Origin: Methanolobus psychrotolerans
GTDB lineage: Archaea; Halobacteriota; Methanosarcinia; Methanosarcinales; Methanosarcinaceae
Length of the DNA stretch: 64,000 nucleotides
Reading direction: 5' to 3'
Assembly: GCF_002243045.1 (NCBI RefSeq)
Contig: NZ_MBKP01000010.1
Location: 62,001-126,000 of the forward strand
The position numbers and the translations under genes are program-made. Within the stretch, counting starts at the first letter, position 1, and each line of letters starts with the position of its first letter. Under the pieces are notes generated by a model. That model was not told where the DNA came from. It did not search any database and saw nothing but the letters and a program-made list of their open reading frames with translations. This document shows positions 1-64,000 of the stretch, piece by piece.

Positions 1-361
1 CAAGAACCTTAATCATGCCATGACAAAGATCCGGATGCCTTACTGTGGTGAAACTAATTTCTGCTACAGTGGCACCCTCAACAAGCTTGTCATTTTTATA
101 AATAGGTACAGCAGCCTCGTGATCCATTACAGTGATGCTTAAAGCTTCATAAGCCTCGCCTGTCGCTTTATATCCTCCTTTAGGACCTGGAACTCCTTCA
201 ACAAGACCAAGGACTTTCAAAGATTGCATCTGATTACGGACAGTGCCTGGGTTACGGCTAATAAGCTCTGCAATTTCTTCACCTTTGACAGCACGGTCTT
301 TTTCTCTCTGGAGATTAATCAATGCGATAAGAATATCTTTCTGTATGGGAGTCAGTTCCAC
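1..361 (-). CDS. wHTH-CBS domain transcriptional regulator (3' part missing)
   Basis: The 5' 120 codons of a gene that runs off the left edge. The N-terminus is a winged helix: a recognition helix around residues 37-49 (RNPGTVRNQMQSLK) and a glycine-rich wing at 56-66 (GVPGPKGGY). It then enters what looks like the start of a CBS domain pair. This matches the archaeal HrcA-type winged-helix plus CBS family, which probably senses an adenosyl ligand and controls transcription. I chose the GTG start at 361 because GGTGAT sits three bases upstream and the protein then begins MELTPIQ, as I recall for relatives. An in-frame ATG at 400 is possible but lies almost on the TATA-like box (412-420, minus strand). 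It is divergent from the NOG1-like gene. Ligand and targets are unknown. Confidence 0.75.
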   Translation of the reverse strand, partial: MELTPIQKDILIALINLQREKDRAVKGEEIAELISRNPGTVRNQMQSLKVLGLVEGVPGPKGGYKATGEAYEALSITVMDHEAAVPIYKNDKLVEGATVAEISFTTVRHPDLCHGMIKVL

Positions 362-517
362 AAAATCACCGGTCCATAAACTCGAATATAGTTTATACAT
401 ACTCAAAGGAGATATATAAATTGTAGTATGTAAGCTAAAGGATATTAGAGGAGATAATATTTATAAGGAACAAGAATTTATAGATTAGAGTGATTTGAAT
501 CCACGACAGGAAGGAAC

Positions 518-1528
518 ATGATTTTTGAAAAAATAAATACAGTCCCCACATCTGAAGAATTACTGAACAAGTCATTCAGAAGGGCAACCAGGGCAATGTC
601 AGGTAAAAACATCACAGGAAGGAGAACTGCTCTTGAAGCAAACGAGTCTATGATGCTGACAGCCGCTAACATACTTACCGATAATCTCAAGAATATAGTC
701 AGAAGGTTTCCTACTTTTGAAAATCTGCCCCCTTTTTACTATGAACTGGCAGACGTAATAGTAGGCGTAGACGACATGAGAAAATCCCTGAGCAGGCTTG
801 ACTGGGCCAGTGTAAAGATACATGAGATTGCAAGGGAATATGTGGGAAGAGTCAGAAAGAGCAATGACCCCCTCCCTGTAAGGAAACAATGTTTCGGACG
901 TATTTCATCGATCATATATTCAATTGATAAAGATCTGCTTTTCCTTAACCAGGCCCGAAATAAACTCCGGAAGCTTCCGACAGTAAGTGATGAGCCAACC
1001 ATTGTGGTTGCGGGGTACCCGAACATAGGAAAATCCAGTTTCGTTACAAAGGTCACAGGTGCAACACCTGAGATCGCACCTTATCCATTTACCACAAAAG
1101 GAGTTTCAATCGGGCATTTCTTCGTTGAAAATGAAAGGTATCAGGTAATGGATACTCCCGGACTTCTTGACAGGCCAATGTCAGAGCGCAATGAAATTGA
1201 ATTGCAGGCAATAACAGCCTTAAAGAACCTGGATGCTGTAGTCCTTTTCATAATTGATGCAAGTGAAACATGTGGTTACGAGATAGAAGACCAGAAGCGC
1301 ATGCTTGAAGAAGTACGTCGCGAGTTCAAATTACCAGTGCTTGTTGTTGGAAACAAGGCAGACCTTCCCGAATTTAAAGATCTCGATTTTGTGGATATGA
1401 AAATGTCCACCGCAACCAATGAAGGAGTCAGTGAAGTAACTTCAATACTGATCGAGATGGTAAAAAAAGCGATTCAGGAAAAAGAGTTAATTAAAGAAAA
1501 AGAAGAGATGGAAACAGATGACCTTTAA
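518..1528 (+). CDS. NOG1-like GTP-binding protein (Obg-related)
   Basis: A 336-residue GTPase of the archaeal NOG1 group, which in eukaryotes acts in 60S ribosome assembly. A helical N-terminal NOG1 domain (about 1-160) precedes the G domain. The motifs are visible: G1 GYPNIGKSS near residue 166, G2 with PFTTKG, G3 DTPGLLD, G4 NKADL. The C-terminus is short and charged, with no second domain, so it is shorter than eukaryotic NOG1. The ATG at 518 follows a good AGGAAGGA site (508-515). A TATA-like ATTTATA near 460 gives a short leader. The likely job is large ribosomal subunit maturation. The family call is firm; the role is by homology. Confidence 0.9.
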   Translation: MIFEKINTVPTSEELLNKSFRRATRAMSGKNITGRRTALEANESMMLTAANILTDNLKNIVRRFPTFENLPPFYYELADVIVGVDDMRKSLSRLDWASVKIHEIAREYVGRVRKSNDPLPVRKQCFGRISSIIYSIDKDLLFLNQARNKLRKLPTVSDEPTIVVAGYPNIGKSSFVTKVTGATPEIAPYPFTTKGVSIGHFFVENERYQVMDTPGLLDRPMSERNEIELQAITALKNLDAVVLFIIDASETCGYEIEDQKRMLEEVRREFKLPVLVVGNKADLPEFKDLDFVDMKMSTATNEGVSEVTSILIEMVKKAIQEKELIKEKEEMETDDL

Positions 1529-1535
1529 GGTCATC
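1517..1535. terminator. Short palindrome between convergent genes
   Basis: A perfect 7-bp inverted repeat (GATGACC and GGTCATC) with a 5-base loop overlaps the stop codon of the NOG1-like gene. It ends two bases before the stop of the convergent aminotransferase gene. A TACTTTTT run follows at 1541-1548 on the plus strand. It could help end transcription of one or both genes, although archaeal termination depends mainly on T-rich tracts. Confidence 0.35.
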
Positions 1536-1536
1536 A

Positions 1537-2658
1537 TCACAATACTTTTTCCATTATATCCAGTGCACTTTTCAGTTTATCCTTTGATGAAGCATAGGAA
1601 AGACGTATATGGCCTTCACCACGGTCACCAAAGGCAGTTCCCGGCACAACTATAACACCATTGGATACTAATTTTGATGCTACTTCCCCTGATGTTGAAC
1701 CTTCGGGTACTTCAGGAAAAGCATAGAATGCACCTTTTGGGGATGCACAATTCAAGCCTATTGAATTCAGGCCTTCTACTAGCATGTCCCTGCGGGCCTT
1801 GAACTCATCACGCATGGTAAATACTGAATCCATAGGACCTGCAAGAGCTGCAAATGCAGCTTTCTGCGCAATGGAATTAGCACATGCCTGCACATACTGG
1901 TGAACCTTGATCATCTGCTCTGTATATTCCTTTTTTGCAGCAACATATCCGATTCTCCATCCAGTCATAGAAAATGTTTTGGATACTGCATTTATCGTGA
2001 TGACGTTATCAGAAAACTGTGCAGGGCTCACATGCTCTCCTTCATAGATGAAATGCTCATAAACTTCATCGGATATCAGGGTAATTCCATAGTCATCTGC
2101 AATCTGGGCAAATGCCTTCATGTCACTCTTGCTTTGGACTGCACCTGTAGGATTGGCAGGAGAGTTTATGATCATGGCTTTAGTCTTTGGAGATATTTTC
2201 TCCAGGACTATCTCAGGACTTATTGTAAGGTCATCTGCAAGGGGAAGTGAAGCAACACGCCCCCCCATCAGGCTCACAAGTGAGTTGTAGGAGACAAAAC
2301 CAGGATTTGCGATCAGCACTTCATTCCCTGGATCTACCAGGGAAGCAATTGCAAGTTCAAGTGCTTCTGATGCACCGGAAGTGACAATGATCTCCTCAGG
2401 AGAAGCATCAAAATTATTCTCTGCTTTGAATTTGGAACTTAAAGCCTGGCGAAGTTCAGGAATACCCGGACCGGCCGTATATCCTGTGAAACCTTCGTTA
2501 ATAGCATCTATTGCAGCCTGCTTGATATGCTGCGGAGTATCAAAATCCGGCTGCCCAAGGCCAAGATTAATGGAGTTTGGGCCTGCCCCTTCAAACATCT
2601 TCCTGATTCCGGAAATGTCTATATCCAAAACCCTCTGTGCGAACTTCGATCCAGGCAT
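1537..2658 (-). CDS. aspC: Class I/II aminotransferase, probable aspartate aminotransferase
   Basis: A 373-residue fold-type I PLP enzyme. The PLP lysine lies in SVSKTFSMTGWRIGY (Lys about residue 227), and the family's NSPANPTG and arginine-bearing HIRLSYA near the C-terminus are present. It most resembles archaeal aspartate/aromatic aminotransferases that move amino groups between aspartate or aromatic amino acids and 2-oxoglutarate. Substrate cannot be fixed from sequence; alanine or kynurenine-type specificity is possible. The ATG at 2658 follows GTGAT. It starts nine bases after the hexuloisomerase gene, so the two are probably co-transcribed. Its 3' end meets the NOG1-like gene head-on. 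Confidence 0.85.
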   Translation of the reverse strand: MPGSKFAQRVLDIDISGIRKMFEGAGPNSINLGLGQPDFDTPQHIKQAAIDAINEGFTGYTAGPGIPELRQALSSKFKAENNFDASPEEIIVTSGASEALELAIASLVDPGNEVLIANPGFVSYNSLVSLMGGRVASLPLADDLTISPEIVLEKISPKTKAMIINSPANPTGAVQSKSDMKAFAQIADDYGITLISDEVYEHFIYEGEHVSPAQFSDNVITINAVSKTFSMTGWRIGYVAAKKEYTEQMIKVHQYVQACANSIAQKAAFAALAGPMDSVFTMRDEFKARRDMLVEGLNSIGLNCASPKGAFYAFPEVPEGSTSGEVASKLVSNGVIVVPGTAFGDRGEGHIRLSYASSKDKLKSALDIMEKVL

Positions 2659-2667
2659 AGTATCACT

Positions 2668-3276
2668 TTATTCAATATTTGTGTGTCTTGATTTAAGATC
2701 CTCTTCTGAAGCACCTGTGATGTAAATTAGTTCGGCAATTACCGCATCAAGGAAAACGCTTGCAGAAGTTTCAAAGGATGTACCCAGAGGAGTCAGGTAT
2801 GTATATTCGCCGCGCATGTGACGCTCAACATAGCCACCTACATCATCCTTTGTCCTTCCCGGGAGAACAATTACAGTATCAGATAGTTCTCCCAATGTGG
2901 ATTCTTTATTGGACGTAATTGTAATAAGTTTGGCACCGATCTCTTTAGTAACCCTGCCAAGATTTGCAATTGAAAGTGTCTGCCCAGAACCTGAAATAGC
3001 AATCACAATATCATCTTTACTTACAGCAGGAGTAGTTGTCTCACCCACAACATGGGATGCGAATCCAAGATGCATAAGTCTCATAGCAAATGCCCTTCCA
3101 ACAAGTCCGGAGCGACCAGCCCCCATCACAAAGATTCTTTTTGCGTCCATTATGTCTTGCAGCATTTGCCTGACAGAATCCTTGTCAAGCTTCTCAGCTA
3201 CATTTTCAAGATGTTCAGCCATTAATTTAATAGAAGATGCTAAAAATTTACACTCGGATAAATGGATTTCTTTCAT
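2668..3276 (-). CDS. hxlB: 6-phospho-3-hexuloisomerase
   Basis: A 202-residue SIS-domain isomerase. The phosphosugar-binding segments VMGAGRSGLVGRAF and AISGSGQT are present, with the length and C-terminal YLTPLGTSFE stretch typical of 6-phospho-3-hexuloisomerase. It interconverts 3-hexulose-6-phosphate and fructose-6-phosphate. In archaea this is the ribulose monophosphate route run in reverse to make ribulose-5-phosphate (pentoses) and release formaldehyde. No hexulose-phosphate synthase is visible nearby. The ATG at 3276 has GGAG in the leader. It probably shares a transcript with the downstream aminotransferase and the three genes before it. Confidence 0.88.
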   Translation of the reverse strand: MKEIHLSECKFLASSIKLMAEHLENVAEKLDKDSVRQMLQDIMDAKRIFVMGAGRSGLVGRAFAMRLMHLGFASHVVGETTTPAVSKDDIVIAISGSGQTLSIANLGRVTKEIGAKLITITSNKESTLGELSDTVIVLPGRTKDDVGGYVERHMRGEYTYLTPLGTSFETSASVFLDAVIAELIYITGASEEDLKSRHTNIE

Positions 3277-3294
3277 TGGATCTCCTCTTAAAGA

Positions 3295-3828
3295 TCAATC
3301 AAAAATGATAGGTTCATTATGTTTTTCTCTTGCATCATCCTTATAATTGATGCCTTTTAGCTTCCAGCCGGTGATACAGCTCAATTCCTCATACAAGCGC
3401 ATGATGTCAGAGTCGTCTCCGGTCCAGTAGCAGTCTAAGATAGTGTCCTTGTCTTTAAGTTCTTCGGTTATGGAACCTGCGAGATAGAAAAGAGCTTTTT
3501 TGCTGAAAAAAGGAACATTGAAAGTTGTCCGGTATCCATCCTTTGATTTTGCATAGGATACCAGGACATAACCATGACTTTCATATTCCGTGATCTCCTC
3601 AAAGTCACATATGATCTCCAGTTCATGGACTGCAGAATTATCTATATTGGAAATACCCAGAAGTATTTGCCCTATTACAATATCCGGCACCTGTCTTCCA
3701 AACCACACAGATATTTTGCCGTATGTACAGACTACATTCACATCATCCCTACCCATCTCAAAAGAGGACAGGGAGAGATCAGGCGAAATAAGATTCTCTC
3801 TATTTTCTTTTTGATCCATTTGCTTCAC
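3295..3828 (-). CDS. Conserved hypothetical acidic protein
   Basis: A 177-residue soluble protein that I do not recognise. It is acidic, has no membrane segment, signal peptide or cysteine cluster, and reads as an alpha/beta domain (for example VNVVCTYGKISVWFG, then alternating charged and hydrophobic stretches). It lies five bases after the DUF2073 gene and 18 bases before hxlB, so it is probably in the same operon as the Era-like GTPase. The start is unclear: GTG at 3828 or ATG at 3819, neither with a clear ribosome-binding site. Confidence 0.65.
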   Translation of the reverse strand: MKQMDQKENRENLISPDLSLSSFEMGRDDVNVVCTYGKISVWFGRQVPDIVIGQILLGISNIDNSAVHELEIICDFEEITEYESHGYVLVSYAKSKDGYRTTFNVPFFSKKALFYLAGSITEELKDKDTILDCYWTGDDSDIMRLYEELSCITGWKLKGINYKDDAREKHNEPIIFD

Positions 3829-3833
3829 GCAAA

Positions 3834-4196
3834 TTATTTGTTTATGGAAATCAGAGCACTTATCATGTTGCGATCTTTCTTAAGGGTCTTTAACTGGTCC
3901 GCAGATCCGATAACAGTGAGCCTTGTCTTAAGAGTGTTCTTTTTAAGAAGCTTGCCTATAAATGAAGTGTCCACTTCTGAAGGGTAGCTTTGCATTTCTA
4001 TACCAGAGAAACCATCAGGTTCGATAAGTCTCATGGTCATCTCTATAAGGCTTGCTTCCTCTTCAGGGCTCAGGCCTTTTTCAAGGACCAGTATCTTTCC
4101 GCTTTTAACCTCATCAATAATAAACCTGACCTTTTCCACAGGAGTCATTTCAGAGAGCCTGTGTTCTGATACAAGATCCATCTGGAATCCTTGCAT
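3834..4196 (-). CDS. DUF2073 family protein (partner of Era-like GTPase)
   Basis: A 120-residue protein of the DUF2073 family, found in euryarchaea next to an Era-like GTPase. In haloarchaea this pair, I believe, has been described as origin-associated proteins (OapA/OapB), but I see no replication origin here. It is mostly alpha/beta with conserved charged stretches (ERLSEMTPVEKVRFIIDE, VLEKGLSPEEE). ATG at 4196 is preferred because GGTGAT lies four bases upstream. GTG at 4205 and ATG at 4202, overlapping the GTPase stop, are alternatives. Translational coupling to the upstream GTPase is likely and points to a joint function, perhaps as regulator or effector. Confidence 0.82.
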   Translation of the reverse strand: MQGFQMDLVSEHRLSEMTPVEKVRFIIDEVKSGKILVLEKGLSPEEEASLIEMTMRLIEPDGFSGIEMQSYPSEVDTSFIGKLLKKNTLKTRLTVIGSADQLKTLKKDRNMISALISINK

Positions 4197-4201
4197 TGAC
4201 A

Positions 4202-4837
4202 TCACCCAAACCTCTTTGCAAGCTCTTCATAAAAGGTATCTATGTTCTTTCCTTCCAGGGCTGAAATGGAAACCATCGGATGCTGCGGGAAAGCGTCCCT
4301 TATGGTTGCAGGAGAAGCCTCGGGAAGATCAACTTTGTTGGCAACAATAAGAAGGGGAAGGCTTCGAGCTTCCATGTTACCTATGACAGTTACGTTGACT
4401 TGAGTAAAAGGATCCTCTGTGGCATCCATCACAAGAATGACTCCATCCAGGTTCTCAAGCCACTTTACGGCTTCAATAACACCTTCAGTAGCTTCTTTTG
4501 CACGCCTTTTGGATTCAGCCTCATCCATACCCTGCGCCATGAACTCGTGGAAATCTATTTTTGTGGCAAGTCCTGGAGTGTCGATAATATCAAGAGTAAT
4601 GGAGCTTCCATTGGTCTTGATGGTTACTCCTTCCCTGCGCCTTGCACGCCTTGTTTCATGAGCAATATGTGAAACAGAACCCATGGCATCCCCGGTCCAG
4701 TCCCTTAGTATCCGGTTAGCCAGAGTTGTCTTTCCTGCGTTTGGCGGTCCGTATATCCCGATTCTGGCATTCTGTTTTTTAAACAGTTTTTTGAAAATAT
4801 CTGAAAAATTCCTCTTGAAATTCCTAATTACGCCCAT
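4202..4837 (-). CDS. Era-like GTP-binding protein
   Basis: A 211-residue small GTPase. All G motifs are visible: G1 GPPNAGKTT near residue 30, G3 DTPGL near 88, G4 NKVDLP, G5 SALEG. The N-terminal 25 residues are basic. There is no KH RNA-binding domain, unlike bacterial Era, so this is the compact archaeal form. It is conserved together with DUF2073, and the overlapping gene starts support a working pair. Ribosome or DNA-replication links have been suggested for the pair in archaea; the sequence alone does not decide. The ATG at 4837 has GGAGG six bases upstream. Confidence 0.88.
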   Translation of the reverse strand: MGVIRNFKRNFSDIFKKLFKKQNARIGIYGPPNAGKTTLANRILRDWTGDAMGSVSHIAHETRRARRREGVTIKTNGSSITLDIIDTPGLATKIDFHEFMAQGMDEAESKRRAKEATEGVIEAVKWLENLDGVILVMDATEDPFTQVNVTVIGNMEARSLPLLIVANKVDLPEASPATIRDAFPQHPMVSISALEGKNIDTFYEELAKRFG

Positions 4838-4950
4838 TCATTCCCTCCATGAAGTATCATTATATTTAAGTAAGGATAATTTTAGTAGTATAAACACGCA
4901 TTAACATATAATTTTTATTATCCGAATCTGCAACTCGCTTATTCCTACGA

Positions 4951-5949
4951 TTATATAATCCTTGACATTGCGGAATTTATTGCAATTTCTGCAATATTGG
5001 AACCATAATCACCCGTTCGGTCAATGCTGTCCACTACTGTACCAAGGGCAACGATTGATCCATAAGAATTCATTTTCAGGATAGCACCATTGAGCTTATT
5101 GATCATGGGAGACATTTTGGTAACCCTGTCAATTACCTGGTTAGCAAGATCTACATCGAAATTATAGAGCGCATCGATTGCATCTTCCACCACCTTCCTT
5201 GACATTTCAGATGTGGCTTCTATCATCTCCATTATGTCATCTGGTATTGGACCATTCAAAGAAGCTGTGATCCTTGCAATCTTGCGCGCATGGTCTGCGA
5301 TACGCTCGATCGGACCTGCCGCCATTCTCAGGTCATGGTACTCATCTATAGATGTTTCAGCCGCGTCGGGCAACCTTGCCCCGCGCAATATGGAACGGAA
5401 CTGTTTCGATATTAGCAGGAACAGCCTGTCGACATCATCGTCCCTCTGGTCAACATCAAGAGCAAGATCTGTATCCAGGGTCTTAATGGCCTTTATTGCA
5501 TCCATATGCATGGAATTAGAGATCAAGTACATTCTTCTTACACTCTTTTTGATAGAAACTTCATCCGGATTCAAAAGATCCTGGATAACGACTTTCTTTG
5601 CAGTTTCCTCTATGATTTCAGGACCTATCAGCTTGTAACACATACCACGAATGATTGTCTTTTGTTCAGCAAGTATCCTGTCAGCCTTTACCTCTATTAT
5701 ATCTGAACCCGCAAGGTAAGCAGCTATCATGTCTCTTGTAAGAGCATCACCCATCCTTCCGGTGACATCTATCTGGATTCTCCTCACCGCAGGAGCATCA
5801 TGTATCGGATCGATGATCAATTTTCCATCAGGCTGAGGTTGTAAGGTTACCCTGCTTCCAGTCTTGATTCCAACCTTGTCTGCCCAGGTTTTCGGAAGTG
5901 ATATTATGTAAGTTGAACCACCTGTCTGCTGAACTTTTCTGGTTTCTAT
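4951..5949 (-). CDS. phoU: AbrB-PhoU phosphate uptake regulator with non-canonical ATA start
   Basis: A 332-residue regulator of phosphate transport. The first 50 residues form a SpoVT/AbrB DNA-binding domain (TRKVQQTGGSTYIISLPK, then KVGIKTGSRV). The rest is two PhoU helical repeats (for example AAGPIERIADHARKIA and RTGDYGSNIAEIA). The AbrB domain is encoded upstream of the first ATG (5820), and its frame has no ATG, GTG or TTG before an in-frame TGA. The best start is ATA at 5949-5947, giving I/METRKVQQTGG as I recall for relatives, with GAGG seven bases upstream. It probably represses phosphate-transport genes when phosphate is ample; no pst genes are in view. It is divergent from the gene at 6065. 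Confidence 0.88.
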   Translation of the reverse strand: METRKVQQTGGSTYIISLPKTWADKVGIKTGSRVTLQPQPDGKLIIDPIHDAPAVRRIQIDVTGRMGDALTRDMIAAYLAGSDIIEVKADRILAEQKTIIRGMCYKLIGPEIIEETAKKVVIQDLLNPDEVSIKKSVRRMYLISNSMHMDAIKAIKTLDTDLALDVDQRDDDVDRLFLLISKQFRSILRGARLPDAAETSIDEYHDLRMAAGPIERIADHARKIARITASLNGPIPDDIMEMIEATSEMSRKVVEDAIDALYNFDVDLANQVIDRVTKMSPMINKLNGAILKMNSYGSIVALGTVVDSIDRTGDYGSNIAEIAINSAMSRII

Positions 5950-5996
5950 TAAAATCCCTCATTTATGTTTAAGTAATATTAAAATATATAGAACAT

Positions 5997-6050
5997 AAAA
6001 GGTATATATATAAGTACTTCTTCACATGAAAAAATATATAACTAAAGCTA
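5997..6050. promoter_or_regulatory. Divergent TATA-rich promoter region
   Basis: The 115-base gap between the AbrB-PhoU gene and the gene at 6065 holds an alternating TA tract (TATATATATAAG near 6003-6014) and a second TATA-like AAAAATATATAAC near 6030-6042. These could serve the two divergent genes. No clear operator palindrome was seen. Confidence 0.4.
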
Positions 6051-6064
6051 TTTAACCAGAGAGT

Positions 6065-6553
6065 ATGCAACAACTCAAAATTGACCACAATGATACCTAT
6101 CTGCTAAGAAAATTATTGCCGCTGATATGCCTGAGCATTCCATGGGAAGTTTATTTTTATTCAAGCGGGTGGGGAATTAAGTTCTCTGTATTTTATGCAA
6201 ATTTTGATATTGAGTATGGGACACTTTTTGTCAGCATCCTCAGGCAAATAACCTTGCTTTCTTACGGAGGACTTTCCCCCTCGATAAGGACACTAGCCTG
6301 GTTTTTTGGTGCCATACTTTGTATTGCATTAATGTTCTACGAAATTCTAAAGGAAAATATAGAAATAGACTATGGGATAAAAACGAGCGGATACTTGCTT
6401 ATTTGCTGTGGGATCCTGACACTTATCAGTTCAATTGCAGTCTGGAATGTTGATTTCAAGACTTTGCCTATAGCCCCTTTCTTCTTTGCAGTGTTTGGAT
6501 ACCTGTTTATTCAGACGGATAAGGGAGAACAATTATCAGATACCAAAACGTGA
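6065..6553 (+). CDS. Small integral membrane protein, unknown function
   Basis: A 162-residue protein with about four hydrophobic segments: roughly residues 14-30, 76-95, 103-123 and 132-149, with short charged ends. I do not recognise a family or catalytic motif. The ATG at 6065 follows an AT-rich leader without a clear Shine-Dalgarno site, so the mRNA may be leaderless. It stands alone and converges with the gene ending at 6561. Confidence 0.65.
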   Translation: MQQLKIDHNDTYLLRKLLPLICLSIPWEVYFYSSGWGIKFSVFYANFDIEYGTLFVSILRQITLLSYGGLSPSIRTLAWFFGAILCIALMFYEILKENIEIDYGIKTSGYLLICCGILTLISSIAVWNVDFKTLPIAPFFFAVFGYLFIQTDKGEQLSDTKT

Positions 6554-6560
6554 GATAGTG

Positions 6561-6989
6561 TTAGAAGAGAATAGTATACTCCTTTGAATTTATGCAGACC
6601 TTCAGATCTGCAGGAATGGATGTTTTTGAAGACATGATCAGCATTGCAACAGATTTCCATTCGATCAAAATATCGACAATGAGTCCAGAATCCGCCTCAT
6701 GCTGATCTTTAATGACCGAGAATAGTTTTCTGGAAAAGCAGGATGCAAACATGTCTTCGAACGGATACACGGACCTGAATTCACCTGAAAAGAATTTGCA
6801 CATGTCTGCAATGAAAATGTCATTTAACTCTTCTATGAGCCGAAAACGGAAGTTCAGGCCACATGCATTTGCCCAAAAATGCGGATATTTGCACTGCTTA
6901 TGCGAATCAAATAGACCGCACATCAAGAAAACATCTTTTCCGGGGAAACGGTTAGCCGTGCTCAAATTCCTCCCACAATAATATATCAT
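6561..6989 (-). CDS. Hypothetical protein, cysteine-containing
   Basis: A 142-residue open frame with no family that I recognise. It holds six cysteines, scattered rather than in CxxC pairs, and a hydrophobic beta-like C-terminus. An AT-rich TATA-like stretch (about 7016-7027, minus strand) lies about 30 bases upstream of the ATG, in favour of a real gene. The opposite-strand frame (6712-6981) is shorter and looks less protein-like. Confidence is moderate because no homologue or ribosome-binding site can be pointed to. Confidence 0.45.
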   Translation of the reverse strand: MIYYCGRNLSTANRFPGKDVFLMCGLFDSHKQCKYPHFWANACGLNFRFRLIEELNDIFIADMCKFFSGEFRSVYPFEDMFASCFSRKLFSVIKDQHEADSGLIVDILIEWKSVAMLIMSSKTSIPADLKVCINSKEYTILF

Positions 6990-7424
6990 AATTCTTAATT
7001 CCCAATAATAATAAGCAATTTATATTTGGTATATACATCCTTTTTGAAAGATATTATTTTTTTTATTTTTACAGGGAAAGGATATGCGTAGTTCCTGATT
7101 CGCATTGTTCAATGAATTTAACCGTATATATATTACCTTTCAACTAAATATGTTTCAATAGTATAATTTCACCTAACAATAGAATAGTAGCCAACAAAAA
7201 TTATATATGGATAAATAATAATAGTGCAATATAATTAAAGAAGTTAATCTACCTATAATCATTGTGTCCAGAAATGGACATAAATAAGAATAAATTGGAA
7301 GCAGGCTTTAGATTCTTTTTTTGAATAAAAGGCCTGAACAGAGGAATCTGTAATTCGATATTAGTTCATTGGTATAATGTTATACTCAGAAAATAATATT
7401 AGATAGTCCGATACCTTTTACCTT
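6990..7424. other. AT-rich intergenic region without a recognised gene
   Basis: These 435 bases are very AT-rich, with TATA-like stretches near 7020, 7125 and 7205. No open frame with coding character was found. One feature stands out: a perfect 6-bp stem (TGTCCA/TGGACA, 7265-7280) closing a GAAA tetraloop. A T-run (TTCTTTTTTTG) follows at 7314-7324. A small RNA gene is conceivable but not shown. Confidence 0.5.
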
Positions 7425-8351
7425 ATGAGCTCGAATTGCACAGTTAGCCTTCCGGGTATTCTAGCAAAGAAACACGAATTTAGATTCACTGAATCTGGTA
7501 CCGACCTTAGACCAACAATTAACCTCTTAAAAAGTTCTGTACTCGTTTCTTTTTCAGGAGCACTCAGGATACACATAGCATTCCTCCTGATGCACATCCA
7601 CTCTGTATTTTTCAACTGCCTTGCAGGAGGATTGATAATTTACTCAGTTTATACGTTGGATAGAGCCATGGATTCAGAAGAAGACATGGCAAACAGGCCA
7701 GAATTAAGAGGAGCTTCGAAGAAAACCGCTTTAATTGTTTCACTTCTCTGTTTTATAATCGGAGCTTCCATCCTTACGATTAACGGATTGATCGTCATAG
7801 CTTTTCTCCCACTTGTTACCGGTTACCTTTACAGCAAAGGCATACAGATAGGAAAATTCAGTCTGAAGCTCAAAGGCGGGCTTGGGATAAAGAACCTTGT
7901 AGTTGGAGTTACCTGGGGAGCTTTTATCGCAGGAATTGCCGGTATATATGCCAGTAACATGGTTGCACCACTAATCGTTTTCCTCTATTTTAGCCTGAAA
8001 CTGTTCGTAAATACCACAATCTATGATTTCAAGGACGTAAAAGGAGATACACTGGCAGGCATAAAGACATTACCTGTAGTACTGGGGAAAAAGAGAACAA
8101 AGATACTGCTTTTTAGCCTGCACCTGTTGTCACACTCGATACTGCTTGCATCCATTTTGACAGAAGCTGTTGCTTTTGAACCGGTTATACTGGGTTACAG
8201 CTTTATCATCGGAATTCTGTATATCAAAAAATTTGCGGAGTCTGTCGAAGTAGAATCAAAGAACAGGCTGGCAAAGAGGCTGTTCATGATAGACGGGGAA
8301 TCAACCTCAATTGTCGGTCTGAGAGCTATTGTAAATGGGATCGTAGTCTGA
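7425..8351 (+). CDS. UbiA-family prenyltransferase
   Basis: A 308-residue membrane prenyltransferase with about seven to eight hydrophobic helices. The two aspartate-rich motifs that bind Mg-prenyl diphosphate are visible: YTLDRAMDSEED near residues 76-87 and YDFKDVKGDT near 200. It transfers an isoprenoid chain to an acceptor in the membrane. In methanogens members make archaeal ether lipids or quinone-like carriers such as methanophenazine; the acceptor here cannot be told. The first 35 residues are a hydrophilic extension, so a later start is possible. The gene is monocistronic and convergent with the regulator at 8358. Confidence 0.82.
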   Translation: MSSNCTVSLPGILAKKHEFRFTESGTDLRPTINLLKSSVLVSFSGALRIHIAFLLMHIHSVFFNCLAGGLIIYSVYTLDRAMDSEEDMANRPELRGASKKTALIVSLLCFIIGASILTINGLIVIAFLPLVTGYLYSKGIQIGKFSLKLKGGLGIKNLVVGVTWGAFIAGIAGIYASNMVAPLIVFLYFSLKLFVNTTIYDFKDVKGDTLAGIKTLPVVLGKKRTKILLFSLHLLSHSILLASILTEAVAFEPVILGYSFIIGILYIKKFAESVEVESKNRLAKRLFMIDGESTSIVGLRAIVNGIVV

Positions 8352-8357
8352 TTACAA

Positions 8358-9152
8358 TCAAATAGAAGTTATCTGACTGGATATTGCTTTGTAATGATCA
8401 AAAAGTTCACTTCCCCATTTTAATGCAGATTCACCAGAACCTACGAGATCGTCCCGGGGGTCATATGTATCAGGAGTAAAGAAAAGAGACATTGAGAAGA
8501 AAACATCAGTGACAACAAATGCAAGTTTGACATCATCGACAACATATAATTCCGTATGAGGGGAACTTAAGTAATATTCAAGCTTATCATGGTGTTCATC
8601 CCTTACCTTGGAAAACACCTTCTCAGTAAGGATTAGCGATGTTGGCACATTCCTTTTTGCCATCCCCACTACAAAATCCGGGTATGTTGGAATGAATATG
8701 GATGATACTCCCTTAAGATAAGAAGATCTGGAAATGTTCTCTGTGAAACTTTTATGGGATTCGTATATGTTTTCAATACTATCCGACACTACTTCACAGC
8801 CCTTCAGGTCCATAAGATTGTCCAGCAGGTTTTGAGGAATGTCATCAAGATAATGCTCTTCCCAAAACGATTCATTTTTCTCTATGGTCTCAATTATTTC
8901 CAGAAATGGTCTGAAATGAGTAATTATAGCTCTGCCGATCGGAGTGATATGGTAATGTTTGTCAGTCCTCTCTATAAGGTTATAAGCAAGCATTTCTTTT
9001 ATCCGGGGAGAGATTTCCGGTGAGGATACATTGAAATAGTCTTTGATATCAGATAGCGTGCTTGGCTTTTTCTCAAGTAAAAATAATATGTCCTTTCGTT
9101 TCTCCGAAAAGGTGAGTATACTTAAAAGCCCTTTTGATTTCACATTGACCAC
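8358..9152 (-). CDS. Msr/FilR1-type winged-helix regulator
   Basis: A 264-residue regulator. An N-terminal ArsR-like winged helix (about 1-75; DIKDYFNVSSPEISPRIKEM is the HTH) is followed by the FilR1/DUF1724 domain common in methanogens. This architecture is that of the Methanosarcina Msr (methanol-specific regulator) proteins that control methyltransferase isozymes. No methyltransferase gene lies close by, so the target is unknown; the convergent UbiA gene is not an obvious candidate. The ATG at 9152 follows a stretch with GGTGG (ACAGGTGG type). Residues 130-260 probably bind a small effector or mediate dimerisation. Confidence 0.82.
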   Translation of the reverse strand: MVNVKSKGLLSILTFSEKRKDILFLLEKKPSTLSDIKDYFNVSSPEISPRIKEMLAYNLIERTDKHYHITPIGRAIITHFRPFLEIIETIEKNESFWEEHYLDDIPQNLLDNLMDLKGCEVVSDSIENIYESHKSFTENISRSSYLKGVSSIFIPTYPDFVVGMAKRNVPTSLILTEKVFSKVRDEHHDKLEYYLSSPHTELYVVDDVKLAFVVTDVFFSMSLFFTPDTYDPRDDLVGSGESALKWGSELFDHYKAISSQITSI

Positions 9153-9332
9153 CTGAATGTTTGTAAGATGTATCCAACCAACTAATGAATAAAGCCTTGC
9201 TAATTATATAAAAGTGAGGTAATGATTTATAAGTTTTTTCTAATCAAGTGCAGTAGAAGATAAAATTTATGCAATTGTGCTAAAAGTTCATACCAAGTAA
9301 AGCAAACTTTCCTTAGAAGCCTTTAAAAGAGA

Positions 9333-9370
9333 TTTTAATAAAAAACAAAGCACTTCAATGCAAGAAGTGC
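9333..9370 (-). terminator. Stem-loop plus T-tract after purH
   Basis: On the minus strand a perfect 7-bp stem (GCACTTC/GAAGTGC, loop of seven, 9350-9370) overlaps the purH stop codon. It is followed directly by TTTGTTTTTTATTAAAA (to about 9333). This is a strong candidate for the 3' end of the purH transcript. Confidence 0.6.
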
Positions 9371-10971
9371 CGCATTCCGGTAAATACCATGGATACACCT
9401 AACCTGTTGGCAGTGTCAATGACTTCCTTATCCCTGATAGATCCACCAGGGGAGAGAATAAACTTAATACCGTGTTCAGCTGCATGTACTACACTATCAT
9501 CAAAAGGAAAGAAAGCATCAGACGCCATCACGCATTTTGAGAATACATTGCTGCAGTAGTCATCAAAGGACATATCTGGATTCTCACGCTCGTATATTAC
9601 CCGAAGGTTCTCACGCGCTTTTGTTACCGCAAGCTTTCTGATAGAGTCAACCCGGTTTGGCTGCCCTGCTCCCATTGAAAGCATCATATAACAACCATCC
9701 TCATATTCATATGCAAGACTTACTGCATTTGACTTCACGCATTTGCAAGCATGCAGTGAAAACTCTGAAACACCACGTATCCCTTCAGGATATTCAATAT
9801 CAGTTACACATTCCCACTTATCATAGATGCCAATGTTGCGGGACTGTTTCAGGATCCCACCGATAACATACTTGTAGGTGTTATCCACACTGAACGGTTC
9901 ATTGAACTGCGGAAGTTCAAGAAGTCGAAGATTTGCACTTTTATTCTTCAGGTATTCGAGGGCATCGTGTTCAAAACCCGGAGCAAGGATAATTTCCACA
10001 AACTTTCCGTTAAGGAATTCTGCTGACTGGAGATCAAAAACAGTGTTAGTACAGATAATGCTTCCATATGCTGATATTGGGTCCCCGTTCCATGCCGCCT
10101 GAAGTGCCTGTAACAACGTGTTACCGGTGGAAAGGCCACATGGATTGTTGTGCTTTACAATCGTCACAGCAGGTTTGGAAAGAGACAGTTCTTTGACGGT
10201 CTGTAGTGCATTGTCGGCATCAATATAGTTATTGTATGACAATTCTTTCCCATGTAGTTGTTTTGCATTTGCAAGGGTTGGACCGGCTACTTCAGCCTCT
10301 TTATAGAACTTTGCTTCCTGATGCCAGTTTTCGCCATACCTGAGCGTTACACCATCGGTATAGTTCAGGCGCAGGACATCCTGCCCAAGCAATTCCTTGC
10401 TAAGATACGTGTCAATTGCAGCATCATAATCTGCGGTGTGCCTGAAAGCCTTAACTGCCAGTTGCTCCCTGGATATCTGGGAAACGACTCCAGTTGAACG
10501 GATCTCTTTCAGAACATGACCATAATCTTCCGGGTCACATACAACGCTTACTGAGCGATAGTTCTTGGCAGCCGAACGAAGCATGGCAGGCCCGCCAATA
10601 TCAATATTTTCAATGGCTTCTTCAAGCAATACGCCTTCTTTTGAAACCGTGATCTCAAACGGATAAAGGTTGACCACTACAAGGTCTATCATTTCCACAT
10701 CTGCTTTTTGGGCCTCTCCCATATGATCATGGTCATCCCGTATGCACAGGATACCTCCATGGATCTTAGGATGAAGAGTCTTAACCCTGCCGCCCATCAT
10801 TTCCGGGAACCCTGTGACATCCGCTACATCTGTGACCTCAATACCTGAGTCACGGAGCATGCGGGCAGTTCCACCGGTAGAAATAATCTGTATATCCAGT
10901 TTTTCGAGTCCACGAGCAAAATCTACAATTCCGGTCTTATCAGAAACGCTGAGCAGTGCTCTTTTTACCAA
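9355..10971 (-). CDS. purH: Bifunctional AICAR formyltransferase/IMP cyclohydrolase
   Basis: Catalyses the last two steps of IMP synthesis. The N-terminal IMP cyclohydrolase (MGS-like fold, about 1-200; ALLSVSDKTGI, STGGTA, GGRVKTLHPKIHGG) is fused to AICAR transformylase (KHNNPCG near residue 270, SDAFFPFDD and GAGQPNRVDS near the C-terminus). I chose TTG at 10971, with GGTGAT three bases before it, giving 538 residues and the usual (V)KRALLSVSDK beginning. The open frame extends 39 codons further, but that part overlaps the preceding gene's 3' end and does not look like PurH. It lies after the PAPS-reductase-like gene on the same strand, 52 bases away. Confidence 0.93.
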   Translation of the reverse strand: MVKRALLSVSDKTGIVDFARGLEKLDIQIISTGGTARMLRDSGIEVTDVADVTGFPEMMGGRVKTLHPKIHGGILCIRDDHDHMGEAQKADVEMIDLVVVNLYPFEITVSKEGVLLEEAIENIDIGGPAMLRSAAKNYRSVSVVCDPEDYGHVLKEIRSTGVVSQISREQLAVKAFRHTADYDAAIDTYLSKELLGQDVLRLNYTDGVTLRYGENWHQEAKFYKEAEVAGPTLANAKQLHGKELSYNNYIDADNALQTVKELSLSKPAVTIVKHNNPCGLSTGNTLLQALQAAWNGDPISAYGSIICTNTVFDLQSAEFLNGKFVEIILAPGFEHDALEYLKNKSANLRLLELPQFNEPFSVDNTYKYVIGGILKQSRNIGIYDKWECVTDIEYPEGIRGVSEFSLHACKCVKSNAVSLAYEYEDGCYMMLSMGAGQPNRVDSIRKLAVTKARENLRVIYERENPDMSFDDYCSNVFSKCVMASDAFFPFDDSVVHAAEHGIKFILSPGGSIRDKEVIDTANRLGVSMVFTGMRHFLH

Positions 10972-11023
10972 AAAATCACCGTATGAAATTGGCAGATATA
11001 TACTATAAGGCTTCTGGTCAGAA

Positions 11024-12931
11024 TCAGGAATTGAATTTGACAACAGGGCAGACATCGATGCATTTCCCACAATGGACACATCCTTCATTGATAATAGCCA
11101 GTCCTTTTTTCATCCTGATAAAACCATTCGGGCACTTACCTACACATACACCGCAACCGCTGCAAAGCAGGGCTCTTCTCACAGAGAGTTCCACCTTTTT
11201 CATCAGTTTCCTTGCATCCCTGTCAGAATCACTTCTTGCAGTGACACTACCTGAAGCAAAAACCTGTGCACGATCCTCCTCACCACGGGATACCAGTGCC
11301 ACACCTTCCATGTAAGAAGCCTTGCCTACTGCTTCCAGCATCCCTGTGTGTTCAAGCCTTCCAAGATCAACAGGACCGTCAAATCCACCTTCTGCGGATA
11401 TACCACCCTGCTTGCACGGACGATAGCCGGAAGTCATGGCAAAGTTCAGGCTATTTTGGTTGGTGCCTTTTGGAATGATATCTATTCCCTTTTTCTTTGC
11501 AATTTCCTTCAACTGGGGAGGCAGTTCTTTCCATCTCCAGAAACCGTGCTTAACCCATTCTTCTGACAGGCCCATGCGCTCAGCATACGAAAGCAGGTAA
11601 TCGTTAAGTTTCTTTTCCATTTCAGGATGGGTTTCCTTAAGCCTTACAAGGTCAGCCAGTGAACAGGAAGGACACAGCCAGCACCCTATCCTGTCAAAAC
11701 CGCTCGCATACATAGGATTGAAAAGAAGGTTGTTCCTGAAGATATAGAGCCAGACATGCATCGCGGTCCAGTTCTGTATCGGTGCTGCAGCTACCTGGTT
11801 TCCTACCCATGGGTTCTTCCATACATGCTCGCTTTTTGCCCTGGCATCTGACTCATATTTCCTCTGCCCTATGAAAGTAAGACAACCGGTTTCATAATTA
11901 TCGTTGATGATCTGAGTGATAGGGCCAAGTTTACATACCTTGCAGCACCAGCGAACTTCCACACTGGGAGGGCCGAAACTGTCTACTGAATCCCAGAAAG
12001 CATTGCCCGAACTTATCATTTTAAGAGGTCTGCCATAGAATTGTGCAACATCGTGTGCATTCTTTACGGTTTCCGGGAATTCGATACCGGTGTCTGCAAA
12101 AAGCAAGTCGTAATCATCAAGGCATTCACTGACAAGGTGAAGCACTGCAAGACTGTCCTTCCCGCCGGAATAGGACACTGTCACCGGACGGTCTACTGAA
12201 GAGGCGACATTTTTGATGAATTTGTGGGAACGATCAACAAAATCATTCATGTAAGTCTCATTTGCTTTTACAGCATCATCCCAGGTTTGTCCACCCCAAG
12301 GAATTGAGATATCCGTAGGCTCTTCCTTAAGCCTGACCTTTACAGCAGCACCTTTTCCCCTTTCAAGCATCTTTTCCCCGCTCATGCGGGAGCGACCTGT
12401 AGCGAGCACTTTACCGTCATGGGTCAGAACTACTGTTTCTTCCATCTCCTTTATGGAGGGATCCGCGTCATTTACTCCAGGAGCAAGTACACTTGAACCA
12501 TCGAGAATGAACTTTTCAGCACCCTCATCTATACAGACCCAGCTTTTCAGGATCTTATGATCAGCATTATCAAATATCCGGCGTGCACCACTTATTCTCA
12601 GGAGCAGGACCCACTTCAGCTGTTCAAGCTCAAACCGGATGCTGCCTATGACCTCACCGTCAGCGATGATCTCGTCCATACGGTCATCGTAGGGAGATTT
12701 GTTAAGGACAACTACTCTCTCATCAGTTATCAGCGGTGCATTGAACTGTTCGGTTGAGAGTTTATTGATCAGGTCTATTTCATACTGAAAAGCAGGGCGG
12801 ATATCTCCCGGAGGAGTTACAGTCACCTGCCTGGTAGCAGTTCCACAGGAACATTCTTTCCCAAGGACAGGAACATTACATGAAGGGCACCAGTGAAGGA
12901 GCAGTTCACCAAGATAAAGAGGTTTTGACAT
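11024..12931 (-). CDS. PAPS reductase-like protein with Zn-ribbon, PUA-like and 2[4Fe-4S] domains
   Basis: A 635-residue multidomain protein. In order: an N-terminal zinc ribbon (CPSC near 15-18, then CSCG), a PUA-like RNA-binding region (about 60-185), an adenine-nucleotide alpha-hydrolase PP-loop (SYSGGKDSL near 255) of the PAPS reductase family with cysteine pairs (CCKVC, CWLCPSC), and two ferredoxin motifs at the C-terminus (CSGCGVCVGKCP, CVHCGKCIDVCP). Methanogens carry this form. Proposed roles range from sulfate/sulfite assimilation to tRNA thiolation; the PUA-like and PP-loop parts argue for RNA sulfur modification. Start ATG at 12931. It shares a strand with purH but no functional link is evident. 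Confidence 0.82.
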   Translation of the reverse strand: MSKPLYLGELLLHWCPSCNVPVLGKECSCGTATRQVTVTPPGDIRPAFQYEIDLINKLSTEQFNAPLITDERVVVLNKSPYDDRMDEIIADGEVIGSIRFELEQLKWVLLLRISGARRIFDNADHKILKSWVCIDEGAEKFILDGSSVLAPGVNDADPSIKEMEETVVLTHDGKVLATGRSRMSGEKMLERGKGAAVKVRLKEEPTDISIPWGGQTWDDAVKANETYMNDFVDRSHKFIKNVASSVDRPVTVSYSGGKDSLAVLHLVSECLDDYDLLFADTGIEFPETVKNAHDVAQFYGRPLKMISSGNAFWDSVDSFGPPSVEVRWCCKVCKLGPITQIINDNYETGCLTFIGQRKYESDARAKSEHVWKNPWVGNQVAAAPIQNWTAMHVWLYIFRNNLLFNPMYASGFDRIGCWLCPSCSLADLVRLKETHPEMEKKLNDYLLSYAERMGLSEEWVKHGFWRWKELPPQLKEIAKKKGIDIIPKGTNQNSLNFAMTSGYRPCKQGGISAEGGFDGPVDLGRLEHTGMLEAVGKASYMEGVALVSRGEEDRAQVFASGSVTARSDSDRDARKLMKKVELSVRRALLCSGCGVCVGKCPNGFIRMKKGLAIINEGCVHCGKCIDVCPVVKFNS

Positions 12932-12980
12932 TGTGCATCCTCAATATTGAAGTTTTAAATACTTTTTGGCAAATCCAGAC

Positions 12981-13799
12981 TTAAAAGAATTTCGATGCAA
13001 AAGATGCTTTCACGTTGCACATCTCAGAATAACTGCAGCTGGCACACAAAGCACTTTCTTTTTTATCAGGCATGGTCCCTTCTTTTATCTTTCTTACACG
13101 GCCGATGGTCTGTAAGACCTGCCTGCGGTCTGTCGAATGGATGTTAATCTTCCTGAAAAGTCCTGACCTTGCATACAGGACAAAACCGGACTTTACCGGA
13201 CTGCCATGCATCTCCTCGGCAAGCATTGCAAAAGATGCGAGATGTAACCGGTCATTGGTCCATACGCCATTTTCCGGAACACTGCCTGTTTTGATAATAA
13301 CCGGTGCAAAGGAACCTTCTAATTCGACCAGCCTGTAGGGAATGCCTGTCATATTGAGTTTATCAGAATGGAGGAATGGCTCTTCGTCCATAAAAGAAAG
13401 CATCCCGGCCAGTTTTGATGTTTCCGGAACCTTTGCCTGTTCAGAAAGGTTCTGGCGAATTTCATCAAAGTTCGCTCTTATGACTTCCGATGCCTCATCG
13501 ATTATTTCCGCGGTAACCCCGTCCATTTCAACTGGGTATATCAGGCTTATATTTTCCAGTACCTCTGAAAGCAATATTTCAAGATCCTCATAAGAAACAT
13601 CGTCTTTTGACGAAGAGCTATTCAACATATGAGGAAATGACATAGCCATTTCCTTTAATACAAGGTGTTCTATATAAGATAGGGAAGAAGAGGATACTGG
13701 TTCGTGGCTGCGGCATGAGTAATATAATTTCCTTGCGCAGGAAAGATAAATGGCTAACTCGGAGACCGTTATTTTTATTTTTTCATTTTTGAGAAACAT
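12981..13799 (-). CDS. Cas4-like PD-(D/E)XK family protein, catalytic residues uncertain
   Basis: A 272-residue protein of the Cas4/Dna2-like nuclease fold. It keeps the iron-sulfur signature: one N-terminal cysteine (SCARKLYYSC, about residue 21) and a C-terminal CASCSYSEMC cluster. The region where Cas4 has GxxD and ExK reads GIPYRLVE and PVIIKTG, so the acidic metal ligands appear changed. No cas genes or CRISPR repeats are nearby, so a stand-alone DNA repair or degenerate role is likely. I chose ATG at 13799. The frame extends upstream to 13865, but TATA-like sequences there (13827-13838) suggest promoter rather than coding DNA. It is divergent from the regulator at 13923. Confidence 0.75.
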   Translation of the reverse strand: MFLKNEKIKITVSELAIYLSCARKLYYSCRSHEPVSSSSLSYIEHLVLKEMAMSFPHMLNSSSSKDDVSYEDLEILLSEVLENISLIYPVEMDGVTAEIIDEASEVIRANFDEIRQNLSEQAKVPETSKLAGMLSFMDEEPFLHSDKLNMTGIPYRLVELEGSFAPVIIKTGSVPENGVWTNDRLHLASFAMLAEEMHGSPVKSGFVLYARSGLFRKINIHSTDRRQVLQTIGRVRKIKEGTMPDKKESALCASCSYSEMCNVKASFASKFF

Positions 13800-13867
13800 A
13801 TTTTTATAGTTGATATATAGCATAGTATAAATAAATAAACGGTTTGAATCTGAGTGCATCGACAATA

Positions 13868-13894
13868 AACGAACTTATATTCGTTAAATATATA
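13868..13894 (+). promoter_or_regulatory. Operator-like palindrome plus TATA box before the HTH regulator
   Basis: A 6-bp inverted repeat (AACGAA at 13868-13873, TTCGTT at 13880-13885, spacer six) abuts a TATA-like TAAATATATAT (13884-13894) about 30 bases before the ATG at 13923. The position at the TATA/BRE element fits binding by a repressor, possibly the HTH protein itself. Confidence 0.45.
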
Positions 13895-13922
13895 TGTTAA
13901 TCTACCCTTAGGAATATAAAGC

Positions 13923-14663
13923 ATGAATGAAGACGAATCGCATGGAATGGTTCGCCAGCGTCTTGCAGAAAAGATGGCAGGCGAGATTACACTGTCTGAG
14001 AAGCCTGGCGAGGCCCTGAAAAAGTGGCGATTGAATTTTGAGATCGCACAGACTGATCTTTCAGGCTACCTGAGTGTTTCTCCTTCGGTCATCAGTGACT
14101 ATGAAAGTGGCAGGAGAAAATCACCGGGCACACTTATTGTCAGCAGGATAGTTGGAGCTCTCCTTGAAATCGATTCGCAGCGAGGAGGACAGAAAATTCA
14201 TGCTTATGAGGGGATACTTTTTGCGGATAAAACGTCAAAGGCCATTTACGCCACTTACGAATACACATTTCCCATGCAGGTTGCAAAGCTTGCCAATATC
14301 ATTCAGGCAGATATCGTTAACAAGGGAATAGAAAAACCACTTTATGGTTTTACTGTTGTGGACAGTAAAAAAGCTATTCTCGAACTTTCATCCCATGAGT
14401 TCCAGAAACTCTATGGGTGGAGTACCGAACGTGCAATGATATTCACCAAGGTCACAACCGGCAAATCACCAATGGTAGCCATAAGGGTCACAAATCTGAA
14501 ACCTGGGGCTGTTGTGATACACGGGCTGCGTGGAAATGAGGTTCATCTGATGGCAAAGAAGATGGCTGAAATTGACAGGATTCCCCTTCTTGCAACGACA
14601 ATGGACATTGATGAGATGGTAGAAGCACTGAAAAAGTACAGTGAATACCACGTTATAGAGTAG
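13923..14663 (+). CDS. XRE-type HTH regulator of the mevalonate cluster (COG1709-like)
   Basis: A 246-residue regulator. A Cro/XRE helix-turn-helix lies at about residues 35-90 ([24 protein letters not shown]). A large C-terminal domain (about 100-246) includes [16 protein letters not shown] and ends in a helix. This archaeal family is often found directly before HMG-CoA synthase, as here (35 bases), so it probably controls isoprenoid precursor synthesis. Its ligand is unknown. The start at 13923 gives a leader of only about eight bases from the predicted transcription start. A palindrome over the promoter suggests autoregulation. Confidence 0.85.
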
Positions 14664-14698
14664 GATTATATTTAAATGCACATTTAAACGGTGTTAAG

Positions 14699-15748
14699 AT
14701 GAGTGTAGGGATAGTTTCGTATGGTGCCTATGTACCTAAATACAGAATAAAGATCGATGAAATCGCTCGTGTATGGGGAGAAGATGCAGAGATACTCAAA
14801 TCAGGACTGATGGTCTTTGAAAAATCAGTTCCTGATGTTGATGAAGATGCAGCGACTATTGCAGTAGAGGCTGCAAGGGCTGCAGTTTTAAGATCAGGTA
14901 TAGATCCTCAGAGAATAGGTGCCGTGTACACAGGTTCTGAAAGTCATCCTTATGCTGTTAAACCCACAAGTACTATAGTTGCAGAAGCAACCGGTGCAAC
15001 ACCTGTACTTACTGCAGCGGATTTTGAATTTGCATGTAAGGCAGGGACTGCCGCAGTTCAGGCATGTATGGGACTTGTTTCCTCAGGGATGATAGATCTA
15101 GGACTTGCTATAGGCTCAGATGTTGCCCAGGGTGCTCCCGGAGATGCTCTTGAATATACTGCTGCAGCAGGTGGTGTTGCCTATCTTATCGGCAAGAAGG
15201 AGTCAGAACTTGTAGCCATTATCGAAGACACATATTCCTTCACAACTGATACTCCTGACTTCTGGAGACGTGAAGGCATGCCATATCCTGAACATGGAGG
15301 CAGATTCACAGGAGAGCCAGGTTACTTCAAACATGTTACAAACGCTGCAAAAGGACTTATGACAAAGATAGGCACAAAACCTGCAGACTATGATTATGCA
15401 GTATTCCACCAGCCAAATGGAAAATTCCCAACCCGTGCAGCTTCAATGCTTGGTTTTACTAAAGAACAGATCAAACCAGGACTTGTTGTTCCAAGGCTTG
15501 GGAACACATATTCAGGCTCATGCATGATGGGAATTGCAGCAACACTTGACCAGGCAAAACCCGGAGACCGCATATTTGCAACCGCATTCGGATCAGGAGC
15601 CGGTGGAGATGCTTTTAGCATAACCGTGACCGACCGGATAGAAGAAATACGTGACAAAGCACCAAAGGTCGAGGAACTCCTTGCAAATCCTATCTACATA
15701 GACTACGCCAAGTATGCCAGGCATAAAGGAAAGATAAAGGTAGCGTGA
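14699..15748 (+). CDS. Hydroxymethylglutaryl-CoA synthase
   Basis: A 349-residue archaeal HMG-CoA synthase of the thiolase superfamily. It condenses acetyl-CoA with acetoacetyl-CoA, the first committed step of the mevalonate route to archaeal lipids. It shows the catalytic Glu region (PEHGG-like [10 protein letters not shown]), the active cysteine in [11 protein letters not shown] near residue 111, and the histidine in FHQPNGK. The following thiolase and DUF35 genes encode partners; in Methanothermococcus these three proteins form one complex that passes acetoacetyl-CoA directly. A TATA-like TTATATTTAAA lies at about 14667, and GGTG precedes the ATG. Confidence 0.94.
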
Positions 15749-15758
15749 GGTATGAAAA

Positions 15759-16931
15759 ATGAGAGATGTAGCAATCATAGGTGTCAAGAACACATGTTTT
15801 GGTGAACAGTGGGATCGTTCCTTCAGGGATCTCGTTGTTGAGGCAGGAGTCGGTGCAGTTGACGATGCTGGCGTTGTCGGAGAGAGAATAGACTCAATGT
15901 TTGTCGGGAACATGAGCGGTGGACAATTTGTTGAGCAGGAACACATCGGAGCACTTATCGCGGATTATTCAGGTCTTGCAAAGGATATGCATGTACCCTC
16001 AACACGTGTTGAGGCAGCCTGCGCTTCCGGCGGACTGGCACTGCGGCAGGGAATATATGCTGTAGCTTCAGGATTGGATGATATTGTTATCGCTGCCGGA
16101 GCAGAAAAGATGACAGATGTACCTTCTGCAAGAGCATCATCTGCCCTGGCAGCGGCAGCTGACAGGGAATGGGAAGGCATCATGGGGGCAACTTTCCCCG
16201 GATTGTATGCAATGATAGCTAAGATGCACATGCACAAATACGGCACTACAAGTGAACAGCTAGCGGCGGTCGCTGTGAAGAACCACTACAATGGACAGTT
16301 CAACCCGATAGCCCAGTACAAGAGTCCTATTACAATTGAGTCTGTACTGAAATCAATAATGGTGGCAGATCCATTGCATATATTTGACTGTTCACCTATC
16401 ACTGATGGCGCATCTGCTGTGGTGCTTGCACCTGCGGATATTGCCCATGAGTTTACAGACACACCTATTTATGTCAGAGCTACGGCACAGGCTTCAGATA
16501 CCATTGCATTGCATGACCGCAGGGATATAACTACCCTTGATGCAACTGTATCAGCAGGAAAAAGAGCATACCAGATGGCAAAGATGGAGCCAAGGGACAT
16601 CCAGCTTGTAGAAGTCCATGATTGCTTCACCATTGCCGAGATATGTGCCATTGAAGACCTTGGCTTTGCAAAGAAGGGTGAAGGCGGAATAGTAACACAG
16701 AACGGTGAGACCGCAATTGGCGGAAGGATACCTGTAAACACTTCAGGCGGACTAAAATCGTGCGGACACCCTGTAGGAGCCACCGGCGTGAAACAGGCTG
16801 TTGAGATCGTAGAGCAGCTTCGCGGTGAAGCCGGAAAGCGTCAGGTTGACGGGGCAGAGATTGGAATGACCCACAATGTTGGAGGATCCGGAGCTACTGC
16901 TGTTGTACACATATTCTCGAGGAACAGGTGA
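15759..16931 (+). CDS. Acetyl-CoA C-acetyltransferase (thiolase)
   Basis: A 390-residue archaeal thiolase that makes acetoacetyl-CoA from two acetyl-CoA. The nucleophilic cysteine lies in EAACASGG (about residue 88), the catalytic histidine in [17 protein letters not shown], and the conserved GGSGA motif near the C-terminus is present. The gene starts 11 bases after HMG-CoA synthase, with GAGGT before the ATG, and its stop overlaps the leader of the DUF35 gene. The arrangement fits the three-protein thiolase/HMGS/DUF35 assembly, which drives the unfavourable condensation by channelling the product. Confidence 0.93.
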
Positions 16932-16936
16932 TTATC

Positions 16937-17332
16937 ATGTCAGTACCACGATTTTGGAGAAAACAGATAGCCAGGTACAACCTTGTAGGTACACACTGTA
17001 AAAAATGCGGGGAATATTTCTATCCTCCACGCAACATGTGTCCTGCCTGCAGGCGTGAAGGGGAGATCGAGGATTTCAAGTTCAGCGGAAAAGGCGAGGT
17101 TGTAACATTCACTGTTATCCGCACTGCTGCTGAAGGTTTTGAGGACCAGACCCCTTATGTTCTCGGAATTATTAAGCTGGAAGAAGGCCCAAGTCTTACA
17201 AGCCAGATAATATGTGATATTCAATCCATATATATAGGCATGAAAGTAAAGCCTGTATTCAGGAAACTGGGACAGGACGGCGAACAGGGTATGATATACT
17301 ACGGTACCAAATTTGTCCCCGAAAAATGTTAG
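16937..17332 (+). CDS. DUF35 zinc-ribbon/OB-fold scaffold of the thiolase-HMGS complex
   Basis: A 131-residue protein with an N-terminal zinc ribbon (CKKCG at about 22-26 and CPAC at about 37-40) and an OB fold (about 50-130). Known homologues hold thiolase and HMG-CoA synthase together and contribute to a shared CoA-binding site. ATG at 16937 is favoured over GTG at 16928 because GGTGAT precedes it by four bases. The zinc ribbon makes a structural role likely; no catalytic residue is expected. Confidence 0.9.
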
Positions 17333-17856
17333 AAATTGAAGTAAAAGCCCGTGCCGGTCACCAGCATGTAAAAGAAGTGCTGTCAGGTATAGGTGCTGAT
17401 TTTATAGGTGTCCAGCATCACTGTGACACCTACTTTAATGCCCCTCACAGGGATTTTGCGAATACTGATGAAGCACTCAGGATACGCTCCGTAGATGGCA
17501 GGTCTGTTATGACCTATAAAGGGAAAAAACTGGACACATTATCCAAGACCCGTGAGGAATTTGAGACCGAAGTAGACGGAGGAAATGCGCGTAGCATTCT
17601 TCTTGCACTCGGATTCTATGAATCAGGTGTTGTCAGGAAGACAAGGAGAGTCTTCATATATAGAAATATGACCATCTGCCTTGACAATGTGGGAAGTCTC
17701 GGGGAATTTATTGAAGTTGAGATTACTGCCGAATCAGATATCGAGTTGCATCGGAAGCAGATATTTGACTTTCTTGATAGGTTCGGTATTGGGGAAAAAG
17801 ATTCCATCAGGACTTCGTATCTTGAGATGGTGCTTGGTCAGGGTGCGGGAAAGTAG
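17326..17856 (+). CDS. CYTH-domain protein (CyaB-like class IV cyclase or triphosphatase)
   Basis: A 176-residue CYTH-domain protein beginning with the EIEVKAR (ExExK) motif that binds triphosphate and metal. Further charged strands line the tunnel (EALRIRS, MTYKGKK, EFIEVEI). Archaeal members are annotated as CyaB-type adenylate cyclases, but many CYTH proteins hydrolyse inorganic or thiamine triphosphate; sequence does not decide. Its ATG overlaps the end of the DUF35 gene by seven bases, so it is co-transcribed with the mevalonate cluster. A link to isoprenoid synthesis is not obvious. Confidence 0.85.
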
Positions 17857-18116
17857 TTTTTTAGGGGAAGCTGTCGGAAATGTGATGTTTATTCATGATT
17901 TTTCTGTAAAGCCAGTGATAGATCGAGAACTCATTTTGTGGATGGGAAAACCTTGTTTTTGTTTCCGATTATGGAACCGAAATATAACTATTTTCCATTA
18001 TAATACTTAAACCCGAAAAATTTGATTTATATATAAACAAATCGGCTTTTATATCATTCTTTATATATTAATACGGACTGTAACAGTTGGTTACAATATT
18101 TTGATTATGTTCATCA

Positions 18117-18824
18117 TCAAACCAACAACACTGCAATAACCCCTGCCAAAAACACCCCATCAAAAGTCCCCGCACCTCCAATGCTCACAACAGGGGCGCC
18201 CAGTTTGGTAATAGCTCCCATGTTCAGCAAGTCAGCGCCTATCAGGGTGCCCAGGGTGCCGCTGATGTAGGCTACGGCGAAGATGAGTTCATGCTGTACC
18301 GGGGTTGTGTAGACAATGAGGATGGAGATCAGGGCTGCAGCTATCGGAGGGAGCAGTGCGGGGGAGACTATGCCCACTCCTTTTACTGGTCTTGCAATTG
18401 CCTTTGTTATCAGGGCAACGATAACAGTGGCATAGAAGGCGTAGACCGCAGCATCAGGGAAAAGGCTTAGCAGGTAGAGGGAGACGAACGTGGGAATCAG
18501 AGCTCCGCCTACGTTTATGGCTAAGGTGGTCCTGGTCTTGTAGGTCTGCTTGAAAGGAACCCTGTATGAGACTCCGAATACCTTAACGTACCTGTGGTTC
18601 ACGATGGGAGTTTCAGACTCGATGGTCTTCAGGGGTATGTTTATACTGCTTCCGATAAGCGAGGCAAGAAGCAGGACAAGAGCATCGTTCCATGAGAAAC
18701 CTATCTTTGCAAACGCACTGCTCACAAAACCGAAGAAAAGAATCGATATGCTCAATGCAAGGATAAAAGTGAGTATCAGCGTAAAAACAAATGTAAAAGG
18801 ATTATAAAATATCCGATGCCTCAT
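18117..18824 (-). CDS. DUF1614 family membrane protein
   Basis: A 235-residue polytopic membrane protein with about six to seven helices. It has the DUF1614 pattern: N-terminal helix, SLIGSSINIPL near residue 55, then glycine-rich C-terminal helices with GTLIGADLLNM and SIGGAGTFDGVFLAG. The family is common in methanogens and its function is unknown. Conserved polar residues within the helices (D, N in GADLLN and GTFDG) suggest transport or intramembrane chemistry. The 260-base gap before it (17857-18116) is convergent and holds no gene that I can see. Confidence 0.82.
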   Translation of the reverse strand: MRHRIFYNPFTFVFTLILTFILALSISILFFGFVSSAFAKIGFSWNDALVLLLASLIGSSINIPLKTIESETPIVNHRYVKVFGVSYRVPFKQTYKTRTTLAINVGGALIPTFVSLYLLSLFPDAAVYAFYATVIVALITKAIARPVKGVGIVSPALLPPIAAALISILIVYTTPVQHELIFAVAYISGTLGTLIGADLLNMGAITKLGAPVVSIGGAGTFDGVFLAGVIAVLLV

Positions 18825-18879
18825 AGCATATTGTCCTTGTTAACACTATATACTTATTTGGGTCACACAGCACAACAGA

Positions 18880-19356
18880 TTATACAAATCCAGTAATTGC
18901 CCTGGAACCCAGGAAATTATCCTTGCTTATGGCATCGCTGTTGAAAATTTCCTCATTGATCATAATAGATGTATTGTTCCTCAGGGCAATAGCAATACAA
19001 TCGCTTGGACGGGCATCGAACTCCATGGTAGTGCCGTCTTTTTTCAGCGTGATCCGGGCATAGTATATATTATCTATCTTCTCATCTATCAGCACCCTCT
19101 CAATCTCTGCCCCCAGGCGCACAAGCATGGATACAATAAGATCATGTGTCATAGGTCGTGGCATAGTCTCATTCCTCAGCACCGAATTAATGGACAGCGC
19201 CTCTGATTGACCTATGTGTATAGGCATAAGGAGCCCCTCTTCATCTTCAAGCATCACAGCCGGCACAGCTTTCCCGAAGATGTTGATCATAAACACTCCT
19301 TTCACAGTAACTTTCTTGGTCTTATTTGCAGAGTTCATTGACAATGGCCTTTCCAT
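18880..19356 (-). CDS. DUF151/BFN-domain protein (bifunctional nuclease family)
   Basis: A 158-residue protein with the DUF151 (bifunctional nuclease) domain: PAVMLEDEEGLLMPIHIGQSEA, RPMTHDLIVSMLVRLG and DARPSDCIAIALR are the conserved segments. Plant and bacterial members have been reported as RNase/DNase, and structures show a trimeric fold; the archaeal role is unknown. ATG at 19356 follows AAGGA by a suitable distance, while an ATG at 19338 is an alternative. It follows the hydantoinase gene by 49 bases on the same strand and precedes the DUF1614 gene. Confidence 0.85.
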   Translation of the reverse strand: MERPLSMNSANKTKKVTVKGVFMINIFGKAVPAVMLEDEEGLLMPIHIGQSEALSINSVLRNETMPRPMTHDLIVSMLVRLGAEIERVLIDEKIDNIYYARITLKKDGTTMEFDARPSDCIAIALRNNTSIMINEEIFNSDAISKDNFLGSRAITGFV

Positions 19357-19405
19357 TATTTCCTTAATTCAATAAAATGCACTGTTGCTTTATCAGTATC
19401 ATTAC

Positions 19406-22400
19406 TTAACTCTTTCTTTTTGTACCAAACCCACCTGCTCCGGGAGTTTCCACTACAAACAGGTCTCCTTCTCTCATATCAACCAGGGCTTTTCCACCAA
19501 GTTCCTCAATATCTCTACCCACATCTCCGTTTCCATTCATCCTGACAACATAATTGTGTCCGACTATGCCATCCTTTCCACCATTCAAACCAGCCGGAGG
19601 AAACTTCCTGTGGCTTGAAATGATTGCCGCCCTCATGGGTCTGAGGAACCGGATCTTCCGTACAACTCCGCACCCTCCGCTGTATTCTCCTTCACCGCCG
19701 CTGTTATTCCTGATAGAGAATTCCTCAAGCCTTACCGGGAATCTCCATTCCAGTACTTCAGGATCCGTAATCCTGGAATTGGTCATATGGGTCTGCACAG
19801 CATCGGTACCATCAAAACCATCCCCTGCTCCAGAACCACCGCAAATTGTCTCATAATACTGGAACTCAGCATCCCCAAAAGTAAAATTGTTCATGGTGCC
19901 CTGTGACCCTGCCATTACTCCCAGTGCCCCGAAAAGTGCGTCAACTATGTACTGTGAAGTCTCAACATTCCCTGCAACCACAGCCGCAGGATATTCAGGG
20001 TTCAGTATGCTCTTCTCTGGAATGCTTATCTCAAGTGGTCGCAGGCACCCCTCGTTGAGTGGGATTTCCTCTCTGACAAGTGTCCTGAATACATAAAGTA
20101 CCGCAGCCTTGCACACAGCCACAGGAGCATTCAGGTTCCCCGCGTGCTGCCCCGAAGTTCCCGCAAAGTCGATGTATGCTGTTCTTTTCTCATGGTCGAT
20201 GTTTACCTTCACGTGTATAACCGTTCCGTCATCAAATGGAAGTGAGTATTCCCCGTCCTTAAGTACCTCAATAACCCTTCGCACCGACTCCTCAGCATTG
20301 TCCATAACATGTTTCATGTATGCCTGAACTGTTTCCATGGAAAAATACTCCACAAGCTTTTCCAGTTCTCTGCCACCCTTCTCATTGGCAGCCACCTGGG
20401 CCTTCAGGTCTGCAATATTCTGGAATGGATTACGCGCCGGATACTTACCCGAGAGCAGCCACTCTTCAACCTCATTCTCAAGGAACTTCCCCCGGTATAC
20501 AATCCTCTGTCCTCGTGTCAGGACGCCCTCCTCTTCTATGTGTCTGCTCTCAGGAGGTATTGATCCGGGTGTAATTCCTCCAATGTCTGCGTGATGTCCC
20601 CTGGATGCCACATAGAATGCAACCTTGTCTTCATGGAAAACAGGGGTAATAACCGTTATATCAGGCAGGTGTGTCCCACCCTCAAATGGGGAATTGAGCA
20701 TAAAAACATCTCCTGCTTCCATATAGGGGAACTTCATGATAATTGCTTTTACACTTTCGCCCATGGAACCAAGATGCACAGGAATATGAGGCGCATTGGC
20801 TATAAGATTCCCGTCTCCATCAAAAAGTGCGCACGAGAAGTCAAGTCTTTCCTTAATGTTCACAGAATATGCAGTATTCTGGAGTGTGTAACCCATCTGC
20901 TGTGCAATGGACATGAATCTGTTATTGAATATCTCAAGCATCACAGGATCAGCTTCCGTACCAACAGATTCCCGTTTTGACAAAGGTAACTCTCTTTCAA
21001 GTATAAGTTCCTGATTCTCCGTAAGCTGGGCCTCCCATCCAGGTTCAATTATGACTGTAGTATTCGTTTCCACAATCATTGCAGGCCCAGTTATTTTTTC
21101 TCCAGGCATGATGTTTTCCCTTCTGTAAACAGGTGTTCTATGTAATACTCCGCAGGTGTACATCGTTGTATCAGGCAGCTGTTCCTTTTTTTCTGAGGCC
21201 GCATCCTGTATTATGAATCTCTGCATAGCTTCCCCTGCACCAATAACTTCTGTGGAAACAGCTTCTATCATCAGTTCCTTGTTTTCCATGGTAAAGCCAA
21301 AACGGCTCTTATGCTCATTTTCAAACAGTCTTTTGATCTCTTCAGTGTCTGCGAAGTCAACAATAATAGAAGTACCTGTATCACGGTACTTAACATGAAC
21401 CTTATGAAGAGCGGTGATCTTTTCATTAGCGACACCCTGCATAATCATCTCTTCTCTGCAGCTCATTTCCATTTCACAGGCAATACCACGGAGTTCTGCT
21501 ACAAGTTCTCTTCCAAGTTTCTTTTCCACAGCATGCTCTTTCATGATGCGCTGGTCCGCAAGTCCCATCCCGTATGCAGAAAGAACTCCTGCAAGCGGGT
21601 GTATCAGTATTTTTTTAATATTCAGCGCATCAGCAACACCACAGGCATGCTGGGCCCCTGCTCCTCCAAAACAGCAAAGGACGTAATCCTTTATGTCATA
21701 CCCGCGCTGGATGGATATCTTCTTGATAGCGTTTGCCATGTTCTCAATGGCTATTTTCAGGAAGCCTTCAGCAACTTGTTCAGTACTGTGCTCCTCTCCT
21801 GTAAATACACTTACCTCTTCTGCAAGAGCTGCAAACATTTCCTTAACAACATAATCATCAAGTGGCATGTCGGCGTTGTGGCCGAATACATGTGGGAAGT
21901 ATTGCGGTTTTATTTTGCCAAGCATCAGGTTGCAGTCCGTGATTGTGGCCGGTCCGCCCTTGCGATAACATGCAGGTCCGGGATCTGAGCCTGCAGAATC
22001 AGGTCCAACTTGAAATCTTCCTGTATCAAAATGAAGTATAGATCCTCCGCCTGCTGCTACTGTATGAATATAAAGCATAGGTGAGCGCAGATGGATACCC
22101 GCAACCTCAGTTTCAAACCTTCTCTCATATTCGCCACTGTAATGAGCTACATCCGTGGAGGTTCCACCCATATCAAAAGTGACAACTTTATCAAAACCTG
22201 CCATCCCAGATGTTTCAACAGCTCCCACAATTCCTCCTGCAGGTCCTGAAAGAATACAGTCTCTACCTCTGAACTGAGTAGCTTCTACCAGTCCTCCGTT
22301 GGATTGCATGAACATAAGTTTTGTATAATTTCCACCGGCTTCAAGGGTGCTGGCTATCATATCAATATATCTTCGCAGCACCGGGGAAAGATAAGCATCC

Positions 22401-23041
22401 ACAACAGTTGTTTCTCCACTGCTTATAAGTTTCATCAGAGGGCTTACTTCATGTGAAAGGGATATCTGGGTAAATCCGATCTCCTCTGCAATATACCGAA
22501 GCTTCAGTTCATGTTCCGGATAACGGTATGCATGTATCAGCACTATGGCTATCGAACGTATTCCCAAAGAGAAAATCCTCTCAAGCTCTTTGCGTGCATT
22601 CCAGATATCAAGAGCGATCAGTTCTTCACCGGACGCGCTGTAACGCTCCCTTATTTCAATGACTTCATCATAGAGTAGATCCGGCAGCTCAATTCTCAAT
22701 GCAAAAATATCTGGCCTGTTCTGGTGCCCAATTTTCAGTGCATCCCGGAAGCCTTCTGTGATCAAGAGCGCAACAGGCTCTCCTTTACGTTCAAGTAATG
22801 CATTTGTCCCAACAGTTGTTCCCATCTTGATAGAAGCTATCATCTCTGTGGGCAGCGCAGAATGCGGTTCAATTCCAAGTATGGTTCTTATTCCATGCAT
22901 TGCTGCATCAGTATAATGTTCAGGGTCAATGGACAGGAGTTTGTGGGCAAGCAATTGCCCACCAGGTTTGCGGGCAATAATATCTGTGAATGTGCCTCCT
23001 TTGTCTATCCAGAAATGCCAGTTTTCTTTTTTAGAGGACAT
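19406..23041 (-). CDS. Fused hydantoinase A/B (5-oxoprolinase-like)
   Basis: A 1211-residue enzyme joining the two usually separate subunits of ATP-dependent hydantoinase/oxoprolinase. HyuA (about 1-680) has the ASKHA nucleotide motifs [10 protein letters not shown] at the N-terminus and FDMGGTSTD near residue 286. HyuB (about 690-1211) starts around [18 protein letters not shown] and ends with the glycine-rich [10 protein letters not shown]-type segment. Fused enzymes of this length hydrolyse 5-oxoproline to glutamate with ATP. N-methylhydantoin or acetone-carboxylase-like substrates cannot be excluded. It is probably a salvage enzyme for pyroglutamate. Upstream lie pcm and the zinc-ribbon gene on the same strand. 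Confidence 0.88.
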
Positions 23042-23126
23042 CGTTCTTTCCTATCAAAACAGATTTTTATAGATGCTACGCTAAATGGGTACAAAGGCTT
23101 AAAAGTATTTTTAGGGTAATATGAAA

Positions 23127-23786
23127 TTACCTGTGACCTGTGAACATATTGAAACCATAATCTCCCACTAGTGGTACGAATATCACCCCACCTCTGTTTT
23201 CCTTTGTGATCTCACCACTCATGGATTTCCTGACAATGAACAGGTTCTGGAATGCCTCGCCCTCAGGCAGGATCATAATACCTCCAGGTTTTAGCTGCTC
23301 CAAAAGCGGTTTTGGTGTTTCGGGTGCTGATGCGGTCACGCATATCCTGTCATAAGGTCCATGTTCGGGATAACCTCCAGAACCATCTGCTAGTATAACT
23401 TCCACATTGGAGTAGCCGGTTTTTTCCAGATTCCTTCTTGCAAAATTCGCAAGTGGTTCAAGACGTTCTATCGAATATATATGTCCTTTTTTGCCAATTA
23501 TCTCTGCCATAACTGCTGCATTGTATCCTGACCCGGTACCGATCTCAAGTATTCTCTGTCCATCCTGAAGGTCAAGAAGGTCACACATGATAGCAACCAT
23601 GTGAGGTGCGGATATTGTTTGTGCATGCCCGATAGGCAAAGGACTGTCAACATAGGCACGTGATGTATGTATGGAAGGTACGAAAAGGTGTCTTTGTACC
23701 TTCTTCATTGCCTTTAGAGTTCTTTCACTGATTCCCTGTTCTTTGAGAGACTTTACCAGGTGCGACCTTTCCCTCTCATACTCCAT
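23127..23786 (-). CDS. pcm: Protein-L-isoaspartate O-methyltransferase
   Basis: A 219-residue SAM-dependent methyltransferase that starts repair of isoaspartyl damage in aged proteins. The SAM motif LEIGTGSGYNAAVMAE is near residue 85. The family's RHLFVP and HAQTISAPHMVA segments and the CVTASAPE segment are present. The ATG at 23786 gives the usual N-terminus and means a 34-base overlap with the upstream zinc-ribbon gene, so the two are translationally coupled. The protein is cytoplasmic. Confidence 0.93.
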   Translation of the reverse strand: MEYERERSHLVKSLKEQGISERTLKAMKKVQRHLFVPSIHTSRAYVDSPLPIGHAQTISAPHMVAIMCDLLDLQDGQRILEIGTGSGYNAAVMAEIIGKKGHIYSIERLEPLANFARRNLEKTGYSNVEVILADGSGGYPEHGPYDRICVTASAPETPKPLLEQLKPGGIMILPEGEAFQNLFIVRKSMSGEITKENRGGVIFVPLVGDYGFNMFTGHR

Positions 23787-24418
23787 TGAGTTCTTCCTTC
23801 TCCCCAGCTTCTTTTGACTGATTCTTCTGCAAATATCCTTTTAATGAATTTTGCTTCGATTGTTGTGCCAGTGCGTGATTCAAGACTGCCATCCCTTACT
23901 TTTATCTTCTTAATTCTGACAGTTGTCCTGTCCACAGTTTCATCTTTTCCAACTGTGAATTCATATCCTCCGGGAACTCTTTTCTGAAGGGCTTCTGTAA
24001 GTTTTCCCCGATGGACGGCAATTTTAACAACGACTTCATCGATAGCCCTGCCCCAGATCGTATTTATTTCTGCAGGGTTTGCCTTTTCTGGTCTCTTATC
24101 CCCTGATTCAATAGCAGTCACCAGAATAGGGAATACTTCATCAGATTCTCCATCATCAACAATTATCTCATCGCCGACACTTACATTTTCCTCGGATGTC
24201 ATTCGTGTCATCTGAGTAAAAGATGCTTCACCCTTGCTGATTATTACCTTTATGTTGAATAACTTTGGTTTTTCAATTTTTGCCGGGTGAATATTCCCGC
24301 ATTCCTGACACTGGACAACTATATTTTGACCGGATTTTAAAACATCGTGCAGCACACTCATTTTGGGTGAGCATGACGGACATACTACTTCCACTTCATC
24401 GTTCATATTCTCAATCAT
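23753..24418 (-). CDS. HVO_0476-like zinc-ribbon protein
   Basis: A 221-residue euryarchaeal protein with an N-terminal zinc ribbon (CPSC at about 14-17, CQEC at about 37-40). A beta-rich middle domain and a very basic C-terminus (RWGEGRTQW-like, with IKKIKV and KRSWGEGR) follow. It resembles the family named after haloarchaeal HVO_0476. The basic tail and ribbon suggest RNA or DNA binding. Start may be ATG 24418 or ATG 24406 (MNDEVEVVCP, with GAG upstream). It overlaps pcm, which is conserved to my memory in several methanogens, but no function is established. Confidence 0.78.
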   Translation of the reverse strand: MIENMNDEVEVVCPSCSPKMSVLHDVLKSGQNIVVQCQECGNIHPAKIEKPKLFNIKVIISKGEASFTQMTRMTSEENVSVGDEIIVDDGESDEVFPILVTAIESGDKRPEKANPAEINTIWGRAIDEVVVKIAVHRGKLTEALQKRVPGGYEFTVGKDETVDRTTVRIKKIKVRDGSLESRTGTTIEAKFIKRIFAEESVKRSWGEGRTQWSMRGKGRTW

Positions 24419-24487
24419 GTCATTGTCTGGAGAATGTAAATAATTAACTGCGTAGTATGTTGGTTTCGGGTTAGTTTATAGGGGATA

Positions 24488-24512
24488 ATGTAAAAAAAAG
24501 TCCGTTTTTTTC
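24488..24512 (-). terminator. Poly-T hairpin terminator after the acetyltransferase gene
   Basis: On the minus strand a run of A, then CGGAC, then eight T residues (24499-24492) forms a weak A/T hairpin ending in a T-tract. It lies about 35 bases after the acetyltransferase stop. T-rich runs are the usual archaeal termination signal. Confidence 0.5.
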
Positions 24513-24544
24513 ATGTATCTCAATATTCTTTCATCATTGGTCGA

Positions 24545-25087
24545 TTATTCAAAAGCCATTTTTGATATATGTTTTCTCATCACAATGGCATCGGAATTAT
24601 TTTCATCCTCAAAAAAGCTGGATATTCTGCTGATTTCCTTGAAACCATTGTTTTCATATAATTTCCTCGCAGCGTTCCAGTTCTCAGAAACTATAAGGAT
24701 CATGCTAATTATACTGTATTTGCCAGTTATTCTTTTTTCAAGCTCTGAATACAGCATGTTACCATAGCCTTTTCCATGATGAGTTTTCAGGATTCCGATA
24801 GATGATATATAGAGTTGCGAACCAGATGGTTTGTGAACATCCCTGATGGAGTGGTTCAGGTTGAATCTTTCCATGTCAATAATTTCTGAAAAATCCCACA
24901 TCTCCGATGAAATATAACCGGCAACATCATCATCAATTTCCAGAATAAGAAAACCATCAGAAAATACATTGATTCTTTCAAGGAATGCATCCCTGCTTTC
25001 TGTAATGTTTTTGTGGAACGACTCATACTCTATGAGCATTATTCCTTCGATATCATTCTTTTCCGCATTCCTTATGGATATTTTCAA
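24545..25087 (-). CDS. GNAT-family N-acetyltransferase
   Basis: A 180-residue GNAT protein. The acetyl-CoA motif A is seen as SSIGILKTHHGKGYGNMLYSE, and motif B as SENWNAARKLYENNGF. It resembles RimI-type enzymes that acetylate protein N-termini, but substrate is undetermined. I chose TTG at 25087 (preceded by GGTGG) because the frame upstream to 25165 runs through TATA-like DNA (about 25130-25150) and reads poorly as protein. That promoter lies just after the agmatinase stop, so the gene is probably transcribed separately. Confidence 0.75.
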   Translation of the reverse strand: MKISIRNAEKNDIEGIMLIEYESFHKNITESRDAFLERINVFSDGFLILEIDDDVAGYISSEMWDFSEIIDMERFNLNHSIRDVHKPSGSQLYISSIGILKTHHGKGYGNMLYSELEKRITGKYSIISMILIVSENWNAARKLYENNGFKEISRISSFFEDENNSDAIVMRKHISKMAFE

Positions 25088-25173
25088 AGGCCACCGCCAC
25101 CGAAAAACAGACAACAAAGATCGCTGTAGAGTATATGTATAAGTATAAACAGGTACGCAGTTCAAAAATATAA

Positions 25174-26043
25174 CTATCTTTTACTTGCAGCGTGTGACGC
25201 AATGAATTCCCTGAGCAGTTTGGTTCCAAGCAGTGCACTTATCCCGTTATCATATTCAGGGGCTATTTCTACAACATCAAAACCAACTGAAACAGGTGCG
25301 AATGCACGGATAATCTCACGTACATCTATGTCAGTAAGCCCGAATGGTTCAGGGGTTCCAAGACCAGGTGCGTATGCCGGGTCGATGGCGTCCATATCAA
25401 GAGAAAGATAGATCTTTTTGCATCCAAGATAGTCCTTAACCTCTGAAATGACATTTTTGATTCCCATTTCCCGGACATCATCTGAAGTATAGTACTTTAT
25501 ACCGTTCTCCTTTGCAAATACCCACTCTTCTTTAGGACCACTGCGGACTCCTATGGTCACATAGGTATCAGTAATATCGTCCAGTATGTGTCTGGAAACG
25601 CATGCATGGCTGTTCCGGATGCCTCCGTATTCTTCCCGAAGGTCAAAGTGGGCATCCATTACTACAAAACCAATGTCTTCTCCTGCTTCTTCGGCACATG
25701 CCTTCACGCATGGGTATGTGAGTGAGTGTTCACCACCAAGCATAATGGGTACTTTTCCATCTCTGGTAATTGGTTTAACAGCAAGATACAGCTCTTCAAG
25801 CATCTCATCCACAGATGAGTAATGCTCAAGGTTTCCTGCATCATGAATCAGCAGTTCCTCAAAATCAATATCAAAATGAGCATTATAGGTTTCAAAATTC
25901 GCTGAAGCCTTTCTCATGGCATCCGGAGCCCAGCGGCTTCCAGACCTGTATGAAGAAGTCGCGTCAAAAGGAACGCCGAATATAACATACCTTGCAGAAT
26001 CATAATCTGCAACGGCATCCATCATATCAGGTTTGTAGAACAT
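25174..26043 (-). CDS. speB: Agmatinase
   Basis: A 289-residue ureohydrolase that splits agmatine into putrescine and urea. All manganese-binding segments are present: GGEHSLT near residue 102, DAHFDLR near 128, and SLDMDAIDPAYAPG near 210. Length and motifs fit archaeal agmatinase rather than arginase. It follows the aIF5A gene by 41 bases on the same strand. This pairing makes sense because putrescine leads to spermidine, the donor for (deoxy)hypusine on aIF5A. No Shine-Dalgarno site is evident before the ATG. Confidence 0.92.
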   Translation of the reverse strand: MFYKPDMMDAVADYDSARYVIFGVPFDATSSYRSGSRWAPDAMRKASANFETYNAHFDIDFEELLIHDAGNLEHYSSVDEMLEELYLAVKPITRDGKVPIMLGGEHSLTYPCVKACAEEAGEDIGFVVMDAHFDLREEYGGIRNSHACVSRHILDDITDTYVTIGVRSGPKEEWVFAKENGIKYYTSDDVREMGIKNVISEVKDYLGCKKIYLSLDMDAIDPAYAPGLGTPEPFGLTDIDVREIIRAFAPVSVGFDVVEIAPEYDNGISALLGTKLLREFIASHAASKR

Positions 26044-26084
26044 GACTGTAATAATAAAAGAAGAGTAAAAGATCTGAGATGTGA

Positions 26085-26468
26085 TTATCTCAGGTCGAAC
26101 TTCATCTTACCCATTGCTGTCAGGTAGGAAACTTCTTCTCCTTCCTTTATCCTTTCCTTGTATTCCTCGGGAATTGTCATTTCAAATGTAGTGAAGTCGC
26201 CCATGTCCATTAGCTGTGCGATATTGCCGGAAATTGAAAGTACCTGTGCGTTCTTTCTCTCAACAACTGGAACGTATATCTTATCGGAAACAGGACCTAC
26301 AATTGATCTTTTCTGGTTGTCAAAAAGCCCAACGACATCGATCCTCGCTTTTGCGGAACCGTGTTTTCCTGGTTTTGACTTGGAAATGCTCTTAATGATA
26401 CAGGGCTCATCGTCAACGATGGCGTATTTGCCCTCTTTGAGTTCTTTAACTTCAACTTGTATTTTCAT
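26085..26468 (-). CDS. Translation factor aIF5A
   Basis: A 127-residue archaeal IF5A. The hypusination loop SKSKPGKHGSAKARID places the modified lysine at about residue 37, in an SH3-like domain, followed by an OB fold. It helps ribosomes pass stalling peptides and terminate. GGAGG lies six bases before the ATG at 26468. AT-rich promoter DNA follows upstream to 26646. It leads an apparent two-gene operon with agmatinase, linking translation factor supply to polyamine supply. Confidence 0.95.
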   Translation of the reverse strand: MKIQVEVKELKEGKYAIVDDEPCIIKSISKSKPGKHGSAKARIDVVGLFDNQKRSIVGPVSDKIYVPVVERKNAQVLSISGNIAQLMDMGDFTTFEMTIPEEYKERIKEGEEVSYLTAMGKMKFDLR

Positions 26469-26646
26469 TTAAAATCCTCCATAATCGCAATAATTCTGTA
26501 TGAGTTTAAAAAGTATAAGGGTATAATCCCGGATGCTATATATGAATTTAACCTTTGATTCCGCATTATTGGGAATACTAATAGCAAATTATTAAATATA
26601 AATGTATTTCACCTATATCCACTTTTCAGTACATATGGGGTATCAT

Positions 26647-28359
26647 TCATCTTTGTGCTTTTGTGATATTTAACTCTCTTAGTTTTCCTCCGGCAGGTAT
26701 GCCATCAGCATCCCATCCTCTGAAGTGGTAATAATCTGAAATCGCTTTCTCAAATTCGTTCCGGTTGATTCCTTCCTCTCCAAAGAATTTATCTGGCAGT
26801 GTGTCATCCTTTGAAGTAAATCCTGATTTGATGTTGAAAAGCCTCTCAAGATTGTATATTCTTTCTCCCGCGACCAACATTTCCTCTGCAGAATATTTCC
26901 TGCCTGTCGCATGGCTGAGTAGTGCCGCAAGTTCAACTTCCCCTATGGCCAGTATAGAATAAGGACACATCACAAGTGAATCGATTGCCGCTGTAAGGTT
27001 CTGGAAATACTGGACAAGGGCAGCTTTCCCATTAAATGATTTCCTGTCAAGCAGTACAGGCTTTCCCATCAACTCAGGAGCAGCCATAAAAGCGCTAAGA
27101 TGAGATCCTCCTGTATTGGATGTTGCATAGGCTATGGCCATGCCCGCCATTTCTCGAGGGTCATATCCCGGCAGTTCCAGACCTTTGACCGCAGTGCTGT
27201 ATTCATCTTTTTCCACCGAACAGAGGTATGCATGTGATCCCTTGCAGACATCATGCTTTCCATTCCCTATTTCCAGGATGATTCCTTTTACCTCGTCCAT
27301 TTCCATCCACGGATTTGCCTCCATATATGCCGCAATGGAAGCGCCACATGACAGCGGGTCCAGTCCGTAATCAAAACAGAGTTTGTCCATTTCCCTTATC
27401 AGTTCCAGATCGTTGTTGCCGATATTCGGCCCGAAAGCCCAAATGGAATCAAAATCAGGCACAGGTCTGCCATCTTCTGCAGTTCTCCTGCACCCAATGG
27501 GACATCCGTAACAGGGTGCTTGCTGTACTTTGTATTTTCTACTGATGTTCTCTCCTGAAAGGTTATCTGCCCCGGAGAATTTCCTTTCCATGAAATTGCG
27601 TGCAGGCAGTACTCCTATGTAATCAAGAAGGTCAGTAAATACGGAGCTTCCATATTTTGCCAGTCCTTTGGATACCGATGGATTTGCCACAAGCAGTTTG
27701 TTAGTCTTCTCAGCAGCTTTCCCAAAGGCATCAGGCTCCGCAACTTCAACGATGTTGGTTCCTTTCACAACAATTGCCTTGAGGTTCTTTGAGCCTGCAA
27801 CTGCACCATGTCCGCCGCGGCCGCTGGAATATATCCGATCATTTATGATGTTTGCCATGCTGACAAGCTTTTCTCCTGCTTTTCCTATGCAGGCAACTTT
27901 TCCTTTTGTTTCAAGCAATGCGGTGGTTTCTGCGGTACTCTTTCCCCAGAGATGTCCTGCAGGCAGTATTTCCACATCCTCATCGGAAATATTGAGATAT
28001 ACAGGTCTTTCAGCCTTACCTGTTATAACAAGGGCATCAATGCCTGCAAATTTCAGTTCTGCTCCGAAGTATCCGCCTGCATTTGAACTGAAAATTGTGG
28101 ACGTAAGGGGGGATTTGCAGGTAACGGAGAAGTGTCCGGACATTGGAGCCGAAGTCCCGGTAAGTGGTCCTGTAGTGAAAATAAGTGGGTTTTCAGGGCT
28201 AAGGGGTTCAATCACAGGTTCTGTGAACTCTTCCATAAGCCTGCATCCAAGCCCACGGCCACCTATGAACTCTTGAGCATATGCTTTCTTTGTCCTTAAC
28301 TCTGTGACCGAATTATCCCATATATTTACGATTATCGTTCTTCCTGTCCATCCAAACAT
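26647..28359 (-). CDS. Aldehyde:ferredoxin oxidoreductase (tungstopterin)
   Basis: A 570-residue AOR-family enzyme, oxidising aldehydes to acids with ferredoxin as acceptor. The N-terminal domain begins FGWTGRTIIVNIWD; GGRGLGCRL binds the pterin. The iron-sulfur cysteines appear as CYGCPIGC near residue 285, with the fourth in LVMCPYS near 470. The domain 3 motif FDYGLDPLS is also present. The length is a little under the usual 600-620. Methanogens carry AOR paralogues of unknown substrate, so the aldehyde is uncertain. AGGATGG precedes the ATG. The downstream spacing to aIF5A is large, so it is probably its own transcript. Confidence 0.88.
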   Translation of the reverse strand: MFGWTGRTIIVNIWDNSVTELRTKKAYAQEFIGGRGLGCRLMEEFTEPVIEPLSPENPLIFTTGPLTGTSAPMSGHFSVTCKSPLTSTIFSSNAGGYFGAELKFAGIDALVITGKAERPVYLNISDEDVEILPAGHLWGKSTAETTALLETKGKVACIGKAGEKLVSMANIINDRIYSSGRGGHGAVAGSKNLKAIVVKGTNIVEVAEPDAFGKAAEKTNKLLVANPSVSKGLAKYGSSVFTDLLDYIGVLPARNFMERKFSGADNLSGENISRKYKVQQAPCYGCPIGCRRTAEDGRPVPDFDSIWAFGPNIGNNDLELIREMDKLCFDYGLDPLSCGASIAAYMEANPWMEMDEVKGIILEIGNGKHDVCKGSHAYLCSVEKDEYSTAVKGLELPGYDPREMAGMAIAYATSNTGGSHLSAFMAAPELMGKPVLLDRKSFNGKAALVQYFQNLTAAIDSLVMCPYSILAIGEVELAALLSHATGRKYSAEEMLVAGERIYNLERLFNIKSGFTSKDDTLPDKFFGEEGINRNEFEKAISDYYHFRGWDADGIPAGGKLRELNITKAQR

Positions 28360-28391
28360 ATTTCCATCCTGTAAAAACGTCTACTACTGTA

Positions 28392-28772
28392 CTATCTGTC
28401 TGTTCCTCTAGAATTGGCTTCCATCTCCAGCATCTTCCTTTTAAGCTCAACCTTCTCACCACAGGTTTCCCCGCAAAAGCCTCCTATCCCTGAAGATGAG
28501 ACTATGCGGTGGCAGGGTATGATTACAGGATATGGGTTTTTCGCAACTGCACTGCCTACAGCTCTTGCAGCGCCATGGTTTCCAATACGACAGGCAAGTT
28601 CCTGGTAGGTAATGGTCTCTCCGTAAGGGATCTTTCTAACCTCATAAAGAACTCTGCGCTGGAAATCCGTAAGGCTGCAGAGGTCAGGTTCGTAATCTGA
28701 GAAATCGATCATTTCGCCGGCAAAATATCTTAATATGGCCTGGAAGACGTTTTCATCTTTCATCTTTGTCAT
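28392..28772 (-). CDS. ogt: Methylated-DNA--protein-cysteine methyltransferase
   Basis: A 126-residue suicide repair protein that takes the methyl group from O6-methylguanine. The active-site PCHRIV is present, with the helix-turn-helix region ITYQELACRIGNHGAARAVGSA that binds DNA and the C-terminal KVELKRKMLEME. It is short: only a reduced N-terminal domain precedes the catalytic part. ATG at 28772 follows AAGGAAG. The frame is open up to 28850 but that part overlaps the protease gene. The 20-base overlap with the upstream gene suggests coupling. It could act on other alkyl adducts. Confidence 0.88.
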   Translation of the reverse strand: MTKMKDENVFQAILRYFAGEMIDFSDYEPDLCSLTDFQRRVLYEVRKIPYGETITYQELACRIGNHGAARAVGSAVAKNPYPVIIPCHRIVSSSGIGGFCGETCGEKVELKRKMLEMEANSRGTDR

Positions 28773-29460
28773 CGCTGAAAACTTCCTTCTCAAGATCCTT
28801 TCTTTTTTTCTTGTAGTGAAGCCAGCCGGTGCCGTGGTATGAAATAACAATTAATGCAGCAATTGCTATCAATAGAAGCAGTGGCCAGGTGGACTGGAGC
28901 AGGAGGGGGTTGATTTCTTCCTTGCGGTCATAGGTGGGGTACATAATATCATTTCTGTTATTACTGTGCCCAAGTCCCAGTGCGTGTCCCAACTCATGTG
29001 TGGCTATGTTCTGCATGGTGTTATCTCCGTATTGCACCCACGAGTATCCTTTGAAATTCCCGGTTTCCAGCACGATATCAACACGCTCAAAGCGACCATT
29101 CACCTCGTATGGCCTGGCAAATCCGGCAACACCATTCTCAACACCTGCATCTTTTTCCAGGTTATCTACCCACATGACCAGGATGTCAGCATAATCAACA
29201 TCTACAATCTCAAAAATTGCCTGGTACCCTAACTGTCCGTTTCCGCCGGTTTCCCAATATTTGAGTGCATTCTCTACATCGGTCCTGTAGCTTGGGCTGT
29301 AATGCTCAGGAACATTCGTGTCGTCAATATAAACAGTAATTGGACTGTGGTCCCAGGGTTTGGGATTTAATATACTTTCCTCGCTATCTGAATGCCTCTG
29401 GCTCTCTGATGCAAATGCTATTGCAATGAGGATTATCATGGCAATTATTATTCGTTTCAT
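28753..29460 (-). CDS. Membrane-anchored matrixin-like zinc metalloprotease
   Basis: A 235-residue secreted protease. It has an N-terminal signal or anchor helix (KRIIIAMIILIAIAFA), the catalytic ATHELGHALGLGHS (HExxHxxGxxH) near residue 160, and the Met-turn IMYP just after, as in matrixins/metzincins. A C-terminal membrane helix (about 192-212) and a charged cytoplasmic tail (KKKRKD) follow. It should face outside the cell. No propeptide cysteine switch is seen. ATG 29460 is preferred over GTG 29469. Upstream is a divergent gap with the HAD gene. The substrate may be S-layer or other envelope proteins. Confidence 0.85.
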   Translation of the reverse strand: MKRIIIAMIILIAIAFASESQRHSDSEESILNPKPWDHSPITVYIDDTNVPEHYSPSYRTDVENALKYWETGGNGQLGYQAIFEIVDVDYADILVMWVDNLEKDAGVENGVAGFARPYEVNGRFERVDIVLETGNFKGYSWVQYGDNTMQNIATHELGHALGLGHSNNRNDIMYPTYDRKEEINPLLLQSTWPLLLLIAIAALIVISYHGTGWLHYKKKRKDLEKEVFSDDKDER

Positions 29461-29586
29461 TCTGGTCACAATTACTTTAGCTTGAAAATTGTAGTTGCTT
29501 GCATATTAGTCATTTGGCACAGTTTTACATGTTTGGATTTAGTTGTCTATGATTAACTGTATATTTGATAAATGCAATCAGGATTT

Positions 29587-30405
29587 ATGGAAAAACGTGT
29601 TGCTGTCGTCTTTGACAGTGCCGGGACACTGTTACACATGTATCGTGTTGCAAAGGAGATGAGCACCGGTTCTATCCTTGAAGATATACAGACTACGCTT
29701 CTTGTTGCAGAGAAGGCCAACAGGGCTCTTGTAGTTTTAAGAGCACGGTTTGAAGAGCTTATGCTGTGTGATCCTGACATGGAATTGCATGAATTTATTG
29801 ACAGGTATAATATCGATCTTGGTATAAGTTGCTCCAGCAGTCCTTTTCAACTGGACGATGTCTACGGAATCATAAGGCAGAACTCAACAAAGGTGAGCGA
29901 TCTTAATGATGTGATATCTCTTGTAAAAGGTCGTTGTCCCAATGTCTTTTACCTTGCGGCAGGTCTTGTTGTGGACTCGCAGGATAATGTTGTGCCATAT
30001 GTCCTGAGCACAGGTGGTCAGGTGTATTCTAAAACATCTGCGGCAATTAAGTTTCTGAGGGAGCTTGGTACAGATATCTACATAGCTTCAGGGGATGATT
30101 CTCAGAACCTTCAAAATCTTGCCGCATTTCTGAATATCTCCATGAATGACGTTTTTTCAGTTGCCACAACTAGTGATAAAGAGCACATAGTCAAAGATCT
30201 CAAGAAATACTATGATTCTGTCGTTATGGTAGGGGATGGAATGAATGATATCCTTGCTTTAAGGGCAGCTGATGTGGGTATTCTCCTGTACCAGCAGGGG
30301 GCCGAAAGGCCGCAGATCCTCGTGGATGCAGCAGACATTATAATAGGCAATATAATCGAAGTAGTGGACATTGTAAAAAACATAAATAGCAGTGCGACTT
30401 CATAA
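29587..30405 (+). CDS. HAD-superfamily phosphatase, P-type-ATPase-like
   Basis: A HAD hydrolase of about 272 residues. The nucleophile motif is VVFDSAGTLL near the N-terminus. The sequence ends with KDLKKYYDSVVMVGDGMNDILALRAADVGIL, the motif IV form seen in P-type ATPases and Cof phosphatases. In motif I the second acidic residue is replaced (DSAGT rather than DxDGT), a form known in phosphonatase-like or ATPase-type members. I favour ATG 29587 (AGGA upstream) over 29572. Methanogen relatives lie next to MCR-activation genes, as here (250 bases upstream of atwA), but a role in methanogenesis is unproven. Confidence 0.75.
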   Translation: MEKRVAVVFDSAGTLLHMYRVAKEMSTGSILEDIQTTLLVAEKANRALVVLRARFEELMLCDPDMELHEFIDRYNIDLGISCSSSPFQLDDVYGIIRQNSTKVSDLNDVISLVKGRCPNVFYLAAGLVVDSQDNVVPYVLSTGGQVYSKTSAAIKFLRELGTDIYIASGDDSQNLQNLAAFLNISMNDVFSVATTSDKEHIVKDLKKYYDSVVMVGDGMNDILALRAADVGILLYQQGAERPQILVDAADIIIGNIIEVVDIVKNINSSATS

Positions 30406-30552
30406 AATCGATATCAATCTCCATTTTATAGAAGTTAACAGTGCGAAACAGATGCGTTACGTTTATGTATTGAGTTCAATAATCCAACAGTAATTCTTTA
30501 AAAAAGAGCGCTAAAAACTTGTTATCAGGTCTGCATGGGTTCAAGAACGCTA

Positions 30553-30575
30553 GTTTTGTATGTAATCTACAAAAC
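30553..30575. promoter_or_regulatory. Inverted repeat upstream of the atwA-mmp operon
   Basis: A perfect 8-bp inverted repeat, GTTTTGTA and TACAAAAC with a seven-base spacer, lies about 80 bases before the atwA ATG. A TATA-like ATATGCATA follows at about 30594-30602. It could be a regulator site or an mRNA hairpin if transcription starts further upstream. Confidence 0.45.
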
Positions 30576-30654
30576 CGTTAAGTAATTTGAGTAGATATGC
30601 ATATCATTAGTAGTGAGAAAGAACTCCTATGCACCCCTGGGCGGAGGAAATCAA

Positions 30655-32268
30655 ATGGCATTATTCATTGAAGTCAAAAACCTGACACTTGAATTTGATG
30701 GTGTCAAAGTTCTCAAAGATATAAACCTGACAATCAACGAAGGAGAAGTTCTTGGTATCCTTGGAAGAAGCGGTTCCGGTAAAACAGTATTGATGCACGT
30801 CCTGCGTGGTGTTGAAGAGTATGAAGGTATTAGTGGAGAGGTTATCTATCACCTCGCAAGATGCGAAAAATGCGGGCATATAGAACCTCCATGCAAGGTA
30901 GGGAACGAATGCTCTGCCTGTGGTAAGGATACCCTCAAGTCCTTTGAAGCAGATTTCATAAAGCTTCCGCTTCATGACCCTGCAAGACGCGAGATAACCA
31001 AAAGGATCGCTATCATGCTCCAGCGTACATTTGCTCTATATGGTGATGACAGGGTCATTACAAATGTCGTAAACTCTCTCACAGAGATTGGTGTAAATAA
31101 CGAGGCTGCCCTGCCCCGTGCTGTGGAGCTCCTGGAAAAGGTACAGCTCTCGCATCGTATGATGCACGTTGCCCGTGACCTAAGTGGCGGTGAGAAACAG
31201 AGGGTGGTTCTTGCCAGGCAACTTGTAAGGGATCCAATGCTTCTTATTGCCGATGAACCAACCGGTACGCTTGACCCCAGGACTGCAGATGTAGTCCACG
31301 ATGTTATTGCAAAGGCAGTCAAAGACTACAATATGACAATGGTCATTACTTCACACTGGTCTGAGGTAGTTGAAGACCTTGCTGATAAGGCTATCATTCT
31401 TGAAGACGGGGCAATTGTAAAGGAAGGTTCCCCATCAGAAGTTGCAAAAGAATTCATGCAGCTTATCTGTTCTGTGGAAAAGAAATGTGATGTCGTTGTC
31501 GGTGACCCATTGATCAAGGTAGATAACCTTGTAAAAAAGTACATATCAGTGAGCCGAGGTGTCGTTTACGCTGTAAATGATGTTTCATTTGACGTAAAGG
31601 AAGGTGAGATCTTCGGTCTTGCAGGTACCAGCGGTGCAGGAAAGACCACAACTTCTGAAGCTCTCATGGGTATTGTACAGCCAACAAGCGGTGAGATACA
31701 GGTGCGTGTCGGAGATGAATGGGTAGACATGAAAAAACCAGGTCCAGAATGCAGGGGACGTGCAGTCAAGTACATGGGCATACTGCATCAGGAATATGGA
31801 CTATATACTCACAGGACGATCATTGACAATCTTACCGAATCAATAGGAATTGATCTTCCTTATGAGCTTGCTGTGAGAAAGGCAATCAATACCTTGATGG
31901 CCACCGGATTCACTGAAGAAAAGGCAAAATCTATATTATCAAAGATGTCAGATGAGATTAGTGAAGGTGAAAGGCACAGGGTTGCATTGGCTCAGATATT
32001 GATAAAGGAACCAAATATCATTATAATGGATGAACCAACGGGAACAATGGACCCATTCACTAAGAAAGAGGTCACAAAGTCTATTCTGGAAGCACGTGAG
32101 AAGATGGGTGACACTTTTGTCATCGTATCACATGACATGGACTTCCTAGAAGAGATATGTGATCGCGTAGCTCTTATGAGAAACGGTAAAATAGTTAGTA
32201 TAGGGGCTCCTGCTGCTGTCCTGTCACAACTTACTGAAGAAGAACGCATGGAAGCGGCGGAACCATAA
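30655..32268 (+). CDS. atwA: Methyl-coenzyme M reductase activation component A2 (double ABC ATPase)
   Basis: A 537-residue ATPase that powers reductive activation of MCR. It has two ABC nucleotide-binding domains in one chain: Walker A GRSGSGKT at 37-44, signature LSGGEKQR and Walker B LLIADEPTGT, then a second set with GTSGAGKT near 324, ISEGERHR and IIIMDEPTGT. A cysteine-rich insert (CEKCG at 70-74, then C80 and CSAC at 86-89) lies in the first domain, probably metal-binding. No membrane segments. GGAGG precedes the ATG by seven bases. It leads an operon of marker genes that supply the activation complex. Confidence 0.95.
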   Translation: MALFIEVKNLTLEFDGVKVLKDINLTINEGEVLGILGRSGSGKTVLMHVLRGVEEYEGISGEVIYHLARCEKCGHIEPPCKVGNECSACGKDTLKSFEADFIKLPLHDPARREITKRIAIMLQRTFALYGDDRVITNVVNSLTEIGVNNEAALPRAVELLEKVQLSHRMMHVARDLSGGEKQRVVLARQLVRDPMLLIADEPTGTLDPRTADVVHDVIAKAVKDYNMTMVITSHWSEVVEDLADKAIILEDGAIVKEGSPSEVAKEFMQLICSVEKKCDVVVGDPLIKVDNLVKKYISVSRGVVYAVNDVSFDVKEGEIFGLAGTSGAGKTTTSEALMGIVQPTSGEIQVRVGDEWVDMKKPGPECRGRAVKYMGILHQEYGLYTHRTIIDNLTESIGIDLPYELAVRKAINTLMATGFTEEKAKSILSKMSDEISEGERHRVALAQILIKEPNIIIMDEPTGTMDPFTKKEVTKSILEAREKMGDTFVIVSHDMDFLEEICDRVALMRNGKIVSIGAPAAVLSQLTEEERMEAAEP

Positions 32269-32298
32269 TATTCTAAAAAGGTTACGGAGGAGTTTGAC

Positions 32299-33846
32299 AC
32301 GAGTGGCGAAATAACAGTAGAGGTCAACGGACAGGAACTGAAATTACCAGAAAGTTCAACCCTTGAGGACGCCATCAGGGTGTCAAACGCACCTTACAGG
32401 AAAGGGACATCAATTGGGATTCTCATTGAAAAAAGTGACCTGAAGTCACAGGCCTTTGTTGAATACCTTGTGAAAACATCCAAAGGTGAGTTCAAGATAG
32501 AACTTCTGAATGACTCTTCCCCTTCTTCAAAAAAATGGATATCTATTTTTAAAGACTTTACTGATATACCTGTCCGCTGGACCAGTAAAGATGCTCTTGC
32601 GTTTGGCCCGTTCAACACTGATCTGGAGCCTGTACGCGGCAGCACTGATATGGACAGGTTTACTTTGCTTTTCGGTGCAGGTGGTGGTGATGCCGCAAAT
32701 ACCCATATCATTCTCAGTAAGACTAAACATGCTTCAGAATATGGTGCACCTGAAGAGGGTGTATTCGCACGGGTCATAAGCGGCAAGCATGTTCTCCCGG
32801 ATCTTGTCAGGAGTGACAGGATCTTGTCAGTAGAACCTGTAGTTGAATGGGAAAAGACAGGAGAACACATTTGTACTACTGACCTTTCGGTCAAACTTGA
32901 GGATGGTTCAAAGATATTCACATATGTTGAAATTGAGATAGACCCTCTGGCTCCTGAAGGTGCAGAGTTCTTCTTTGCTGTTACCAGAGATGGCACTTTC
33001 AACATTGATTTTGTTTCAAGTTCTTTTATATCTGATCATCGTTTCCAGGGTGAGCTGGTAACGTACGAGAATTTTGAATCCAGATCAAAAGGTGCTGTTT
33101 TTGTCCGGACTGTAGGGTACGGTGCAGGAAAGCTATATATTTCCACAGATGACCGCACCTCCTCTATCATGCACTCTGTTATAGGTCATGTCATAAAAGG
33201 CATTGAACTTTCTAGAATGGCAGAGAGTGGCCAGAAGATAATGGTAGAATCCATTCCCGATCCTATCATGTTGCTAGGCATGGCCAATGCAGATGCCCAA
33301 AAGGAAATGGAAGCTCTTGGTATTGAAGTCATCAGGGAAGGCCATACTGAAGATGACGGTTTTATAGTCAAGCAAACGCCTGCAACAACAATTGAAATCA
33401 TACATGAAGGGAAAGTCACCGTTCAAGGGGTAGACCCGGAGAAGCTTGTGACTATCAAGCTTTATAATGATCTTGCTCCCAAGACACTTGACTTCTTCAG
33501 GCATGCCGTAGGCCTCCAGTATAATCCGGTTGGTGTACTCCCTATAATGATGACTTATGAGAATACATATATTTTCAAGGCAGAGAAGCCGGCTGAAAAA
33601 TATAAGGAGATCTTCCCGGAAAACACTCCGATAAAGACCTTTGCCGGTGAGATCGGTGTCACGAACCAGGCTGCAAAGAGAGCTGGTATGATAGGTGTCA
33701 AGACAACAGATGACGATCTTTTCGGGCCAACCGGGGAAAGGTTTGCGAACACTAATATTGTCGGTAAAATACTCGAAATTGATAAACTCAAACATTTCAA
33801 GGATGGAGATGTCATATATATCTTAGAGGGCAGCAGGGAGGAATGA
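32299..33846 (+). CDS. mmp3: Methanogenesis marker protein 3 with non-canonical ACG start
   Basis: A 515-residue methanogenesis marker 3, part of the MCR activation machinery. The N-terminus is a ubiquitin/ThiS-like strand pattern (GEITVEVNGQELKLPESST). The C-terminal third resembles cyclophilin-like folds (VTIKLYNDLAPKTLDFF). The frame between the atwA stop and GTG 32380 clearly codes but has no ATG/GTG/TTG. A strong GGAGGAG (32286-32292) sits six bases before ACG at 32299, which I take as start. GTG 32380 would remove the first domain. It is in the same frame as atwA, 30 bases downstream, and overlaps mmp6. Confidence 0.9.
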   Translation, partial: TSGEITVEVNGQELKLPESSTLEDAIRVSNAPYRKGTSIGILIEKSDLKSQAFVEYLVKTSKGEFKIELLNDSSPSSKKWISIFKDFTDIPVRWTSKDALAFGPFNTDLEPVRGSTDMDRFTLLFGAGGGDAANTHIILSKTKHASEYGAPEEGVFARVISGKHVLPDLVRSDRILSVEPVVEWEKTGEHICTTDLSVKLEDGSKIFTYVEIEIDPLAPEGAEFFFAVTRDGTFNIDFVSSSFISDHRFQGELVTYENFESRSKGAVFVRTVGYGAGKLYISTDDRTSSIMHSVIGHVIKGIELSRMAESGQKIMVESIPDPIMLLGMANADAQKEMEALGIEVIREGHTEDDGFIVKQTPATTIEIIHEGKVTVQGVDPEKLVTIKLYNDLAPKTLDFFRHAVGLQYNPVGVLPIMMTYENTYIFKAEKPAEKYKEIFPENTPIKTFAGEIGVTNQAAKRAGMIGVKTTDDDLFGPTGERFANTNIVGKILEIDKLKHFKDGDVIYILEGSREE

Positions 33847-33848
33847 AT

Positions 33849-34283
33849 ATGGCTGAAGGAACTGAAGATGTCATAACAAAACTTGTAGTTACAAGTTCGG
33901 ATAGTGTGTTGCCCATTGATGCTGCTATGAAGATATATGAATCTAATACTAATATCGTCATAAAAGAAACTTGTTTTGGCACCATGGTCACAGGTCCCAG
34001 GGATGCTGTGGACAAAGTGGTAAAAGAGGTTGTGGACCTTGATAAGAATCACATATTTGTAAAAGAGAGAGGTTTCCCTCCGGGAGATGAAAGACGCTGC
34101 CGTGCCTCCCGTGGTGGCGGGGCAAGGCCTGGATTTTATTTTCTCAAGGAAGAGTCAATGATGCTCCCTATGATCGGCAAAGCACTTGACAAATATGATC
34201 GGAAAGTCCCTCTCAAAGAAACAGAACATAAGAAAAGGCTTGAAGTAAAAGATCTTCAGGATATAATCGAATCCACCTTATGA
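33849..34283 (+). CDS. mmp6: Methanogenesis marker protein 6
   Basis: A 144-residue methanogen-specific protein. Distinctive segments are TKLVVTSSDS near the N-terminus, KETCFGTMVTG, and the proline/arginine-rich ERGFPPGDERRCRA, followed by a glycine-rich GGGARPGF. ATG 33849 is favoured because GGAGG (33837-33841) lies seven bases before it; ATG 33843, overlapping the mmp3 stop, is too close. Its exact function is unknown, but conserved linkage with atwA and mmp3 points to MCR maturation or activation. Confidence 0.9.
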   Translation: MAEGTEDVITKLVVTSSDSVLPIDAAMKIYESNTNIVIKETCFGTMVTGPRDAVDKVVKEVVDLDKNHIFVKERGFPPGDERRCRASRGGGARPGFYFLKEESMMLPMIGKALDKYDRKVPLKETEHKKRLEVKDLQDIIESTL

Positions 34284-34292
34284 GGCAATACA

Positions 34293-34754
34293 ATGGCAAA
34301 AGTTATCATATACCCTACAAACAGCCTAATCCTTTCTGACCTGGTCCAGAGGTTTGGCCACACACCCCTTGCAATGATGGAAAAGATCAAGGAAAAGATA
34401 TCAACTGTTGGTGTAGATTCCCCGCCACTTAACATCACCGCAGAAGAACCAAAGCATGGACTGAAGTATGCGGCTGTGGAGGTTCCGGCAGGTGTCAGGG
34501 GCAGGATGGCGATCGTAGGGCCCATGATAGAACAGGCAGATGCGGGTATAATTGTTGGTGAGTCCCCTCTTGCATTTGGTTGTATGGGATGTGCCCGCAC
34601 CAACGAGCTTACAAAGTTTCTCATAAGGAACCGTGATATACCTCTCCTTGAACTTGATTTTCCGAAAGCAGATGATGAGGGACAGGAATTTGTGTACCGG
34701 ATAGCTGAGTTTTTGAAATCATTGCCGCAGAAGAGTGAGGAGGCAACAGAATGA
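34293..34754 (+). CDS. mmp5: Methanogenesis marker protein 5
   Basis: A 153-residue methanogen-specific protein starting [15 protein letters not shown], with a conserved cysteine pair in [16 protein letters not shown] (about residues 95-100) that could hold a metal or cluster. The overall look is an alpha/beta protein. GAGG precedes the ATG at 34293. The stop overlaps the ATG of the next gene (ATGA), indicating coupled translation. Its role is inferred from operon context with MCR activation genes. Confidence 0.9.
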
Positions 34755-35992
34755 ATGATGAAGCTGTCGTAAAAGTGGCACTGGTGTCATGTGGTTCCGA
34801 GTATGCAGGTGTTCACGGTGAACTTGATTCAGTTGCAGCTAGCGTCAATGCTAAACTCATATACCCTGAGATAGATGTCAATGTCCTTGACACAATCGGA
34901 AAGGATTTTGGCATAGAGGCCGCAAGTCCTGATCTTCGCCTTATGATGGCAAGGGCCATGGCTGTTGTGGCAGGTATTTCGGATGTGGATGGTGTATTCA
35001 TAACTTCATGTTTCAGATGTGCTGAGGCGGCTATAGTCAGGAACGAAGTTCGTCGCTACATAAACAAGCACTCTGATCTTCCAGTTATAAGTTATTCTTT
35101 TACGGAGCGTACAACGGCGGCAACCCTATTGACGCGTATGGAAGCTCTAACTACTATCGCAAGGCGCAGACATCTTCTTGCAAGGGAGAAGCAAAGCGGA
35201 CTTACTGCAGGCATTGACTCCGGCTCCACAACCACAAAGGCAGTCATCATGAAGGACAACAAGATATTAGGTTCTGGTTGGGTGCCTACGATAAAGGTTA
35301 TTGACAGTGCAACAGAAGCTTTCAATCAAGCGCTTGAAGAAGCTGGTGTCAAACAGGAAGACATCCAGGCGATAGGTACCACAGGATATGGTCGTTTCCT
35401 TGTAGGGGAACATTTCAAAGCCAAACTCATCCAGGAAGAGATCACTGTAAATTCAAAGGGTGCAGTCTATCTTGCGGGTAAACAGAAAGGATCTGCAACA
35501 GTTATTGATATAGGTGGAATGGATAACAAGGCTATATCTGTGGAAGACGGTATTCCGGGAATGTTCACCATGGGTGGTATTTGTGCAGGTGCTTCAGGTC
35601 GTTTCCTCGATATGACTGCAAAAAGGCTTGGTGTGGATATCACTGAACTTGGTGCCCTTGCGGTGAAGGGTATGCAGGAAAAAGTTGATATGAACAGTTA
35701 TTGTATCGTTTTCGGTATCCAGTCACTTGTAAACTCCCTTGCCAAGGGTTCAACGCCTGAGGATGTTGCTGCAGCTGCATGTCACAGTGTGGTGGAGCAG
35801 ATATTCGAACAGCAGCTCCAGGAAGTTGATGTAAAGGAACCATTGATCCTTGTAGGCGGTTCCTCTCTGATCGAAGGTGTTCCAAAGGCCCTTGGCGAAT
35901 TGCTTAAGATAAATGTCCTTGTTCCTCCCAACTCTCATTTGATAGGTGCTGTTGGAAGTGCTTTGTTGGCATCAGGATTTGTGGAGGAGTAA
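34751..35992 (+). CDS. mmp15: Methanogenesis marker protein 15 (BadF/BcrA-type ASKHA ATPase)
   Basis: A 413-residue ATPase of the ASKHA fold, related to activators of 2-hydroxyacyl-CoA dehydratases. The nucleotide motifs [14 protein letters not shown] near residue 153 and [18 protein letters not shown], are visible. The cluster-type segment [14 protein letters not shown] holds the conserved cysteine, and the C-terminus has LVGGSSL. The first 150 residues are an extra domain with [12 protein letters not shown]. By analogy it may use ATP to drive low-potential electron transfer from an iron-sulfur cluster, which would suit Ni(I)-F430 formation. Biochemical proof is lacking as far as I know. Confidence 0.92.
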
Positions 35993-35997
35993 ATCTT

Positions 35998-36594
35998 ATG
36001 GAAGCTCTTGAGACTTTCATTGTAGAGTCCACTGTTCAGGAGGAAGGTGAGGCATACAGAAGCATAGTCTCTGACATCATTACCGAGCTGATACTTGGTG
36101 GTGCTATCGGACGGATAAAAGTTGTAGTAAGGCCGGAAGATTCCCTTTTCCAGATGGCAATTATTCTAAGAGGCAGCCAGCCAATGGTGAAACTGTCCGA
36201 TATTGGCAGTGTTGAGACCGGCAATATAGTTAAAAAAGAAGTAAAGATCTCGATAACGGAGGAAAAATATCTTTCAGAGCTTCTTGAACTGCTCTGGGCA
36301 AGATATGGGCGCACAAAGGTCTTCCAGCCTGAGAGAAATACACTGATCATCAATGCTGAAGATACAGATAGTGATATCAAGTTCCTTAAGGATATGGTGG
36401 TTGCAGACCCTCGCAGAACCCTTCAGTCAAGACTGGTGGAAATGGCTATAAGGGCCACACCCGAAGGGTTCAGGGTGCGCTACCATTCAATGGATAGCCA
36501 TAAGTTCGTCTTCGTAGCAAGTGAGGATCCTCTTAAACCGGAATGGATACAGGAAGCACACCAGATGGTTACAGAACTCATGGAGGAGAAATAA
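35998..36594 (+). CDS. mmp17: Methanogenesis marker protein 17
   Basis: A 198-residue methanogen-specific protein found with Mmp7 and Mmp3 in MCR activation preparations. It begins METFIV-like after EALETFIVES, with the conserved RIKVVVRPED, QMAIILRG and WARYGRTKVFQPERNTL segments. It is rich in short strands, with no cysteine cluster visible. It lies five bases after mmp15 and its TAA overlaps the ATG of mmp7 by one base. Confidence 0.9.
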   Translation: MEALETFIVESTVQEEGEAYRSIVSDIITELILGGAIGRIKVVVRPEDSLFQMAIILRGSQPMVKLSDIGSVETGNIVKKEVKISITEEKYLSELLELLWARYGRTKVFQPERNTLIINAEDTDSDIKFLKDMVVADPRRTLQSRLVEMAIRATPEGFRVRYHSMDSHKFVFVASEDPLKPEWIQEAHQMVTELMEEK

Positions 36595-37532
36595 TGGCAG
36601 CGATATTGGAGCCATACATCTACGAGGGTGGTATTCACAAACATTCTCTTATTACAGAACTCCTGGAGGACCTTGGTGGATACCTTATACAGAAAGTACC
36701 TGCTGCAACAGAAGTCACACTTGTCATGCTGATCCCCCGGGATGATGTTCATCTTATCGAAGAGCTGGGAAAAAAACTCCTTGGTAAACTCACCCGTGCT
36801 CCGCTTACTGGTACCGAGATTGCCGTTGTTTCTCCCACACTTGCTTCTCACCATCTTCCGCATTCTGCCTGCGATATCGCAGAATTTATGCGCAGGGGGG
36901 GTGCGAATACAAATATGATAGGCCTTGCAAGAGGTATGGGCAGAAGAGTTTCCCTTTCTGACAACTACGAAAGGAAGCTTATCAATGAACATGATTTCGC
37001 ATTATTTTCCTTTGGTACCTTCAGTGATTGCATCAAGAACAAGAAGCCAAAACTGCTTGAGGGCATAACTATTCCTAAGATCGTGACAGGTGGACCTTGC
37101 AACCTTAAAACCGAGGATGTTGCAAATGCTGACCTGTATGTTGGTAATATTGGAAGGGTTGCCCATCGTCTGAGGAAAAGTGATGAACTCGGTGCACTTG
37201 ATGTCCTGTTGGAGAAGGTCGTGGAGGTAGTTGAGAAGATGCGTGAAGATATTGCAAAGGATCCCCTTGCTGTACTGCCTGCAAGGGTCATGAAAGAGAT
37301 CCACGAGCAGATACCGGATATCTTCAATGTGCTTTCGCCTGCTCCCGTCACACTTCAGCTTGATGGATTGCGTGTAAAGCTCCCATACGGAGAGTTCCAT
37401 AAAAAGGTTGAGAATCTTGAGTTCGATGAGGGATTAAAGCTGTCTGATATGGCGGTCATCACTCCTTCTAAAATGAAAAATTATATATTGGTCAAGATCA
37501 AACGTGAATCTGAGGTTGGATTTACCGCCTGA
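36594..37532 (+). CDS. mmp7: Methanogenesis marker protein 7
   Basis: A 312-residue methanogen-specific protein. It starts AAILEPYIYEGGI and has conserved SPTLASHHLPHSACDIAEF, RRGGANTNMIGLARGMG and VTGGPCNL segments. A few cysteines (SACD, FSDCIK, GGPC) could act as cluster ligands. Homologues copurify with MCR, McrC, Mmp3, Mmp17 and A2 during reductive activation. ATG 36594 overlaps the mmp17 stop (TAATG). The frame is open further upstream but that part overlaps mmp17. Confidence 0.92.
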   Translation: MAAILEPYIYEGGIHKHSLITELLEDLGGYLIQKVPAATEVTLVMLIPRDDVHLIEELGKKLLGKLTRAPLTGTEIAVVSPTLASHHLPHSACDIAEFMRRGGANTNMIGLARGMGRRVSLSDNYERKLINEHDFALFSFGTFSDCIKNKKPKLLEGITIPKIVTGGPCNLKTEDVANADLYVGNIGRVAHRLRKSDELGALDVLLEKVVEVVEKMREDIAKDPLAVLPARVMKEIHEQIPDIFNVLSPAPVTLQLDGLRVKLPYGEFHKKVENLEFDEGLKLSDMAVITPSKMKNYILVKIKRESEVGFTA

Positions 37533-37564
37533 TGTGGATATAATAATTGATTCATGAGGTTACT

Positions 37565-38029
37565 ATGGATCTGGATAAAATAAAAGAGATTCTTGACAAA
37601 GAGCCTGAAGAGGCTGTTGACGACATTCTGGCAGATGTTGAGAAGCGCTATGGTGAGATTCCTTACATAATTAACTTCATGAAAGATATGCCGGAACTTT
37701 TCATATCACGCATGATCTATGAGAACAGTGTCATGCGCGAGTTCAAACGCATGGATCCTACTACTGTGGAGCTTATCTGCATAGCTGTGGCTTCAGCCCT
37801 GAGATGCGAACATTGTCTTAAGACCCATGTCAGGGTTGCTAAAAGACTCGGGATATCCAGGGAAGAAATATTCGATTCGATTCTGATAGCAGGTACCATT
37901 TCAACAGCTGCTGTCCTTGCAGAAGGTACTCGTTCTGTGGATGCAGAGTTCAGTGGATCCAATGCAGAAGTCGCTAATTCTAACTGTGCTATATGTAATA
38001 TAAATACCGAACTTCCCGATGGAGAGTGA
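37565..38029 (+). CDS. AhpD-like carboxymuconolactone decarboxylase family protein
   Basis: A 154-residue AhpD/CMD-fold protein with the redox motif LRCEHCLKTHVRVAKRLG (CxxC plus histidine) near residue 82, the arrangement for peroxidase or disulfide-reductase activity. Two or three further cysteines sit in the C-terminal tail (ANSNCAICNIN). ATG at 37565 follows GAGGT. It is 32 bases after mmp7, so it closes the MCR activation operon. It might protect the oxygen-sensitive complex or transfer thiol electrons; this is inference. The convergent neighbour is the presenilin homologue. Confidence 0.85.
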   Translation: MDLDKIKEILDKEPEEAVDDILADVEKRYGEIPYIINFMKDMPELFISRMIYENSVMREFKRMDPTTVELICIAVASALRCEHCLKTHVRVAKRLGISREEIFDSILIAGTISTAAVLAEGTRSVDAEFSGSNAEVANSNCAICNINTELPDGE

Positions 38030-38038
38030 AAAAAGAAA

Positions 38039-38968
38039 TTAGTAAAAGGGCGTTCCTGCCCCGGAAGCAAGAACTCCTGCAATATATCCAAGTATTACAC
38101 CACTGTTCAGGAATGGTAATCCTGCCTGTGGCTTTCCTTTCATTACCAGCACACTCAATGCCATAAATCCTACAATTGTTCCTATCATTGCTCCAATGGC
38201 AGGGTAGGATATGAATCCTATAAAGTTCAGTGTTGCATCCTTCTGTACCAAGAATACATTTGCAGACACAACCAATATTGTTGGCATAATAGCATCCCCA
38301 AGTCCCATGAAGAAAGCTTCTCTTTCTTTTCCGTCTTCCTTTTTGAATGAGTCCTTGATGAATGAGTACTTCATGTGTTTTGGAATCACGAATAGTATTG
38401 GTAGACGAAGGTCCATTACTCCTTCCGCAAGGTCTATCATATGTTTTGTCTTGTAAACGGATATTGCGTCGTATATTGCAAGTAATGCAAGAAGCACCAG
38501 CACAGGAAGAATGGATAGTGAAATGCCAAAGATGGCACTAGCACCTGCTCCTATTATGAGTCCGATAGTGTTTATCACATACCATTCAGGGAACTTGTAA
38601 AGCAGTATTGTGAGGAGCGCTGCTACAAGGATGGATATGACATTATTTGCCATTACCGATATATCAGCAAGTGACAGCAAAGCATAGAATACATAGTACA
38701 TTGTAGATCCCACAGCAAGCAATATGGTGAGCTGTATTATCCACTGCATTTGTCTTTTTATGGCCATCAACAACAGGAATGTGAATATGAATATTATTAC
38801 TATGTAGTAGATGCTGTTTGCAGTTGAATCCGGATCCTCGAAGGCTTTCATATCATTTGCATTCATGGGTGTTGCCAGAAGCAATGCTGTAATCTGTACT
38901 ACCAATATGATACCTGCCATCACAAGCATCGGTATATAATCCTTAATTCCCGTCTTTTCTGAACTCAC
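38039..38968 (-). CDS. Presenilin-type intramembrane aspartyl protease
   Basis: A 309-residue protein with nine hydrophobic segments and the three signatures of the presenilin/signal peptide peptidase family: YD at 166-167, GLGD at 222-225 and a GLPF (PAL-like) motif at 283-286. The two aspartates form the membrane catalytic site that cuts transmembrane segments, for example remnants of signal peptides. A long cytoplasmic loop lies between helices 6 and 7, as in the family. The start is GTG at 38968 with GGAG nearby. No partner gene is evident. Confidence 0.88.
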   Translation of the reverse strand: MSSEKTGIKDYIPMLVMAGIILVVQITALLLATPMNANDMKAFEDPDSTANSIYYIVIIFIFTFLLLMAIKRQMQWIIQLTILLAVGSTMYYVFYALLSLADISVMANNVISILVAALLTILLYKFPEWYVINTIGLIIGAGASAIFGISLSILPVLVLLALLAIYDAISVYKTKHMIDLAEGVMDLRLPILFVIPKHMKYSFIKDSFKKEDGKEREAFFMGLGDAIMPTILVVSANVFLVQKDATLNFIGFISYPAIGAMIGTIVGFMALSVLVMKGKPQAGLPFLNSGVILGYIAGVLASGAGTPFY

Positions 38969-39112
38969 TAATGCAACTCCTAATATATAAATAAGTAAAT
39001 ATTATATATCTATATTAAGTGTTGATTGACTATTTAAGATATTCTCTTTTAAAAAATAGAGTTAAATAATATAAATAGCAAAAAAGCCATATCAGTTTTA
39101 TGAGGGAACAGA

Positions 39113-39436
39113 ATGGAAACCCGGGACATAATATTCTCAGTTGTAATGGTTGTATCTTCATTTGTATTAACATATGAATGGCTTGGAAGGTTCGCATACA
39201 GTCCGGCAAATGCCTTGATCGTACTGTCTGCTATGGTTATGGTGGGTGCACTGGCTGCTATGATCCTATCAGTTGACATGCGTCTTCGCAAGATAGACAA
39301 CATGCTAGAAGCAAAAGAACGCTCTTTAAGGATAAATGTGCAGAGTGTTGAAAACAACTTGGATGGCAGGATCAATGAGGTTCTTTTGAGGATGGATGAC
39401 ATAATAACTTCAATGGACAGAACCAGATATAGGTGA
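39113..39436 (+). CDS. Small membrane protein with C-terminal coiled coil
   Basis: A 107-residue protein with two membrane helices (about residues 7-23 and 34-53) and a helical, charged C-terminus (about 60-105) with heptad-like hydrophobic spacing (NMLEAKERSLRINVQSVENNL). I do not recognise a family. GAGG precedes the ATG. It is divergent from the presenilin homologue across a 144-base AT-rich gap. It could be an assembly or signalling scaffold; no evidence is available. Confidence 0.7.
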   Translation: METRDIIFSVVMVVSSFVLTYEWLGRFAYSPANALIVLSAMVMVGALAAMILSVDMRLRKIDNMLEAKERSLRINVQSVENNLDGRINEVLLRMDDIITSMDRTRYR

Positions 39437-39533
39437 TAATTACGCTAGTTATACCGTTCTAAATCCCGAAAACCATATTAACTAGGTAGTAGTAGGAGGT
39501 AGGGTAGTATTTTTATCTATAAGAGGTGCGTAT

Positions 39534-39848
39534 ATGCGCATTAATTTAGAACCGATTGGTATCATAAAGAAAGCCGGGAAATGTTCTGAAATTCTCATCT
39601 ACTCTGACTTTGAGCAGCTTGTAAAGAACATGATGTCAAAGTTAAGCAAGAATGATAATGATCAGCACAGTCTCGTGATAATTCATAAAAATAAAGATCT
39701 AAATGACCTCCACCAGGTGAGGGTTACTAAAACGCATCTCATAGACCGGGTGGGCAATATCCTCAGAGTAGGAAAGATAGATGCAAACGACGACTCTGTC
39801 ATTGATGTAAGACTTGAATGCAATGGACTTATAACAGGTGAAGTCTGA
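39534..39848 (+). CDS. Minimal TrmO-like domain protein lacking the SAM-binding motif
   Basis: A 104-residue protein. It starts LEPIGIIKKAG and ends with THLIDRVGNILRVGKIDANDDSVIDVRLE, which resemble the first and last strands of TrmO-type tRNA N6-threonylcarbamoyladenosine methyltransferases. In those the central segment RSPxRPNPIG binds SAM; here it is missing and replaced by HKNKDLNDLHQVRV. So this is probably a shortened or degenerate relative without methyltransferase activity. GAGGTG precedes the ATG at 39534. It sits 34 bases before FEN-1. The similarity is by eye and only moderate. Confidence 0.6.
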   Translation: MRINLEPIGIIKKAGKCSEILIYSDFEQLVKNMMSKLSKNDNDQHSLVIIHKNKDLNDLHQVRVTKTHLIDRVGNILRVGKIDANDDSVIDVRLECNGLITGEV

Positions 39849-39882
39849 ATAGGGGCTTGCACTGACTCAAACATGATTTTAT

Positions 39883-40899
39883 ATGGGTGTTGATATAGGG
39901 GATCTCCTTAAGAGGAGCACAATTGAGGTATCTGATCTTTCTTTAAACGTTGTAGCTATAGACGCTTTTAACACACTTTATCAATTCTTAAGTATTATCC
40001 GGCAGAGGGATGGCACTCCGCTCAAGGATTCGCAGGGCAATATCACGTCGCATCTGTCCGGAATCCTTTACAGGATGGCTAACCTTGTCGAAGCAGGAGT
40101 GAAGCCTGTTTTTGTATTTGATGGCAAACCTCCGGAGTGGAAATCAGTCACCATCCATAAACGCACAGAAGCCCGCGAGAATGCAAAGGCTAAATGGGAA
40201 GAAGCAAAGGAACAGGGACTTGCAGAAGAGGCATATAAGTATGCACAGGCATCTTCAAAGGTTGATGCCTCAATTGTTGAAGATTCCAAAAAACTGCTCA
40301 CTGCAATGGGCATTCCGTTTGTGGATGCTCCTTCGGAAGGCGAGGCACAGGCTGCCTATATGGTAAAAAAAGGTGATGCGGACAAGATTGCATCACAGGA
40401 TTATGATTCCCTGCTTTTCGGCTCACCTCTGGTTGTAAGGAACCTCACGGTTTCAGGTAAGAGAAAACTGCAAAAAAAGAACATCTACGTGGACGTGAAA
40501 CCCGAAATAATCAGCCTTAAGGATAATCTTAATGAGCTTGGAATAAGTCATTCTCAACTTATCGATATTGCTCTTTGTATAGGTACTGATTTTAATGAGG
40601 GTCTTGAGGGGATCGGTCCGAAAACTGCTCTCAAACTTATCAAGGAACACGGGAACATAGAAAATATGCTGGCATCAAAGGGACTGGAGATTCCCGACAT
40701 GGAAGATATCAAGGAATTCTTCAAATCCCCTCCTGTGACCGATGATTATCTTTTAAAATGGAAAAAACCTGATACTGCACAGGTTATCTCTTTCCTCTGC
40801 AATGAGCATGATTTTTCAGAAGACCGGGTCACAAAGGCTCTGGAACGCCTTGAAGCTTCATCAGGCGGTGGCCAGAGCACTCTTGACAAGTGGTTCTAG
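39883..40899 (+). CDS. fen: Flap endonuclease 1
   Basis: A 338-residue FEN-1 that removes 5' flaps during Okazaki fragment processing and repair. The XPG-N domain begins MGVDIGDLL; acidic metal ligands are seen in [27 protein letters not shown] and QDYDSLLFG. An H2TH DNA-binding region includes [11 protein letters not shown]. The C-terminal QSTLDKWF is the PIP box that docks on PCNA. No clear Shine-Dalgarno site is present. Its stop codon and that of the convergent phosphoglycerate mutase share a CTAG palindrome. Confidence 0.96.
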
Positions 40900-42440
40900 T
40901 TCTTTACAATAAGTGATTTACCTGTCATCTGCTCAGGTTTCTCGATTCCAAGGATATCAAGCATTGTAGGAGCTATATCTGAAAGTTTCCCATCCCGTAG
41001 CTCAAGTCCATTCTCACCACTTACCAGAATGCACCTCACAGGGTTGGATGTATGTGCGGTATGTGGCTTTCCTGTGTTGTAATCTATCATTTTCTCGGCG
41101 TTGCCGTGGTCTGCAGTTATGATGGCATTTCCGCATTTTTCCAGAATTACAGTGACTATCTTTCCAACACATTCATCCACAGTTTCAATGGCTTTGATGG
41201 CTGCTTTGATGATGCCGGTATGTCCAATCATATCCATGTTGGCAAAATTGAGTATTATCACATCGTAATTACCTGAAACTATTCTCTTCACGAGTTCATC
41301 GGTGACCTCATATGCACTCATTTCAGGTTTAAGGTCGTAAGTGGCAACATTGGGAGATGGTATGAGGCACCTGTCCTCCCCTTCGTTCTTCTCTTCCACA
41401 CCACCGTTGAAGAAAAAAGTCACATGAGCATATTTTTCAGTCTCAGCTATGCGAAGTTGTTTCTTATTATGTCTGCTAAGGACCTCTCCCAGTGTATTTT
41501 CAAAGCTCTCAGGAGGGAATGCTATAGGTACATCGAGTTTTTTATCATACTCTGCCATGCATACGTAATGTACTTCCGGTCTTACCTTCCTCTCAAAAGC
41601 ATCGAAATCCCTGTCAACAAAGGCGTATGTCATCTGCCTTGCCCTGTCAGGCCGGAAATTGAAGAAAATAACAGTATCTCTGTCTTTTATTGTTGCAACA
41701 GGCTTACCGTCTTTGCCCACAATGACCGTTGGTTTAATAAACTCATCATTATCCCCCCTTTCATAGGCCTGGGTGACTGCTGATACTGCATCCTTTGCAA
41801 AGATCCCTTCTCCGTTTGTGAGTGCATTGTATGCCAGTTCCGTGCGTTCCCATCGTTTGTCACGGTCCATTGCATAATATCTGCCACAGACCGTTGCAGT
41901 CTTTGCTATGGCTGTACTTCTGCAAAATTCCTCGTGTTTTTTCATGTCCTCAAGAGCAGCTTGGGGCGGCACGTCCCTCCCATCAAGAAATGCGTGGATG
42001 TAGACTTTTCCAACCCCTTTACTTTTTGCCATTTCGACAAGGGCTCTCATGTGGTCCATGTGGCTGTGCACTCCGCCATATGAGAAGAGTCCCATAAGGT
42101 GCAGTGAAGAATCATTCCTCGTTACATGGTCCATGGCTTCAAGAAGCACCTGGTTTTTAAAAAAAGAACCATCTTTTATGTCTCTGTTAATACGTGTCAG
42201 GTCCTGATAAACTATCCTGCCCGCGCCAATGTTCAGGTGACCAACTTCCGAATTTCCCATCTGTCCTTCGGGAAGTCCGACTCCTTCACCGGAAACCACA
42301 AGTAAACAGGAAGGATATTTTTCTAACAAAGAGTCAAGTACTGGGGTCCTTGAAGCCATAATCGCATTCCCCTGCTCTTCAGGAGTATATCCCCAACCAT
42401 CCAGTATCATCAGCAAAAGCGGTCCTTTTTCATATGACAT
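40896..42440 (-). CDS. gpmI: 2,3-bisphosphoglycerate-independent phosphoglycerate mutase
   Basis: A 514-residue metalloenzyme interconverting 3- and 2-phosphoglycerate in gluconeogenesis/glycolysis. Motifs: the N-terminal LMILDGWG, the phosphoserine in [15 protein letters not shown] near residue 63, and [11 protein letters not shown] near 440, with two manganese sites of the alkaline phosphatase fold. This is the bacterial-type iPGM (GpmI, about 510 residues) rather than the shorter archaeal ApgM. It overlaps FEN-1 by four bases tail to tail. The upstream gap (42441-42697) holds no convincing gene. Confidence 0.94.
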
Positions 42441-42632
42441 GGATTCAGAATTGTCCTGATGGTTTTTAAATGCGTTGTATTGTACAGTTCAGAATGGGGG
42501 TATGTGATGTTCTTCTTACTCTTTATTGTCAATGACTTGAACTCCACGAGTACCATTACGAGAGTAAATAAGAACTAAAAGCTCGTTAAAATAAATATTC
42601 CATTATAATCAGTTCACTAGGCATAAATCAAA

Positions 42633-42667
42633 ACGTATATATGCAAATTTCTACAAATTACTGTAAT
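42633..42667 (+). promoter_or_regulatory. TATA box and palindrome before the GbsR-like regulator
   Basis: A TATA-like GTATATATG (42635-42643) is followed by the palindrome ATTACTGTAAT (42657-42667), where transcription would start about 30 bases before the ATG at 42698. Such placement fits repression by a dimeric regulator, perhaps the GbsR-like protein encoded just downstream. Confidence 0.45.
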
Positions 42668-42697
42668 AACAAGAAATAATGTAAATGTGACTATGAT

Positions 42698-43189
42698 ATG
42701 AGAACGATCAGAAAAGAATTTGAAGCTCTGGTATATCGTGGAATTAAATCCCATGGGCTTGACGAATTATCTTCAAAGCTGTTTGCAACACTTTATTCTC
42801 ATCCGGATTTGCTTACCTTGGAAGAACTTTCTGAAAAAACAGGATACAGTTTTTCTGCTGTTAGTGCAGCAATGAAAAAGCTTGCAGATTTACACCTTGT
42901 TGAAAAAACAAAGAAAGCAGGTTCTAAAAAGTTATATTTTTCAATTCAAAAAGACATGTTGAAACTGACTCTTGACCAAGTAAAATATACGAATGAGTTA
43001 ATGGTTGCACCCGCCATCAAAAAACTTCCGGGAATAATTGAAAGATGCAAAAAGAGCAAATCAGAAGAATCGGAAAAAACGCTCAGGATAATCGAACAGT
43101 ATTATCGGGAAATGATCGCATTAGATCTCATATTAACGAATGTTGTTGAATTGACAGACCAAATCCAAGAGAAGAGGAATAAAGAATGA
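42698..43189 (+). CDS. GbsR/MarR-type winged-helix regulator
   Basis: A 163-residue regulator of the GbsR group. A winged helix lies at about 28-85 (LTLEELSEKTGYSFSAVSAAMKKLADLHLVEKTK). A long helical C-terminus follows, for dimerisation. In other organisms GbsR proteins respond to osmolytes such as choline or act on export genes. It is the first gene of a four-gene unit whose next ATG overlaps its stop (ATGA), so it probably controls the downstream CARDB-like protein and ABC exporter as well as itself. Confidence 0.85.
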   Translation: MRTIRKEFEALVYRGIKSHGLDELSSKLFATLYSHPDLLTLEELSEKTGYSFSAVSAAMKKLADLHLVEKTKKAGSKKLYFSIQKDMLKLTLDQVKYTNELMVAPAIKKLPGIIERCKKSKSEESEKTLRIIEQYYREMIALDLILTNVVELTDQIQEKRNKE

Positions 43190-44415
43190 ATCCTAATACT
43201 AAACGAATAAGTTTATTCCTATTAATCTTTATAATTGTTTTAACAGGAATATCTACAGCTAAAGCAGGAGCTTCTGGTGATGAGTGCTTAAGGGCAGTTG
43301 TAGAGGACATAAGCCCCAGTTCAGTAGGTATCAATGAAGAATTCACCGTAGGGATAAGTCTTGAGAACTGTGGTACCAGAGTTCCTGAACAGATAACTTT
43401 TGAAATAATAAGCATCCCTCCGGATATCATAGTTACAGAAGATCTGGTTGCCTCTTTTCCTACATTTGTTTACCAGTACAGCGAAAGGCATCTGAAATAC
43501 CATATGAGAACAACCCCTGATGCAAAACCCGGTCCTCATATCATAAAAATGAAGTTGACATATGGAAATGAGGATATAAAAATAACAAAATATTATGAAG
43601 TTGAAATAATAGTGACAGGTGAACATGCAGAGCCAAGGATCTCTTCTGTCAAAACCGATCCCGAATATATATATGAGGGAGATACGGTTGACTTAAAGCT
43701 GGAGATCGAGAATTTTGGTGAAGCAATAGCAAAATCCATAGTTGTTAACTTAGATCATGATTTTAAAGGAATAACCAATTCTACAATTGGTTCCCTTGCC
43801 TCAGATGGTAAACAAACCGCATTATTCAAGTTCAAGGCAGACGAGTCCGGATCATTTGCTATTCCTGTTATTATACGTTATGAAGACGATTATGGCAAGC
43901 AAAAGGATGAATATAACATCCAGATAACCGTTCTTGACAGAAAAGGCCGTTTGAATGTTGCATCTGTAAAGATCAATCCTGTTCTTCCTTACGAAGGAGA
44001 CACTGTAGAATTGACAATGAGAATCGAAAACTCCGGTGGCAGAGCAATTAATTCAATAAGAGTCTATTATGATCACCCATTCAAAGGATTAAAAGAATCT
44101 TTCATAGGAACGCTTGACCCAGATGAAGACGGACCTGCAGTGATTACTTTTGTAGTTGATCAGGCAGGAGAATACGAACTGCCTGTAACCATAACATATA
44201 GTGATGATTTTGGTGAAGAACAGATCAAAACGAACATCAATCTGATTGTCATGGAAAAGAGTAGTGGAGCAGGAACAGCTATAATTGTATTGCTTATCCT
44301 GGCAGTTATTGGCGGCCTTATCTATTATAATTATAGGACAACAAAATCCAAAGATGCAGTGATCAGGCAATTAATGGAAGGCAGCGAAAACTCTGCGAAA
44401 AACAAGGAACAATGA
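43186..44415 (+). CDS. Secreted CARDB/S-layer-like repeat protein with C-terminal membrane anchor
   Basis: A 409-residue extracellular protein. A signal peptide (about 1-27) is followed by three immunoglobulin-like CARDB/COG1361 repeats. These begin near residues 40, 150 and 265 with the recurring phrase YEGDTVDLKLEIENFGEA / YEGDTVELTMRIENSGGR. A C-terminal membrane helix lies at about 362-382, followed by a short basic tail. The gene sits between a GbsR regulator and an ABC transporter of the MacB type, so it may be an extracytoplasmic adaptor for the exporter, standing in for MacA. That is inference from context. Confidence 0.85.
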   Translation: MNPNTKRISLFLLIFIIVLTGISTAKAGASGDECLRAVVEDISPSSVGINEEFTVGISLENCGTRVPEQITFEIISIPPDIIVTEDLVASFPTFVYQYSERHLKYHMRTTPDAKPGPHIIKMKLTYGNEDIKITKYYEVEIIVTGEHAEPRISSVKTDPEYIYEGDTVDLKLEIENFGEAIAKSIVVNLDHDFKGITNSTIGSLASDGKQTALFKFKADESGSFAIPVIIRYEDDYGKQKDEYNIQITVLDRKGRLNVASVKINPVLPYEGDTVELTMRIENSGGRAINSIRVYYDHPFKGLKESFIGTLDPDEDGPAVITFVVDQAGEYELPVTITYSDDFGEEQIKTNINLIVMEKSSGAGTAIIVLLILAVIGGLIYYNYRTTKSKDAVIRQLMEGSENSAKNKEQ

Positions 44416-44424
44416 GGGTTCAAT

Positions 44425-45633
44425 ATGATCGATGATATCCGTGTGGGGTCTCTCATTGCATACTGCAGTGTAAAGAGAGGAAACAAAAAAACACTAATAT
44501 TCATCGTTTTTGTCCTCTCCCTCATTTTCTTGAACTTAGTATTTCTTCCATCAATGATAGGAGGTCTTTCAGGTCTATTTACCGGATTCATGCAGGACTA
44601 CCCATACGGAGATATTGTCATTGAACCAACGGGCGACAACACATACATTAACAATGCTGACAACGTTTTAAAGAAAGTTCGTGCTGTTGAAGGTGTGAGA
44701 GCAGCAACAAAAAGAGTGGATGTGGGAGCATCTATTAACCATAAGCAGAAGGTTGTAGGTGTAACGATAACCGGAATGCTTCCCATTGAAGAGTATGATA
44801 TTTCACGATATCCATACATTATAAGCGAAGGAGATTTTTTAGGTGATCTTTCCCGGGACGAGATAATCATCGGTGCTATGATCGCAGGAACAGGTTTTGG
44901 ATCTGAAATATATGATAATCTGGGTGAAGTAAGGCCAGGAGCACTTGTTGACGTAACGTATAGCAATGGTGTAAAGAGAACCTATAAGGTCAAAGGCATT
45001 ATGGAAGGTACGTTTGAGGTTGTTGATCTTAATGCTCTGGTCCATTACAAAGAGATCGAAGATGTATATGGTCTGGAAGGAAAAGAAGCTACCAGTGTAG
45101 TTGTAAGAGTGAGTGAGCAGGGAACTGAAACATTTATGAAGGATAAGATAAGGGAAGCAGGAGTGAATGAGCAGATATTTACATGGGCTGACAAATCTGA
45201 ATCTCTCATAAGACAAGCATTGCAAAGCATGGGCGCTATAGATACCATGTCCAAGATCGTGAGTTTGATCGTAGGTGCAGCACTGGTTCTCATTATAATC
45301 TATATCAATGTGCTAAATAGGAAAAAAGAGATCGGAATCCTAAAAGCAGTGGGTATTACTCCAAGATCCATTGTGTTATCCTATGCATTCCTTAGCACGT
45401 TCTATGTTTGCCTGGGCATATCCGCAGGATTGATACTATACTTTACACTTATGTTCTACTTCCAGGCGAATCCAGTGGTCTTCTATGAAACCATGAAAAT
45501 AAGTCCTACTATTGATCCCGTACTGCTTATCCAAAGCATAGCTACTATGCTTACACTGTCAGTGATAGCGGGAATTCTCCCTGCATGGAGTGTATCAAAA
45601 GAGAGCATACTCAAAGCCATATGGGGTCGATAA
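44425..45633 (+). CDS. MacB/FtsX-type ABC transporter permease
   Basis: A 402-residue permease with the MacB layout: one N-terminal helix (about residues 23-45), a large extracytoplasmic domain (about 50-275), then three helices near 285-305, 325-350 and 370-395. The cytoplasmic LNRKKEIGILKAVGITPRSI is the FtsX-type coupling segment. Such exporters use ATP hydrolysis to work on envelope substrates rather than move them across the membrane by channel. It is nine bases after the CARDB-like gene and two bases before the ATPase gene. Confidence 0.88.
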   Translation: MIDDIRVGSLIAYCSVKRGNKKTLIFIVFVLSLIFLNLVFLPSMIGGLSGLFTGFMQDYPYGDIVIEPTGDNTYINNADNVLKKVRAVEGVRAATKRVDVGASINHKQKVVGVTITGMLPIEEYDISRYPYIISEGDFLGDLSRDEIIIGAMIAGTGFGSEIYDNLGEVRPGALVDVTYSNGVKRTYKVKGIMEGTFEVVDLNALVHYKEIEDVYGLEGKEATSVVVRVSEQGTETFMKDKIREAGVNEQIFTWADKSESLIRQALQSMGAIDTMSKIVSLIVGAALVLIIIYINVLNRKKEIGILKAVGITPRSIVLSYAFLSTFYVCLGISAGLILYFTLMFYFQANPVVFYETMKISPTIDPVLLIQSIATMLTLSVIAGILPAWSVSKESILKAIWGR

Positions 45634-45635
45634 AA

Positions 45636-46373
45636 ATGATCATAGTAAAGGACCTGAAAAGGTGTTATGGCACAGGAAGCACGGCTGTGAAAGCTCTTAA
45701 GGGTGTTTCTTTTGAAATAAACAAGGGAGAATTTGTAGCCATTATGGGTGCATCCGGAAGTGGAAAAACAACTTTGTTAAGGATACTGGCACTATTGGAC
45801 GATGCAACCGATGGTGAATATACCATTCGGGGATTAAAGGTCTCAAGCTTGCCTGAATCCGAAAGAAGTTATTACAGGTTAACGCAGGTCGGTTATATCT
45901 TCCAGGATTATGCACTTATTAATGAGATGAGTGCCGCAGAAAATGTGTATATGCTTTCCATGATGGAGGGGAGATCAAAGAAGGAATCTTATGCCACTGC
46001 TCTTGAAGCACTGGATAAGGTTGGCCTGAAAGGAAAACATGACAGAGTCCCTGATGAATTGTCAGGTGGAGAGAAGCAAAGGGTTGCAATTGCAAGGGCC
46101 ATTGCAAAAAAACCGGACATTTTGTTTGCCGATGAGCCATGTGCCAATCTGGACACTATTAATTCAACACAAGTTCTGGATGTATTCAAAGAACTGAATG
46201 AAAAATACGGCCAGACAATTGTGATGGTAACACATGAACCGTGGCATACTGATTATGTTGACAGGGTGATTACGTTTAAAGATGGTAGTTTACTTAGCGA
46301 TGAGAAACAAAATCAAAAAGTGAAACTGTCAAGCCTGGGTTATGGTTCCTGTTCAACTGTTATAAACAAGTGA
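45636..46373 (+). CDS. MacB-type ABC transporter ATP-binding protein
   Basis: A 245-residue ATPase. Walker A is GASGSGKTT near residue 40, the signature LSGGEKQRVAIARA, Walker B ILFADEPCANLD, and the switch histidine in VTHEP. It has the LolD/MacB length. I chose ATG 45636, two bases after the permease stop; the frame is open further but overlaps that gene. It pairs with the permease as a dimeric exporter. The last 20 residues carry a tail ending SCSTVINK. It ends the operon that starts at the GbsR gene. Confidence 0.9.
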   Translation: MIIVKDLKRCYGTGSTAVKALKGVSFEINKGEFVAIMGASGSGKTTLLRILALLDDATDGEYTIRGLKVSSLPESERSYYRLTQVGYIFQDYALINEMSAAENVYMLSMMEGRSKKESYATALEALDKVGLKGKHDRVPDELSGGEKQRVAIARAIAKKPDILFADEPCANLDTINSTQVLDVFKELNEKYGQTIVMVTHEPWHTDYVDRVITFKDGSLLSDEKQNQKVKLSSLGYGSCSTVINK

Positions 46374-46448
46374 TTGAATCTGCATTTGGAACGACTGTTG
46401 AACTCTGGATCTTTATATTCTTTAAATGCTGGCACAGCTTTCTTTATA

Positions 46449-46778
46449 TTACGCTGTCCTGATGTGCCTGAGCATCAGGTTGAACAGAAGCAAGAGGTTG
46501 CTCTCAAAAAATATGATATCACTGTTATTCCTGTCTTTTTCTGTTGCTGTAAGCAAAGTGAACTCGAGGTCTTTTTCGGCTTCCATACGTATTCTTGAAA
46601 ATGGGTCCGGATTTTCATGTCTTTCTAGTGATATGGTCCTTGCAACTGAAAAAGGGTCAAGGTATGTATTAACCCAGCAAATCAGTTCCCGGCTGTATCT
46701 TGCAGAAAGGGCCATGTTCTTAATCCGATTCAATGCATTATGCTTGTTGTCTTCATAGTATGTGATCCAATCCGACAT
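46449..46778 (-). CDS. Hypothetical protein
   Basis: A 109-residue frame that I do not recognise, reading MSDWITYYEDNKHNALNRIK at the start. It is mostly helical and charged, with a hydrophobic stretch near the C-terminus (SNLLLLFNLML). AAGGGG lies seven bases before the ATG and a TATA-like GATTTATTTGA lies 30-40 bases upstream, which supports a real gene. An opposite-strand frame covers almost the same bases but lacks such signals. Confidence 0.5.
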   Translation of the reverse strand: MSDWITYYEDNKHNALNRIKNMALSARYSRELICWVNTYLDPFSVARTISLERHENPDPFSRIRMEAEKDLEFTLLTATEKDRNNSDIIFFESNLLLLFNLMLRHIRTA

Positions 46779-46974
46779 TCTATTACCCCTTGATATTGCC
46801 CGAAAATCAAATAAATCTCATGTATAGGTTTGTCAGTTAAACAATATAAGTTGTCCTGTACTAATATTTATATTTAGTTATTTATTTTATTATATGTGGC
46901 ATGATGCAAAAATCTTTTTCAGGTCACGTTATCTATTTATGTGAATATGGCCACTTTTTCATGGGGAGTCTAAA

Positions 46975-47373
46975 ATGAAAGATACTTTAAAGAAATCCGA
47001 AGGGGAATGGAAAAAGCTACTTACTAATGACCAGTTCATCGTACTGCGTCAAAAGGGCACGGAAGCACCGTTCACCGGCAAATATCATGCGAACAAGGAA
47101 AAAGGTGTTTACTTATGTGCAGCATGCAGGCAGGAGTTATTCAGTTCGGACACCAAATTCGACTCCGGGACAGGATGGCCAAGTTTTTTCAAACCCATCT
47201 CTGAAGAGAAGGTCACACGCAAAGAGGACAACAGTCACTTAATGGAGCGAACCGAGGTTCTCTGCAGCAGGTGTGGAAGTCATCTGGGTCATGTTTTCAA
47301 TGACGGACCGGCTCCTACAGGAGAACGGTTCTGTATGAATTCCATATCACTGGAATTTAAAAAAGCAGAATGA
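46975..47373 (+). CDS. msrB: Peptide-methionine (R)-S-oxide reductase
   Basis: A 132-residue MsrB that reduces methionine-R-sulfoxide in proteins. Zinc cysteines are seen as CAAC (about 43-46) and CSRC (about 92-95). GTGWPSF and [15 protein letters not shown] follow, with the catalytic cysteine in RFCMNSISL near the C-terminus. GGGGAG lies about eight bases before the ATG. It stands alone, with a TATA-rich upstream region (about 46865-46895). It is an oxidative-damage repair enzyme. Confidence 0.94.
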
Positions 47374-47407
47374 TCAAAAATTGATATGAGGCTGAGGGGC
47401 CTCAAAT

Positions 47408-47827
47408 TTATCTGACTGTGACCGTAAGTGTCATGTCAGGAACGTCTTTTACGCTGAAAGTGTAGGTTCCGCTCTTAGTGAACATGTAGGAATATGCGTC
47501 GTTGGAATCCATTTCCTGGTCTTCAAAGAGCCCGTCATCACTAACAAGTACATAGGTGCCCTGTGGCTTGTAGTTTCTCCAGGCTATGCTGTCCCCTCTG
47601 TTTAACTCCAGTTTAGAAGGTTTCATCATGCCGAAATATTCCATCCTCACGGCAAAATCTTTCCCATCGCCGATGATTGTTTCAGGATATTCTTCAACAT
47701 CTTCGGCAGATGGTGCTTCTTCTATTTGTTCTTCTGTGCCTGTATCTTCTACTTTGTCAGCACATCCGCTAACCAGCAAGCATGCCATCATTAAGATTGT
47801 TATTAATATCAGCCATTTCTTTGTCAT
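47408..47827 (-). CDS. Cupredoxin-fold lipoprotein lacking type 1 copper ligands
   Basis: A 139-residue lipoprotein. The signal peptide ends in the lipobox LVSGC (Cys22), followed by an acidic linker (about 25-55). A cupredoxin-like beta-sandwich then runs to the end (GDSIAWRNYKPQGTYVLV, YMFTKSGTYTFSV, DMTLTVTV). In blue-copper proteins the strands carry His, Cys, His and Met; here the His and Cys positions hold other residues. Copper binding is therefore doubtful. ATG 47827 is used with GGTGG five bases upstream. It is probably an envelope protein of unknown role. Confidence 0.78.
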   Translation of the reverse strand: MTKKWLILITILMMACLLVSGCADKVEDTGTEEQIEEAPSAEDVEEYPETIIGDGKDFAVRMEYFGMMKPSKLELNRGDSIAWRNYKPQGTYVLVSDDGLFEDQEMDSNDAYSYMFTKSGTYTFSVKDVPDMTLTVTVR

Positions 47828-47945
47828 ATATACCACCCAATTTTACTTTAGCTTATAAATGCTTCTTTTTCCGGAAAAACATTGTATTTAGATCGTTATG
47901 TGTTTTCCGGGAAAAATTTATACGGCATATGGTGAAATAAAGGCT

Positions 47946-48233
47946 ATGGATACATCCTTTATATTTTTTATGTATTTGTTGCTGGTAAATGCAGTGGCAT
48001 TTTCACTAATGGGGATAGATAAGAGAAAAGCCAGAAAAAATGAATACAGGATTCCTGAAAAGAATCTTTTCATGTGGGCAATTGCCGGCGGAAGTGTCGG
48101 TTCGATAACAGGGATGTATTTTTTCCGTCACAAGACCAGACATCCCAGTTTTCAGATAGGGATGCCTTTGATCCTTCTGGTCCAGATCTACATATGTATT
48201 CGTTTTCTGCTTCCTGTTTACGCTTTGATATGA
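47946..48233 (+). CDS. DUF1294 family small membrane protein
   Basis: A 95-residue membrane protein with three segments (about 4-22, 42-60, 72-92). It carries the DUF1294 signature: GIDKRKARKNEYRIPEKNL, then AIAGGSVGSITGMYFFRHKTRHPSF. The function of the family is unknown. ATG 47946 gives the usual DUF1294 N-terminus; an upstream in-frame start at 47898 reads poorly. It converges with the AhpD-like gene. Confidence 0.83.
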   Translation: MDTSFIFFMYLLLVNAVAFSLMGIDKRKARKNEYRIPEKNLFMWAIAGGSVGSITGMYFFRHKTRHPSFQIGMPLILLVQIYICIRFLLPVYALI

Positions 48234-48241
48234 GGTGGAGT

Positions 48242-48601
48242 TCAGAACTCCAGCCTTTCCATTTCCTGAAGTACTTTTGGTGTAAAATCTGTGAAGTTCT
48301 GTATCCCGCCGGTCCATGCTGCAATCATCATAGCATCCTTGACTTCCTGGGCAGTTGCGCCAAACTTCTTCAATCTCTGGAGTATCTTTACCGCGCTTTC
48401 GATCTTCAGATTAGAGCAGGCGATGGTAAAAACGAGTAAATGCTTGTCTTTCTTGGAAAGCCCGTTCTCCCTTTCAGCCCACACAGCAGTGTAGAATCCT
48501 GCCAAAGCATCTGAGAAGCCTTCGTCCAGTTTCTTCGCATAAACCACAGATCTTGGCTGGAATCCTTTCACTTCTAATGCATCATTTGTTTCTTCTGACA
48601 T
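48242..48601 (-). CDS. AhpD/CMD-fold protein without the CxxC redox motif
   Basis: A 119-residue carboxymuconolactone-decarboxylase-like protein (GLSKKDKHLLVFTIACSNLKIESAVKIL, KKFGATAQEVKDAMMIAAWTGG). Where AhpD has CxxCxxxH this one reads CSNLKIES, so only the first cysteine remains and peroxidase or disulfide chemistry is unlikely. ATG 48601 fits the domain boundary; ATGs at 48661 and further upstream are in frame, but the added residues look unstructured. The function is unknown; a structural or decarboxylase-like role is possible. Confidence 0.7.
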   Translation of the reverse strand: MSEETNDALEVKGFQPRSVVYAKKLDEGFSDALAGFYTAVWAERENGLSKKDKHLLVFTIACSNLKIESAVKILQRLKKFGATAQEVKDAMMIAAWTGGIQNFTDFTPKVLQEMERLEF

Positions 48602-48849
48602 ATTTATCAATAGAGATTCGGCAGGAAACGATTTAATGCTTTCTTTGTAGGATTGTTTCATGTTAAGGGTAATGAGCATTTGTGAATAGGGTAATTGTAT
48701 CAGATCATTTCCTAACTGATGACACATAGAAGCTACTGTTATTCTCAGGTAAGGATAGATTCTGACTGGTGGCGTTGTTAATACATTAGAAAAGACGTAT
48801 TACAGGTTAACTTAAAAAATGTATATAGTTTGGTTGTATTGTTTTATTT

Positions 48850-49197
48850 ATGTCAATTGAAAGTTATATACTAAGTTATTTAGCATCTATAGCAGGTTTT
48901 ATTCTATTTGTGTTAACTTTAATTAGATACATTTCGCATAAATCATATAACATTGGTTATTACAAATCTGCTCCTAGTCCTTCTGCACATAACAATGGTA
49001 TGGAATAGACATTAGAACAAGTAAACAGATCCTTATTAGTGTTTGGATTTCTAATCTTATTATTAATGGTATTCTTACTTCTTACTGATTTTATTGGGGA
49101 ATACACTACATTGCAGATTGTGTTTTTGGGAACTTTATTAATAATTATAATGTTCGAGTTTGTATTTTTTTATAAGCTCTTTTATGGGAAAACATAA
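48850..49197 (+). CDS. Three-helix membrane protein interrupted by one in-frame TAG (pyrrolysine candidate)
   Basis: From ATG 48850 a frame runs to TAG at 49006-49008 (52 residues), then continues in the same frame for 62 codons to TAA 49195-49197. The first part has one membrane helix (SYLASIAGFILFVLTLIRYI). The part after TAG has two more (LLVFGFLILLLMVFLLLTDF and a second of 20+ residues with LGTLLIIIMFEFVFF). Both parts read as one protein of 115 residues with residue 53 encoded by TAG. A TATA-like AATGTATATAG lies about 25 bases upstream, consistent with a leaderless start. The alternative is an amber-mutated pseudogene or a 52-residue peptide. Confidence 0.5.
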
Positions 49198-49332
49198 CCG
49201 TTACAAACTTCGTAATTCACATTTTCCAATCACCGAAATAAACATCTACTCTCGATCTCCAAAAAAGTAAGAAAAAGATATGATGACACTGATACTTTTT
49301 TATATTGTCTAAACGTCGATAATGGATAGTCG

Positions 49333-49555
49333 ATGATTAGAAAGGACAAAGTTCTTTCGGTTGAAGGATAAGATGATATTGATAGTGTTTGTGATAAAGC
49401 ATCTGTGAAATCAGACTCCATCCAATCGGCACTTACTGAATTAATGAGGGAACATTAGAAGAGTTATAACAACACTAAAAAATTGGATAACTACAGTAGT
49501 TGCAATAGTACTATTAGAAATCATTGTGTCCATTCAAATCTATAATGAATATTAA
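49333..49555 (+). pseudogene. Decayed small gene with a stop and a frameshift
   Basis: A frame starts at ATG 49333 (MIRKDKVLSVEG), meets TAA at 49369, then continues as protein-like sequence (DDIDSVCDKASVKSDS and SALTELMREH) to TAG 49456. In the +1 frame the sequence resumes with a helix (KNWITTVVAIVLLEIIVSI) and ends at TAA 49553-49555. This looks like one former small membrane gene broken by a nonsense change and a frameshift. I do not recognise the family. A chance alignment of short frames cannot be excluded. Confidence 0.35.
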
Positions 49556-49644
49556 TTGAACATTACTTGTAATATTACATATTTCGCCTCACATCCCAGT
49601 TCATAATAGAAAACTTTTAATTCTGGTTTGGAGTAAGTTTCATC

Positions 49645-50682
49645 ATGTCTCTTGAAAACTACGGAGTCTTGAAAGGCAAACCAAAGGATTATAAGGGTGG
49701 AAAAGGCAAAAATGCCCATTATCATATACTTGTACATGATGGTAAAAATGAGCATCGTGTTGCTGTAAATGTTAATTCCCAGATTCCTCCTTCTGAGTTG
49801 CTGTATTTTGTAGATGATAATTTCAGTCACCCAATAACTGATAAACTTCAAAACCTCGAAATGGGGTATAAAAGGCTTGACAACACTTCATGGGATATAC
49901 GCCTCGATTATGTTCGTGGAGGACTTTTTGATGTGTCAAAGATGGTACCTTTGAAGTACGATATTCCAGGTCCTTCTAATGATCTCAATGAACTCATACA
50001 GAAATACGTAAAGCAAGCTCTCAGCATGAGTGGCAGTATGATATATGCCTTCGGTGAGAGGTGGGGTCCGGAATCATTCCTGCCTGACAGTTTTTTTGGC
50101 TTCAGGCCTGGCAGCGGTATCCATGATGTCCACATGAATCAGGGCAATTCCGTAAAGTGGCAAGGCGACGATGCTCCTAATCAGGACGGAGGCTTGCTGA
50201 TCCATTTGACGGAAGATAATAGGTGGGTGGCTATTTTCCTGGCATTCCAGTCCCAGTGTTTCAATACGGATAATTCAACAGGCCATTGCCTGCCTGACGG
50301 GAAGAAGATCACTTCTGAGCCATGTGATGAAACGAATGTAAAGTCCCAGGGCCCAGTTCCTGCGGGCTCTGTCAGGATCATTGCAGCACTTGTAGATCCA
50401 ATTGGTGTCGATATGGGCAAAGAGGCCATAACTCTGTTCAACACCTCTTCTAATGATATCGGTCTAGATGGCTGGTTCATTAAAGATGGTCAGGGAAGAA
50501 AATCCTTACTGAAAGGCGAGATCAGCACAGGTTCAGGCACACGAATATTACTTTCCGGAAAAGGTGTAATACTTTCCAATAGTGGAGGACAGATCACCCT
50601 GTATGATAACAAGGGTGCATTGATGCACGAGGTAAAATATACTGGCAGGGAAGTCAGGTCCGGTTGGACCATTGTCTTCTGA
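49645..50682 (+). CDS. DUF2278 protein with C-terminal lamin-tail domain
   Basis: A 345-residue protein. The N-terminal two thirds match the DUF2278 (YukJ) family: YGVLKGKPKDYKGGKGKNAHYHI, RLDYVRGGLFDVSKMVPL and SGIHDVHMNQGN with AFGERWGPE. From about residue 245 a lamin-tail domain follows (EAITLFNTSSNDIGLDGWFIKD and LSNSGGQITLYDN). No signal peptide is seen. DUF2278 proteins are scattered in bacteria and archaea, often in accessory regions; a nuclease or binding role has not been shown to my knowledge. The patchy family and location suggest horizontal transfer. Confidence 0.83.
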   Translation: MSLENYGVLKGKPKDYKGGKGKNAHYHILVHDGKNEHRVAVNVNSQIPPSELLYFVDDNFSHPITDKLQNLEMGYKRLDNTSWDIRLDYVRGGLFDVSKMVPLKYDIPGPSNDLNELIQKYVKQALSMSGSMIYAFGERWGPESFLPDSFFGFRPGSGIHDVHMNQGNSVKWQGDDAPNQDGGLLIHLTEDNRWVAIFLAFQSQCFNTDNSTGHCLPDGKKITSEPCDETNVKSQGPVPAGSVRIIAALVDPIGVDMGKEAITLFNTSSNDIGLDGWFIKDGQGRKSLLKGEISTGSGTRILLSGKGVILSNSGGQITLYDNKGALMHEVKYTGREVRSGWTIVF

Positions 50683-50722
50683 GCCGGTCCTGACATTTCC
50701 TTTTTTGTTAGAATATCCTCGT

Positions 50723-51415
50723 TCAGTGCATTGCTCCCAAATGTTCGAGCAATGGGTGGAGGAGAGTGAATATCCCTATAATTATGATTAGAGTACCGCT
50801 TACAAGAGGTAGGCTGTTTACTCTTTTGTTTCCCATGTAGCTCTGGATGAAGCCCCTTCCCTTTACCATAAGGATTGACAGGCAAACAATGGATACTGCA
50901 AGACCAACGCTGAATACAAGTATATACCAAATGCCGTTGTAAACCTGGTTGTTTGAGATACTTACCAGCAGTACTGCAAGGGCAGCAGGGCAGGGAATAA
51001 GTCCTGTAGAAAGTCCTATGGCTATGACTCCTTTTGTAGAATCTATTTTGTGTTCATGGCGGTGTGGATGGTAGAATCTCCGGAGGATCCACAGCCCTAC
51101 GGTTATCAGTATCAACCCACCAACAACACTCATAATATCATGCGTAAGGTCAACGTCCAGTGCATCGATGAGATATATGGATGCAATTCCAAGGCTTATT
51201 ACGACAATAATGTGGGAAAACACCACTGTAAGTCCGAGTGTCAGTGCATCCTTGAGATTCGCATCTGTTCCCATTACAAAAACTGCCATCACCGATTTTC
51301 CATGTCCGGGTTCCAGGGCGTGTAGTGCTCCCAGAAAGAATGCCGATAGAATAAATATTAGGTTCATATTTGAGGTCAAATTGACAGTATCTGCCAGTAG
51401 TTCCATATGTCTCAC
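50723..51415 (-). CDS. NicO/RcnA-type nickel/cobalt transporter
   Basis: A 230-residue membrane protein with six helices. It shows the family signature LGALHALEPGHGKSVMA near residue 30, and a histidine-rich cytoplasmic loop (YHPHRHEHK, about residues 118-126) that could bind metal. The second half repeats the pattern TGLIPCPAALAVLL. Members export or import Ni2+/Co2+, metals central to methanogens. Direction cannot be read from sequence. Several ATGs at the start are possible (51415, 51406). A 240-base AT-rich gap with no gene lies between it and the gene at 51715. Confidence 0.85.
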   Translation of the reverse strand: MRHMELLADTVNLTSNMNLIFILSAFFLGALHALEPGHGKSVMAVFVMGTDANLKDALTLGLTVVFSHIIVVISLGIASIYLIDALDVDLTHDIMSVVGGLILITVGLWILRRFYHPHRHEHKIDSTKGVIAIGLSTGLIPCPAALAVLLVSISNNQVYNGIWYILVFSVGLAVSIVCLSILMVKGRGFIQSYMGNKRVNSLPLVSGTLIIIIGIFTLLHPLLEHLGAMH

Positions 51416-51714
51416 ACTCTTATCTATATTGCTAAGTTTCTACTTGTGCTACTTAGTAATACTTTATTGCAGTCTCTTTATATAAGAGTTATGAGTTCGT
51501 ATGCTACCAATTAGTATATTTGTGTTACTGCACGTATTTGCTGTTCATTTTGTACGTATCTGTATATATCTCTATCTTTTTATATTCTTATCTACATATT
51601 CATAAAGTGTGACTTCATATACGTTGTTTTTAGATTGAATTTTTAATTTTAATAATAATGTTGTGTGGTATTTCCGGTACAGTATTGTTGCCGGATAGAA
51701 CTGGGAGAGATACA

Positions 51715-52155
51715 ATGACAGGACAAGTAGAAAAGAACGATCTGGAACAAATGATGAACTCTGTGCATAATGGATTTATGGGGCATATGGGGATAAATGA
51801 AGCCCAGTTTGGGAAATTAGTGAAGTTGTCTCAGGAAGAGGTCCTTCTTGGTGCAAGCAAAGATATTACTTTCAAAATGGCTGTTAAAAATGGAAAGGGC
51901 CACGCTTCCGCTTCGCAGACGACCGCATGGATCAGCATATCAGGTTATTTTGAAATAACATCTCCTGATGAAGGAACATGGAATGTTATCGTAAAGGATG
52001 GCAACAACACTATCTTGAGCCAGACTGGCGTAAAGAAAGGACAGAGGATCGATATCATATACAAGACAGGTTTTTCAGTGAACCTTTCCCTGGATGCAAC
52101 ATGGAGTGAATCCAAAGATACAACATTGGCCGCTAATATACGTGTTACCTATTAG
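51715..52155 (+). CDS. Hypothetical beta-sandwich protein
   Basis: A 146-residue soluble protein that I do not recognise. A helical start (VEKNDLEQMMNSVHNGFMGHMG) is followed by alternating strands (KDITFKMAVKNGKGHA, TTAWISISGYFEI, TWNVIVKDGNN) that look like an aegerolysin- or lectin-like beta-sandwich, but I cannot name the family. GGGAG lies seven bases before ATG 51715. A T-rich run (TTTCCTTTCTTTTTTATC, about 52180-52197) follows the gene and may be its terminator. Confidence 0.65.
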   Translation: MTGQVEKNDLEQMMNSVHNGFMGHMGINEAQFGKLVKLSQEEVLLGASKDITFKMAVKNGKGHASASQTTAWISISGYFEITSPDEGTWNVIVKDGNNTILSQTGVKKGQRIDIIYKTGFSVNLSLDATWSESKDTTLAANIRVTY

Positions 52156-52225
52156 GATATGCGCCTCACATCCCCTATTTCCTTTCTTTTTTATCTGCTT
52201 GGCAACTGCACTCATCAATCCTTTC

Positions 52226-55200
52226 TCATGTTGTCAGTCTTTTATACAACAATGGCAATGTCTCAGGTAGCATAAGCGCATCATCTATTATCGTGTATCC
52301 AACGTCGGAAAATATATTCTCAAGGTACTCTCCCGGATTCCTGTCAACAGTTATACAGAAGAAATGCATCCCACGTTTTTTTCCCTCGCCGATGGCCACT
52401 TTTGTATCTTCCTGTGCGAGGTCACCCTGATAGGAATCTTCTCCTTTAGACCTGTCATAAGGCTCTCCATCGGAGAGCAGCACCAATAGCTTTGTCCTTG
52501 CACCTGCTTGCTCCAGCTTCTTTATGGAATGACGGATAGCAGGTCCCAGGCGAGTATTTGATGCAGGCTCAAGAATACTTATCCTGCGTGCCACATTATC
52601 TGAGAGTTTTTCATCGAATTCTTTTATTACAAAATACTCCACGTCTTCGCGGCTCTTTCCTGAAAATGCGTATATGGCGTACTTGTCCCCGATGCTCTCA
52701 AGCGCCTGGCTCATTATGATCAGTGCATCTTTTTCTACATCCAGTATGCTTCTGCCATCAGTTCCAAGTATCTTGCGTGTGGAGGCACTGACATCCATGA
52801 GGAAAAGCGTTGCAACATCTCTATCGTGTTTATCCCATCTGAGATACAGTCCTTCATCGGGGTTGATGCCGCATCTTTTAGCGATAAGTGAGTCTATGAA
52901 AGCATCGATGTCAATTTCCGTTCCATCGTTCTGTTCTTTCATTCGGCGGAAGGCTTCAGGTTTCATAAGGCTGAAAGTGTGTTTCAGGAGCGATATTTCA
53001 TTGCCGTAGCGTTCCATCGCCTTATTATAGTAGGATGTGGAGCCTCCTACAGGTTCTATTTCATTGACTGTGCTCCAGTCAGACCTGTAGTCATTTATGA
53101 AGGTGTCCCACTCATCATATTTGTAACTTCCAAGCACTCTCCAGTTATTATCCAGTGCATGGGTGGGTTTATCGGTAGCCTTTTCTTTAGGTCTTTCTTC
53201 CTGTGCAGTGAGATCTGCCTCGGTTTCGGGGATGAAATTCTTTATTATATTCTCATAAGGCTTTGTCATCAGCGGGTCCTTAGAACCAGTGGCACCGATA
53301 TCCATCCCACGATAGCCTATATTTTTTAACATTTTGTATTCTATAAGTTCAAGAGGTCCAAACTTTTCTTCAAGCATGGCGTATATTTCAAAAGCGGTTT
53401 CAAGAGCCGAAAATGTTCCTGAATCGTCCCTGAAGACTGTATCTGTAAGGAGCTCCTGTGTTTTGTCCAGTATCTCTCCGGCAACTTCACTTATCTTAAA
53501 AGCAGGTTCATGTCCGGTGGATACCCACAGGAATGCTTCCATAAACTCCTCAATTCCACTCCCTGGCGCAGGTCTCATTAAAAGCATTTTATGCCGGATC
53601 TCTTCAAGATCTAAGCGCACTCCTTTGTAATGGTCCATAATCATGTACTCGACACGTGCGTCTTCCAGTACACCCATTATGGTTGCAGCCAGTGTCTGAT
53701 TGGGGAAAAGTGATAGTATATCGATGATACCGGCAGGCAATTTATCACGCTTGTCCTGTGAACACATGTCTTCATGGTTTTGATGAGGATACTTCCTGCT
53801 GATCTTATCCGTAAATGCAGCAGCCTTTTCGGGAGGTATATCCATCGAACTGAACCGTACATGTCCGACCTCATGCATAACACTGAGTTTGTATATCTTG
53901 AAATTGTCCTCAGTATCCTCATAAAGTCTCATTTTAGGTGCAAGGTAGAGGGTATTGCCTGCTATTATGGGGTTCGTGTCCTGTGCTTCTTCCTGAAGCG
54001 GTAATGTTGCCATGGAACGTATGACAAAACTCGTGCCTGAAAGTCCCAGGGCATAGTATCTCAGTATATTTGCCACTTTCTTAAGAGCAATCGAGCCGGT
54101 GAGCTCTTCTATGAATTCATTGGAACTTTTCGATTCAAGCGAGAAATATGCCTTTGCGACAGGTGCTTTTCTATCAGTGTTATCCAGTCCTTTCAAAGCC
54201 CACTCTTCCAGATCGCTTATGTCCAGTTTTTCCAGTATTGCCGGGGAATGTGAAAAGAAATCAATTGCCAGTTTTCTATCCTTCTCATACACCTTCAGCC
54301 CGATATCTGCCCACTTTGCTGTATTTTCAGGTTTTGTGTTATCGGCAAAAAGACTGAGATTCTTAAAGAATACTCCTGCAAGAGCCCCCTCCTTTCCGAG
54401 GAGCATATTTGCTATCTTGAATATCTCTTCATGGTATGCTGGGGATATTTTGCTCAAAGCCCGGATGGAACTGGTGTAATAATCAGAGGCTAAAGCAGGA
54501 TCTTGTATTGCGATCCCCTCTCCTGTGGCAACCCATTCTTCAAACATTTCTATTGTGAGCAGGCTGTATGCCTCAGAAGCATTCTCAAAATAGCTTTCAA
54601 CACATCCGGGCTGAATATCTGAGAGCTGAATGCCTCTGTCGGTCAGTATTGATCTGATATTCCGGTCTGAGTTTTTCAGGTGATCTCCAAGCGCAAAGCT
54701 CCCATGAATGAAAGCCCGGAGTGCATTTTTGTTATTTGAGAATGAGGATATACTTTTATTCTTCCATTCTTCAATTTCATTCAGTTCAAGCTTGCCCAGA
54801 TACTTTGGAACTGTATTTAAAAATGATTTTGCACTTTCATTATCTGTATTTGCAAGGTCTTTTACAATATTCAGGAGAAAGACAAAATCCTGTTCATTGG
54901 TCTTTTCCATTATTTTTCCTGCATTTCTGAACAATTCCATTGCAGGCGTTTCCCCGAGTTCCAGGAGATTATCAACTGAAGCAAGGAGTTCTCCTCTCCT
55001 GTGTGGTTTGATCGCGGACAGTGTTTTTTCTGTCAGGCTTATGAGTTCTATTGCAGTTAGCCAGTGGCTTTTGCTGATGTGTTCTGTGAGATCGCAGAAT
55101 AAACTGAAATTTTCAGATGTTAGCAGGGACCGGAGTTGCATCAGATGTTCAAAATAAGCTTCTGCTACCTTGATATTGACATTTCCAAGTTCTCGTCCTT

Positions 55201-55705
55201 TTGTCACAAGTTCCTGGAACCTGTCTTCTCCTGTGGATACGATCACCTGTCCGGTGTGTTTGAAATAGGCTATTGCCATCCATTTGTTCTGTTCTGAGAG
55301 GGCTATGCCTGTGTTAGTCCAGTTCTCAAGAAGCTGGAAGCTGCCTTTTTCGATGAGTGGTAATGATGAGTCAAAGAATCCTTCACAACAGGAGACACTC
55401 AGTACTGAGATATTCTTTGCAAGGGTGAGCCAGTTATCAAATTGATCTTTTCCTATGGACTTGTAGACCCCGGGAGCGGCGCCAAGATAAGCTATGAGTA
55501 CTCGCATACCACGCCGAAGGGCTCCTTTTCCTGCGTGGAGCACTGCTTCTAGCTCTTCATCATTTAAACCTTCAAAGCCTGCTGCCAATCTGTAAATTTC
55601 AGGATGGTCGACGGAACTGTCCAGTTTTGGAAAATAGGATGTTATCAGTTCGCTTATCTCTTCTATGTTTGCAGGCCTTTGTCTGTTTCTGTCTTCTGCC
55701 GGCGT
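52226..55705 (-). CDS. Giant vWA protein (NorD/CbbO-like) with helical repeats and HExxH
   Basis: About 1159 residues. Residues 1-540 are degenerate helical repeats of 35-40 residues with recurring W-x-x-x-G and AxxYF patterns. A middle domain has MHEVGHVRFSS and VLEDARVEY, the HExxH and E/D pattern of NorD proteins. The C-terminal von Willebrand A domain begins LFLMDVSAST near residue 967 (MIDAS DxSxS). It partners the MoxR ATPase just upstream, as NorQ/NorD and CbbQ/CbbO do when activating metalloenzymes. The region 55589-55711 reads as protein but has no ATG/GTG/TTG. I place the start at ACG 55705 (GGAG nine bases before); ATA 55711 or TTG 55588 are alternatives. Confidence 0.8.
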   Translation of the reverse strand, partial: TPAEDRNRQRPANIEEISELITSYFPKLDSSVDHPEIYRLAAGFEGLNDEELEAVLHAGKGALRRGMRVLIAYLGAAPGVYKSIGKDQFDNWLTLAKNISVLSVSCCEGFFDSSLPLIEKGSFQLLENWTNTGIALSEQNKWMAIAYFKHTGQVIVSTGEDRFQELVTKGRELGNVNIKVAEAYFEHLMQLRSLLTSENFSLFCDLTEHISKSHWLTAIELISLTEKTLSAIKPHRRGELLASVDNLLELGETPAMELFRNAGKIMEKTNEQDFVFLLNIVKDLANTDNESAKSFLNTVPKYLGKLELNEIEEWKNKSISSFSNNKNALRAFIHGSFALGDHLKNSDRNIRSILTDRGIQLSDIQPGCVESYFENASEAYSLLTIEMFEEWVATGEGIAIQDPALASDYYTSSIRALSKISPAYHEEIFKIANMLLGKEGALAGVFFKNLSLFADNTKPENTAKWADIGLKVYEKDRKLAIDFFSHSPAILEKLDISDLEEWALKGLDNTDRKAPVAKAYFSLESKSSNEFIEELTGSIALKKVANILRYYALGLSGTSFVIRSMATLPLQEEAQDTNPIIAGNTLYLAPKMRLYEDTEDNFKIYKLSVMHEVGHVRFSSMDIPPEKAAAFTDKISRKYPHQNHEDMCSQDKRDKLPAGIIDILSLFPNQTLAATIMGVLEDARVEYMIMDHYKGVRLDLEEIRHKMLLMRPAPGSGIEEFMEAFLWVSTGHEPAFKISEVAGEILDKTQELLTDTVFRDDSGTFSALETAFEIYAMLEEKFGPLELIEYKMLKNIGYRGMDIGATGSKDPLMTKPYENIIKNFIPETEADLTAQEERPKEKATDKPTHALDNNWRVLGSYKYDEWDTFINDYRSDWSTVNEIEPVGGSTSYYNKAMERYGNEISLLKHTFSLMKPEAFRRMKEQNDGTEIDIDAFIDSLIAKRCGINPDEGLYLRWDKHDRDVATLFLMDVSASTRKILGTDGRSILDVEKDALIIMSQALESIGDKYAIYAFSGKSREDVEYFVIKEFDEKLSDNVARRISILEPASNTRLGPAIRHSIKKLEQAGARTKLLVLLSDGEPYDRSKGEDSYQGDLAQEDTKVAIGEGKKRGMHFFCITVDRNPGEYLENIFSDVGYTIIDDALMLPETLPLLYKRLTT

Positions 55706-55711
55706 ATGTAT

Positions 55712-56542
55712 TCACTCCATTATGGCGGCAATTATCTCATCAATGCTTTTCTGAAGGTCAGGATTGTCTGTTATGGGTTTTGCCATGGCTATGCTGCATG
55801 CTTCTTTCGGGTCTATGCCCTCATGGATGAGCTTGCCAGCGTAGATCAGCAGGCGGGTACTGACCCCTTCTTCAAGGCCGTGGTGTTTGAAATTCCTGAT
55901 ACTCTTTCCAATTTCAACGAGCTTGCCTGCAGTTGTCTCATCCACATGGCTCTCATGGGCAACGATCTGTTTTTCCAGTTCTGCCGGCGGGTAATCAAAA
56001 TCAATGGCAACGAATCGCTGTCTTGTGCTTTGTTTCATGTCTTTGATAATGCTCTGGTAACCTGGGTTATATGAAACAGCTAGCATGAACTCATCAGGTG
56101 CCCTGACTATTATTCCGAGCTTATCGATAGGGATTATGCGCCTGTCATCGGTAAGTGGATGTATGACCACTATGGTATCCTTCCTGGCTTCCACCACCTC
56201 GTCAAGATAGCAGATAGCTCCGCTTTTTACGGCTTTTGTGAGAGGTCCGTCACTCCACTCCACGTTGTCTCCTTTTATCAGGAAACGCCCCACAAGGTCT
56301 GTAGCAGTTAGATCCTCATGGCAGGCAATAGTTATCAAAGGGCGTTGTAATTTGTAGGCCATATACTCCACGAATCGTGTTTTTCCGCAACCTGTGGGGC
56401 CTTTCAGGTTTACCGGCAGCAGGTTCCTGTAAGCGGCTGTAAATATCTCGACCTCGTTACCTACAGGTACGTAGTAAGGTTCTTCCCTGATCAGATATTC
56501 ATCAACAGGCAGCTCCTCGGATAAAGCACATTTTGTTGCCAT
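55712..56542 (-). CDS. MoxR/CbbQ-type AAA+ ATPase
   Basis: A 276-residue AAA+ ATPase. Walker A is [10 protein letters not shown] near residue 45, Walker [11 protein letters not shown], sensor 1 in LAVSYNPGY, and the C-terminal lid with [11 protein letters not shown]. It belongs to the CbbQ/NirQ/NorQ group of MoxR proteins, hexameric motors that act with a vWA partner to insert cofactors or remodel enzymes. Its TGA is followed at once by the partner gene in the same frame, so the two are co-translated. The target enzyme is unknown; nothing for nitric oxide or Rubisco is nearby. Confidence 0.9.
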
Positions 56543-56622
56543 AGCACTACTTCCTCTTATGATAGTACTCTTATCCTGTTCTGCTTTATATCTGCTGTGC
56601 AGGGGGAGTTTCAGGTATTTTT

Positions 56623-56658
56623 ATCTATCAATTTGGTGGAAATTGATAGGTTTTGATA
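56623..56658 (-). repeat. 36-bp repeat, copy C (between fic and moxR)
   Basis: One of three 36-base repeats around the fic gene. It contains a perfect inverted repeat, CTATCAATTT and AAATTGATAG around GGTGG, then a third box GTTTTGATA. It lies 11 bases after the fic stop and 80 bases before the MoxR start, so it could control the MoxR-vWA operon. Confidence 0.7.
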
Positions 56659-56668
56659 GATAAGAGGA

Positions 56669-57994
56669 TTAATTGGTATTTTCATTCTCCAGTCCACTAA
56701 AAATAAATATGAACTCTTTTCCGGCTTTGATCTTCTTGATATGTCCCAGTTCTTCAAGGAAATACAGGTCGTGTCTTGCAGTACCATAAGCAACTCCATA
56801 TGTGTTCATGATAGTTTTGATGTTGGCTGTTTTCTGCGGATGCCTGATGAAATCCCTGAGTATCTCTCTCTGACGTGTATTGATGTTCTCAGATTCTCCG
56901 AGTCTTTTCAATGCAAGATACTGTTCTTCCTGCTTCTCTTTCAGGTATTCCTGTATCTGGATCAGGGATTCCATTATGGTGTCAAGGTTGAACCTGATAA
57001 AGTAGGTGAGGTCTCCAAGTTCGTCCTTTGAATTGAATAAGTTGTCTGATTCGGTGTACTGGTATGCCAGTTTGTATTGTCTGCGTTTCTGGTATATCAG
57101 GCGTGAAACTGACATGTATTCAAAGAGCCAGTAATCTTTCCTGAGCACGTACCAGTAGAAGAGACTCCTTCCGGTACGTCCGTTGCCATCGTTGAAGGGG
57201 TGAATGTAGTTGAGCAGATAGTGAAGGAGTATCCCTTTTATAATCGGATGCACGAATATGTCGGTCCTGTCATTTGCAAACTCGCAGAGTGCGTCGACAA
57301 GTTCGGGAATTTCAGTGTGTTTGGGAGGTACGTGGAGTACTTCTCCGTCATTGTCAAAGACCCGGATCTCATCATTGTCCCTGAATTTACCTTCATCATC
57401 AGACTCTTCAAGGGTTTTGTATGTCATCCTTCTCTGTATCTCCAAAAGAAGCTCAGGTGTCATTTCCTCGTTCTTTACTTCAAGGATGTATCTCATGGTG
57501 TCGTAGTTGTTGATTATCATCCTCTCATCTTTGTTTTTAGGACGCCTGTTCTCCCTGAGCATTTCCTTGGCAACCCTTCGCGAGGGGGTAGCCCCTTCTA
57601 TCTGGCTTGAAGCGATGGCTTCTTCCATCAGCGAGTTGAGGATATACTTCTCACGAGTATCAGATATGGCATCGATAGTGCTTGCAAGGTTGCCTGCCGC
57701 TCCTTTGTCCAGTATGTACAGTTTCTCCTGGAAGTCTTCAAGTATGTTGTAGTGACTGGTATATTTCCCAAAAGCAATGTTTTTAACTTTCATTACCCTG
57801 AAGAATCTCATTATATGCCAGATATACTCTGGTTTCACAGGAAGCTTGCTTTCCCTCTTCCTGACCTCTTCCCAGTGCAGATACCTCTCATTATATTCAT
57901 GTGCGATCTTTAGTACTTCTTCATTATCAAGAAGCTTGAAAGCCTCTTTCTCCTCTTTTCTGGATAACCTGGGGGTATGGGTCAGTTTTTTCAT
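56669..57994 (-). CDS. Fic-domain protein (probable AMPylase) with C-terminal winged helix
   Basis: A 441-residue Fic protein. The catalytic motif HPFNDGNGRTGR is near residue 263, with the full set H, E/D, N, G, R. The N-terminal inhibitory helix carries SSQIEG (near 128), so it is a self-inhibited class II type. A C-terminal winged helix (about 365-441; RDFIRHPQKTANIKTIMNTYG) could bind DNA. Such proteins transfer AMP or other nucleotides to hydroxyl groups of target proteins. ATG 57994 is chosen; the frame extends to 58060 but that part is repeat DNA. Two 36-bp repeats lie in the promoter and one after the gene. Confidence 0.88.
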   Translation of the reverse strand: MKKLTHTPRLSRKEEKEAFKLLDNEEVLKIAHEYNERYLHWEEVRKRESKLPVKPEYIWHIMRFFRVMKVKNIAFGKYTSHYNILEDFQEKLYILDKGAAGNLASTIDAISDTREKYILNSLMEEAIASSQIEGATPSRRVAKEMLRENRRPKNKDERMIINNYDTMRYILEVKNEEMTPELLLEIQRRMTYKTLEESDDEGKFRDNDEIRVFDNDGEVLHVPPKHTEIPELVDALCEFANDRTDIFVHPIIKGILLHYLLNYIHPFNDGNGRTGRSLFYWYVLRKDYWLFEYMSVSRLIYQKRRQYKLAYQYTESDNLFNSKDELGDLTYFIRFNLDTIMESLIQIQEYLKEKQEEQYLALKRLGESENINTRQREILRDFIRHPQKTANIKTIMNTYGVAYGTARHDLYFLEELGHIKKIKAGKEFIFIFSGLENENTN

Positions 57995-58003
57995 ACTATC
58001 AGA

Positions 58004-58039
58004 ATCTATCAATTTATTACATTTTGATAGGTTTTGATA
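58004..58039 (-). repeat. 36-bp repeat, copy B (fic promoter)
   Basis: The second copy, ten bases before the fic ATG. The inverted arms are less perfect (CTATCAATTT and TTTTGATAG), and the third box GTTTTGATA is kept. It lies 12 bases from copy A. Confidence 0.7.
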
Positions 58040-58051
58040 ATTAATAATACT

Positions 58052-58087
58052 ATCTATCAATTTGACGGGAATTGATAGGTTTTGATA
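58052..58087 (-). repeat. 36-bp repeat, copy A (fic promoter)
   Basis: The third copy, in the same orientation, with arms CTATCAATT and AATTGATAG around TGACGGG (nine bases each), then GTTTTGATA. With copy B it fills the region where the fic promoter should lie, so an operator role is likely. Confidence 0.7.
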
Positions 58088-58659
58088 TGTTGTATCAATC
58101 TAATCTTTACATCTAAAAATCAGAAATTAACATGAAATCAAAATCATTTGCGATGATACGGGCAGATTACAGAGCCATCCGTATCCAAGTTCACATTTAT
58201 TGTTTCGAGTAGCTCAGAATACTATCTTCTGACATACAGCTTATGCGTAAAATAAGCTTAATGTGCGTAAAAATGCGCGTATATTGAAATGTTCATTCTT
58301 CCAAAACATAGAAATCTTTTTCGCATTCCCTTTAAAATCAGCTTGCGTACATATGCGGCTTTATCAGAGTCATTGCTCTGTATTTTGATTATTTCCCTGC
58401 CTTATTTGATATCTGTGATCAATAAATAGAACCCTGAAAGTTCCAGTTTAATCTGAGCACCAACGAATCAATCTCTTTTTTTGTACAGTTTTGGCATACC
58501 ACAAAATGGTAGGTCTTATTATTCAGAAAGCTCATATACTGCAAAAACAAATTTAGCAACAGTTTGTGCAATCTTAGATACAAAATAAGTACCTTCTTTA
58601 ATCATTTCCGCAAATACTTTATCAAAAGCCACAAGATGAAAAATGATTAGTGATCTGAC
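58088..58659. other. AT-rich gap before the restriction-modification genes
   Basis: These 572 bases hold no convincing gene. A perfect 7-bp inverted repeat (AGCTTAT/ATAAGCT, 58238-58258) has the loop GCGTAAA, and GCGTAAA recurs just downstream (58263-58269). On the minus strand a short frame (58632-58519, 37 codons, GTG start) reads VAFDKVFAEMIKEGTYFVSK at its start. It looks protein-like but has no ribosome-binding site and may be a remnant. The region probably marks the edge of a transferred segment. Confidence 0.5.
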
Positions 58660-61056
58660 ATGGCCCTGAAAAAATCCGAACTCTACTCTTCCCTCTGGTC
58701 CAGCTGCGACGAACTGCGCGGCGGAATGGACGCCAGCCAGTACAAGGACTATGTACTCGTCCTGCTTTTCATTAAGTACATTAGTGACAAATATGCTGGT
58801 CAGCCCTACGCACCCATCACCATTCCGACAGGTTCAAGCTTCACTGATATGGTTGCACTCAAGGGCAAGCCGGACATCGGCGACCAGATCAACAAGAAAA
58901 TTATCGGCCCTCTGGTCAGTGCCAACAAGCTGTCTGACATGCCGGACTTTAACGACACCAATAAGCTTGGCAGCGGTAAGGAACAGGTGGACCGACTTAC
59001 GAATCTTATATCCATCTTTGAGAGCCCTGCGCTCGATTTCTCCAAGAACCGCGCTGAAGGCGATGATATCCTCGGTGATGCTTACGAGTATCTCATGAGG
59101 CACTTTGCAACGGAGAGTGGCAAAAGTAAGGGCCAGTTCTATACTCCTGCCGAGGTCAGTCGTATCATAGCACAGATACTCGGCATCCGGCAGGCTGATA
59201 CCACAAGTGCCACCACCGCCTATGACCCTACCTGCGGCTCTGGTTCACTGCTCCTGAAAGTAGCCGATGAGGCAAGGACAAAGATAACCCTTTACGGCCA
59301 GGAGAAGGACTCTGCTACATCCGGTCTGGCCAGAATGAACATGATTCTGCACAACAGTCCTGAGGCTCTTATCGTTCAGGGAAATACTCTGGCTGACCCG
59401 AAGTTCAAGGATGGAGAGACACTCAAGACCTTTGACTATGTTGTGGCCAATCCACCTTTTAGCGATAAGCGTTGGAGTACCGGACTTGACCCTCTTAAAG
59501 ACGAGCATGAGCGTTTCAAGCCTTTTGGAGTTCCACCCGCCAAGCAGGGAGATTATGCTTACCTGTTACATATTGTCCGCTCACTCAAGAGTACTGGCAA
59601 AGGTGCCTGTATCCTGCCACATGGTGTTCTTTTCCGTGGTAATGCTGAGGCTGATATTCGCAGGAATCTGGTCCGCAAGGGCTACATCAAAGGCATTATA
59701 GGCCTTCCTGCGAACCTTTTCTACGGCACCGGCATTCCTGCATGCATTATTGTTATCGACAAAGAGAACGCTCACACCCGCAAGGGTATCTTTATGATAG
59801 ACGCCAGTGCAGCTTTTATGAAGGATGGACCCAAGAATCGCCTTCGTGCCCAGGACATCCACAAGATCGTGGACGTTTTCACAAGGCAGGCCGAGGTCCC
59901 TAAATATTCACGGATGGTAAGCCTTGAGGAGATCGAGAAGAATGAGTTCAACCTCAACCTTCCACGTTACATCGACAGCCAGCAGGCCGAAGACCTTCAG
60001 GATATCGAAGGACATCTGCACGGAGGCATTCCCTGTGCTGATATCGATGCTCTCAAACGTTACTGGGATGTATGCCCGCAGCTTCGTGAGGCTCTGTTCA
60101 GGGAGATGCGGCCTGGCTATCTGGAGCTTGCTGTGGACAAGTCAGCTATCAAATCCAGTATTTACGAGCACCCTGAGTTTGCTGCTTTCATTGCAGGGAT
60201 GAATGCACACTTCACTGCCTGGCGTGAAAAGTCTTCAGCCACTCTGCGACAGTTGAAGGTTGAAAGCCACCCTAAGGAGATCATAGCTGAGCTATCCGAG
60301 GACCTGCTTGCACATTACGCAGACAAGCCGCTTATCAGCCAATATGATGTGTACCAGCACCTGATGGACTATTGGGCTGAAACAATGCAGGATGACTGCT
60401 ATATCATCGCTTCTGATGGCTGGAAGGCTGAAACCTATCGCATTATCGAGAAAGACAAGAAGGGGAAGGAAAAGGATAAAGGCTGGACCTGCGACCTTGT
60501 TCCAAAGGCTCTTATCGTGGCTCGCTACTTTGCTAAGGAGCAGGCGGTTATCGACCAGCTCGCTGCTGAAATGGAAAGCGTTACCGCCAGCAAGACCGAA
60601 CTTGAAGAAGAACAGGGAGGCGATGAAGGTGCTTTCTCCGAACTTGACAAGGTGAACAAGGCCAATGTTACTGCCCGCCTGAAGGAGATCAAAGGCGACA
60701 GGGAAGCGAAGGATGAAGCTGCTCTGCTTAACGAATGGCTGAAACTTGCCAATGATGAAGCCGACCTGAAGAAGAAACTCAAGGATGCAGAAACAGCCCT
60801 GGATTCACAAGCTTATGCTTATTATTCTAAACTAACCGAGGATGAGATCAAATCACTCGTGGTTGAAGACAAGTGGCTCTCTGCACTGGATGCGGCTATC
60901 CATGGTGAGATGGATCGCATCAGCCAGTCCCTTACTCAGCGTGTGAAGGAGTTGGCAGAACGCTACGAAACTCCGATGCCACAGATGAATGAGCGTGTGG
61001 CTGAGCTGGAGACTAAGGTTAACGGACACCTGGAGAGGATGGGGTTTAAGTTATGA
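58660..61056 (+). CDS. hsdM: Type I restriction-modification methyltransferase subunit
   Basis: A 798-residue N6-adenine methyltransferase subunit. An N-terminal helical HsdM domain (about 1-150) precedes the SAM motif DPTCGSGSLL near 189 and the catalytic NPPF near 264, with GQFYTPAEV between. The C-terminal 300 residues are extra compared with the usual 500-residue HsdM: helical, charged, with coiled-coil-like stretches (ELEEEQGGDEGAFSELD). The coding DNA is visibly richer in G+C than its surroundings, a sign of transfer. No Shine-Dalgarno site is seen before the ATG. It overlaps hsdS by four bases. Confidence 0.92.
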   Translation: MALKKSELYSSLWSSCDELRGGMDASQYKDYVLVLLFIKYISDKYAGQPYAPITIPTGSSFTDMVALKGKPDIGDQINKKIIGPLVSANKLSDMPDFNDTNKLGSGKEQVDRLTNLISIFESPALDFSKNRAEGDDILGDAYEYLMRHFATESGKSKGQFYTPAEVSRIIAQILGIRQADTTSATTAYDPTCGSGSLLLKVADEARTKITLYGQEKDSATSGLARMNMILHNSPEALIVQGNTLADPKFKDGETLKTFDYVVANPPFSDKRWSTGLDPLKDEHERFKPFGVPPAKQGDYAYLLHIVRSLKSTGKGACILPHGVLFRGNAEADIRRNLVRKGYIKGIIGLPANLFYGTGIPACIIVIDKENAHTRKGIFMIDASAAFMKDGPKNRLRAQDIHKIVDVFTRQAEVPKYSRMVSLEEIEKNEFNLNLPRYIDSQQAEDLQDIEGHLHGGIPCADIDALKRYWDVCPQLREALFREMRPGYLELAVDKSAIKSSIYEHPEFAAFIAGMNAHFTAWREKSSATLRQLKVESHPKEIIAELSEDLLAHYADKPLISQYDVYQHLMDYWAETMQDDCYIIASDGWKAETYRIIEKDKKGKEKDKGWTCDLVPKALIVARYFAKEQAVIDQLAAEMESVTASKTELEEEQGGDEGAFSELDKVNKANVTARLKEIKGDREAKDEAALLNEWLKLANDEADLKKKLKDAETALDSQAYAYYSKLTEDEIKSLVVEDKWLSALDAAIHGEMDRISQSLTQRVKELAERYETPMPQMNERVAELETKVNGHLERMGFKL

Positions 61057-62312
61057 GTGTAGAATGTGCACCATGTGGCATCCCAGCTGGATACAAACAG
61101 ACTGAGATGGGAGTGATACCGGAGGATTGGCAGCTTGTTCCAATGGGATTATTAGGTTCTTTCACCAAAGGTTCAGGTATTCGTAAAGATGAGGCTTCTA
61201 GTGGAGACATCCCTTGCATCAGATATGGTGAGATTTATACGCACCACAATGACATCATACGTTTTTTCAACTCATGGATCTCTAAAGAAGTTTCAACACT
61301 AAGCAAGAAGCTAAAAAAAGGGGATATACTATTTGCTGGTTCAGGGGAAACAAAAGAGGAAATCGGTAAGTGTGTTGCTTTTGTGGATGATAGAGAAGCT
61401 TATGCTGGCGGAGACATTGTAATTCTTACTCCGACAGAAGGATATTCTCCTTTTCTTGCTTACTTGTTCAATTCACCGATAATCGCACGTCAAAAAGCAA
61501 GTAAGGGACAAGGTGATGCAGTAGTTCACATTAGTCATAAGGTTTTGTATTCTATCAAGGTCCCACTTCCACCTACTGTCGCCGAACAAGAAGCCATCGC
61601 CCAAGCATTAACCAATGCGGATGCCCTCATCGAATCACTGGAGCAGCTCATCGCCAAGAAACGCCAGATCAAGCAGGGTGCCATGCAGGAGTTGCTGACG
61701 GGGAAGAGGTGGCTGCCGGGGTTTAGTGGGGAGTGGGATGTATACAATCTACGCAAGTTTGTAAAGAATTTTATTGTCCCCATGCGCGATAAACCAAAGA
61801 GATTTACGGGAGATATTCCTTGGTGCCGAATTGAAGATTTTGAGGGCACATACCTCTCAGGATCGAAATCAAATCAGTGTGTTGATAATGAAACAATCCA
61901 CACAATGAATCTGAAAGTATATCCTGCAGGGACGCTGTTGGTTTCTTGTAGTGCAGACCTAGGCCGATGTGCTATAGTCTCCCGTCCCTTAATCTCAAAT
62001 CAGACTTTTATTGGACTAGAAATGAATGAAAACGTTTCTTCTAATTTATTTTTCTATTATTACATGACCTCAAAAGCAGACGAACTAAACAACTTTTCAT
62101 CAGGAACGACTATTTCGTACTTATCACGTGAACAGTTTGAAGAACTCAATGTATTTGTCCCCTTTGATAAACAAGAACAAACTGCCATCGCCACCATCCT
62201 CTCAGACATGGATGCGGAAATCGCCGCGCTGGAGGAGAAACTCGAAAAGAGCCGCATGCTAAAACAAGGGATGATGCAGGAGCTGCTTACAGGGAGGATA
62301 CGATTGGTATGA
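61053..62312 (+). CDS. hsdS: Type I restriction-modification specificity subunit
   Basis: A 419-residue HsdS with two target recognition domains. Each begins with an aromatic phrase (PEDWQLVPMG near residue 25; SGEWDVYNLRKF near 225). Each is followed by a conserved helix ending KQGAMQELLTGK (about 205-216) and KQGMMQELLTGR (about 404-415). The two domains read the halves of a split DNA target; the helices set the spacing. It starts at the ATGA overlap with hsdM. The recognised sequence cannot be told. Such genes shuffle domains often. Confidence 0.92.
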   Translation: MSVECAPCGIPAGYKQTEMGVIPEDWQLVPMGLLGSFTKGSGIRKDEASSGDIPCIRYGEIYTHHNDIIRFFNSWISKEVSTLSKKLKKGDILFAGSGETKEEIGKCVAFVDDREAYAGGDIVILTPTEGYSPFLAYLFNSPIIARQKASKGQGDAVVHISHKVLYSIKVPLPPTVAEQEAIAQALTNADALIESLEQLIAKKRQIKQGAMQELLTGKRWLPGFSGEWDVYNLRKFVKNFIVPMRDKPKRFTGDIPWCRIEDFEGTYLSGSKSNQCVDNETIHTMNLKVYPAGTLLVSCSADLGRCAIVSRPLISNQTFIGLEMNENVSSNLFFYYYMTSKADELNNFSSGTTISYLSREQFEELNVFVPFDKQEQTAIATILSDMDAEIAALEEKLEKSRMLKQGMMQELLTGRIRLV

Positions 62313-64000
62313 GTTATCAGAAAACAACAATTAAAAAAGTAATTCAGGACATTGACCAGAATAAGATATATCTGCCTGCCCTTCAACGTAAATTTGTTTG
62401 GAACAAGCGACAGATAGAGCTTTTGTTCGATTCTCTGATGCGCAATTATCCTTTTGGAACATTTCTCTTCTGGAGACTGCATAGGGAGAGGGCGGAGAGT
62501 TATGTGTTCTATGAGTTCCTTAAGGAATATGATGAGAGGAGGCCATACAATCGTCGAAAGACAGGGGCTTTCCTGCATGAGGAGATAGTCGGTGTTCTGG
62601 ATGGTCAGCAGCGTCTAAGTTCAATGTATATCGGATTAATGGGGACTCACACAGAAAAGGCTCCATATAAGCGAGTTTCGAATCCGAACGCTTATGAGAA
62701 GATGTGTCTTTATCTTAATCTGCTTTCTCTTCCATACGAGCTTGATGAAGAGGATAATATCAAGATAAATGAAGAGAAGAATTTTGAGTTCCGCTTTTTG
62801 ACCGAGGAAACGTCTAAATCCAGTGCAGTTAGGAAACTGACAAAGGAAGATGGGACTCTCGGTGAAGATGAACCGATGTTCTGGATGAAAGTAGGGCAGG
62901 TCCTCTCGTGGAAAGATGAGCCTGAATTTGACAGGATAATTGAAGACTTCCAGAGTCAATGCCGGACAGATGCTCAAAGGGATGCTATCTCCAAAAATAA
63001 GCGCTTCATCAAGAAAGGATTGAATACTTTACACCTGCGGATGCATCGTGATGAACTGATCAATTACTTTGAAGTTGCCAAAGATGACCTTGAAGATATC
63101 TTAAAGATATTTGTTCGGGTAAACAGCGGAGGCACAGTGTTGAGCAAGACCGATCTGCTCTTCTCAACCATTGTGGCAACCTGGGATGACGGCCGTGATC
63201 AGATTGAGAACCTGCTAAAGAGGATTAACGAAAAAGGTGACGGGTTCAACTTTGGGAATGAGTATATTATGCGCTGCTGCCTTGTTTTGACTGACGGGCC
63301 GGTGCTTTATAAGGTAAACTCTTTCAAATATGAAAATGTAGAGAAAATAAGAACTGAATGGCCTAATATTGCATCTGCGATAGAGAAAACGGTAGATCTT
63401 CTTGTTGAATTCGGATTCAACGGAAGTATCCTCTCATCTCAGAATGCGACGATAATCCTTGCCTACTTCATATACAAGGGAGGTAACCTTAGCAAGGAAT
63501 CTAAAGAAGGCATGAGAATGTATCTTATCCATGCCCTTCTCAATGGAATATACGGCGGCTCACAGGACCAATTGATCACTGAACTACGCAAAGCTTTCCG
63601 TGAAGAGATAAAATCAGATACTGGTAGAACAGTTTACCAAAGGAGATACACGATTTTCTCCTTTGAAGAGGTTCTAAAAATAAAACTACCCCAGCAAATG
63701 TCGCTCACAGTGACTGAAGAAGATATTGAGAGATTTTTACAGTACAGGAAAGGAGCTGCTTCTTTCTGGGTCCTCTCACTTCTCTATCCACAATTACGGT
63801 ACAATGAAGTGGTCTTCCACCAGGATCACATCCATCCTGCAGCCAAATTCACTGAACAGAATTACATAGCTATGGAGATACCTCCGGATCAATGGCAGGA
63901 ATGGAGTAACCTCCGTGATTGCGTTCCCAATCTTCAGTTGATGAACGGCCGCCAGAATAGCAGTAAAAATGCAACACCTTTTAAGGAATGGTTCCTTGAA
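62309..64000 (+). CDS. DUF262/DUF1524 HNH nuclease (GmrSD-like), 3' end missing
   Basis: An open frame of 564 codons running off the right edge. The N-terminal DUF262 domain has LPALQRKFVWNKRQIELLFD and VLDGQQRLSS (ParB/NTPase-like, DGQQR near 96-100). A central helical part follows, and near residue 510 the HNH-type DUF1524 motif FHQDHIHPA appears, with NLQLMNGRQNSSK after it. This is the layout of GmrSD-type modification-dependent endonucleases. The ATG at 62309 overlaps the hsdS stop (ATGA), so it is part of the restriction operon. A typical HsdR is not seen within the window and may follow. Confidence 0.88.
   Translation, partial: MSYQKTTIKKVIQDIDQNKIYLPALQRKFVWNKRQIELLFDSLMRNYPFGTFLFWRLHRERAESYVFYEFLKEYDERRPYNRRKTGAFLHEEIVGVLDGQQRLSSMYIGLMGTHTEKAPYKRVSNPNAYEKMCLYLNLLSLPYELDEEDNIKINEEKNFEFRFLTEETSKSSAVRKLTKEDGTLGEDEPMFWMKVGQVLSWKDEPEFDRIIEDFQSQCRTDAQRDAISKNKRFIKKGLNTLHLRMHRDELINYFEVAKDDLEDILKIFVRVNSGGTVLSKTDLLFSTIVATWDDGRDQIENLLKRINEKGDGFNFGNEYIMRCCLVLTDGPVLYKVNSFKYENVEKIRTEWPNIASAIEKTVDLLVEFGFNGSILSSQNATIILAYFIYKGGNLSKESKEGMRMYLIHALLNGIYGGSQDQLITELRKAFREEIKSDTGRTVYQRRYTIFSFEEVLKIKLPQQMSLTVTEEDIERFLQYRKGAASFWVLSLLYPQLRYNEVVFHQDHIHPAAKFTEQNYIAMEIPPDQWQEWSNLRDCVPNLQLMNGRQNSSKNATPFKEWFLE

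Follow-up and report, generated by a model that had tools for sequence, protein, structure and literature searches.

Where does translation of mmp3 begin in Methanolobus psychrotolerans, given that its reading frame opens without a usual start codon? The gene lies in an operon ordered atwA, mmp3, mmp6, mmp5, mmp15, mmp17, and mmp7 within the window, the 64,000-nucleotide stretch of DNA analyzed here (Table 1). A first-pass annotation, made from the letters alone, had identified the gene as mmp3, had placed it in the MCR activation operon, and had proposed that it starts at an ACG codon after a strong Shine-Dalgarno site. The identification is borne out by a match to TIGR03268 that lies above the curated cut-off and covers model positions 1-503 of 503, while a Pfam search yielded no match for Mmp3. 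The protein is also related to 8s7v chain J (E 3.7e-79), the solved Mmp3 of M. maripaludis, which is found in the MCR activation complex with A2, Mmp7, Mmp17, and McrC (PMC12176620). Residue 12 of this chain aligns with query residue 19, indicating that M. maripaludis Mmp3 likewise extends N-terminally beyond the aligned region. Structure prediction for Mmp3 from 13 sequences gave a mean pLDDT of 31, which is too low to bear on the N terminus, a stretch that the first-pass annotation had read as ubiquitin/ThiS-like.

Table 1. Coordinates of mmp3, its putative initiation signals, and the neighboring genes (window numbering).
Feature	Position	Strand	Basis or remark
atwA (component A2), gene 5′ of mmp3	30655..32268	+	TIGR03269, 870 bits (cut-off 517)
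Second in-frame ACG, position -15	32284..32286	+	Overlaps the Shine-Dalgarno site, without a site of its own; in 15/26 Methanolobus
Shine-Dalgarno site of mmp3, GGAGGAG	32286..32292	+	Sequence; GAGG 7-9 nt before ACG in 73/73 ACG genomes
Proposed mmp3 start codon, ACG	32299..32301	+	Sequence and family comparison
mmp3, proposed coding region of 515 codons and a stop	32299..33846	+	TIGR03268, 580.7 bits (cut-off 234.45)
GTG, codon 28 from ACG; first canonical start-like codon in frame	32380..32382	+	Rejected as sole start
mmp6, gene 3′ of mmp3, ATG start (control)	33849..34283	+	TIGR03272
mmp5, ATG in window (control)	34293..34754	+	TIGR03271
mmp15, ATG (control)	34751..35992	+	TIGR03286
mmp17, ATG (control)	35998..36594	+	TIGR03291
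mmp7, ATG 36594 with GGAGG at 7 nt	36594..37532	+	TIGR03274

In the window, atwA begins at ATG with GGAGG at 7 nt and ends at TAA 32266-32268. The stop is followed by 17 bases, the GGAGGAG site, the six bases TTTGAC, and ACG 32299, which stands 8 nt from GGAGG; the position and the six-base distance given in the first-pass annotation are thus confirmed, as is its statement that no usual start codon precedes GTG 32380, since the frame contains no ATG, GTG, or TTG between the end of atwA and codon 28. Between ACG and GTG 32380 the frame encodes TSGEITVEVNGQELKLPESSTLEDAIR. The bare pattern GGAGG-N8-ACG occurs twice in the window against 0.67 expected matches, so it is not rare and proves nothing by itself; the evidence lies in its conservation. 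Two short overlapping frames at the site (TTG 32294 and GTG 32303) were considered and dropped, as inspection by eye found that they are not kept in genus g7.

The comparison of this codon in related genomes, which had been proposed as a check, was run across Methanosarcinaceae, where 111 genomes were searched, 109 had an mmp3 match, and the start could be read in 108; G071, which holds only a C-terminal mmp3 fragment, was left out of the start survey. The aligned start codon is ACG in 73 genomes, CTG in 11, GTG in 7, ATG in 6, and unclear in 5, and in a further 6 of the 108, all of genus g8, ACG lies three codons downstream at the same Shine-Dalgarno spacing. ACG is thus common to most of the family. 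By genus, it is found in 25 of 26 genomes of Methanolobus (g1, the genus of the window genome; ATG in the other one), 30/30 of g7, 4/4 of g11, 2/2 each of g2 and g5, the one genome of g24, six genomes of g4 (ATG in one), one of g23 (one unreadable), and, at the aligned codon itself, two of g8. CTG is found throughout g3, which includes Methanococcoides (11/11), and GTG throughout g25 (6/6), while g9 has ATG in two genomes, g10 has ATG in two, GTG in one, and GCG with an ATG just upstream in one, and g6 has an unclear start in three. Among named species, mmp3 of Methanolobus bombayensis, Methanolobus profundi, and Methanolobus vulcani has ACG at the start, and that of Methanococcoides vulcani, Methanococcoides seepicolus, and Methanococcoides alaskense has CTG; a set of 12 named loci, overlapping the 108 genomes, divides into seven with ACG (Methanolobus and one unclassified Methanosarcinaceae MAG) and five with CTG (Methanococcoides). 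The sole Methanolobus locus with an ATG start (L016, genome G020) also carries ATG at -15, where 15 of the 26 have ACG.

This distribution bears on two explanations in which the initiation codon would in fact be AUG. A sequencing or assembly error could account for ACG at one locus, as a single C-to-T change gives ATG and the window genome is in 106 contigs, but it is refuted by the presence of ACG in 25 of 26 Methanolobus and all 30 g7 genomes, with many single-contig assemblies, and hardly any credence is left to it. Alternatively, the ACG could be edited to AUG in the mRNA, and editing of this kind is real at plastid start codons (PMC9845219). However, the alternatives found in relatives are CTG and GTG, neither of which could be converted to AUG by C-to-U editing. 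We know of no case of C-to-U editing of archaeal mRNA, and editing is regarded as highly improbable.

The distance between the Shine-Dalgarno site and the codon is conserved as well. From GAGG to ACG it is 8 nt in 59 of the 73 ACG genomes, 7 nt in 8, and 9 nt in 6, so that a non-AUG codon is kept across the clade at a nearly fixed distance, close to that of the ATG starts of the operon (for atwA, GGAGG plus 6-8 nt in 14 of 15 family representatives). Codon usage also sets the position apart. Of 25 aligned Methanolobus mmp3 genes, 24 have ACG as codon 1 and one has ATG, whereas each of the other 20 conserved Thr columns contains more than one codon; elsewhere in these genes, ACG makes up 111 of 875 Thr codons (12.7%). 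The same constancy is weak evidence in g7, as the 5′ end of mmp3 is so highly conserved there that codon 1 is just one of 6 columns, out of 29 conserved ones, with a single codon. ATG in 6 of the 108 genomes shows that ACG is dispensable, which counts against a strict requirement for it.

The stretch that follows ACG behaves as coding sequence. Across the 25 Methanolobus genes, codon positions 1, 2, and 3 vary in 14, 12, and 25 of the 26 columns of codons 2-27 and in 21, 18, and 32 of the 33 columns of codons 28-60; the stretch thus varies by codon position like the rest of the gene, which argues that it is translated. This speaks directly to a start at GTG 32380, which the first-pass annotation had named as one outcome that would overturn its proposal and which would make the preceding sequence leader RNA. 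That GTG is the first canonical in-frame codon in the window, and 24 of 25 Methanolobus loci have NTG in this column, but such a start is contradicted by the constraint on codons 2-27, by the TIGR03268 match, which begins at residue 7, and by the other family genera tallied, in which codon 28 is not NTG (GTT, GCA, GCT, and similar). GTG 32380 is therefore rejected as the sole start, a role that is very unlikely for it, though it may still act as a minor internal start.

Initiation further upstream, at GTG -9, at ATG, GTG, or TTG -15, or at ACG -15, would make ACG 32299 an internal Thr codon. Such codons are frequent: an in-frame GTG at -9, inside the Shine-Dalgarno GAGGTG, is present in 30/30 g7 and 9 of 26 Methanolobus genomes, ATG or GTG at -15 in 11/11 g3, 4/4 g11, and 2/2 g2, and ACG at -15 in 15 of 26 Methanolobus. 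However, no one position is common to all lineages, and in 19 of the 73 ACG genomes (14 g1, 2 g4, 1 g5, and 2 g8) the frame from the preceding stop to ACG is free of ATG, GTG, and TTG. The upstream codons also coincide with part of the Shine-Dalgarno site and have no such site to themselves, and fixation as ACG in Methanolobus is not what an internal Thr codon would show. Because they lack their own site and no single position serves every lineage, the upstream GTG and ATG codons are read as probable by-products of a purine-rich site held at a fixed distance, a reading less settled for g7, and upstream initiation is considered improbable overall. ACG 32299 is very probably the start codon of mmp3.

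Outside the family, the phylum survey returned 50 genomes with a match and loci for 30 of them, of which 9 belong to Methanosarcinaceae and the other 21 were read. A Shine-Dalgarno-led ACG was found at none of these 21 mmp3 loci, whose starts are apparently ATG, GTG, or TTG; in the order-mates G037, G042, G046, and G050 the start reads as GTG. In a five-gene tree of 17 taxa, some splits of which are weak, ACG occurs on both sides of the basal split of Methanosarcinaceae, and CTG and GTG are nested inside. The ACG start is therefore very likely old, and the family appears, from this distribution, to have kept a weak mmp3 start since its common ancestor.

The neighboring genes served as controls. 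Across 15 family representatives, no ACG start was found in atwA, mmp6, mmp5, mmp15, or mmp17, all of which use ATG, TTG, or GTG. ATG is found at the start of atwA in 15/15, within six codons for mmp6 in 14/15, within four codons for mmp15 in 13/15, and at the start of mmp17 in 13/15, the remaining two having TTG or GTG. The start of mmp5 is TTG in 11 of 15 and ATG in 4, and this steady TTG is a milder example of a kept weak start in the same operon. For mmp17, too, the open frame extends well upstream, but the aligned ATG is shared and the additional part overlaps mmp15. The listed start of the mmp7 open reading frame (36543) overlaps mmp17, and the Shine-Dalgarno-led ATG at 36594 is the likelier start candidate for mmp7. 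An ACG start of atwA after GGAGG at one locus of an order-mate (L151, genome G037) was set aside as an isolated case, since it was seen only there and five family-mates of G037 (G040, G044, G048, G052, and G056) have ATG.

Within the window, mmp3 is alone among 36 genes with orthologs in genomes G002 and G004 in combining a conserved N terminus with the lack of a canonical start in all three genomes. The first-pass annotation had counted it as the second example of its kind in the window, which is not supported. The only other candidate found, perhaps the case meant, is the minus-strand gene at 52229-55714, whose frame opens after TGA near 55714 and first reaches an ATG, GTG, or TTG at codon 42. 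At this start G002 and G004 carry a GTG in frame, and the window carries one more base than G004, which puts the GTG out of frame; this is probably a one-base indel and not a conserved weak start.

In the window, 30 nt separate the atwA stop from ACG 32299 and both genes share a frame, so that readthrough of the stop could in principle give an AtwA-Mmp3 fusion. The in-frame gap of 30 nt is found in G000, G002, and G011, but it is 29 nt in 13 other Methanolobus genomes and 28 nt in one, where the frame is lost, and readthrough can be given very little weight. Coupling of mmp3 to atwA translation is a weaker proposition than the start assignment. Termination-reinitiation in Haloferax and Escherichia coli is reported for stop-to-start distances of -8 to +10 nt (PMC10666635), a range for which the 30 nt of the window is too long. 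The gaps of g7 and g11 are mostly 48-52 nt, and at their loci (L091, L103, L099, and others) a CACCTC close behind the atwA stop might base-pair with GAGGTG, the Shine-Dalgarno sequence of mmp3; the pairing arm reads CCCCTC in 3 of 4 g11 genomes. Folding z-scores were -2.7, -5.0, -1.6, and -4.4 for four g7/g11 sequences, -2.2 for one g3 sequence, and -0.8 for one g25 sequence; in the window no stable stem pairing the Shine-Dalgarno site was found (z +1.35). The putative g7/g11 hairpin pairs in 96.3% of cells against 26-56% for slid versions, but RNAalifold found no covariation for it across 34 sequences, no pair has both sides changed, and four of the six outer pairs are invariant. It is treated as a lead only.

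We infer from sequence comparison, with a probability of about 0.8, that mmp3 is translated from ACG 32299, inefficiently, that the weak start is ancestral to Methanosarcinaceae, and that it likely limits or adjusts Mmp3 synthesis. On the proposed mechanism, the helix at the strong Shine-Dalgarno site 8 nt upstream would position the 30S subunit at ACG, where the initiator tRNA would pair at two of three bases with a mismatch at the second, and slow, inefficient initiation would be expected. Since archaeal aIF1 favors the rejection of wrong codon-tRNA pairs (PMC7531240), initiation at ACG should indeed be slow; an E. coli reporter study placed ACG among codons working at 0.1-1.5% of the ATG level, a value from a bacterium that can serve only as a guide (PMC6925171). 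Lineages would shift from ACG to CTG (as in Methanococcoides) or GTG and rarely to ATG. Among 61,358 reconstructed AUG starts, switches to GUG (363), UUG (113), CUG (2), and AUU (1) have been counted, in a tally that covers these codons and AUG and from which ACG is absent (PMC5622118). Against a background that so favors AUG, the long retention of ACG and its replacement mainly by weak codons suggest selection against a strong mmp3 start, with simple inheritance as the alternative. It is reasonable to suppose that the weak start would hold Mmp3, a subunit of MCR activation, low relative to its operon neighbors or responsive to initiation conditions. The idea of the first-pass annotation that low-efficiency initiation sets protein ratios in the MCR activation operon is plausible, and the lasting non-ATG codons at the mmp3 start fit it. 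In a further extension, an ancestral ACG would be held by selection as a brake on a subunit of MCR activation, drifting among ACG, CTG, and GTG and seldom to ATG, and the anti-Shine-Dalgarno hairpin of the lineage that includes g7 and g11 would act as an additional brake, one that ribosomes completing atwA could release; this extension is tentative and placed slightly short of even odds.

The mmp3 start is very likely a case of weak non-AUG initiation, a known phenomenon. What sets it apart is the codon used, the degree of conservation, and the position of the gene in methane metabolism. Bacterial infC, which starts at AUU, encodes the discriminating factor IF3 and is autoregulated. Both infC and mmp3 are prokaryotic genes with weak, conserved non-AUG starts, although infC makes an initiation factor, whereas Mmp3 is not one, its codon is ACG, and its host is an archaeon. 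In AAV, ACG is a true weak initiator of the capsid protein VP2 and sets protein ratios; the use of ACG is common to both systems, but VP2 depends on eukaryotic scanning with a downstream AUG, whereas initiation at mmp3 would be directed by a Shine-Dalgarno site. Chloroplast genes such as psbC keep a weak start across a lineage in the same way, and their conserved non-AUG (GUG) starts have been argued to tune protein supply (PMC9845219); they differ in using GUG rather than ACG, in an organelle where editing can turn an ACG start into AUG. In M. mazei, ATG is the start in 79% of longer genes (PMC11456600). Archaeal GTG and TTG starts resemble the mmp3 ACG in pairing an alternative codon with a Shine-Dalgarno site, but the ACG is mismatched at the middle base.

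No earlier report of an mmp3 ACG start was found among the matches listed in searches of open-access papers. Gene-finding programs for prokaryotes as a rule accept ATG, GTG, and TTG as starts, and the 5′ end of mmp3 is thus probably misannotated across Methanosarcinaceae, the family to which the principal genetic models of methanogenesis belong. The product of mmp3 is part of the complex that switches on the enzyme responsible for almost all methane of biological origin. If the reading is true, the long-conserved ACG would show that start-codon discrimination serves archaea as a lasting setting of gene expression.
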